A stretch of DNA of 32,715 nt from Mangrovimonas sp. Its GTDB lineage: Bacteria > Bacteroidota > Bacteroidia > Flavobacteriales > Flavobacteriaceae. Shown in pieces: positions 1-32,715 of the stretch (positions are counted from its first letter, which is position 1; every line of letters starts with the position of its first letter). The position numbers were made by a program, and so were the translations under genes. The notes under the pieces are model-generated. The model saw nothing but the letters and a program-made list of their open reading frames with translations, did no database searches and was not told where the DNA came from. The stretch is from NCBI GenBank assembly GCA_020435705.1, contig JAGQZG010000008.1:1-32715 (forward strand), in the 5' to 3' direction.

Positions 1-40
1 ACCAGTGATTAATATTGTTTGATTGGAAAGTATCATAGTT

Positions 41-328
41 TTAGGAGTGGAAAAATCGAATAATTAATCTCAAGAGTTGAATTAGTAGAATACCGAGAAC
101 AAAATTAATTGCTAATGTGAGAAAGAATGAACCAATAAGTCCTAATTTCTTAATGGCATAGCTGTCAGTTTCAGGTGTTGGATGGCCAACGAGTCTATTG
201 ACGATTTCCCAAGCGTTTAAATGTTCAGCTTCTGCACCAAGGAGATAATCAATAATGATCATGATGCAAAGACAAGCTAAAGTGGCCGCCATGTAAATAC
301 CAATTGGATGATTGAAAAGAGTTTTCAT
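41..328 (-). CDS. Small two-helix membrane protein, function unknown
   Basis: A 95-residue protein that I do not recognise. Two hydrophobic segments can be seen, at about residues 9-31 and 64-91, joined by a polar loop of about 30 residues (35-60) that contains a PTPET stretch. This suggests a small inner-membrane protein with both ends on the same side. The start is an ATG at 328 with no clear ribosome binding site. It lies 77 bp downstream of the Crp/Fnr-like gene on the same strand, so the two could be cotranscribed, though the gap also leaves room for a separate promoter. The size, good hydrophobic patterning and absence of a competing frame make it a probable real gene. No function is inferred. 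Confidence 0.6.
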   Translation of the reverse strand: MKTLFNHPIGIYMAATLACLCIMIIIDYLLGAEAEHLNAWEIVNRLVGHPTPETDSYAIKKLGLIGSFFLTLAINFVLGILLIQLLRLIIRFFHS

Positions 329-405
329 AATGCAATGATTTAATGATCAATGCAAAATTGCACCACACTAGAAACCTGTGCATTAACATAGGTTAAGAAA
401 ATAAT

Positions 406-987
406 CTATCGTTCTTTTACTAACTGAGAACGAATTCTACTTAGCTGAATAGGCGTAATGCCCAAATACGAAGCAATATGATATTGTGGAATTAGATTTT
501 CCAAATCAGGAAATTCTTTTCGGAAAATTAAATAATTGGTCAAAGCATCATTGGTAACCATGCGAATATCATGGCGTTCTTTTTTGATCCATTCAGTTTC
601 CAAAACCCTTAGGAGTAGACTTTCCCAACACCGGTGTTTTGTAAACAAACCTTTAAAATCCAAAAAAGAAAATTGCACGAGCTCACAAGGAGTCAAGGCC
701 TGAAAGGATAAAGCAGAAGGTGTCTCCGAAATGAGAGCGGTCAATGCCGTAGGGAATTTGCCTGGAACAAAAAAGGTCTTGTTGTATTCGTTCCCATCCT
801 TGTTGTAAAATACGCGTACAATGCCTTCTAAAAGCATAAAACAGTCACTCACACGAGCACCTTCTTGAACCAAGTAATCGTGTCGTTGAAGAGCTAAGGG
901 CATTAAAAGAGGCTCAAAATCTGCCCAAGCTTCCGTTGTTATCTGGCTAATATTATTTAAGGAATGATATATTGCTTCGGAATCCAT
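406..987 (-). CDS. Crp/Fnr family transcriptional regulator
   Basis: A 193-residue regulator. Residues about 20-120 look like a cyclic-nucleotide-binding beta-roll (LVQEGARVSDCFMLLEGIVR is the typical entry). The last 35 residues form a short helix-turn-helix with YHIASYLGITPIQLSRIR as the recognition region. Flavobacterial members of this group usually lack the exact residues that bind cAMP in E. coli Crp, and I see no canonical phosphate-binding cassette here, so the effector is unknown. It has no Fnr-type N-terminal cysteine cluster. The ATG at 987 fits the family's usual length of 190-195 residues. Its target is not evident; the small membrane protein gene downstream on the same strand is one candidate. 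Confidence 0.88.
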   Translation of the reverse strand: MDSEAIYHSLNNISQITTEAWADFEPLLMPLALQRHDYLVQEGARVSDCFMLLEGIVRVFYNKDGNEYNKTFFVPGKFPTALTALISETPSALSFQALTPCELVQFSFLDFKGLFTKHRCWESLLLRVLETEWIKKERHDIRMVTNDALTNYLIFRKEFPDLENLIPQYHIASYLGITPIQLSRIRSQLVKER

Positions 988-1102
988 GTCTGGGAGATGC
1001 CTAAATTCGAGATCTTGTTAAAAAGTCAAGAGTGCTAGCTTATTTAAAACCAAAAAGTTAAAGTCAACTTGCACTAGTGGTGATTTTAGAAGTAATAGTT
1101 GC

Positions 1103-1426
1103 CTAACAATTACAATCGTTATCCTCACAATCTGTGAATCCGTCACCGTCATTATCAACCCCATCACCACATTCGGTTTCAGGGCAATCACAGTCAACAT
1201 CCTCGCAATCAATAAAGCCATCTCCATCATTGTCTAAACCGTCATCGCATATTTCACAGTTGCAATCATTGTCCTCACAATCGGTAAACCCATCGCCATC
1301 ATTGTCTAAGCCGTCATTGCATATTTCAACTGGAGTAGAATTATCATCATCATCCTTACAGGAGTTAAAAGTAAGCAGGCCAAAAGTAAGGAAACTTAAA
1401 AAGAACACTAATTTTAAAGATTTCAT
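1103..1426 (-). CDS. Cys/Asp-rich repeat lipoprotein, MopE-like metal-binding motif
   Basis: A 107-residue secreted lipoprotein. Residues 1-22 are a signal peptide ending in a lipobox (TFNSC), with Cys23 as the lipidated residue. It is followed directly by KDDDD, which resembles the lipoprotein export signal that sends Bacteroidota lipoproteins to the cell surface. The mature protein is almost entirely three repeats of 22 residues (36-57, 60-81, 86-107). Their consensus is C-x-DG-x-DNDGDG-[FI]-x-DCED-x-DC-x-C, and the third ends exactly at the C-terminus. DxDxDG loops are typical calcium or metal ligands, and the Cys pattern recalls the putative metal-binding motif of MopE-like proteins. Binding of Ca2+ or another metal is inferred. 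The small size compared with multi-domain MopE-like proteins is odd. It is divergent from pyrG. Confidence 0.8.
1106..1321 (-). repeat. Three tandem 66-bp coding repeats in the lipoprotein gene
   Basis: The repeat units occupy 1256-1321, 1184-1249 and 1106-1171. Each encodes the 22-residue Cys/Asp motif, and they are separated by 6 and 12 bp. The DNA sequences are clearly similar (recurring ccatcattgtctaa/cc-type strings on the plus strand) but not identical. This points to duplication followed by divergence rather than a very recent expansion. Confidence 0.8.
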
Positions 1427-1571
1427 ATACGTAGATTTAGGTTTTTAATTTAATATTTAAGCTAAATGCTTGATTACGAATATCGTTTATTTTTTTAACA
1501 AATCAAATTTTACGGTTAATAAAACCTATTTTAAACTTATCTCAAATGCCGTAGGTTTCAATTCTTATTTG

Positions 1572-1579
1572 TAAATTTG
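1572..1579 (+). promoter_or_regulatory. Candidate pyrG promoter -7 element
   Basis: TAAATTTG is an exact match to the Bacteroidota -7 consensus TAnnTTTG, ending 20 bp before the pyrG ATG. No convincing TTG -33 element is found 19 bp upstream, so the promoter call rests on one element and on position. Confidence 0.45.
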
Positions 1580-1593
1580 CCTGCGTTTAATAA

Positions 1594-3237
<1,644 letters not shown>

Positions 3238-3304
3238 TCAAGATTGGATAAATTTTTGTAATCTTGCTCCCGCTTAACAATAAGGGGCGACAGGAATTTT
3301 TAAT

Positions 3305-5206
3305 ATGGAAGAAAAAAAATTAGACATTAACTCAATTATCGGCTTTGTGCTGATTTTTGCAATCATGGTGTTCATGTTCTGGCAAAATAAGCCAACAGAG
3401 GAAGAATTAGCAGAACAGGAAAAGGCTAAACAGGAACAGGTAGAAGCCCAAAAGGAAACTCAAGAACAAGAAACTACTTTACAAACATCTTCAGAAGATT
3501 TTTCAGCGGCTTCGGCTACCGACTCTGTAGCTAGGGTAGCTTTACAGAATAAGTTGGGGGCTTTCGCCTATGCGTCTACTTTGCCATCGGCAACTAACAC
3601 GGAAACCTTGGTAGAAACGGATAAGTTCGAATTGAAATTCAGTAATAAAGGAGGCTATCTTTCTGAAGTAAAACTGAAAGAGTTTGTCGATTTCAATAAA
3701 GAGCCTATTTATTTGATAAAGGATGGCAACGCCCGATTCAATTTAAGCTTTTCTACCACAGATAATCGTGTGCTGAATACTCAAGATTTGTACTTTCAAC
3801 CGAGTGTGACCAAAAATGGTGACATTACGGTGGTTTCCATGAAATTGAAGGTGTCTGAAAACAAGTATCTGGAATATCTCTATGAGTTGAAACCAGACGA
3901 TTATATGTTTGATTTCACCATTCGTTCCCAAGGCTTAAGCGGAATTTTCAACGGGTCGCAGCCTATTGATTTAGACTGGGATTTGAAAGGCTACCGTCAT
4001 GCTAAGAGCATTAGTTATGAAAACCGATATACTGAAGTAGTTTATGAATATGAAGGTGGAAAGGATGACTATTTAGGACAACGAGCGCTTTCTGAAGAAA
4101 CAGCCGAAGACGTTACCTACATAGCCTATAAACAACACTTTTTTACAACAATATTGCTTGCGGATAGTGCTTTCAAAACGGCCAAAATGGAATCCCATAA
4201 TTTGGTAAAGGATGATGCCGTAGATACGCTTTACACTAAAATGTTCAAAACCAAAATGCCTATGGAATTGGCAGGTGGCGAACTTAACAAAACCATGGAT
4301 TGGTATTTTGGTCCGTCGGATTATAAAACCTTAACTTCTTACGACAGGAATTTAGATGAAGTCATGCCGTTGGGTTGGGGCATCTTTGGTTGGATTAACC
4401 GCTATGTGTTTATTCCTATGTATAATTTCTTGAGTGGCTTTTTGGCACCGGGAATTGTGATCATTCTTATGACTATCATAGTGCGTATCTTGATGTCGCC
4501 AGTCACTTATAAATCGTATTTGTCTCAGGCTAAGATGCGCGTCTTAAAACCGGAGATTACTGAGATCAATCAAAAGTATAAAGACAATGCTATGAAGCGC
4601 CAACAGGAAACCATGGCCTTGTATAGTAAGGCGGGTGCAAGCCCGATGGCAGGTTGTTTGCCAGCTTTAATGCAATTACCTGTGTTCTATGCTTTGTTTA
4701 TGTTTTTCCCGTCTAATTTTGATTTAAGACAGAAATCATTCCTCTGGGCAGATGACTTGTCGTCTTACGACGTTGTGGCAAAACTACCATTCCACATTCC
4801 GTTTTATGGAGAGCACGTGAGTTTGTTCCCATTGTTGGCTTCCGTTGCCATTTTCTTTTACATGAGAATGACCACAGGCCAACAAGTAGCGTCACAGCCT
4901 ACACAAGAAGGGATGCCCGACATGAGTAAGATGATGAAGTATATGATCTATATTTCGCCATTGATGATGTTGTTCTTCTTCAACAACTATGCTTCTGGTT
5001 TGAGTTTGTATTATTTCGTATCCAACTTAATTACTATTGGAATCATGCTGGTCATCAAAAATTATATTATTGATGAAGATAAGATTCATGCGAAGATTCA
5101 AGAGAACAAGAAAAAACCCAAGAAAGAAAACCGTTTCCAGAAGAAGATGAAGGAAATGATGGAACAGGCAGAACAGCAAAAACAAGCACAACAACGAAAA
5201 AAATAA
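3305..5206 (+). CDS. yidC: Membrane protein insertase YidC
   Basis: Inserts and folds inner-membrane proteins, alone or with SecYEG. The 633-residue protein has the Gram-negative layout: an N-terminal anchor helix at about 11-27, a periplasmic beta-rich domain at about 80-350, and the conserved insertase core with transmembrane segments at about 365-580. The core contains the conserved Arg394 in IIVRILMSPVTYKS, expected in the hydrophilic groove, and the GCLPALMQLPVFYALF helix pair. The C-terminus (about 595-633) is a strongly basic and glutamine-rich tail, KKPKKENRFQKKMKE and onward, as expected for ribosome contact in Bacteroidota homologues. A hairpin terminator follows immediately, so the pyrG-yidC unit ends here. 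Confidence 0.98.
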   Translation: MEEKKLDINSIIGFVLIFAIMVFMFWQNKPTEEELAEQEKAKQEQVEAQKETQEQETTLQTSSEDFSAASATDSVARVALQNKLGAFAYASTLPSATNTETLVETDKFELKFSNKGGYLSEVKLKEFVDFNKEPIYLIKDGNARFNLSFSTTDNRVLNTQDLYFQPSVTKNGDITVVSMKLKVSENKYLEYLYELKPDDYMFDFTIRSQGLSGIFNGSQPIDLDWDLKGYRHAKSISYENRYTEVVYEYEGGKDDYLGQRALSEETAEDVTYIAYKQHFFTTILLADSAFKTAKMESHNLVKDDAVDTLYTKMFKTKMPMELAGGELNKTMDWYFGPSDYKTLTSYDRNLDEVMPLGWGIFGWINRYVFIPMYNFLSGFLAPGIVIILMTIIVRILMSPVTYKSYLSQAKMRVLKPEITEINQKYKDNAMKRQQETMALYSKAGASPMAGCLPALMQLPVFYALFMFFPSNFDLRQKSFLWADDLSSYDVVAKLPFHIPFYGEHVSLFPLLASVAIFFYMRMTTGQQVASQPTQEGMPDMSKMMKYMIYISPLMMLFFFNNYASGLSLYYFVSNLITIGIMLVIKNYIIDEDKIHAKIQENKKKPKKENRFQKKMKEMMEQAEQQKQAQQRKK

Positions 5207-5209
5207 ATG

Positions 5210-5237
5210 AAAGCTGCCTATTTTGGCAGCTTTTTTG
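5210..5237 (+). terminator. Rho-independent terminator after yidC
   Basis: Perfect 9-bp stem: AAAGCTGCC (5210-5218), loop TATTTT (5219-5224), GGCAGCTTT (5225-5233), continuing into a run of six T. It starts 3 bp after the yidC stop codon. Confidence 0.88.
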
Positions 5238-5277
5238 TTTAATGCAATTAAATCTAAGAGTTAACGTTTAAATCGAT

Positions 5278-5976
5278 ATGAGATACATTTCAGTTTTGGT
5301 TTTGGCACTGCTTACAGCAACAAGTTTTTCCCAAGAGATCAATCAAGTGGATGCTCAAGGAAAACGTCATGGAACTTGGAAAAAGATGTTCTATCAAACG
5401 CAAGTGTTAAGGTATGAGGGTCAATTTGACCATGGCAAAGAAGTGGGTTTGTTTAAGTACTATACCAATGTGAATAAAACAGCGGTATTGTCTGCCACCA
5501 AGCAGTTTCATGACGACGGTTCGGCCGAGGTGAAATTTTTGGCTTCCAATGGGAAAGTGATTAGTGAAGGCAAGATGATGGGGAAGCTGTATGTGGGAAA
5601 ATGGGTGTACTACCATAACAATTCCAATCAAATCATGACCGAAGAAAATTATAACGCCAAAGGACAGTTGGCGGGAGCACGCAAAATTTACTATAAAAAC
5701 GGTCAGTTGGCTGAAAATCAAAACTATAAGGATGGTAAGCAAGATGGTGTTTCCAAAATGTACTCCGAGACAGGTGTTTTATTGAATGAGTATACTTATG
5801 TAAATGGTGAATTGCACGGCCCTGCCAAAGCCTATAATCCCAAAGGAGAGTTACTTTCAGAAGGGGTTTACAGGCACAACAAACAACATGGTATTTGGAA
5901 ATACTATGAAAATGGCACACTAAAAGAAGAAAAGGATTATACCGAATACAGTAAAAATCCGTATAAAAAACAATAA
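5278..5976 (+). CDS. Secreted MORN-variant repeat protein (YwqK-like)
   Basis: A 232-residue protein with a signal peptide (MRYISVLVLALLTATSFSQ, about residues 1-19). The rest is a ladder of short beta-hairpin repeats of the MORN_2 type. Recurring units have the form NGQLAENQNYKDGKQDG, then TGVLLNEYTYVNGELHG, then KGELLSEGVYRHNKQHG, each followed by a Y-rich strand. Such proteins are often annotated as YwqK-family antitoxins, but no toxin gene is adjacent and the family name says little about function in Bacteroidota, where secreted MORN-like proteins are common. The location is probably periplasmic. It stands alone between a terminator and the mnmA promoter region. Confidence 0.85.
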   Translation: MRYISVLVLALLTATSFSQEINQVDAQGKRHGTWKKMFYQTQVLRYEGQFDHGKEVGLFKYYTNVNKTAVLSATKQFHDDGSAEVKFLASNGKVISEGKMMGKLYVGKWVYYHNNSNQIMTEENYNAKGQLAGARKIYYKNGQLAENQNYKDGKQDGVSKMYSETGVLLNEYTYVNGELHGPAKAYNPKGELLSEGVYRHNKQHGIWKYYENGTLKEEKDYTEYSKNPYKKQ

Positions 5977-5983
5977 CTTCGTT

Positions 5984-6007
5984 GTTATGTCGAGCGTGCC
6001 GAAGCAT
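5984..6007. repeat. Degenerate REP-like intergenic element
   Basis: The string around GTCGAGCGTGCCGAAGCAT resembles the core of the array at the window's right end when that is read on the minus strand: 14 of 23 positions match in my hand alignment, with GAGC and CGAAG shared. Elements of the form GTCGAGC...CGAAG are frequent between flavobacterial genes. The remaining gap up to 6163 holds nothing else I can support. Confidence 0.4.
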
Positions 6008-6163
6008 TTTATCAAGATAAACTGCAGGATAATTTAGTAAGGGCTATTTTTTTCTGCTAGATGCAGAATCTAGTTCAGAATGGCTCGTGTAACAAGTTTA
6101 AACCCTCACACTGGGCTTAGTCCATTTTAAGAATCTTTTACAAGGCTAACCTTATTTATTTCG

Positions 6164-6171
6164 TAATTTTG
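6164..6171 (+). promoter_or_regulatory. Candidate mnmA promoter -7 element
   Basis: TAATTTTG matches TAnnTTTG exactly and ends 17 bp before the mnmA ATG. No clear TTG -33 box is seen at the expected spacing. Confidence 0.45.
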
Positions 6172-6188
6172 CAAAATATTCAATAAAA

Positions 6189-7376
6189 ATGAAACGTGTA
6201 ATCGTCGGACTTTCAGGTGGTGTAGACTCTAGCGTTGCGGCTTATTTACTGCAACAGCAAGGCTATGAGGTCATTGGCTTGTTTATGAAGAACTGGCATG
6301 ACGACTCTGTGACTATTTCTAATGAATGTCCTTGGTTGGAAGACAGTAACGATGCCATGCTTGTGGCCGAGAAACTAGGGATTCCATTTCAAACCGTCGA
6401 TTTAAGCGAGCAGTACAAAGAACGTATTGTAGATTACATGTTCAATGAATATGAAAAAGGGCGCACACCCAATCCTGATGTGCTTTGTAATCGTGAAATC
6501 AAGTTTGATGTCTTTTTAAAAATCGCATTGGATCTGGGAGCCGATTATGTGGCTACAGGGCACTACTGCCGTAAAGATACCATTGAAAAGAATGGGGAAA
6601 CCGTGTACAGATTGTTGGCCGGTAAGGATGGAAATAAAGACCAATCCTATTTCTTGTGTCAATTATCTCAAGACCAACTCTCTAAAGCGCTGTTCCCAAT
6701 AGGGGAACTAACCAAACCTGAAGTGCGTAAAATAGCCGCTGAACAAGGGTTGATTACTGCCGAAAAAAGAGATTCCCAAGGGTTGTGCTTTATTGGTAAA
6801 GTGCGCTTGCCCGAATTTCTTCAACAGCAACTAAAACCTAAAGAAGGGGTGATAGTTGAGATTGATAAGGATTATGAAGCGTATCAAAACCATGAACCGG
6901 AATTCCACTCTGTACAGGAAAAACTGGATTTTCTATCTCAAAAAAAACACTATTCACTTTCCGATGGAAAAGTTGTAGGTAAACACCAAGGAGCTCATTA
7001 TTTCACCAAGGGCCAGCGTAAAGGGTTGGCTGTTGGTGGCACCGTGGAACCGTTATTTGTCATTGATACCGATGTGGAGGAGAATGTGATTTATACAGGA
7101 CAAGGCAATACGCATCCGGGATTGTTCCGAAAAGCCTTGTTTGTATCCAAGGACGAGTTACATTGGATACGGGAAGATTTGGCTTTAAATGAGGGTGAAA
7201 CCATGCCGGTCATGGCACGGATTCGCTACCGTCAACCGTTGCAAAAAGCCACCTTATATAAGGTGCCTAGCGGACTCTATGTGGAGTTCGAGAAACCACA
7301 GTCGGCCATCACCGAGGGACAATTTGTTGCTTGGTATTTGGAAGATGAATTAGTGGGATCAGGAGTTATTTCGTAA
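6189..7376 (+). CDS. mnmA: tRNA-specific 2-thiouridylase MnmA
   Basis: Thiolates U34 in the wobble position of tRNA-Lys, tRNA-Glu and tRNA-Gln, using ATP and persulfide sulfur from the IscS/Tus-type relay. The 395-residue protein opens with the PP-loop SGGVDSS (residues 9-15). It keeps both catalytic cysteines, Cys100 in NPDVLCN and Cys200 in DSQGLCFIG, corresponding to the well-known pair in the E. coli enzyme. The central and C-terminal beta-barrel domains ([23 protein letters not shown]) are present. The ATG at 6189 is the only start that preserves the N-terminal beta-strand before the PP-loop. It may be cotranscribed with the subtilase gene 39 bp downstream. Confidence 0.98.
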
Positions 7377-7415
7377 ATTGAACGAAAATAATTCATCTTA
7401 AAAGCAACAAGATCC

Positions 7416-9023
7416 ATGTTTTCAAATCTAAGATTATCCATTTGTATTCTTTGTATGGCTCACTGTTGCTTGGTTTTCGCTCAGCAAGAGGCTTGGGTTT
7501 ATTTAACCGATAAGCAAAATGTGGCTCAGTCTATAAGTAATCCAATAACCATTCTCACACAAAAAGCCATAGAGAGGAAGAATGCACAAGGGATTGCCAT
7601 TGACTCTAGGGATGTCCCGGTTAATGAAAATTATATAACACAGTTGAAAGCCCAAACAGGCATTCAAGTGATGGCTAAATCTAAATGGTTCAATGCTGTA
7701 CATGTTAGAGGTTCAGAGGTGGATATCAATGCATTACTTGCGTTGAGCTTTGTAGATAGTATTGATTTTGCTAATGATGGACTCAATTCTAGACCTGCTT
7801 TAGTGCAGGACAACTTCAGTATTGAAAACACCCTTGTTGATTTTAATTACGGCGATGCCCAAAACCAAGTGGAAATGCTCAATTTGGATTGCTTGCATGA
7901 GAGTGATTATACTGGAGAAGGCATAACGATTGCAGTTTTAGATTCGGGCTTTACCAACGTCAATACCATGTCAAGTTTTCAAAGGTTAAGAGATAATAAT
8001 GATCTTTTGGATGGTTATGATTTTGTTGATAGGAATGCTGATGTCTATAATTTCACAGGAAGCAATCACGGGACTAAAGTACTCAGTACAATGGCAGGCT
8101 ATATTGAGAATCAGTATGTTGGAACTGCTCCAGATGCTTCCTATTATTTATTTAGAACTGAAGATGTGTCAAGTGAAAATCCTGTAGAAGAAAGCTATTG
8201 GGTTGAGGCTGCGGAGCGCGCCGATAGCTTGGGGGTAGATATTATTAATACGTCTTTAGGTTACACTATTTATGACAATTCTGCATATGATTATTCCATT
8301 TCTGAAATGGATGGAAATACGACATACATTACTAGAGGTGCTAATATTGCTGGTGAAAAAGGCATTATTGTGGTCGTGTCAGCGGGTAATTCAGGGGCAT
8401 CTACTTGGCAAATGGTTGAAGCCCCTGCCGATGCTCCCAATGTGTTGACCGTTGGGGCCGTAGATTCGAGTGGTGTTTATGCCAGTTTTAGTTCGCAGGG
8501 TAGCGCTATACAACCTACCCAAAAGCCAGATGTGGTTGCCAAAGGTTCAGCTACCGCTGTGATTGATGAAAATGATACTATTGTCACAAACAACGGTACT
8601 TCTTTTAGTTCGCCCATCATTGCGGGTAGTATTGCTTGTTTACTGCAGGCACAACCTTTTTCAACGGTGGATGAGATAAGCCAAGCAGTAAGAATGTCGT
8701 CCTCGCAATATGAGTTCCCTGATTATTTTTTAGGATATGGTATTCCGGATTTTTGTAATGCCTTAACTCTGTTAAGTGTACCTGAAATTGACTCTCAGGA
8801 CATCAGGATACATCCAAATCCTGTAAGTTCAACGTTGCATTTAAATGTATCTGAAGGATCACCTATTTTAGTTTCGGTTACTGATACCTTAGGGAAACGA
8901 GTTGTTGAAGATGAAACCCTTTATAACAACCAATTGGATGTAAGCCAATTAAAATCAGGGTTGTATTTTTTAAATATTCACTCCTCTGAATCTCATAAAA
9001 TAATAAAGTTCATCAAGAATTAA
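7416..9023 (+). CDS. Subtilisin-like S8 peptidase with T9SS sorting domain
   Basis: A 535-residue secreted serine protease. Residues 1-22 are a signal peptide (with an unusual number of cysteines). Residues about 25-130 look like an inhibitor-type propeptide. The S8 catalytic domain follows with Asp176 (AVLDSG), His218 (SNHGTKV), the oxyanion Asn325 (SAGNSG) and nucleophile Ser396 (NGTSFSSP), so the active site is complete. The last 75 residues (IRIHPNPVSSTLHLNV ... SGLYFLNI) are a type A T9SS C-terminal sorting domain, implying export by the type IX system to the surface or medium. The stop codon TAA shares its last A with the ATG of the next gene (TAATG), which suggests translational coupling to a cytosolic flavoenzyme, an unexpected pairing. 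Confidence 0.96.
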   Translation: MFSNLRLSICILCMAHCCLVFAQQEAWVYLTDKQNVAQSISNPITILTQKAIERKNAQGIAIDSRDVPVNENYITQLKAQTGIQVMAKSKWFNAVHVRGSEVDINALLALSFVDSIDFANDGLNSRPALVQDNFSIENTLVDFNYGDAQNQVEMLNLDCLHESDYTGEGITIAVLDSGFTNVNTMSSFQRLRDNNDLLDGYDFVDRNADVYNFTGSNHGTKVLSTMAGYIENQYVGTAPDASYYLFRTEDVSSENPVEESYWVEAAERADSLGVDIINTSLGYTIYDNSAYDYSISEMDGNTTYITRGANIAGEKGIIVVVSAGNSGASTWQMVEAPADAPNVLTVGAVDSSGVYASFSSQGSAIQPTQKPDVVAKGSATAVIDENDTIVTNNGTSFSSPIIAGSIACLLQAQPFSTVDEISQAVRMSSSQYEFPDYFLGYGIPDFCNALTLLSVPEIDSQDIRIHPNPVSSTLHLNVSEGSPILVSVTDTLGKRVVEDETLYNNQLDVSQLKSGLYFLNIHSSESHKIIKFIKN

Positions 9024-9967
9024 TGACCAAAAATAACATCACCCAATTATTCTCTATTGAATATCCCATAGTTCAGGCTGGAATGGTCTGGAACAGTGGT
9101 TGGCGTTTGGCGTCAGCAGCCAGTAATGCAGGTATTTTAGGATTGATAGGCGCAGGTTCTATGTATCCTGACGTGTTGCGTGAGCACATTCAAAAATGCA
9201 AACAGGCTACTACTAAACCTTTTGGAGTCAACGTGCCTATGTTGTATCCCAACATTGAGGAAATCATGAATATCATTGTAGAGGAAGGCGTAAAAATTGT
9301 TTTTACCTCTGCTGGCAATCCCAAAACATGGACGTCATGGTTGAAAGAACGAGGTATTACGGTGGTGCATGTAGTGAGTAGCGTAAAGTTTGCCCTAAAA
9401 GCGCAAGAAGCAGGTGTTGATGCTGTCGTTGCCGAAGGCTTTGAAGCGGGTGGACACAATGGCCGTGAAGAAACCACCACGTTCACCTTGATTCCTATGG
9501 TGAGGGAACAATTGAACATTCCGTTGATTGCCGCTGGAGGTATTGCTACGGGAAGCGGTATGTTGGCCGCTATGGTGTTGGGTGCTGATGGTGTACAAAT
9601 AGGTAGCCGATTTGTAGCCAGTGAGGAAAGCTCGGCACACCAAGCCTTTAAACAAGTGGTTGTAGAGGCTAAGGATGGTGATACCCAATTGACTTTAAAA
9701 GAATTGGCTCCAGTACGTTTAATCAAAAACAAATTCTTTAGCGATGTACAGGAACTCTACAAAACGGCTCCAACTCCTGAACAACTCAAAGAACTTTTAG
9801 GTAGAGCTAGGGCTAAACGAGGTATGTTTGAAGGCGACTTGGAAGAGGGTGAATTGGAAATAGGCCAAATTGCAGGCTTGATTCACGAGATTAAGCCCGT
9901 TGCCAAAATTGTGGAGGATTTGCTTAAGGAGTTTGAGGAGGCGAAAAGGAATGTTGCCGAGTTCTAA
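9023..9967 (+). CDS. Nitronate monooxygenase / FabK-like flavoprotein
   Basis: A 314-residue FMN-dependent TIM-barrel enzyme of the 2-nitropropane dioxygenase family. Visible landmarks are YPIVQAGMVW at the N-terminus, EAGGHNG (141-147), the phosphate-binding AAGGIATGSGM (170-180) and DGVQIGSRF (189-197). Family members either oxidise toxic nitronates or act as enoyl-ACP reductase II (FabK), and sequence inspection cannot decide between these roles. With no fatty-acid genes nearby, nitronate monooxygenase is the cautious name. The start overlaps the subtilase stop by one base. Its own stop codon (TAA, 9965-9967) overlaps the stop of the convergent propeller gene, leaving no terminator. Confidence 0.93.
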   Translation: MTKNNITQLFSIEYPIVQAGMVWNSGWRLASAASNAGILGLIGAGSMYPDVLREHIQKCKQATTKPFGVNVPMLYPNIEEIMNIIVEEGVKIVFTSAGNPKTWTSWLKERGITVVHVVSSVKFALKAQEAGVDAVVAEGFEAGGHNGREETTTFTLIPMVREQLNIPLIAAGGIATGSGMLAAMVLGADGVQIGSRFVASEESSAHQAFKQVVVEAKDGDTQLTLKELAPVRLIKNKFFSDVQELYKTAPTPEQLKELLGRARAKRGMFEGDLEEGELEIGQIAGLIHEIKPVAKIVEDLLKEFEEAKRNVAEF

Positions 9968-10890
9968 TTCTTTAAAGTCTCAAAATTAATTCGATACACC
10001 CGGCTCGATCCATTGTCATACTTCCATAGTTCTTCCAAGAGTGCGTCGTAATCCAAAACGGCTTTAGGTTTATCAATAGTTAAATCGCGTTTGCTGGTAA
10101 AGTAAAGTACGTGGTCTTTCACAAAAGGGCAATAATCCATTTTGTTGGAATTGATCGCATTGCCCAAATTCTTAGCTTCGCTCCAACCGGTCTCGGTTTG
10201 ATAGCTAATGTACAAATCGCCACTACCCAAGCCATCGCTTCGGTTGTAACCACCAAAAATCAAATACGATTCATCTGGGGCTATAAAAGCATTGTACTCG
10301 TAACTTTCTGTATTAATGGTGTCAGGTAATGCTATTGGGGCTTGGTATTGGCCCTCTTTCAGTACACTCACATATACATCATCTTTTCTGTTTAACGTAG
10401 GATTGTCTCTCGTAAAATAAAAGTTGCCATTCTTGGCTATGGATGGATAGAATTCGCCATGCTCCGTATTGATGGGCCTTCCCATGTTTTTAGGTTTAGA
10501 CCATTCAGCAGTTAAACTCTTCCGCTCAACCACCCAAATATCAAAATCCTTTGGTTCTAGTGAGGTTTGATTCAAAGGTCTTGTGGATACAAAATAGAGT
10601 TTTAAGCCATCGTGTGAATAGAAGGGTTCCAAATCAAAATACTTCCCCGAAAACGAAGCCACTTTGGGTAATCCCCAGGAATCCCCTTGCTTACTCACCG
10701 TAATAATGACCGATAAATTTCCCATAACACTTTGTGCCGTAAACATCACTTCGTGACCGTTAGGTGAAATTGCCAAATCCCGCACATTAGGGAATTGGGA
10801 AATAATATCTTCCAAAAAAGGCTGCGGTGTCTCTTGAGCAAAACTGTTGAGGGTCACTATGGAAACAAGAAAGTAATGGATAAGCTTCAT
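9964..10890 (-). CDS. Secreted TolB-like beta-propeller (PD40) protein
   Basis: A 308-residue protein with a signal peptide (MKLIHYFLVSIVTLNSFAQ) and five or more PD40/WD40-like blades. Each blade shows the pattern S-x-N/D-G-x-x-x-x-F-T/V: AISPNGHEVMFTA, YSHDGLKLYFVSTR, IAKNGNFYFTRD, IAPDESYLIFGG and VKDHVLYFTSKR. It is therefore a periplasmic or secreted beta-propeller. Such domains mediate protein or ligand binding; without an attached peptidase or OmpA domain no activity can be assigned. The ATG at 10890 gives the clean signal peptide. The EamA transporter gene lies 62 bp upstream on the same strand, so cotranscription is possible. It ends in a 4-bp convergent overlap with the flavoprotein gene. 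Confidence 0.88.
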   Translation of the reverse strand: MKLIHYFLVSIVTLNSFAQETPQPFLEDIISQFPNVRDLAISPNGHEVMFTAQSVMGNLSVIITVSKQGDSWGLPKVASFSGKYFDLEPFYSHDGLKLYFVSTRPLNQTSLEPKDFDIWVVERKSLTAEWSKPKNMGRPINTEHGEFYPSIAKNGNFYFTRDNPTLNRKDDVYVSVLKEGQYQAPIALPDTINTESYEYNAFIAPDESYLIFGGYNRSDGLGSGDLYISYQTETGWSEAKNLGNAINSNKMDYCPFVKDHVLYFTSKRDLTIDKPKAVLDYDALLEELWKYDNGSSRVYRINFETLKN

Positions 10891-10952
10891 TTGGTTATTT
10901 TTCTGAAAATTAACAAGCTGGAAGGAATTTGGTTTAAACTTTTTGTTAAAGT

Positions 10953-11795
10953 TTAGCCTTTATTTGATTTCTTATACAGAAGATTGAGCATCAAGCCAAT
11001 AATAATTAAGGCAATTCCCAGTAGGCTCCACACCGAGTAAGCTTCACCAAAAAACGACACGCCCACCAATAGGGTAAACACCACTTCCATATACTTGATG
11101 GGTGCCACTTTATTGACACTGGCAATCTGTAAAGCTTTGGTCATATACAGCTGGCCAAAAAAACCATAAACACCCATACTTAACAGAGGTAAATAATCCT
11201 CTGATTCAGGGGTTTTCCAGTTAAATAATGCGGCCAAACCGCCAACCACGGCAGTTACCATCATGAAATGATTCACAATAGTGTACGGATGCTCTTTGGT
11301 ACCTATTTTACTAATACTGATATAAACAAAACCAGAGAAAACAGCCGAGGCCAAAATAATGCCTAAGCCTATGAGATTCATTTCAAGATCGGCATATCTG
11401 AGAATGATTACCCCGGAAAATGCAATGATGAAAAAGACCCAACGAATGGGTATGATTTTTTCCTTCAGCAGAAAAATAGAAAAGATAGCTGCAAAAATAG
11501 GCGAGAGATAACGAAGCGTAACCGCAGTTCCAACAGGCAAATAATGTAAGGAAGTAAAAAATAATGTCATGGAAGTCAACCCTGCGAACGAGCGGATAAA
11601 CAGCAATTTTTTATGCGTTCCCCAAATGGTTACTTTGTTCCGAAGTAAATAAGTGAGCGTAAAAACCAATGTCCCCAACGCACGAAAAAACACCATTTGG
11701 AAAGCGTTGTAGTCTGCCATTTTCTTTGCCGTGACATTCATGAGTGTAAAGGCAAGGGCGCTTATGAGCATGTAGGAAATGGCCTTTTTTATCAT
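10953..11795 (-). CDS. DMT-superfamily transporter, EamA domains
   Basis: A 280-residue inner-membrane protein with about ten hydrophobic helices arranged as two EamA halves (about 1-135 and 145-275). Typical features are the N-terminal AFTLMNVTAKK segment, the GTAVTLRYLSPIFAAIFSIFLLKEK stretch (split here only for description: GTAVTLRYLSPIF then LLKEK) and the matching second-half PIKYMEVVFTLLVGV and FGEAYS. Family members export amino acids, metabolites or other small solutes; the substrate cannot be read from sequence. It is divergent from the MATE gene, with a 120-bp shared upstream region. The basic tail YKKSNKG is ordinary. Confidence 0.92.
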   Translation of the reverse strand: MIKKAISYMLISALAFTLMNVTAKKMADYNAFQMVFFRALGTLVFTLTYLLRNKVTIWGTHKKLLFIRSFAGLTSMTLFFTSLHYLPVGTAVTLRYLSPIFAAIFSIFLLKEKIIPIRWVFFIIAFSGVIILRYADLEMNLIGLGIILASAVFSGFVYISISKIGTKEHPYTIVNHFMMVTAVVGGLAALFNWKTPESEDYLPLLSMGVYGFFGQLYMTKALQIASVNKVAPIKYMEVVFTLLVGVSFFGEAYSVWSLLGIALIIIGLMLNLLYKKSNKG

Positions 11796-11903
11796 TTGGA
11801 AGGTTTGTTGAAAGCGAAATTAGACATTTCCTAGGTGTTAGTGGGGTTCAATGGTGAAATAATTTTATAGACACTTTTCGTATTAAAACTAAAAGCTAAG
11901 TTA

Positions 11904-11911
11904 TATTTTTG
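11904..11911 (+). promoter_or_regulatory. Candidate MATE operon promoter -7 element
   Basis: TATTTTTG matches TAnnTTTG exactly but ends only 4 bp before the ATG at 11916. If used, transcription would begin at or next to the start codon and the mRNA would be nearly leaderless. No -33 TTG is seen at 19 bp spacing. Confidence 0.4.
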
Positions 11912-11915
11912 CCGA

Positions 11916-13292
11916 ATGCAATTAGCACAGTACACTAAAGAATTCAGTTACAATTGGAAACTTGCTGCCCCCGTTATGTTGGGCATGTTAGGCCACACTT
12001 TTGTGGGGTTTATAGACAACATTATGGTAGGGCAATTGGGTTCGGCTGAATTGGCAGCGGTGTCTTTAGGGAACAGCTTTATGTTTATCGCTATGTCCTT
12101 GGGCATTGGCTTTTCAACGGCTATTACCCCTTTGGTGGCTGCCGCTGATGCTTCCCATGATTTCAAGGCTGGAAAATCGGCTTTTAAACATGGCCTGTTT
12201 CTTTGTACGGTTTTGGGGATTTCCTTGTTCTTGATGGTTTATTTTGCTAAACCTTTAATGTATTTGATGAAACAACCCCAAGAAGTGGTAGAGTTAGCCA
12301 TTCCTTATCTGGATTTAGTTGCTTTTTCTTTGATACCGTTGGTCTTTTTTCAGGGGTTTAAGCAATTTAGTGATGGTTTGTCCTTGACCAAATTCCCTAT
12401 GTACGCCACCCTTTTGGCCAATGTGGTGAATGTGGTTCTCAACTATTTGCTCATCTTTGGAAAGCTGGGCTTTCCGGAATTAGGTATTGTAGGTGCTGCT
12501 TACGGAACCTTGGCCTCCCGTTTTGCCATGGTTGCCTTGTTGTGGTATTTGTTGAGAATAAACGAAAAAGCAAGACCTTTTGTAACGGGTATCAAGTTTT
12601 TTGAACTGAGTAAATCCATGCTGAAGAAGATTATGCTTTTAGGTGCACCAAGTGCCATGCAGATGTTTTTTGAAGTGGCTATTTTTACTGCCGCTATTTG
12701 GTTGAGCGGTTTGTTGGGCAAGAACCCACAAGCGGCTAATCAGATTGCGTTAAACCTTTCGTCTATGACGTTTATGGTCGCTATGGGCTTAAGTGTAGCT
12801 TCCATGATTCGGGTGGGCAATCAAAACGGACTTAAGAATTATACAGAATTACGCCGCATAGCTTATTCCATTTTTTTGATGGGAATTTTGTTTGCTTTTT
12901 GTTTTGCCATTATGTTTTTGGTTTTGCACAACCAGTTTCCCAAACTTTATTTGGATGTGAATGATATTGAAAACGCAATGGACAACCAAGAAGTGATTTC
13001 CATTGCATCAAAATTGCTGTTGGCTGCTGCCGTTTTTCAGTTGAGCGATAGTTTGCAAGTAATTATTTTAGGTGCCCTGCGGGGCTTACAAGATGTGAAA
13101 ATCCCAACACTTTTTACGTTTATAGCCTATTGGATGATTGGTTTTCCTATTAGCTTTTATTTGGGTAAAGAAGAAGCTATGGGGAGTTTGGGTATTTGGA
13201 TAGGACTTTTGGCGGGATTGACTTCAGCTGCAATTTTACTCTATTTTAGGTTTAATTATCTCACAAAACGTTTAATTTTACAGAAAGCATAG
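11916..13292 (+). CDS. MATE family efflux transporter
   Basis: A 458-residue, twelve-helix inner-membrane antiporter of the MATE (NorM-like) family. It couples Na+ or H+ entry to export of cationic compounds. The N-terminal signature KLAAPVMLGMLGHTFVGFID followed by NIMVGQLGSAELAAVSLGN is characteristic. The second half repeats the fold, with the GAPSAMQMFFEVAIF and DSLQVIILGALRGLQD segments. Substrate is unknown. The ATG at 11916 preserves the usual amphipathic N-terminus and no nearby alternative fits. It heads a plus-strand operon with the 75-residue protein (4 bp gap) and the PAP2 phosphatase (1 bp gap). Confidence 0.96.
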   Translation: MQLAQYTKEFSYNWKLAAPVMLGMLGHTFVGFIDNIMVGQLGSAELAAVSLGNSFMFIAMSLGIGFSTAITPLVAAADASHDFKAGKSAFKHGLFLCTVLGISLFLMVYFAKPLMYLMKQPQEVVELAIPYLDLVAFSLIPLVFFQGFKQFSDGLSLTKFPMYATLLANVVNVVLNYLLIFGKLGFPELGIVGAAYGTLASRFAMVALLWYLLRINEKARPFVTGIKFFELSKSMLKKIMLLGAPSAMQMFFEVAIFTAAIWLSGLLGKNPQAANQIALNLSSMTFMVAMGLSVASMIRVGNQNGLKNYTELRRIAYSIFLMGILFAFCFAIMFLVLHNQFPKLYLDVNDIENAMDNQEVISIASKLLLAAAVFQLSDSLQVIILGALRGLQDVKIPTLFTFIAYWMIGFPISFYLGKEEAMGSLGIWIGLLAGLTSAAILLYFRFNYLTKRLILQKA

Positions 13293-13296
13293 ACTC

Positions 13297-13524
13297 ATGA
13301 CCTTACCAAAATTTTTATTGGGTGATAATACCGACTTCCAAGATGCTATTTTTGTTATCCATACGGAATTTCCACGGTTTGTGATCGACTTGACTACTGA
13401 TGAGATTGAATGGCTGGAAGAATTGGATGCTTCCGAAAAAGACGAACTGGAAATGGAAACCGTTAATTTGATTGAACAAGCTTCGGCTTTTTACGACCGA
13501 GAAGTAGCACGATACGAAGACTAG
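13297..13524 (+). CDS. Conserved acidic small protein, function unknown
   Basis: A 75-residue, strongly acidic protein beginning MTLPKFLLGDNTDFQDAIF. It is soluble, with no signal peptide or membrane segment. A beta-rich first half (FVIHTEFPRFVIDLT) is followed by a helical acidic second half (EIEWLEELDASEKDELEME). I recall near-identical short proteins as conserved hypotheticals in Flavobacteriaceae, but no function. It lies 4 bp after the MATE gene and 1 bp before the PAP2 gene, so it is almost certainly cotranslated with both. That tight placement argues that it is real. Confidence 0.82.
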   Translation: MTLPKFLLGDNTDFQDAIFVIHTEFPRFVIDLTTDEIEWLEELDASEKDELEMETVNLIEQASAFYDREVARYED

Positions 13525-13525
13525 A

Positions 13526-14104
13526 ATGCTGGAAAAAATACTGCAATACGATACCGATCTTTTTCTCTATCTCAACAACTTGGGTACCGAGACTTGGGAT
13601 GGTTTTTGGATGTTTTACACGACCAAGTTCTATTGGATTCCGTTGTATGCCGTTTTGGTTTACTTGATATATAAAAAATTCACCAGAAAACAATTTATCC
13701 TTATCCTTTTGTTGGCTGCTTTTATGGTCACATTTACGGATCAGGTAACCAATCTTTTCAAGCATGGATTGGAACGTTTACGCCCTTGTCATAATGAAGA
13801 TCTAGCAGGTTTAATGCGGTTGGTGAAAAGCAGTTGTGGTGGTAGGTATGGTTTCTTTTCCGGACATGCATCCAACTCCATGTCAGTGGCCTTTTTTACA
13901 GGGTTCATGCTTAAAAAAAACTACAGATATATTTTCCCGCTACTTTTTATTTGGGCCTTCTTTATGGGCTATAGCCGAATATACATTGGAGTGCATTACC
14001 CTTTGGATGTATTTTGTGGGATGTGTTTTGGCGCCATTTCAGGCTACGGATTCTATCGTTTGTTCAAATACTTGAGTGTGAAATTGTTGCACGTTACTTT
14101 TTAG
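13526..14104 (+). CDS. PAP2-family membrane phosphatase
   Basis: A 192-residue integral-membrane phosphatase of the PAP2 superfamily. All three catalytic motifs are present: KHGLERLRP (Lys79-Pro87, the K-x6-RP motif), SGH (112-114), and SRIYIGVHYPLD (Ser150-Asp161, with the nucleophilic His157). Five or six transmembrane helices surround an active site that faces the periplasm in related enzymes. Substrates in the family include undecaprenyl pyrophosphate, phosphatidic acid, PGP and lipid A phosphate (LpxE/LpxF type). It is the last gene of the MATE operon and overlaps the convergent GT39 gene by 11 bp. The neighbourhood suggests an envelope-lipid substrate, but this is inference. Confidence 0.95.
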   Translation: MLEKILQYDTDLFLYLNNLGTETWDGFWMFYTTKFYWIPLYAVLVYLIYKKFTRKQFILILLLAAFMVTFTDQVTNLFKHGLERLRPCHNEDLAGLMRLVKSSCGGRYGFFSGHASNSMSVAFFTGFMLKKNYRYIFPLLFIWAFFMGYSRIYIGVHYPLDVFCGMCFGAISGYGFYRLFKYLSVKLLHVTF

Positions 14105-15716
14105 TTAGAATATAATATTTGGCCACTAAGCGGTCATTGTATTTTCTGGAGCTAATACTCACTTCATTTAAATCATAAATAGCTTTTTCCTCCATAGTGT
14201 AAAGGGTTTTTAAGGAAGCTTCTTCCTCAGGGCTTAAGTTATTGGCCAGTAAACCAAAGGTTGCATCAGAAGGATAGGCCACAACGCCATCATCTGATTT
14301 TATAGCTTGGATTTTAGTGCCATATTGCCATAGCATTTCAGGGGAAATAGAGCTAAAACTATAAATGTTCAAAGACTGTTCGGTTTTTAATGACGAAATT
14401 GGATTGTAATTATCGCTTAGAAACATTTGTTTTAGCGGAGTAGCTGTCAGCAAAACTGAACCAAAAAACAAAACAGTATACAAAAAGACCTGTTTCATTT
14501 CGCCTTTCAACAACTGGTAAAATAGCATTGCGCCGATGCCAAAAAGAACACTGCTGGCAACGATAAAGTTAGCCCAATAGCCATCTAGATGGTCTTTCAA
14601 CATAAAATAGCCCATAAAGGGAAAGAGTATCCCAATGAAGGCAATCAGGCCAAAATTGAAAAGCACTGGAATTTTTTCGCCTTTTTTCAAGGATTTAAAA
14701 TGACTGATTAGATACTCAACATAAAACCCAATGTTTAAAGCCAACGGAATGAGTACGGGCATTAAGTAACGGGACTTCTTTTCGGGAATTAAAGACAAAA
14801 GAAGCACCGAAAACACCGTCCAGAAAAAGGATAGTTTGTAGGCTTTTACGTTGGAAACCCTTGATTTCATGTAAGGATATAGCAAACTCACAAACGCTGG
14901 AATGGTCCAAATTCCGCTTTGGGTAAAAAAGCTCCAATAGTAATAAAATGGACGTACGTTGTAGCTTGCCCAGTTGCCCGTTTCCTTTTCGGCAATGGCA
15001 TGGAATGTATCCGGGTCAAGCCATCTCACGGCAACATACCAACTTCCGCCAACAATCAAAGCAATAAAGATAATGGCCAAAACCGAAAGCCATTTCGATT
15101 TAAAATAATTGTATTTATAACTAAAACCGTAAGCAATCAAAAAAGGTAAAAACAAGGCGTACATTGAGATAGGGCCTTTGGAAAGAAAAGAAAATCCCAT
15201 AAAAATTCCCGCCAACCAAATATGCTTTGGTCTAATAATAAGCTTGTTAAAAACTTGAAAGAGATAGTAAATTGCTACCATCATAAACGCATGGGTGTAG
15301 ATATCCCAAGGTGCTTCTAAGACGATTCCAATCACATAGAAGGACGTAGCGCAAATAAATCCATTTCTTAAACTGTGCTCTTGGTTCAGTTCTAGTTTCA
15401 ATGAGAATTTATAAACAAACGTACACAAAAGCATAATCATAATAACTGCTGGCAGGCGCATTCCAAAAACACTTTGGAATCCAAAAAGGATTCCTGATAA
15501 GGCTGTTAACCAAGTAGGTAAAGGAGGTTTTTCATATCTCGCTTCACCGTTCATGGTCGTGAGTAGCCAATGTCCATCGGAAATCATTTCCCTGGCCGTA
15601 ATGAAATTGCGAGCTTCCATAATGGACACTTGGATTACGTTCAAATTAGGAAGTAGGATAATCCCAATAAACAAGCATAAACTTAGAACGGGATAGGATT
15701 TTATGAGTTTGCCCAT
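14094..15716 (-). CDS. GT39/ArnT-like GT-C glycosyltransferase
   Basis: A 540-residue polytopic membrane enzyme with about twelve helices in the first 430 residues and a C-terminal periplasmic segment. The first periplasmic loop contains IMEARNFITAREM (Glu34 is the likely catalytic acidic residue) and NGEARYEKPPLPTWL (56-70). These are the hallmarks of the ArnT/PMT group, which transfers a sugar from a polyprenyl-phosphate carrier to lipid A, protein or another acceptor on the periplasmic side. Its start overlaps the tandem LAB_N gene by 16 bp, third in an operon GT2-LAB_N-GT39. Donor and acceptor are unknown; lipid A or another envelope glycolipid is inferred from context. Confidence 0.93.
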   Translation of the reverse strand: MGKLIKSYPVLSLCLFIGIILLPNLNVIQVSIMEARNFITAREMISDGHWLLTTMNGEARYEKPPLPTWLTALSGILFGFQSVFGMRLPAVIMIMLLCTFVYKFSLKLELNQEHSLRNGFICATSFYVIGIVLEAPWDIYTHAFMMVAIYYLFQVFNKLIIRPKHIWLAGIFMGFSFLSKGPISMYALFLPFLIAYGFSYKYNYFKSKWLSVLAIIFIALIVGGSWYVAVRWLDPDTFHAIAEKETGNWASYNVRPFYYYWSFFTQSGIWTIPAFVSLLYPYMKSRVSNVKAYKLSFFWTVFSVLLLSLIPEKKSRYLMPVLIPLALNIGFYVEYLISHFKSLKKGEKIPVLFNFGLIAFIGILFPFMGYFMLKDHLDGYWANFIVASSVLFGIGAMLFYQLLKGEMKQVFLYTVLFFGSVLLTATPLKQMFLSDNYNPISSLKTEQSLNIYSFSSISPEMLWQYGTKIQAIKSDDGVVAYPSDATFGLLANNLSPEEEASLKTLYTMEEKAIYDLNEVSISSRKYNDRLVAKYYILTKK

Positions 15717-16336
15717 TTTTCCATTTTGTTTAATAAAACGAGATTTCTAACATAAATAATAGCGCCCAAAAGATGACCAACGAAAAGTACGGGGTCTCTT
15801 CTGAAAATGGCATAAATCAAGATGAGAGATGATCCTATTAAGCTTAAAAGCCAAAACCCAAAGGGTAGGATGGATTCTTTTGCCCTTTCAGAATAAATCC
15901 ATTGGTAGATAAACCGTAAGGTGAAAACCACCTGCGATATAATGCCCAGCACCAGCAACCAAAGTGGGATTTTTTCATTCTTGAACAATAGTGTGACGTC
16001 TATGGTGTTATTGTTAAAATAATAAATAACTACAAATGTGGGGATTAACAAGATGAGCCATTGCAAAACCACGTGTATTTTTTGCCATTGGTTTTGTAAC
16101 TGCAAATTTCTAATGTAGATAAAATAGGTAAGGGCTTGTCCTAACATTATTGCAAAATCTTCCCTTAGATAACCATAGATAAACAAAAGAAATGAAGCAA
16201 TCAGGCTCAATACCCAAAACAGGCTAGGGGTAATAACCTTACGCTGCTTTTCAGACGTAATCCATTGGATGATTAATCGTGAGGAGAATAATGTCTGAGC
16301 AATAAAACCTACCGTAAAAACGATCCAGTTGTTCAT
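15701..16336 (-). CDS. Tandem LAB_N-domain membrane protein, candidate flippase
   Basis: A 211-residue membrane protein made of two copies of the domain found at the N-terminus of some lipid-A-disaccharide synthases (LAB_N). The copies span about 9-80 and 130-201. By hand alignment at a constant 121-residue offset, 32 positions are identical. The shared pattern is G-x-I-x-Q-x-x-F-x-x-R-x-x-x-QWI-x-SE, then P-x-x-FW-x-LSLI, then LxxIY-x-x-x-R-x-D, then G-x(6)-IY-x-RNL. Each copy has three hydrophobic helices, and an extra helix (about 87-107) links them, giving 3+1+3. No LpxB catalytic domain is present. It overlaps GT2 by 4 bp (ATGA) and GT39 by 16 bp. Its position equals that of GtrA or ArnE/F, so carrier-linked sugar translocation is proposed, not shown. 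Confidence 0.85.
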   Translation of the reverse strand: MNNWIVFTVGFIAQTLFSSRLIIQWITSEKQRKVITPSLFWVLSLIASFLLFIYGYLREDFAIMLGQALTYFIYIRNLQLQNQWQKIHVVLQWLILLIPTFVVIYYFNNNTIDVTLLFKNEKIPLWLLVLGIISQVVFTLRFIYQWIYSERAKESILPFGFWLLSLIGSSLILIYAIFRRDPVLFVGHLLGAIIYVRNLVLLNKMEKWANS

Positions 16337-17049
16337 GAACTCTTTTTGGCCACTTCGTAATTAATGTACTTCTTTTTCATCCATAAGTAGGCAAAGCAAT
16401 CCATTAACGGGCCTAGCAATCGATTCCAAAGGCCAAACTTGGCCGTTCCTGCAATACGAGGGAAATGTTGCACAGGAATTTGGGTTATTTTGCCGTTTTG
16501 GAGAAGAATCATGGCAGGGAGAAAGCGATGCAATCCTTTAAACATGGGAATGCGTTTGGCATATGAGGCTTTGATTACTTTTAGTGGGCAGCCTGTATCG
16601 TCCATACCATCATGGGTAAAAGCTCTTCGGATACCATTGGCAATTTTAGAAGACATGTTTTTTACAAAACTATCTTTGCGATTGGCCCGGACACCGGTTA
16701 CCAAATCATACTCATCTATGTGTTCCAGAAGCAAATTGAAATCTTCAGGAGTCGTTTGTAAATCAGAATCAATATACCCAATCAATTCAGTATCAGCATG
16801 GTCAAAACCAGCTTTTATTGCGGCACTTAGCCCAGCATTTTTCTTAAAACTTATATAAGTGAAGTCAGGATTTCGGGTGCAAATTTCTTCAATGAGTTCC
16901 TGACTTTTGTCCTTGGAACCATCATTGACAAACAAAACTTTGGCTTTTCTGGATGCAATAGTTAAGTAGTTCGTCAGTTCTGTTTCAACCCGTTTCAGGT
17001 TATCTTCTTCATTATATACAGGGATAACAATGGTAAATTGGTATTGCAT
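16333..17049 (-). CDS. GT2 polyprenyl-phosphate glycosyltransferase (DPM1/ArnC-like)
   Basis: A 238-residue GT-A enzyme. It begins with FTIVIPVYNEEDNL, has the nucleotide-binding FVNDGS (40-45) and the metal-binding DSD (94-96) in GYIDSDLQTTPED. HRFLPAM and the later GLWNR stretch are typical of dolichol-phosphate-mannose synthase, GtrB and ArnC relatives. Unlike GtrB and ArnC it has no pair of C-terminal transmembrane helices, so it resembles the compact DPM1 form and would be peripheral to the membrane. Predicted role: transfer of a sugar from a nucleotide donor to undecaprenyl phosphate on the cytosolic face. It is the first gene of the operon, divergent from the epimerase gene across 91 bp. 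Confidence 0.93.
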   Translation of the reverse strand: MQYQFTIVIPVYNEEDNLKRVETELTNYLTIASRKAKVLFVNDGSKDKSQELIEEICTRNPDFTYISFKKNAGLSAAIKAGFDHADTELIGYIDSDLQTTPEDFNLLLEHIDEYDLVTGVRANRKDSFVKNMSSKIANGIRRAFTHDGMDDTGCPLKVIKASYAKRIPMFKGLHRFLPAMILLQNGKITQIPVQHFPRIAGTAKFGLWNRLLGPLMDCFAYLWMKKKYINYEVAKKSS

Positions 17050-17073
17050 ACAAAAACTGTTATTTCAGCAAAG

Positions 17074-17094
17074 GTATTCTTTTTTAAAGAATAC
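17074..17094. promoter_or_regulatory. Inverted repeat between divergent GT2 and epimerase genes
   Basis: Perfect 9-bp arms GTATTCTTT (17074-17082) and AAAGAATAC (17086-17094) with a 3-bp spacer TTT. It lies 25 bp from the GT2 start and 46 bp from the epimerase start. The geometry fits an operator for a dimeric regulator or a hairpin in either 5' leader. No TAnnTTTG element was found nearby on either strand. Confidence 0.4.
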
Positions 17095-17140
17095 AATTTC
17101 TTTACCAAAAAAAATGTTTCTTTGTAAGAGATACTCAAAA

Positions 17141-18082
17141 ATGAAAATACTAGTTACTGGAGCAGCCGGTTTTATCGCTTCGCACACCTGTGAACGTTTA
17201 AAAGCCTTAGGATATGAGGTTGTTGGTTTAGATAATTTCTCGCCTTATTACAGTCTGGAATTAAAAAAACTAAACGAAAAAGCCTTAAATTCTATAGGTG
17301 TTGATATTATTAATGCCGATTTAAGAACTGATGCTCTCAATGAGATTCTCCCTCATGATCTTGACTATATTATACATTATGCAGCTCAACCGGGTATTTC
17401 GGCAACATCATCTTTTGAAGATTATTTCTCAAATAATATTATTGCAACAAAGAATCTTTTGGATTTTGCTTTGAGATTAATAGACTTGAAATTGTTTGTA
17501 AATATTGCAACGTCGTCTATTTATGGTCTGGAAGCCACATATCCTGAAGATAGGGCGCCCAAACCAGCGTCACATTATGGTGTTACTAAATTGGCCGCCG
17601 AGCAGCTAGTTCTCCAAAAAAGCAGGGAAAAACAATTAAAAGCTTGCTCGTTGCGCTTATATTCGGTATTTGGACCAAGGGAACGACCTGAAAAAATGTA
17701 TACCAAACTTATTGCTTGTGCTTTTAATAATGAAGCTTTTCCTTTATATGAAGGTAGCGAGAAGCACTTGCGTAGTTTTACCTATGTTGATGATATTGTT
17801 GATGGCGTCATAAGTGTGCTTGGTAAGGAAGAAGCTGTTGATGGGGAAGTCATTAATCTAGGCACCGAAGTAGAACACACCACACAAGAAGGTATTGATG
17901 CGGTGGAAAAAGTGTTGGGTATGAAACTTAAAATCAATAAAGTTCCGGCAAGAGCTGGAGATCAATTAAGAACCAAGGCCAACATAGACAAAGCCAAGAA
18001 ATTGCTCAATTACAATCCGCAAACTACTCTTATTGAGGGGGTTAAAAAGCAAGTAGCTTGGTATAAGGAAAACTTCCTTTAG
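17141..18082 (+). CDS. NAD-dependent sugar-nucleotide epimerase/dehydratase
   Basis: A 313-residue extended short-chain dehydrogenase. The Rossmann motif is TGAAGFIAS (the usual last Gly is Ala here). ATSSIYG, the catalytic HYGVTK (Tyr and Lys of YxxxK) and RLYSVFGPRERPEKM are all in place, as in UDP-glucose/UDP-glucuronate 4-epimerases and related dehydratases. The exact sugar cannot be read. I chose the ATG at 17141 because MKILVTGAAGF is the canonical N-terminus; an open frame extends upstream to 17030 but has no homologous content and would overlap the GT2 start. The gene is divergent from the GT2 operon and may supply its donor sugar. Its stop overlaps the convergent lipid kinase stop by 4 bp. 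Confidence 0.93.
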   Translation: MKILVTGAAGFIASHTCERLKALGYEVVGLDNFSPYYSLELKKLNEKALNSIGVDIINADLRTDALNEILPHDLDYIIHYAAQPGISATSSFEDYFSNNIIATKNLLDFALRLIDLKLFVNIATSSIYGLEATYPEDRAPKPASHYGVTKLAAEQLVLQKSREKQLKACSLRLYSVFGPRERPEKMYTKLIACAFNNEAFPLYEGSEKHLRSFTYVDDIVDGVISVLGKEEAVDGEVINLGTEVEHTTQEGIDAVEKVLGMKLKINKVPARAGDQLRTKANIDKAKKLLNYNPQTTLIEGVKKQVAWYKENFL

Positions 18083-18966
18083 GCTTTTACAATAACTTTC
18101 AAGGCCTTTTCCAGAACTTTAACGCTTGCCTTATTGGTTTCAAAGGGTTTAATTTCACCATCTATTTGGAAAAAACTTGGGTTGGAAATCAAAAACTCAG
18201 TTTCTATAGACTTTATTTTTAGTTGAAGAAACTTTTTGATTTTTTTGTGTTGCTTAAACAATATTTTCAGTCCCAATAGCATGATTTTTCTTTTGGGTAA
18301 TTCAGGTATCACCACAAGATCCAATAAACCATCATTCAATTTGGCAGTTGGTGTTAAACCAACACCATACCCCATTTGATTGGAATTTGAAACAAAAAGC
18401 ATAAAGGGTTTGCAGGAAAAAATATGATTCTCATAAGAGACTTTTGAAATGAATTCATAACGGTAAGCTTTAAATGCTCTTATGGTTGATAGAAAATAGG
18501 AACTAAACTTTCTGCTACCTGAGTTTTCATAAACCTTCAAAACTTCCGAATCAAATCCCCAACCACAATTACTGAAAAAATAGAAGTCGTTACACTGGCC
18601 AACATCTATAAAAGTATAACTTTCATTTTTAATCAAGGCAATAGCTTTTTTGAGATCTTGAGGTATTTTTAGGTGATTTGCCAGACCATTTCCAGAACCC
18701 ATTGGGATAATACCTAAAGCTACCTTGGAATTCACCAAACTTGACGAGACTTCATTGATAGTGCCATCTCCACCACAAGCCACAATAATATCAGCACCTT
18801 CCTCTATAGAGTCTTTACTTAGTTGTACGGCGTGGAATTTATGGGTTGTATATTTAATTTTTAAATCATAGCTGTCTCTTGGAAAGTTATCTGAGAGAAA
18901 ATTGAGGTCAATGTTATTTTGCCCTGATCCAGAGATAGGATTTATTATAAAATGAATATGTTTCAA
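18079..18966 (-). CDS. Diacylglycerol kinase-family lipid kinase (YegS/DgkB-like)
   Basis: A 295-residue lipid kinase. The N-terminal catalytic domain shows HFIINPISGSG, the nucleotide loop CGGDGTINEV (64-73) and GSGNGLA (90-96). The C-terminal beta-sandwich carries LLDLVVIPELPKR and FQIDGEI. Members phosphorylate diacylglycerol, phosphatidylglycerol or sphingoid-type lipids; Bacteroidota make sphingolipids, so the substrate is open. The start is TTG at 18966: the codon immediately upstream in frame is the TAA stop of the previous gene, and the glycine-rich motif comes within 15 residues, so no other start is possible. This TAATTG junction suggests termination-reinitiation coupling to the LtaS-like transferase. 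Confidence 0.92.
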   Translation of the reverse strand: MKHIHFIINPISGSGQNNIDLNFLSDNFPRDSYDLKIKYTTHKFHAVQLSKDSIEEGADIIVACGGDGTINEVSSSLVNSKVALGIIPMGSGNGLANHLKIPQDLKKAIALIKNESYTFIDVGQCNDFYFFSNCGWGFDSEVLKVYENSGSRKFSSYFLSTIRAFKAYRYEFISKVSYENHIFSCKPFMLFVSNSNQMGYGVGLTPTAKLNDGLLDLVVIPELPKRKIMLLGLKILFKQHKKIKKFLQLKIKSIETEFLISNPSFFQIDGEIKPFETNKASVKVLEKALKVIVKA

Positions 18967-20940
18967 TTAGTCTAACTTAAGTTTGCCTTCATGGTATAAA
19001 TAATCAGCTGTTTGATAAAGCGATATGGCCTTTTTTAAATTCAAGGAATCAGTGGGTTGCGGAAGCAAACTGTCTGTTTCTTGTTGCCAAAAAAACTGAT
19101 TGCTTTGTTTTTGCTCACTTAGAATAGTTAGTTTATGAGCGGAATCCATATACCCTAATTTCCTGTAATTTCCCAACAAGGCACGTTGTTCCAACACAGG
19201 TGTTTCTAAGATATTCTGGCCATAGAAATTGGACTTGTAAACCCAGTTTAGCAGACCAAATAATGTTGGGAGAACATCTATTTGAGAAGCTAGGGCACTT
19301 ACTTTCATGGGATCTTTATTAGGGAAATTGTAGATCATTCCCACGATTTGATATTTATCTACATCAATGGCCCAACGCCCCGCACTGCTGGCACAATGAT
19401 CGGATACAATAATGAAAACGGTATGTTCAAACCAAGGTTTGTTTCGAGCTTTATTGAAGAACTCTTTTAGGGCATAATCTGTATATTTCACTGCCCCAGC
19501 TCTGTTTTTTCCAGAGGGAATATCAACTTTCCCATCAGGATAGGTAAATGGTTTGTGATTGGAGGTTGTCATAACAAAATCAAAAAAAGGCGTTTTAGAA
19601 ACGAAGTTTTTATCTGCTTCGGTCATTACTTTGTTGTATAGATCCTCATCGCAAACTCCCCACGCATTTTCAAAACTCACCTCGTTATCTTGGATGCTTT
19701 GGTGCTGGGTGCTGATGGATTCTTCTTCAAAAAAACCTCTACTTCTGTCAACTATATTAAAACCACTACTGCCAAAAAAATAGTTCATGTTATCAAAATA
19801 CCCATCGCCGCCATAAAAAAAAGTATTCTTATAGCCCTTTTCGGCAAAAACATTCCCTATGGTAAATAAATGGTCGCTGTTTGTCCTTTTGATAATACTT
19901 CTTCCAGGTGTTGGTGGAACCGAAAGCATTAAAGCCTCCATACCTCTCACGGTTCTAGTACCAGTGGCGTACAGATTTTCAAAGAAAATGCTTTCTTGTG
20001 CCAGGCTATCAAGAAATGGGGTTATGTTGTAATCTCCACCCAAGCTATTTAGAAGCTTTCCGCTCAAGCTCTCTACGCAAATGAGTATCACATTAGGTTT
20101 GATGCTTTGGTTTAAACTATCCTGATTTTTGACGAAGCGTTTTATTGAGAATGAATCACCAAGCAAACTATCCGAAGGCTTAACTACAAGCTTTTGGGTT
20201 ATACCAAAAGCTTCTTTATTGCTTAGACTATTATAAAATTGTAGATAGGATAGTTCATTATTTTTGAATGCCGAAAAGAACGAATAAATACCGGATTTGG
20301 CCAGCTCGTTGTTGTACCTGTTGTCAAATCGTTCGGCATCTTTATTATTAACAAACCAATAGTAGACCAAGGCGATGATAAGTAAAAACAGGGAGGTTGA
20401 AAAGCGGGTTTTTAGGTTCGTACTGCTTTTAAAAGCTTCTTTGAAAATACCTTTTTTGAAATGAATGAAAAAGTAAAGAGCAATAAGCAAAAAGATCCCT
20501 CCCAGTAAAATGGGTAAAGGATAGGATTCGTTTATATTTTTTACAACTTCATATGTGTAAATAAGATAATCTACGGCTATAAAATTGAACCTGCATTTAA
20601 ATTCGTCCCAAAAAGCAAGCTCTGCCAAGAATGAAAATAACGCAACAAACACCATAAACCCCATGAAGAAGTAGGTAAGGATCTTATCGGTAAGAGTTCC
20701 ATTCCATTTCTTTGGAAAAATCAAAAGATAGAAAGCATAGGGAAAAACAAAAAACGATAGTGTGCCTAAATCAAAAAAGAAACCTATCAGGAAGGTATAG
20801 AGCGTTTGCCCTAGGCCATGATTGTTGTCAGAAAAACTCCAAATGAATAGAACGAGTCTAATTAACAGAGAGGCTACCAGAAAGAATATTCCAAAACTCA
20901 TTAAAGGTGCATACCTATTCTTTAAAAAAAATCTTTGCAT
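18967..20940 (-). CDS. LTA synthase-like sulfatase-fold phosphotransferase
   Basis: A 657-residue membrane-anchored alkaline-phosphatase-superfamily protein. The first 200 residues hold five transmembrane helices; the extracytoplasmic domain runs from about 280. Active-site landmarks are Glu290 in ILICVES, the probable nucleophile Thr330 in ATGTRTVRG, and Asp514-His515 in IVSDHCA. These match the metal and nucleophile positions of LtaS and phosphoethanolamine transferases. In Gram-negatives such enzymes usually transfer phosphoethanolamine or phosphoglycerol from phospholipids to envelope glycans or lipid A, releasing diacylglycerol. The next gene is a lipid kinase that could recycle that product. 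The start codon is overlapped by a 22-bp palindrome. Confidence 0.94.
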   Translation of the reverse strand: MQRFFLKNRYAPLMSFGIFFLVASLLIRLVLFIWSFSDNNHGLGQTLYTFLIGFFFDLGTLSFFVFPYAFYLLIFPKKWNGTLTDKILTYFFMGFMVFVALFSFLAELAFWDEFKCRFNFIAVDYLIYTYEVVKNINESYPLPILLGGIFLLIALYFFIHFKKGIFKEAFKSSTNLKTRFSTSLFLLIIALVYYWFVNNKDAERFDNRYNNELAKSGIYSFFSAFKNNELSYLQFYNSLSNKEAFGITQKLVVKPSDSLLGDSFSIKRFVKNQDSLNQSIKPNVILICVESLSGKLLNSLGGDYNITPFLDSLAQESIFFENLYATGTRTVRGMEALMLSVPPTPGRSIIKRTNSDHLFTIGNVFAEKGYKNTFFYGGDGYFDNMNYFFGSSGFNIVDRSRGFFEEESISTQHQSIQDNEVSFENAWGVCDEDLYNKVMTEADKNFVSKTPFFDFVMTTSNHKPFTYPDGKVDIPSGKNRAGAVKYTDYALKEFFNKARNKPWFEHTVFIIVSDHCASSAGRWAIDVDKYQIVGMIYNFPNKDPMKVSALASQIDVLPTLFGLLNWVYKSNFYGQNILETPVLEQRALLGNYRKLGYMDSAHKLTILSEQKQSNQFFWQQETDSLLPQPTDSLNLKKAISLYQTADYLYHEGKLKLD

Positions 20941-20960
20941 TAATAATTTAAATTATTAAT
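20939..20960. promoter_or_regulatory. 22-bp perfect A/T palindrome at the transferase start
   Basis: On the minus strand the half-site ATTAATAATTT is followed without a spacer by its exact complement AAATTATTAAT, whose last two bases are the AT of the start codon. It could be an operator or a structure that hides the start. Being purely A/T it is more likely to occur by chance than a mixed palindrome. An AraC-type regulator is encoded just upstream. Confidence 0.35.
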
Positions 20961-21026
20961 CAAAGAACGTGTGTTTTTGAGTTTAAATTGAAGACAAGAA
21001 GTTCGGTAAAATTATTTTGAACTAAC

Positions 21027-22058
21027 TTACTTTTTAAGGTTCTTCTTATATTCTGAAGGGGTGATGCCTTTAAACTTTTTGAAAGCCGTGTTGAATGTAG
21101 CTTTGGATTTAAAACCTACTTCTTCGGCAATACCCAATAGTGTGTAGTTGGAAAAACGCTCTTCCTCAAGACTTTTAATAAAGGCGGAGACTCGGTAGGA
21201 ATTAATGTAATCCTGGAAACTCGTGCCCATATGGTTATTGAGGACTTCGGAAATATAGGCTCTGGGAACAGACATGCTATCAGCTATTTTTTGTAAGGAT
21301 AACTCAGAATCTTTATAGGCATGGCCTTCTTCCATTAATTGCTTCAATCCGCTCGTGAGGTTTTTAATTTGCGACTCATTCAAAGCAGAGTTTTTGTATT
21401 TCCCTGAATCGCTGTCAGAAAGGAGCTTTTTGGGAGAAATGACCAATTTAAAAGTAATCATGTAAAAAAGAAACGCAATGATTACAATAGAATAACTTCC
21501 AAAATGAACATGATTTTTATAAATGGGTAATTCCTCATATCTCAACCAATAGTTGATCTCATTGAGAATTACACTACCTATGAGAAGTATAAGAGGAATA
21601 ATAAAAAAGAGCATCCACTTTTGTGATTTATCACGTAAAATGAGAATTGATGCATAGAGAAGGTACAGTAAAAATGAAGATTCAATAATAATTTCTGGGA
21701 TATCAATAGCCAGAATTCCTTCAGAAAATACCCTTTCTAAAATCTCGATAATGAAAAACAGTAAATTGGGAATGAAAAACAGAAGATCCCTTTTTTGAAA
21801 GATTTTTTTCTTTGAGGTTTGGTATTTTACAAATAATACTAAAAATGTGATAAACAAGGATTTATCAAGATAAAAAAACGTGATGTTACGAGACATAACT
21901 TCACTTAACATATCCCTAAGAACATATAATACAACGGATCCAATGCCTCCTATGAGCAACCAAAAAGTTACGCCACCATACTTTTTCTTATTGGAGACCA
22001 ATAGTCCCAATAAAAAAATGCCCTGCAATAATGCAATTATTTGAAATGTTTGAAGCAA
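21027..22058 (-). CDS. Membrane-anchored AraC-family transcriptional regulator
   Basis: A 343-residue protein with an N-terminal half of about seven transmembrane helices (residues about 1-205) and a C-terminal AraC-type DNA-binding domain with two helix-turn-helix units (SLQKIADSMSVPRAYISEV and LLGIAEEVGFKSKATFN, ending ITPSEYKKNLKK). This 7TM-HTH_18 layout is common in Flavobacteriia and suggests sensing at or in the membrane with DNA binding on the cytosolic side. The start is TTG at 22058: a stop lies two codons upstream and the next ATG would remove the first helix. It lies 86 bp upstream of, and on the same strand as, the LtaS-like transferase, a plausible target. Confidence 0.9.
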   Translation of the reverse strand: MLQTFQIIALLQGIFLLGLLVSNKKKYGGVTFWLLIGGIGSVVLYVLRDMLSEVMSRNITFFYLDKSLFITFLVLFVKYQTSKKKIFQKRDLLFFIPNLLFFIIEILERVFSEGILAIDIPEIIIESSFLLYLLYASILILRDKSQKWMLFFIIPLILLIGSVILNEINYWLRYEELPIYKNHVHFGSYSIVIIAFLFYMITFKLVISPKKLLSDSDSGKYKNSALNESQIKNLTSGLKQLMEEGHAYKDSELSLQKIADSMSVPRAYISEVLNNHMGTSFQDYINSYRVSAFIKSLEEERFSNYTLLGIAEEVGFKSKATFNTAFKKFKGITPSEYKKNLKK

Positions 22059-22170
22059 TGATTAATGAATTGTTAACCAAAAATACTAATTTTTGAGATT
22101 TAGTATAAAATGGTCAAACAAAGGTATGGTTTGTTTATATTAAAGGATTCTAATATTTTGTTAAATACCC

Positions 22171-22731
22171 TTATTGCTCTTTGATGGGCAACATGAGTTT
22201 TACCTGATCCCAAGCGAAGGTTAAATACACATTATCGGTAGAATTATCAAAACCTATGGTGAATTGTTCAACGGCGGTGTCCAGTTTTTGAGGTTTTACA
22301 GAGAGGTCCAAAACATCAAATTCAGGTTCGCGCATGGGTTTCATGGTTTCGTCAACACCCCAAGGATATTGTTTAGAATTGAATATCACCTGCCATAACG
22401 TATCATTGGGAATGGTCCATAGGGTATACTTTCCGGCAGGAAGCACATGGTTCTCAAGACTTATAGGTTTATTGGTTTCAAAGGTGGTTGCTTCATTGGC
22501 TCCAGTGCGCCAAACTTGGTTGTAGGGAACCAATGCTCCAAAGACTTCACGGCCACGCTTGGAAGGCCTGTTGTAAAAGACTTCCATTTGCCAATCGTTC
22601 ATTTTAAAACTTACGGTATCGGCGGGACTCAATCTAGGATGAAAAACATCCGTGCCAAAATAGAGATAAGCACCAATACCCAGAGCGGCAAGAAAGAGTA
22701 GGCCCAAAACCCATTTTAAAAATCTGTTCAT
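22171..22731 (-). CDS. DUF2911 domain-containing protein
   Basis: A 186-residue protein with one N-terminal transmembrane or signal-anchor helix (about 7-25) and a DUF2911 domain covering the rest. The family signatures YNRPSKRGREVFG (53-65) and VWRTGANEATTF (73-84) are clear, as are LPAGKYTLWTIP and the later WGVDE. The domain is widespread in Bacteroidota and probably periplasmic here; its function is unknown. The ATG at 22731 gives the complete anchor. It stands alone, divergent from the ECF sigma operon. Confidence 0.93.
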   Translation of the reverse strand: MNRFLKWVLGLLFLAALGIGAYLYFGTDVFHPRLSPADTVSFKMNDWQMEVFYNRPSKRGREVFGALVPYNQVWRTGANEATTFETNKPISLENHVLPAGKYTLWTIPNDTLWQVIFNSKQYPWGVDETMKPMREPEFDVLDLSVKPQKLDTAVEQFTIGFDNSTDNVYLTFAWDQVKLMLPIKEQ

Positions 22732-22760
22732 AGATACTTCGAATTGTTTTAAAGATACCC

Positions 22761-22790
22761 TAAAATTACAGTATCTTATAACATTACAAA
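22761..22790 (-). promoter_or_regulatory. Candidate promoter of the DUF2911 gene
   Basis: Read on the minus strand, TTTG (22787-22790), an 18-bp gap and TAATTTTA (22761-22768). The -7 box matches TAnnTTTG at all fixed positions but the last, and ends 29 bp before the ATG. Confidence 0.45.
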
Positions 22791-22830
22791 ACGTATATTT
22801 CTTAAATTATGATAAAAAATTTCAATTTTT

Positions 22831-22856
22831 TGCAACGTTGTATTTTTTTCCTCGTC
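22831..22856 (+). promoter_or_regulatory. ECF-type promoter of the sigma factor operon
   Basis: TGCAACGTT (22831-22839) carries the AAC core expected in an ECF -35 element. CGTC (22853-22856) fits the ECF -10 element. Exactly 16 bp separate AAC from CGTC, and the GTG start lies 41 bp further on. This is unlike the TAnnTTTG promoters elsewhere in the window and suggests the sigma factor transcribes its own operon. Confidence 0.6.
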
Positions 22857-22897
22857 CTTATAACAAACCAAAAGCTTAAAACTAGCCATATCCATCA

Positions 22898-23455
22898 GTG
22901 AATTCGTTTGCAACCGACATTATTGAGCAATGTAAAAACAACGATCGCAAAGCACAAATGCAATTGTACAAGCGGTATTGCGAAGGCATGTATGTAGTAG
23001 CTATGCGATTTTTGAAACATTCTGCCGAGGCCGAAGATGCCGTACAGGAAGCCTTTATCAAAGCGTTTTCAAAATTGCATCAATACCAAGGGGAAGTCAC
23101 GTTTGGAGCTTGGCTAAAACGTATTGTGGTCAATAAGTGTATAGATTGTTTAAAAGCAAAAAAAGAGCGGTTGATGGTTTTGGAAGAGAACCACTTAAAG
23201 GTGGTTGATGATAGCTACCAAGACGATTGGTTGGTAGAAGATTCCATATCAGTAGAAACAATCAAGGCAACAATAGAAGAATTGCCCGATAAATATAAAT
23301 ACGTTGTGATGTTGTATCTCTTAGAAGGGTATGACCATCAGGAAATATCGGAAATATTGAGTATTTCTGAAGTGGCTTCAAGGACACAATTGTCACGAGG
23401 AAAAGCAAAATTGTTGGAACTTTTAAATAAAAGTAAAAATGGCACAGGATATTAG
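22898..23455 (+). CDS. ECF RNA polymerase sigma factor
   Basis: A 185-residue sigma-70-family factor of the extracytoplasmic function type. Region 2 is visible as MQLYKRYCEGMYVVAMRFLK, AEDAVQEAFIKAF and TFGAWLKRIVVNKCID. Region 4 is ELPDKYKYVVMLYLLEGYDH then QEISEILSISEVASRTQLSR. The start is a GTG at 22898; the first ATG (residue 20) would cut into region 2. The gene overlaps the next by 17 bp, the next being a single-pass membrane protein in the anti-sigma position. An ECF-like promoter upstream suggests positive autoregulation, and envelope stress is the usual trigger for such modules. Confidence 0.95.
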   Translation: MNSFATDIIEQCKNNDRKAQMQLYKRYCEGMYVVAMRFLKHSAEAEDAVQEAFIKAFSKLHQYQGEVTFGAWLKRIVVNKCIDCLKAKKERLMVLEENHLKVVDDSYQDDWLVEDSISVETIKATIEELPDKYKYVVMLYLLEGYDHQEISEILSISEVASRTQLSRGKAKLLELLNKSKNGTGY

Positions 23456-24035
23456 AAAATTATTGGAACAAGATCAATCTTTGGTGGACTCTTCCATGCC
23501 AAAAGGCCACGAAGATAGATTTTTGGAAAAACTGGATAAGAAATTGCCAGAACATAGAAAAACCACTTCGTTCTCTTGGATGAAAATAGCCGCTGGTTTT
23601 GTGATTTTGTTAGGATTAGGATTTGCCGCCTATCAGTTTTTTAAACCCGGCCCAAAAATTGAGGGCACAGAACTGGTAGATACTACCACCAATAAAAGCG
23701 AAGAAGAAAATGGAAAATCATTAGGCGATATTTCACCCGATTTGAAGAAGGTAGAAGACTATTATCTGGCCACGATCAACTTGGAATTATCCAAAGTGAA
23801 GTACACACCCGAAAACAAGGAACTTTTGGATGGGTACTTACAACGGTTGGACGAATTGACCAAAGAATACAAACGCCTAACCCAAGAGTTGAATACCTCC
23901 GGTCCCAATGAATTGACCATCAATGCGCTCATAGACAACCTCAAGTTTAGATTGAATCTCTTGTATAAGTTGCGCAATCAAATCAAGGAACTGCAATCAG
24001 CCGAAACAAACGATCTTGAAAATCAAACATCATAA
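23439..24035 (+). CDS. Anti-sigma-like single-pass membrane protein
   Basis: A 198-residue protein with a short cytosolic N-terminus (1-46, with the motif GHEDRFLEKLDKKLP), one transmembrane helix (about 47-68) and a periplasmic, largely helical region. The last 90 residues (YLATINLELSKVKYTPENK onward) look like a two-helix coiled coil. The gene overlaps the ECF sigma gene by 17 bp and its topology is that of an anti-sigma factor. It lacks the HxxxCxxC zinc motif of ZAS anti-sigma factors, so the sigma-binding segment would be of another type. The role is inferred from position and topology, not from a recognised domain. Confidence 0.82.
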   Translation: MAQDIRKLLEQDQSLVDSSMPKGHEDRFLEKLDKKLPEHRKTTSFSWMKIAAGFVILLGLGFAAYQFFKPGPKIEGTELVDTTTNKSEEENGKSLGDISPDLKKVEDYYLATINLELSKVKYTPENKELLDGYLQRLDELTKEYKRLTQELNTSGPNELTINALIDNLKFRLNLLYKLRNQIKELQSAETNDLENQTS

Positions 24036-24054
24036 TTATAAATCAAATCAAAAA

Positions 24055-25551
24055 ATGAAACAGTTAAATCTATTTACAGTTGGACTTTTAGTTTTGAGTC
24101 TAACCTTGCCGATGGGTCTTTCGGCACAAAAAGCATCAAAGGTTTCCCAGTCCATTAAGGTGGATGATGAGGTAACCGTTGACCTGAACACCAGCTTTTG
24201 CAATATCGAGTTGGACACTTGGAACAGAGACATTGTTGAAGTGGAAGCCTATATTGATGGCGAAAAGTTGACCCCGGATGAATTACAGAAAGCACTGAAA
24301 CAATGGGATGTAGATGTAGATGCAACCTCTTCCTATGTGTCAATCACCACGGGTGGCAAACATGGTTACCAGTGGGATTACGATTTCCATTTTGAAGGTA
24401 CTGACGCTATGATAGCGGCTATTGATGAACTAAAGTTTGAATTGGCCGATATTCCAGAAATCCATGTGGAAATTCCTGAGTTTGAATTTGAACTGCCCGA
24501 GATTCCTGAATTACCAGAACTGCCGGAAGGGATAAGCAATATGAATTTTGACTATGATGCCTACAAAAAAGACGGTGAAAAGTATATGGAAGAGTGGGGT
24601 AAGGAATTCGAGAAAAAATTCGGGAAGGATTATGAAAGAAAAATGGAAGCTTGGGCCGATAAATTTAGTAAGGAATGGGAAGAAAAGTACGGTAAAGAAT
24701 GGGAAGAGAAGTTTAGTAAGGAAATGGAAAAATGGGGTGAAAGTTTTGGCAAGCAAATGGAAGAGCTAGGCAAACAAATGGAAGAAAAAATGAAAGCCCG
24801 TGAAGAACATCAAAAAGACAGAGCCAAACTGGCTGAAGAAAGAGCGAAACTAAGAGTTGAACGTGAGAAGATGCGTGAAGAACGCAGATTGGTAGACGAG
24901 CAAAGATCTATGGCCGAAGCAGAACGTAAAGCCAAAATTGAATCGATGATAAATTCTAGTGCCAATCCTAATGTAAAAAAGGTAATTAAGATAAAAGTGC
25001 CTAAAAAAGCCAAGTTGAAAATCAATGTGAAGCACGGAGAGTTGAAATTGGCTAGCACCATCAACGATCTTAAGGCTAATTTGATGCACACAGGATTAGT
25101 AGCAAACGACATTAATGGAAGTGAAACTTCCATTAATGTTTCCTATGCTCCTGTAGTTGTAAACAATTGGGATTTGGGAAAACTTACCCTGAATTATGTG
25201 GATCAGGCCCAATTGACTAATGTGAATCATTTGGTGCTATCAGCCAACTCATCCAACGTTGTTATAAATCAAGTGAACTCTAATGCCATTGTAGATGGCA
25301 GTTTTGGTGTGTTGAAAATTCTTAACGTAAATCCTGATTTTTCAGGTATGAACTTAGTGCTTCAAAACAGTGATGCCATCTTGGTTTTGCCCAAAACAAA
25401 TTTCAATCTTCAATATAAAGGCAATCAAACTTTTTTAAAGCATCCCAAGAACACGAAAAAAGAATTGGTAAAAGAATTTAGTTTAGGCAACCTTGGCAGC
25501 GCTAAAGTGATCGTGTTGAATGCCAAGTTCAGTGATATCAAACTTCAATAA
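24055..25551 (+). CDS. Secreted DUF4097-like protein with charged helical insert
   Basis: A 498-residue exported protein. Residues 1-25 are a signal peptide ending LSAQ. A beta-rich segment (26-112: VDDEVTVDLNTSFCNIELDTW) resembles the start of a DUF4097 adhesin-like beta-helix. It is interrupted by an IPE/LPE-rich stretch (133-158) and about 135 residues of highly charged helix (165-300), rich in W/F-containing repeats such as KEWEEKYGKEWEEKFSK and then RAKLAEERAKLRVEREK. Beta-strand repeats resume at about 305-498 (HGELKLASTINDLKANL and others). I chose ATG 24055 over a TTG at 24016 because only it gives an N-terminal signal peptide. Third gene of the ECF operon, 19 bp after the anti-sigma-like gene; an envelope stress sensor or effector is plausible. 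Confidence 0.85.
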   Translation: MKQLNLFTVGLLVLSLTLPMGLSAQKASKVSQSIKVDDEVTVDLNTSFCNIELDTWNRDIVEVEAYIDGEKLTPDELQKALKQWDVDVDATSSYVSITTGGKHGYQWDYDFHFEGTDAMIAAIDELKFELADIPEIHVEIPEFEFELPEIPELPELPEGISNMNFDYDAYKKDGEKYMEEWGKEFEKKFGKDYERKMEAWADKFSKEWEEKYGKEWEEKFSKEMEKWGESFGKQMEELGKQMEEKMKAREEHQKDRAKLAEERAKLRVEREKMREERRLVDEQRSMAEAERKAKIESMINSSANPNVKKVIKIKVPKKAKLKINVKHGELKLASTINDLKANLMHTGLVANDINGSETSINVSYAPVVVNNWDLGKLTLNYVDQAQLTNVNHLVLSANSSNVVINQVNSNAIVDGSFGVLKILNVNPDFSGMNLVLQNSDAILVLPKTNFNLQYKGNQTFLKHPKNTKKELVKEFSLGNLGSAKVIVLNAKFSDIKLQ

Positions 25552-25555
25552 CTAC

Positions 25556-26167
25556 TTATTTTGTAAATGTATAAGATACTCCTATTTGTATCATACTTGC
25601 CTTTAAATCAATTGCTCCCACTTCTTGATCATTCATTTTAGATAAATCTCTAGTATATCTAGCGCCAGCCTTCAATCCAGGAAGCAGAAATCCAAGATCA
25701 TATCCAACACCTACAGCAAAACCAAACGTACCAGATTTATATAATTCCTTGATGTCATCGAAATCACTGTCTCCAATTGATTGCTTTATGGATAGCAGGA
25801 AGTTGTATTGTGGGCCCGCTTCAGCATAGAGTCCTTCTATAATGTTGTACTGTACCAATACAGGAATGCTGATATAGCTTGTTTTGATGCGTCCATCAGT
25901 TCCATTTTCATAACGCCATTTGTTACCACCTGTTAAAAACAAAACTTCAGGCTGAACAGCAATTTTATCATTGAAGCTATAATTTGCGATAGCTCCAACT
26001 TGTACGCCAATAACAGGTTTTGTGGAATAATCTGAATCTTTAAAACTAATACTGGAAATATTCATTCCGGCTTTTGCGCCAAACTTAAACTCTTGTGCTT
26101 GAATAGTTGCCACTAGGCATACAAAGGAAAGACTTAAAAACAATTTTGATTTTTTGATGTAATTCAT
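25556..26167 (-). CDS. Outer-membrane beta-barrel protein (PorT-like family)
   Basis: A 203-residue protein with a signal peptide (about 1-24, ending IQAQ), followed by eight or so alternating amphipathic strands that begin EFKFGAKAGMNISSISF and end IQIGVSYTFTK with an aromatic-rich last strand. This fits the outer-membrane beta-barrel family 2 often called PorT-like. PorT itself belongs to the type IX secretion system, but this small family is broad and the protein is probably just a generic barrel. It is convergent with the DUF4097-like gene, 4 bp between stop codons. Function unknown. Confidence 0.88.
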   Translation of the reverse strand: MNYIKKSKLFLSLSFVCLVATIQAQEFKFGAKAGMNISSISFKDSDYSTKPVIGVQVGAIANYSFNDKIAVQPEVLFLTGGNKWRYENGTDGRIKTSYISIPVLVQYNIIEGLYAEAGPQYNFLLSIKQSIGDSDFDDIKELYKSGTFGFAVGVGYDLGFLLPGLKAGARYTRDLSKMNDQEVGAIDLKASMIQIGVSYTFTK

Positions 26168-26223
26168 GACTTTATTTTTTGGTTATAACCATCTATCGTA
26201 TGAAGCATCAAATGTCATCAATA

Positions 26224-26256
26224 TAAAAAAAACAGGAAGCCTAAATGGCTTCCTGT
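26224..26256 (-). terminator. Rho-independent terminator after secA
   Basis: Perfect 10-bp stem ACAGGAAGCC (26232-26241) and GGCTTCCTGT (26247-26256) with a 5-base loop. On the minus strand it is followed by a run of eight T. It lies about 35 bp beyond the secA stop codon. Confidence 0.9.
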
Positions 26257-26289
26257 GTGCAATACTCTTATAGGATATAAAGGAGGAAT

Positions 26290-29200
26290 CTAGTCTTCAA
26301 CCAATACCCAATCACCATTAATGATAAGTGGTTCGGCTTGTTTAAACTTCATGGTCTTGTTTTCACCACTCATCACATTCTTTATGGTCACTTTATCGTT
26401 ACGTCCTATTTTTGGTTTGTCCCTAACAATGGTTTCCACAGGCTCTGCTCTTTGGGAAGCACTGGCGCCATTGGCTGCGGCTCTAGCTTGGGCAGCACGT
26501 TCGTCCATATTCAAGACTTCTTCTTTCTTGGTCTCCAGTTTTTCTGGGCGTTTAGGTTGTTGTCTTGCTTCGCTTATGGCATTGCTGTCTTCGGTAGGCA
26601 ATTCGCCTTTAAACAAGAAGGAAATCACATCTTTATTTACTTGTTCAATCATGCTTTTGAAAAGTTCAAAGGCTTCAAACTTGTAAATGAGCAAAGGATC
26701 TTTTTGTTCGTGTACGGCCAATTGAACGGATTGTTTCAGTTCGTCCATTTTGCGCAAATGGGTTTTCCAAGCATCGTCAATAATGGCCAGAGTGATGTTT
26801 TTCTCAAAGTCGGTAATCAATTGCTTACCATTGGTTTCGTAAGCCTTTTGTAAATCGGTAACAACTTGTAATGTTTTGATTCCATCAGTAAATGGAACCA
26901 CAATACGTTTGAATTTATCCCCTTGGGTTTCGTACACATTTTTGATTACTGGAAACGCTATTTCGGCGTTGCGCTCCATTTTGTTTCTGTAATGTTCAAA
27001 GGCTGCTTTGTATATTCTGGAGGCAATTTCTGTAGAAGACATTTTGTTGAATTCCGCTTCAGAAATAGGCGAACTCATGGAGAAGTAACGAATCAATTCA
27101 AATTCGAAATTCTTGTAATCACCAGCCCCCTTGTTAGTCTCGGCTATGGCTTCCGAAGTATCAAAAATCATGTTGGCCAAATCCACTCTCAAGCGTTCAC
27201 CAAACAACGCATGGTGACGGCGCTTGTAAACCACCTCTCTTTGGGCATTCATTACATCATCATATTCCAATAAACGTTTACGAATACCAAAGTTATTTTC
27301 TTCTACTTTTTTCTGAGCGCGCTCTATGGATTTTGAAATCATGGAATGCTGGATCACTTCTCCTTCTTTCAAGCCCAGTCTGTCCATTACCTTGGCTACA
27401 CGCTCACTTTGGAACAAACGCATTAGGTTATCTTCCAAAGAGACATAGAATTGTGAAGATCCTACATCACCTTGACGACCCGCACGACCACGTAACTGGC
27501 GGTCTACACGACGGGAATCGTGGCGTTCGGTACCTATAATTGCTAAACCACCAGCTTTAAGAACCTCATTGGTTAGCTTAATATCCGTACCACGACCAGC
27601 CATGTTGGTGGCAATGGTTACAACCCCAGGTTTTCCTGCTTCGGCTACAATATCGGCTTCTTTTTTATGGAGTTTAGCGTTCAGTACATTATGGTCAATC
27701 TTGCGCATGGTGAGCATACGGCTCAACAATTCGGAAATTTCTACCGAAGTAGTACCTACCAAAACAGGTCGTCCTTTAGCTACTAAATCGGCAATTTCCT
27801 GAATAACGGCATTGTACTTTTCACGGGCAGTTTTATAAACTTTGTCTTCTTGGTCATCTCTCACAATTGGTTTGTTGGTAGGTATTTCAACAACATCCAA
27901 TTTATAGATTTCCCAAAATTCACCAGCTTCGGTTACGGCCGTACCAGTCATACCGGACAATTTTCGGTACATACGGAAGTAGTTCTGCAAGGTAATGGTT
28001 GCAAACGTTTGGGTAGCCGCTTCAATTTTTACATTTTCTTTGGCTTCAATAGCTTGGTGCAAACCATCACTATAACGGCGTCCGTCCATGATACGCCCCG
28101 TTTGCTCGTCAACAATCATCACCTTATTGTCCATAACCACATACTGAATGTCTTTTTCAAATAGGGCATAGGCCTTCAACAATTGATTTAAGGTGTGGAT
28201 GCGTTCGGATTTGATGGAGAAATCTTTAAAAAGCTCTTCTTTGAGTTTGGCTTCTTCCTCGGTAGCCAGCCCTTGATTCTCAATTTTGGCAATTTCAGTG
28301 CCTATTTCGGGCATGACAAAGAAATTAGGGTCATCAGCACCAGAAAGGTACTCAACCCCTTTATCGGTCAATTCAATTTGATTGTTCTTTTCATCAATCA
28401 CATAGTATAATTCGGCATCTATTTTAGGCATTTCACGGTTGTTGTCCTGCATAAAATAGTTCTCCGTTTTTTGAAGCAACTGTTTTACTCCTTCTTCACT
28501 CAAATATTTGATGAGTGCTTTGTTTTTTGGAATACCACGGTAAACCCTTAGCAATTTAAACCCACCTTCTTTGGTGTCGCCTTCTGAAATTAATTTTTTG
28601 GCTTCAGCCAAAACCGTAGTTAAATATTTTCTTTGAACATTGACAATGTCATCAACTTTGGGTTTCAATTCGTTGAATTCATGACGATCTCCTTGTGGGA
28701 TAGGGCCGGAAATAATCAATGGCGTTCTGGCATCATCCACCAATACAGAATCCACCTCATCCACAATGGCGTAATGGTGTGGTCTTTGTACCAAATCATT
28801 AGGAGAGTGCGCCATGTTATCTCTCAGGTAATCAAAACCAAATTCGTTATTGGTACCATAGGTAATATCGGCATTGTACGCTTTTTTTCTAGCTGCCGAA
28901 TTGGGTTGGTGGTAATCAATACAGTCTACACTTAAACCATGGAACTCAAAAATAGGCGCCATCCAAGCGCTGTCCCTTTTGGCTAGATAATCGTTAACGG
29001 TTACTAGATGCACCCCTTTGCCCGATAGAGCGTTAAGATACACCGGAAGCGTAGCTACCAAGGTTTTACCTTCACCTGTCTGCATTTCGGCAATTTTACC
29101 TTGATGCAGCGCAATACCACCAATCAATTGAACATCATAATGAACCATATCCCATGTAATGGGCTTTCCGGCGGCATCCCAAGAATTGGCCCAAACGGCT

Positions 29201-29658
29201 TTGTCATCTTCTAAGGTAACATAGTCTTTAGCCCCTGAGATTTCACGATCAAATTCATTGGCAACAACGGTTATGGTAGGGTTTTCTTTAAATCTTCTAG
29301 CCGTATCCCTAATAACGGCAAAGGCTTCAGGAAGGATGTCGTTTAGAACGTCTTCGGTTATTTTGTAGGATTCATCTTTAAGCTTGTCAATCTCTTGGTA
29401 GATATCTTCCTTGCGGTCAATATCATCAATGGTATCGGCTTCTTGCTGAAGATTTTCTATTTGGGCTTCTACATCTTTTCTGGCATCATCAATTTTTAAC
29501 TTGAAGGCAGCCGTTTTGGCCCGTAATTCATCATGTGATAGGGAGGTGATTGATTTTTCGGCTTCTTTGATTTTATCAACAAGCGGTAAAATAGCTTTCA
29601 CGTCTTGTTTGGATTTGTCGCCGACAAATACTTTAAGTACTGAATCTAATAAACTCAT
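26290..29658 (-). CDS. secA: Protein translocase ATPase SecA
   Basis: The motor of the general secretion pathway, driving preproteins through SecYEG. Here 1122 residues, longer than the 901 of E. coli, as is usual in Bacteroidota. Walker A is MQTGEGKTL (192-200), followed by the DEVD box (YAIVDEVDSVLVDDARTPL). The second helicase domain has TNMAGRGTDIKL and the arginine-finger region RQLRGRAGRQGD. The C-terminus ends GDWVLVED without the CxCxSG...CH zinc finger that binds SecB in Proteobacteria. I chose the ATG at 29658 (MSLLDSVLKVFVGDK); the open frame extends to a GTG at 29688, but those ten residues are low-complexity and not typical. Confidence 0.98.
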   Translation of the reverse strand: MSLLDSVLKVFVGDKSKQDVKAILPLVDKIKEAEKSITSLSHDELRAKTAAFKLKIDDARKDVEAQIENLQQEADTIDDIDRKEDIYQEIDKLKDESYKITEDVLNDILPEAFAVIRDTARRFKENPTITVVANEFDREISGAKDYVTLEDDKAVWANSWDAAGKPITWDMVHYDVQLIGGIALHQGKIAEMQTGEGKTLVATLPVYLNALSGKGVHLVTVNDYLAKRDSAWMAPIFEFHGLSVDCIDYHQPNSAARKKAYNADITYGTNNEFGFDYLRDNMAHSPNDLVQRPHHYAIVDEVDSVLVDDARTPLIISGPIPQGDRHEFNELKPKVDDIVNVQRKYLTTVLAEAKKLISEGDTKEGGFKLLRVYRGIPKNKALIKYLSEEGVKQLLQKTENYFMQDNNREMPKIDAELYYVIDEKNNQIELTDKGVEYLSGADDPNFFVMPEIGTEIAKIENQGLATEEEAKLKEELFKDFSIKSERIHTLNQLLKAYALFEKDIQYVVMDNKVMIVDEQTGRIMDGRRYSDGLHQAIEAKENVKIEAATQTFATITLQNYFRMYRKLSGMTGTAVTEAGEFWEIYKLDVVEIPTNKPIVRDDQEDKVYKTAREKYNAVIQEIADLVAKGRPVLVGTTSVEISELLSRMLTMRKIDHNVLNAKLHKKEADIVAEAGKPGVVTIATNMAGRGTDIKLTNEVLKAGGLAIIGTERHDSRRVDRQLRGRAGRQGDVGSSQFYVSLEDNLMRLFQSERVAKVMDRLGLKEGEVIQHSMISKSIERAQKKVEENNFGIRKRLLEYDDVMNAQREVVYKRRHHALFGERLRVDLANMIFDTSEAIAETNKGAGDYKNFEFELIRYFSMSSPISEAEFNKMSSTEIASRIYKAAFEHYRNKMERNAEIAFPVIKNVYETQGDKFKRIVVPFTDGIKTLQVVTDLQKAYETNGKQLITDFEKNITLAIIDDAWKTHLRKMDELKQSVQLAVHEQKDPLLIYKFEAFELFKSMIEQVNKDVISFLFKGELPTEDSNAISEARQQPKRPEKLETKKEEVLNMDERAAQARAAANGASASQRAEPVETIVRDKPKIGRNDKVTIKNVMSGENKTMKFKQAEPLIINGDWVLVED

Positions 29659-29682
29659 TCTGTTATTATTTATGTTATTTAA

Positions 29683-29700
29683 TGACACGTTACGGTGTCA
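29683..29700. promoter_or_regulatory. Inverted repeat upstream of secA
   Basis: TGACAC (29683-29688) and GTGTCA (29695-29700), 6-bp arms with a 6-bp spacer, 24 bp before the secA ATG. It is a possible operator or leader hairpin, short enough to be chance. Confidence 0.25.
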
Positions 29701-29785
29701 GAATGATCAAGTAAATTATTTTTAAATTTTGAGAAAGACAAGGTGTAAAGATACTTTTTAAAACCTTAAGGAACCGTTAAAGCAC

Positions 29786-29817
29786 AAAAAAAGTCTCAAT
29801 TTTTCTTGAGACTTTTT
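29786..29817. terminator. Bidirectional hairpin terminator after the DUF2795 gene
   Basis: Perfect 12-bp stem: AAAAAGTCTCAA (29788-29799), 6-base loop, TTGAGACTTTTT (29806-29817). On the minus strand the stem continues into a run of seven T, so it terminates the DUF2795 transcript; the plus strand also has a T run. Confidence 0.88.
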
Positions 29818-29828
29818 CTTGTTCTATT

Positions 29829-30050
29829 TTAGTATTCGTCCTCGTTCCAGAGGTAGTCTTCGTCAGTTGGATAATCGGACCATATTTCTTCAATGGAATC
29901 ATACGTTTCTCCTTCGTCCTCAATTGCCTGAAGATTTTCGACAACCTCAAGAGGGGCACCAGTTCTAATAGCGTAGTCTATCAACTCGTCTTTTGTCGCT
30001 GGCCATGGCGCATCACTTAAATAAGATGCTAATTCTAATGTCCAATACAT
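29829..30050 (-). CDS. DUF2795 domain-containing small acidic protein
   Basis: A 73-residue acidic protein beginning MYWTLELASYLSDAPWPATK. It carries the DUF2795 pattern: PATKDELIDYAIRTGAPLEVVENLQAI split over two helices (ATKDELIDYAIR, then GAPLEVVENLQAI). The tail DEDYLWNEDEY is very acidic. I recall near-identical proteins next to secA in other Flavobacteriaceae. Its function is unknown. The ATG at 30050 is preferred to a TTG at 30071, because the extra seven residues overlap the promoter and are not typical. It has its own promoter and terminator and is therefore probably a single-gene transcript. Confidence 0.9.
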   Translation of the reverse strand: MYWTLELASYLSDAPWPATKDELIDYAIRTGAPLEVVENLQAIEDEGETYDSIEEIWSDYPTDEDYLWNEDEY

Positions 30051-30068
30051 AGTGTCTTTAATTTTTTG

Positions 30069-30098
30069 CAAAAATAAATTTTTAGTTCAAAAAGTCAA
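30069..30098 (-). promoter_or_regulatory. Bacteroidota-type promoter of the DUF2795 gene
   Basis: On the minus strand TTG (30096-30098), exactly 19 bp, then TATTTTTG (30069-30076), a full match to TTG-N19-TAnnTTTG. The -7 box ends 18 bp before the ATG. This is the best promoter in the window. Confidence 0.75.
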
Positions 30099-30201
30099 GT
30101 AAAAAACAATTTATTTAATCATGAATATTATGAACGTTTGGATTTAATTATAAAAATTGTTGAAAATCAATATATTAAATTAAAAACCAAGTGCCAAGTT
30201 T

Positions 30202-30777
30202 TTAGGATTTTTTCTTTGGAATCCAAGCCACTTCATTAGCACGCAGGTCTAATGTCAACTTCCGTGCCAAGACAAAAAAGTAATCGGAGAGACGATTTAA
30301 GTAGATTAAAACGAGCGAATCAATAGGAGATATGTCATGTAAAGCGGTGGCCAAACGCTCGGCTCTTCGGCACACACATCTTGTTATATGACAGAATGAC
30401 ACAGTTTGATGGCCTCCGGGCAATACAAAATGCGTCATGGGAGGCAAGGCCTCATTCATGGTGTCTATTTCCTCTTCCAAAAGCGTGACATCGCTTGGCT
30501 CCAAGCGTTCAATGTCCAAGCGCTCTTTACCGCTTTTTAAGACCGCTTTCTCCGGATCGGTAGCGAGGATGGCTCCCACGGTAAATAAATTATTTTGTAT
30601 GGTTTCTAAAACAGTTTTGTAATGCGCCTCTATTTCTTGGTCTCTCAAGAGCCCAATGTACGAGTTCAATTCGTCAACAGTGCCATAACTTTCTATACGG
30701 ATGTGATGCTTGGGCACTCTGGTACCTCCAAACAATCCGGTTGTTCCTTCATCGCCTGTTTTGGTGTAAATTTTCAT
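30202..30777 (-). CDS. Cob(I)yrinic acid a,c-diamide adenosyltransferase (PduO type)
   Basis: A 191-residue enzyme that adenosylates cob(I)alamin from ATP to make coenzyme B12. The N-terminal KIYTKTGDEGTTGLFGG (2-18) forms the ATP-binding loop of the PduO/MMAB family. YGTVDELNSYIGL (31-43) and the conserved TRCVCRRAERLA (132-143), with its arginine pair and Glu140, complete the active site. SDYFFVLAR near the C-terminus is also typical. No other B12 gene is in the window, so it probably serves salvage for methylmalonyl-CoA mutase or similar enzymes. It lies between the DUF2795 and ABC genes on the same strand with gaps of over 90 bp, so it is probably transcribed alone. Confidence 0.96.
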   Translation of the reverse strand: MKIYTKTGDEGTTGLFGGTRVPKHHIRIESYGTVDELNSYIGLLRDQEIEAHYKTVLETIQNNLFTVGAILATDPEKAVLKSGKERLDIERLEPSDVTLLEEEIDTMNEALPPMTHFVLPGGHQTVSFCHITRCVCRRAERLATALHDISPIDSLVLIYLNRLSDYFFVLARKLTLDLRANEVAWIPKKKS

Positions 30778-30871
30778 TTAATAGTTGAAAAGGGTTAAAG
30801 TGGTAAAGTTACAAAGTTTTCGTGAGCCTTTTTGTCTCTAACCTTAAGCCTCAAGGTTCTGATTGCTAACT

Positions 30872-31558
30872 TTATTTATTCCTCACATCGCTTTCTACCA
30901 TACCATCGCGCAACCTGATCACTCTGTGGGCATGCGCAGCAATTTCTTCTTCATGGGTTACCACAATAACGGTATTTCCATGGGCATGAATTTCATCAAA
31001 TAAAGCCATGATTTCTACGGATGTTTTGGAATCCAAATTACCGGTAGGCTCGTCGGCCAAAATGATGGAGGGTCTGTTTACCAAAGCTCTGCCCACGGCA
31101 ACCCGCTGGCGCTGTCCCCCCGAAAGTTGGTTGGGTCTGTGGTCCATACGATCGGCCAGGCCCACGTCGGTTAAAACCTCTTTGGCTCTTTCGGTGCGTT
31201 CAGATTTGGAAGCCCCGGCATAAACCATAGGCAATGCCACATTATCTAATGCGGTGGTTCTGGGCAGCAAGTTAAAGGTTTGAAACACAAAGCCTATTTC
31301 TTTGTTGCGAATTTCGGCTAACTGATCGTCATGCATCTGGCTCACATCATTGCCGTTCAGTACATAGGTTCCGGAAGTTGGGGTGTCTAAACACCCTAAA
31401 ATATTCATTAAGGTTGATTTTCCTGAGCCTGATGGCCCCATGATGGCTATATAATCACCGCGTTCAATATCCAAATCAATTCCTTTGAGAACATGAACGG
31501 TTTCACTGCCCAGTTTGAAGTCCCTAACAATGTTTCTAATTTTGATAACGTTGCCCAT
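30872..31558 (-). CDS. ABC transporter ATP-binding protein, LolD/MacB type
   Basis: A 228-residue ATPase. It has Walker [10 protein letters not shown] (41-49), the Q-loop Gln93 in [11 protein letters not shown], the signature [15 protein letters not shown] (145-159), Walker [13 protein letters not shown] (165-176) and the H-loop His202. The [18 protein letters not shown] stretch places it in the LolD/MacB/FtsE-like clade. These work with FtsX-type permeases in lipoprotein release or macrolide/peptide export. No permease gene adjoins it in the window, so the partner is encoded elsewhere. Stand-alone ATPases of this clade are common in Flavobacteriaceae. Confidence 0.95.
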
Positions 31559-31656
31559 GAATTTCAGCGTTTTTTTAGTTTGTGCAAGATAGTTTAAAAA
31601 ATACAGTTGTAGGACGTTTTTATAACTGAGTTGTTACACGTTGGGGTTAAAATTTG

Positions 31657-32451
31657 TTAAACCCTGATGGTGAAATGTTCTTTGACTTGTTCTTTTCTAA
31701 AAAAGACTATTCCCCATTGGAACGTGTCAATAGTTACGGTAACTTCGGGTCTCTTTTTAATGTTTTCCCAAGTTTCTTCCATTTCTTTGGTCCAATGGAT
31801 ATCGTCAAAAACCCAAAGAGTTTGGTTGGTAACTGTGGGCAACAAATGTTCAACATAGCGCTCTGTGGCTTCTTTGGAGTGGTTGCCATCAAAATAAACC
31901 AAGTTCCAGTGGTTCTTGTTTTCTTTTAAATAAGAGAAATCGGTATTTTTGAGATAGGTGTCAAAATCAGAATTGATAAAAGTTACTCCTTTACCAAAAG
32001 AGGCTTCAAATTCGTGTTTTGCAACATTTAAGGTGTTTTCACAACCTTCAACTGTAACCACTGATGCGTCTGCATGCCCTAGATGAAGTGCCACAGTGGA
32101 CAAGCCTAAATGCGTGCCTAATTCCAGAATGTTACTCGGTTTGAAATACTTTACCAAACGGAAAAGTAAGCGGCTTCTTTTTGGGGAAATACCAGAGTTT
32201 TCGGCCATTTTGTTAATAGCCCTCAGATTGGACTTAAATATTTTGGAACCAGCGCCAAAGTCTGTTATTTCAATGGATTGTTTGTTTTCAAGTAACTTTT
32301 TTCTGTGATTTTTTAAAAGATTGTATTCGGTATATTTTTTTTTGTCATAAAAGCATTTGGTAACCAATTCAAAAACGAATGGAGAGTGTACTCCGTGTTG
32401 ATTGGTTGACTTTAAAAGGAATTTTAGATATGTTTTAACGACCTGTAGCAT
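31657..32451 (-). CDS. Class I SAM-dependent methyltransferase
   Basis: A 264-residue Rossmann-fold enzyme. Motif I is ILELGTHLGLS (108-118), the acidic residue that holds the SAM ribose is in TVEGCENT (133-140), and VYFDGNHSKE (185-194) matches the metal-associated Asp region of O-methyltransferase-like families. An N-terminal segment containing NQHGVHSPFVFELV (17-30) is common to a flavobacterial subgroup. The acceptor is unknown. The ATG at 32451 follows the repeat array directly. The downstream ABC gene begins 98 bp further on in the direction of transcription and is probably separate. Confidence 0.9.
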   Translation of the reverse strand: MLQVVKTYLKFLLKSTNQHGVHSPFVFELVTKCFYDKKKYTEYNLLKNHRKKLLENKQSIEITDFGAGSKIFKSNLRAINKMAENSGISPKRSRLLFRLVKYFKPSNILELGTHLGLSTVALHLGHADASVVTVEGCENTLNVAKHEFEASFGKGVTFINSDFDTYLKNTDFSYLKENKNHWNLVYFDGNHSKEATERYVEHLLPTVTNQTLWVFDDIHWTKEMEETWENIKKRPEVTVTIDTFQWGIVFFRKEQVKEHFTIRV

Positions 32452-32503
32452 TTATGTGTTGTTACGTGCGGATAAAGTTAGGGAAGTTTCTGAGATTCTC
32501 TTG

Positions 32504-32715
32504 GTCTTCGACAAGCTCAGACTGACAAGCGGGTGCGGTGTTGGTTTTTTGTCTTCGACAGGCTCAGACTGACAAATGGGTGTGGTGTTGGTTTTGTCTT
32601 CGACAGGCTCAGACTGACAAGCGGGTGCGGTGTTGGTTTTGTCTTCGACAGGCTCAGACTGACAAATGGGTGCGGTGTTGGTTTTGTCTTCGATGGGCTC
32701 AGACTGACAAACGGG
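32504..32715. repeat. 45-bp tandem array of a REP-like element
   Basis: Units start at 32504 (47 bp), 32551, 32596 and 32641 (45 bp each) and 32686 (30 bp, cut by the window end). Each begins GTCTTCGACAGGCTCAGACT, continues GACAA, then a variable triplet-like position that alternates GC, AT, GC, AT, AC before GGG, and ends TGCGGTGTTGGTTTT. Differences are few. The core GTCTTCGAC...CTCAGACTGAC is a common flavobacterial intergenic element; tandem amplification of it with its flank is less usual. The minus strand stays open from the window edge to a TAA at 32452-32454, which I take as chance. The stretch 32452-32503 between array and methyltransferase gene shows nothing else. Confidence 0.85.

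Follow-up and report, generated by a model that had tools for sequence, protein, structure and literature searches.

How monosaccharides carried on polyprenyl phosphate cross the membrane is unsettled. In bacteria ArnE/F and GtrA have been proposed for the task, and eukaryotes require MPDU1 for reasons still unexplained. A locus of Mangrovimonas sp. raises this question again. It lies in a window of 32,715 nucleotides (the whole stretch of DNA that was analysed), and there a small membrane protein with two LAB_N domains is encoded between a GT2 synthase and a GT39 transferase. Could this LAB_N protein be the flippase of the sugar lipid?

The three genes and their two enzymes

A preliminary description of the locus had claimed three minus-strand genes with overlaps of 4 and 16 bp, and the six-frame ORFs and Pfam agree with it: the GT2 gene (16333..17049, 238 aa) overlaps the tandem LAB_N gene (15701..16336, 211 aa) by 4 bp (16333-16336), which in turn overlaps the GT39 gene (14094..15716, 540 aa) by 16 bp (15701-15716). 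Glycos_transf_2 scores 101.6 bits in the GT2 (Pfam), the DxDLQ motif is present (YIDSDLQTTPED), and the nearest solved structures are ArnC (9bhc), GtrB (5eke/5ekp) and DPMS (5mlz). By this domain, motif and set of solved relatives the protein is, judged from its sequence, a member of the polyprenyl-phosphate sugar synthases (DPM1/GtrB/ArnC). The GT39, in which Pfam finds PMT (PF02366) at 24.5 bits, above the cut-off of 22.7, is by that domain assigned as a GT39/ArnT-type GT-C transferase. The best NCBIfam matches are the ArnC-type PRK10714 for the GT2 (108.8 bits against an equivalog cut-off of 529) and ArnT PRK13279 for the GT39 (70.1 bits against 567), so that the labels 'ArnC-like' and 'ArnT-like' given earlier stand as likeness and not as equivalogs. 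PF13231 scores 38-93 bits in relatives of the GT39. The N-terminal DE motif reads ME or SE in the Bacteroidota GT39s (IMEARN, TSEARY; IMEARN...RYEKPP in the window), with the Glu retained and the first Asp missing; DE is present in the Paracoccus GT39, and that of Aeromonas reads ADEPRF.

On the GT2 side, an intergenic region (17050..17140), presumed from sequence and translation to be a shared promoter region, separates the cassette from a divergent nucleotide-sugar epimerase gene on the plus strand (17141..18082), whose start Met at 17141 opens the NAD-binding motif MKILVTGAAGF. In a PDB search the epimerase is nearest to BcUGAepi (UDP-GlcA 4-epimerase), and it is a likely source of the donor. 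On the other side, a PAP2 phosphatase gene (13526..14104, plus strand; ORF, Pfam, NCBIfam) is convergent with the GT39 gene.

Recurrence of the cassette and its gene company

Across 80 related loci, GT2 is directly upstream of LAB_N in 79 and GT39 directly downstream in 71. A search of 296 Bacteroidota genomes, in which carriers were defined by at least 178 bits for the short GT2 and at least 83 bits for the LAB_N doublet, gave 10 genomes with the short GT2, 11 with the doublet and 10 with both (hypergeometric P 9e-18, kinship between genomes ignored). The expected co-occurrence of doublet, GT2 and GT39 genes was found, and the GT2-LAB_N-GT39 cassette is a recurring unit; its reading as a carrier-linked glycosylation cassette, proposed at the outset, is supported. 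Weak LAB_N matches (20-34 bits) in other Bacteroidota are single-domain proteins and were left out of the trio counts; none of the 6 with flanks examined has GT2 or GT39 beside it, and L133, the single one compared with Pfam, is a match to PQ-loop as well.

In 12 genera of one family LAB_N is fused in frame to GT39 (748-784 aa), with one origin in the tree (support 100/99). A version of the gene set with a single LAB_N occurs in Azospirillum, Thalassospira, Pelagovum, Ilyobacter, Cetobacterium and Aeromonas, spanning Alphaproteobacteria, Gammaproteobacteria and Fusobacteriota (phyla other than Bacteroidota being known from plasmid-collection records), and the order is sometimes changed, as in Paracoccus (LAB_N-GT39-GT2-epimerase). 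Since cassettes outside Bacteroidota make do with one LAB_N domain, the doublet is not the essential form. Doublets without a GT2 or GT39 neighbour, named beforehand as evidence against the proposal, do exist, in about 10 of the 30 LAB_N-bearing genomes of one family, and the link of the doublet to GT2/GT39 is therefore not universal; but these orphans are confined to one clade, and as the short GT2 was not found in their genomes they look like a repurposed branch. Nearly all invariant residues are retained in the orphan doublets, an observation that was counted against LAB_N as a candidate flippase.

An epimerase homologue is present in 31 of the 80 loci. Cassettes with a single LAB_N often adjoin genes for UDP-glucose dehydrogenase (UGD) and a UDP-glucuronate-type epimerase; UGD and epimerase adjoin the cassette in four other lineages (Cetobacterium, Paenibacillus, P. 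versutus and Aeromonas), and a UGD gene is present in the window's own genome. From this company the transferred sugar is probably a uronic acid, e.g. galacturonic acid. The PAP2 gene recurs in 46 of the 80 loci and by this association is a possible carrier or lipid A phosphatase.

The flanks also bear on whether some other protein flips the lipid with LAB_N as an accessory, such as the MATE-family transporter (11916-13292) or the EamA protein (10953-11795) of the window. MATE proteins and Wzx flippases belong to the same MOP superfamily, and a MATE homologue lies in the flanks of 31 of the 80 loci. Yet none lies in the flanks of the other 49 (some of them short), the window's own MATE gene is on the strand opposite to the cassette, an EamA protein homologue occurs in none of the 80 flanks, and it is LAB_N that belongs to the operon and that other genomes fuse to GT39, all of which makes this explanation quite unlikely.

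Fold and clan of the LAB_N protein

Pfam places LAB_N on two stretches of the middle protein with 197.8 bits over its whole length (cut-off 26.7), repeat 1 at 16100..16312 (PF07578, 102.7 bits) and repeat 2 at 15737..15949 (PF07578, 110.2 bits), both on the minus strand, and finds no SMR/EamA domain there. The MtN3-like clan listing includes LAB_N (PMC4499210). When a profile of 63 LAB_N doublets was searched against the PDB, 7 of 7 matches were SemiSWEET (best E 2.7e-4), as were 8 of 8 for the half-domain profile (best E 2.8e-4). The AF2 model of the doublet (pLDDT 86) has seven predicted helices in a 3/1/3 arrangement (3-31, 38-57, 61-80 / 89-108 / 125-152, 159-179, 182-210), and that of the half domain (pLDDT 94.7) has three. 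By profile and by this predicted layout LAB_N appears to be a relative of the MtN3/PQ-loop (SWEET) clan. The Foldseek lists for the models are topped by SWEET/SemiSWEET, loosely (E at least 0.37, TM no higher than about 0.5, rmsd 6-15 A); in VIA-align unrelated helical bundles dominate and stand above SWEET/SemiSWEET, for which reason its tables were left out of the fold evidence.

Loop charges favour an N-out, C-in topology. Both halves share recurring invariant charged and polar residues, and the charged ones sit near both faces. The PQ dipeptide is missing from TM1 of the repeat, where an invariant Arg (for the Pro) and a hydrophobic residue are aligned, and the TM3 Asn of the aligned SemiSWEETs is Gln or His. 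Thus the likeness to SemiSWEET/SWEET lies in the 3-TM unit, the doublet with its linker helix and the profile matches, which are the only ones to solved structures, whereas the invariant Arg, the loose superposition and the glycosyltransferase gene partners set LAB_N apart. The loose superposition, the VIA-align order and the Arg were counted against a flippase as well. So was the match of the doublet to the long LpxB model (NCBIfam) in its N-terminal part, LpxB being an enzyme without need for flipping.

SemiSWEETs move free sugars, and given the similarity LAB_N might export or import a free sugar or small solute like them and keep glycosyltransferase company for another reason. We hold this to be very improbable, as the pathway logic calls for a lipid-linked donor across the membrane, the pocket differs at the two positions above, and LAB_N is fused to a GT-C enzyme whose family uses lipid-linked donors. 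A precedent for lipid scrambling by PQ-loop proteins is Any1 (PMC11893163). Our literature search for LAB_N, PF07578 or COG3952 as a flippase found no functional paper; FlmX was considered as a LAB_N precedent and dropped, since the one paper found that cites it, a review of SMR proteins, groups it with the lipid SMRs. The phages searched gave no LAB_N match; in viral contigs the doublet profile found none, and the single-domain query one, probably a bacterial fragment.

Translocation, anchoring and the proposed pathway

The cassette GT2 has no C-terminal membrane helices (hydropathy maximum 0.73), and C-terminal hydropathy of at least 1.6 is reached in 0 of its 80 relatives. The LAB_N-linked GT2s are short (open frames of 241-285 aa); the other GT2 homologues in Bacteroidota, including those of the genomes with orphan LAB_N, are of the ArnC/GtrB type and mostly of 315-374 aa. 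This fits a LAB_N protein that anchors a TM-less GT2 in the membrane or activates it as a subunit, with the lipid flipped by another protein, in the manner of DPM2/DPM3, which target DPM1 to the membrane (PMC4281381). The LpxB match agrees with it too, since LpxB is another membrane-associated glycosyltransferase. But the fusion partner is GT39 and not GT2, the clan of the fold consists of transporters and scramblases, and two 3-TM repeats with invariant charges near both faces exceed what an anchor needs. We consider anchoring a less likely but serious alternative; anchoring and flipping could coexist.

We lean, with some reserve, towards an Arn/Gtr/Rgt-like system for polyprenyl-phosphate monosaccharides, with the PQ-loop-clan LAB_N as its translocator and a probably uronic sugar. 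In such a system UDP-glucose dehydrogenase and the adjoining epimerase would make the donor; the cytosolic GT2 would move the sugar from the UDP-sugar to undecaprenyl phosphate; the 7-TM LAB_N protein would bring its head group, sugar and phosphate, across to the periplasmic leaflet; and GT39 would transfer the sugar from the flipped lipid to an acceptor at the periplasmic face, with lipid A or another glycolipid as the most likely one. In other phyla the single-domain LAB_N would act as a dimer, of which the Bacteroidota doublet would be the fused form, as SWEET is to SemiSWEET.

That LAB_N replaces GtrA or ArnE/F, as was first suggested, is favoured by the same operon slot, the fusion to GT39, the transporter-clan kinship and the window's own genome (84% complete), in which GtrA (PF04138) was not found; the wider scarcity of GtrA, present in 1 of 10 trio genomes, is not significant (P 0.29). 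The Arn system (ArnC, ArnE/F, ArnT; L-Ara4N on lipid A) has the same three roles, with the GT2 nearest ArnC (PDB), the GT39 nearest ArnT (NCBIfam) and two-component, epimerase or UGD genes close to some LAB_N cassettes, but the LAB_N cassette differs from it in its middle gene, ArnE/F being a pair of SMR proteins (PMC9574504), in its GT2 lacking membrane helices and in both its enzymes falling far under the equivalog cut-offs. With Gtr (GtrB, GtrA, Gtr; O-antigen modification) the cassette shares the three-gene operon, a small membrane protein adjoining the synthase and a GT2 related to GtrB sll0501, but not GtrA, a member of LST family 2.A.129 (PMC7176098). Rgt (RgtE, RgtD, RgtF; galacturonic acid on lipid A) resembles it in the expected sugar, in the UDP-GlcA/GalA donor genes close by and in a carrier-lipid synthase with separate transferases, though no flippase is named there (PMC7663294). 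The eukaryotic set of DPM1, MPDU1 and GT-C mannosyltransferases likewise combines a TM-less GT2, a 7-TM PQ-loop protein for the use of monosaccharide-P-lipids and GT-C enzymes; the likeness of MPDU1 to LAB_N rests on the clan level, and the mechanism of MPDU1 is itself unsettled (PMC4281381).

We suggest, tentatively and at somewhat under even chances, that LAB_N is a further bacterial family of polyprenyl-phosphate-sugar flippases with a SWEET/PQ-loop fold, in SemiSWEET-like dimeric and SWEET-like fused forms, and the bacterial counterpart of MPDU1. There appears to be no earlier link of a SWEET-type (PQ-loop) mover in a sugar-lipid cassette to this job. The annotation 'lipid-A-disaccharide synthase N-terminal', which misnames LAB_N proteins in many genomes, including that of a Gram-positive Paenibacillus, would then be corrected, and a PQ-loop-clan protein tied to GT2 and GT-C enzymes by operon, reordered operons and fusion would offer a compact bacterial model for lipid-sugar flipping by this fold.

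Gene set, linkage and fusion in Bacteroidota

As stated in the preliminary description, the three genes lie on the minus strand and overlap by 4 and 16 bp; by Pfam they encode a GT2 (16333-17049), a protein with two LAB_N domains (15701-16336) and a PMT/GT39 (14094-15716). The host genome is 2.77 Mb and 84% complete, and is most closely related to Flavobacteriaceae (Bacteroidota), Lacinutrix and Bizionia among them. GT2 would make a sugar linked to undecaprenyl phosphate (Und-P), LAB_N would move the Und-P-sugar across the membrane, and GT39 would pass the sugar to an acceptor on the periplasmic face, for instance lipid A. The cassette GT2 has 238 aa without a hydrophobic C-terminal segment, whereas ArnC/GtrB-type GT2s elsewhere in the phylum have 315-374 aa. 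The main rival explanation is that LAB_N anchors this TM-less GT2, which is compatible with a flippase role. In the GT39 and its relatives the usual GT-C motif retains Glu but misses the first Asp in Bacteroidota and Ilyobacter (IMEARN or TSEARY); the same position reads DE in Paracoccus and Aeromonas.

Related loci were fetched from the genome collection by LAB_N similarity, and all 80 have the LAB_N doublet. GT2 is directly upstream on the same strand in 79 of the 80 and GT39 directly downstream in 71, with a GT39-like match further on in 5 more. Since these loci are mostly from flavobacteria, co-occurrence was also tested in both directions on 296 evenly drawn Bacteroidota genomes, with a threshold of at least 178 bits for short GT2. 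Doublets were found in 11 genomes, short GT2 in 10 and both in 10 (P 9e-18, relatedness uncorrected), the carriers falling in four families; the GT2 homologues ranking next are long forms at 150 bits.

In one Bacteroidota family (f8) the doublet is present in 30 of 148 genomes, and in 12 of these, each a different genus, doublet and GT39 form one in-frame fusion protein (748-784 aa; Pfam check made on two proteins) with GT2 just upstream. The tree gives the fusion a single origin (support 100/99) and retention over long branches. Loop charges favour a cytoplasmic C-terminus for LAB_N, the post-TM6 loop being noisy. In ArnT the N-terminus of the GT-C protein is cytoplasmic, and such a LAB_N C-terminus would therefore suit the fusion.

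Predicted fold of LAB_N

Pfam places LAB_N in the MtN3-like clan (PMC4499210). In NCBIfam the protein matches SemiSWEET models weakly, and it also matches the long LpxB model over residues 9-218. When all PDB sequences were searched, with matches taken to E 1, 7 of 7 for the doublet profile and 8 of 8 for the half-domain profile were SemiSWEET (best E 2.7e-4). AF2 predicts 3-1-3 helices for the doublet and three for the half domain, and SWEET and SemiSWEET head the Foldseek lists with weak superposition (E 0.37 or worse, TM about 0.5 for the half). Predicted helix layout and sequence profile support a SWEET-clan relationship, the tertiary match counting neither for nor against it. In the alignment the PQ-motif proline is replaced by an invariant Arg in LAB_N. 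Among the invariant charged residues, R20/R141 are within TM1, and E29, R76 and N77, and R58 and D60, lie with their half-2 partners near both bundle ends, a pattern that would suit a phosphate-sugar head group.

LAB_N apart from GT2 and in other phyla

Doublets that stand without GT2/GT39 occur in about ten f8 genomes (loci L167-L174, L124, L166), which have no short GT2. These orphans form one clade (support 98/88), and their neighbours are either a PG_1098-like methyltransferase or an HlyD/RND set accompanied by a GH3-family gene. They retain nearly all the invariant residues, so conservation alone is no proof of a lipid-sugar role. On two Hymenobacter plasmids (L112, L113) the neighbours of LAB_N are a two-component system and a TolC/HlyD/RND efflux set; GT39 and epimerase lie on the opposite strand, and neither plasmid has an adjacent GT2. 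The annotation of Hymenobacter HDW8 splits LAB_N into two single-domain genes.

Plasmid-collection records from other phyla show a single LAB_N. The order is GT2-LAB_N-GT39 in Azospirillum, Thalassospira, Ilyobacter, Aeromonas and Pelagovum (third gene annotated hypothetical, yet matching GT39), GT2-LAB_N-epimerase-UGD-GT39 in Cetobacterium, LAB_N-GT39-GT2-epimerase in Paracoccus and UGD-epimerase-GT2-LAB_N in Paenibacillus, where GT39 was not found in the flanks. That content is kept while order changes argues for function over shared descent of the block. The Paenibacillus set sits on a P. cellulosilyticus plasmid (L119). As this organism is Gram-positive and has no lipid A, LAB_N is a misnomer, and in this case the cassette must serve another acceptor. 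Two-component genes flank the cassette in Cetobacterium, Ilyobacter, Thalassospira and Paracoccus sp. TOH, which, with the Hymenobacter plasmids, suggests envelope-stress regulation. An 8.8 kb IMG/VR contig labelled viral (L182), probably a bacterial fragment, has a single-domain LAB_N 69% identical to that of Azospirillum.

Neighbouring genes, donor sugar and standing of the cassette

An epimerase gene starts at 17141, divergent from GT2 across a 91 bp gap. Its best PDB matches are 6zl6 and sister entries of the UDP-GlcA 4-epimerase BcUGAepi, with 5u4q and MoeE5 lower. UDP-glucose dehydrogenase (UGD) is present in the same genome, and lies beside the cassette in Cetobacterium, Paenibacillus, Paracoccus versutus and Aeromonas. 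Our best guess for the donor, with about an even chance of being right, is a hexuronic acid type such as UDP-GalA. For the epimerases of Cetobacterium and P. marcusii the nearest entry is 5u4q, deposited as dTDP-glucose 4,6-dehydratase, so other sugars are possible. Next door (18079-20940) are a YegS-type lipid kinase and an LtaS/phosphoglycerol-transferase-like sulfatase-fold protein, possibly a lipid or polyanion modification pair, each recurring in just 1 of 80 related loci. A short putative lipoprotein of [17 protein letters not shown]-type Asp/Cys repeats lies at 1103-1426.

The preliminary description read LAB_N as a flippase replacing GtrA or ArnE/F. Gene content, linkage, fusion, a predicted helix layout and clan similarity are established. 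The flippase reading is plausible and has better support now than the sequence by itself could tell, but LAB_N stays a candidate and its association with GT2/GT39 is not universal. The cassette is a variant within the group of Arn, Gtr and Rgt systems.
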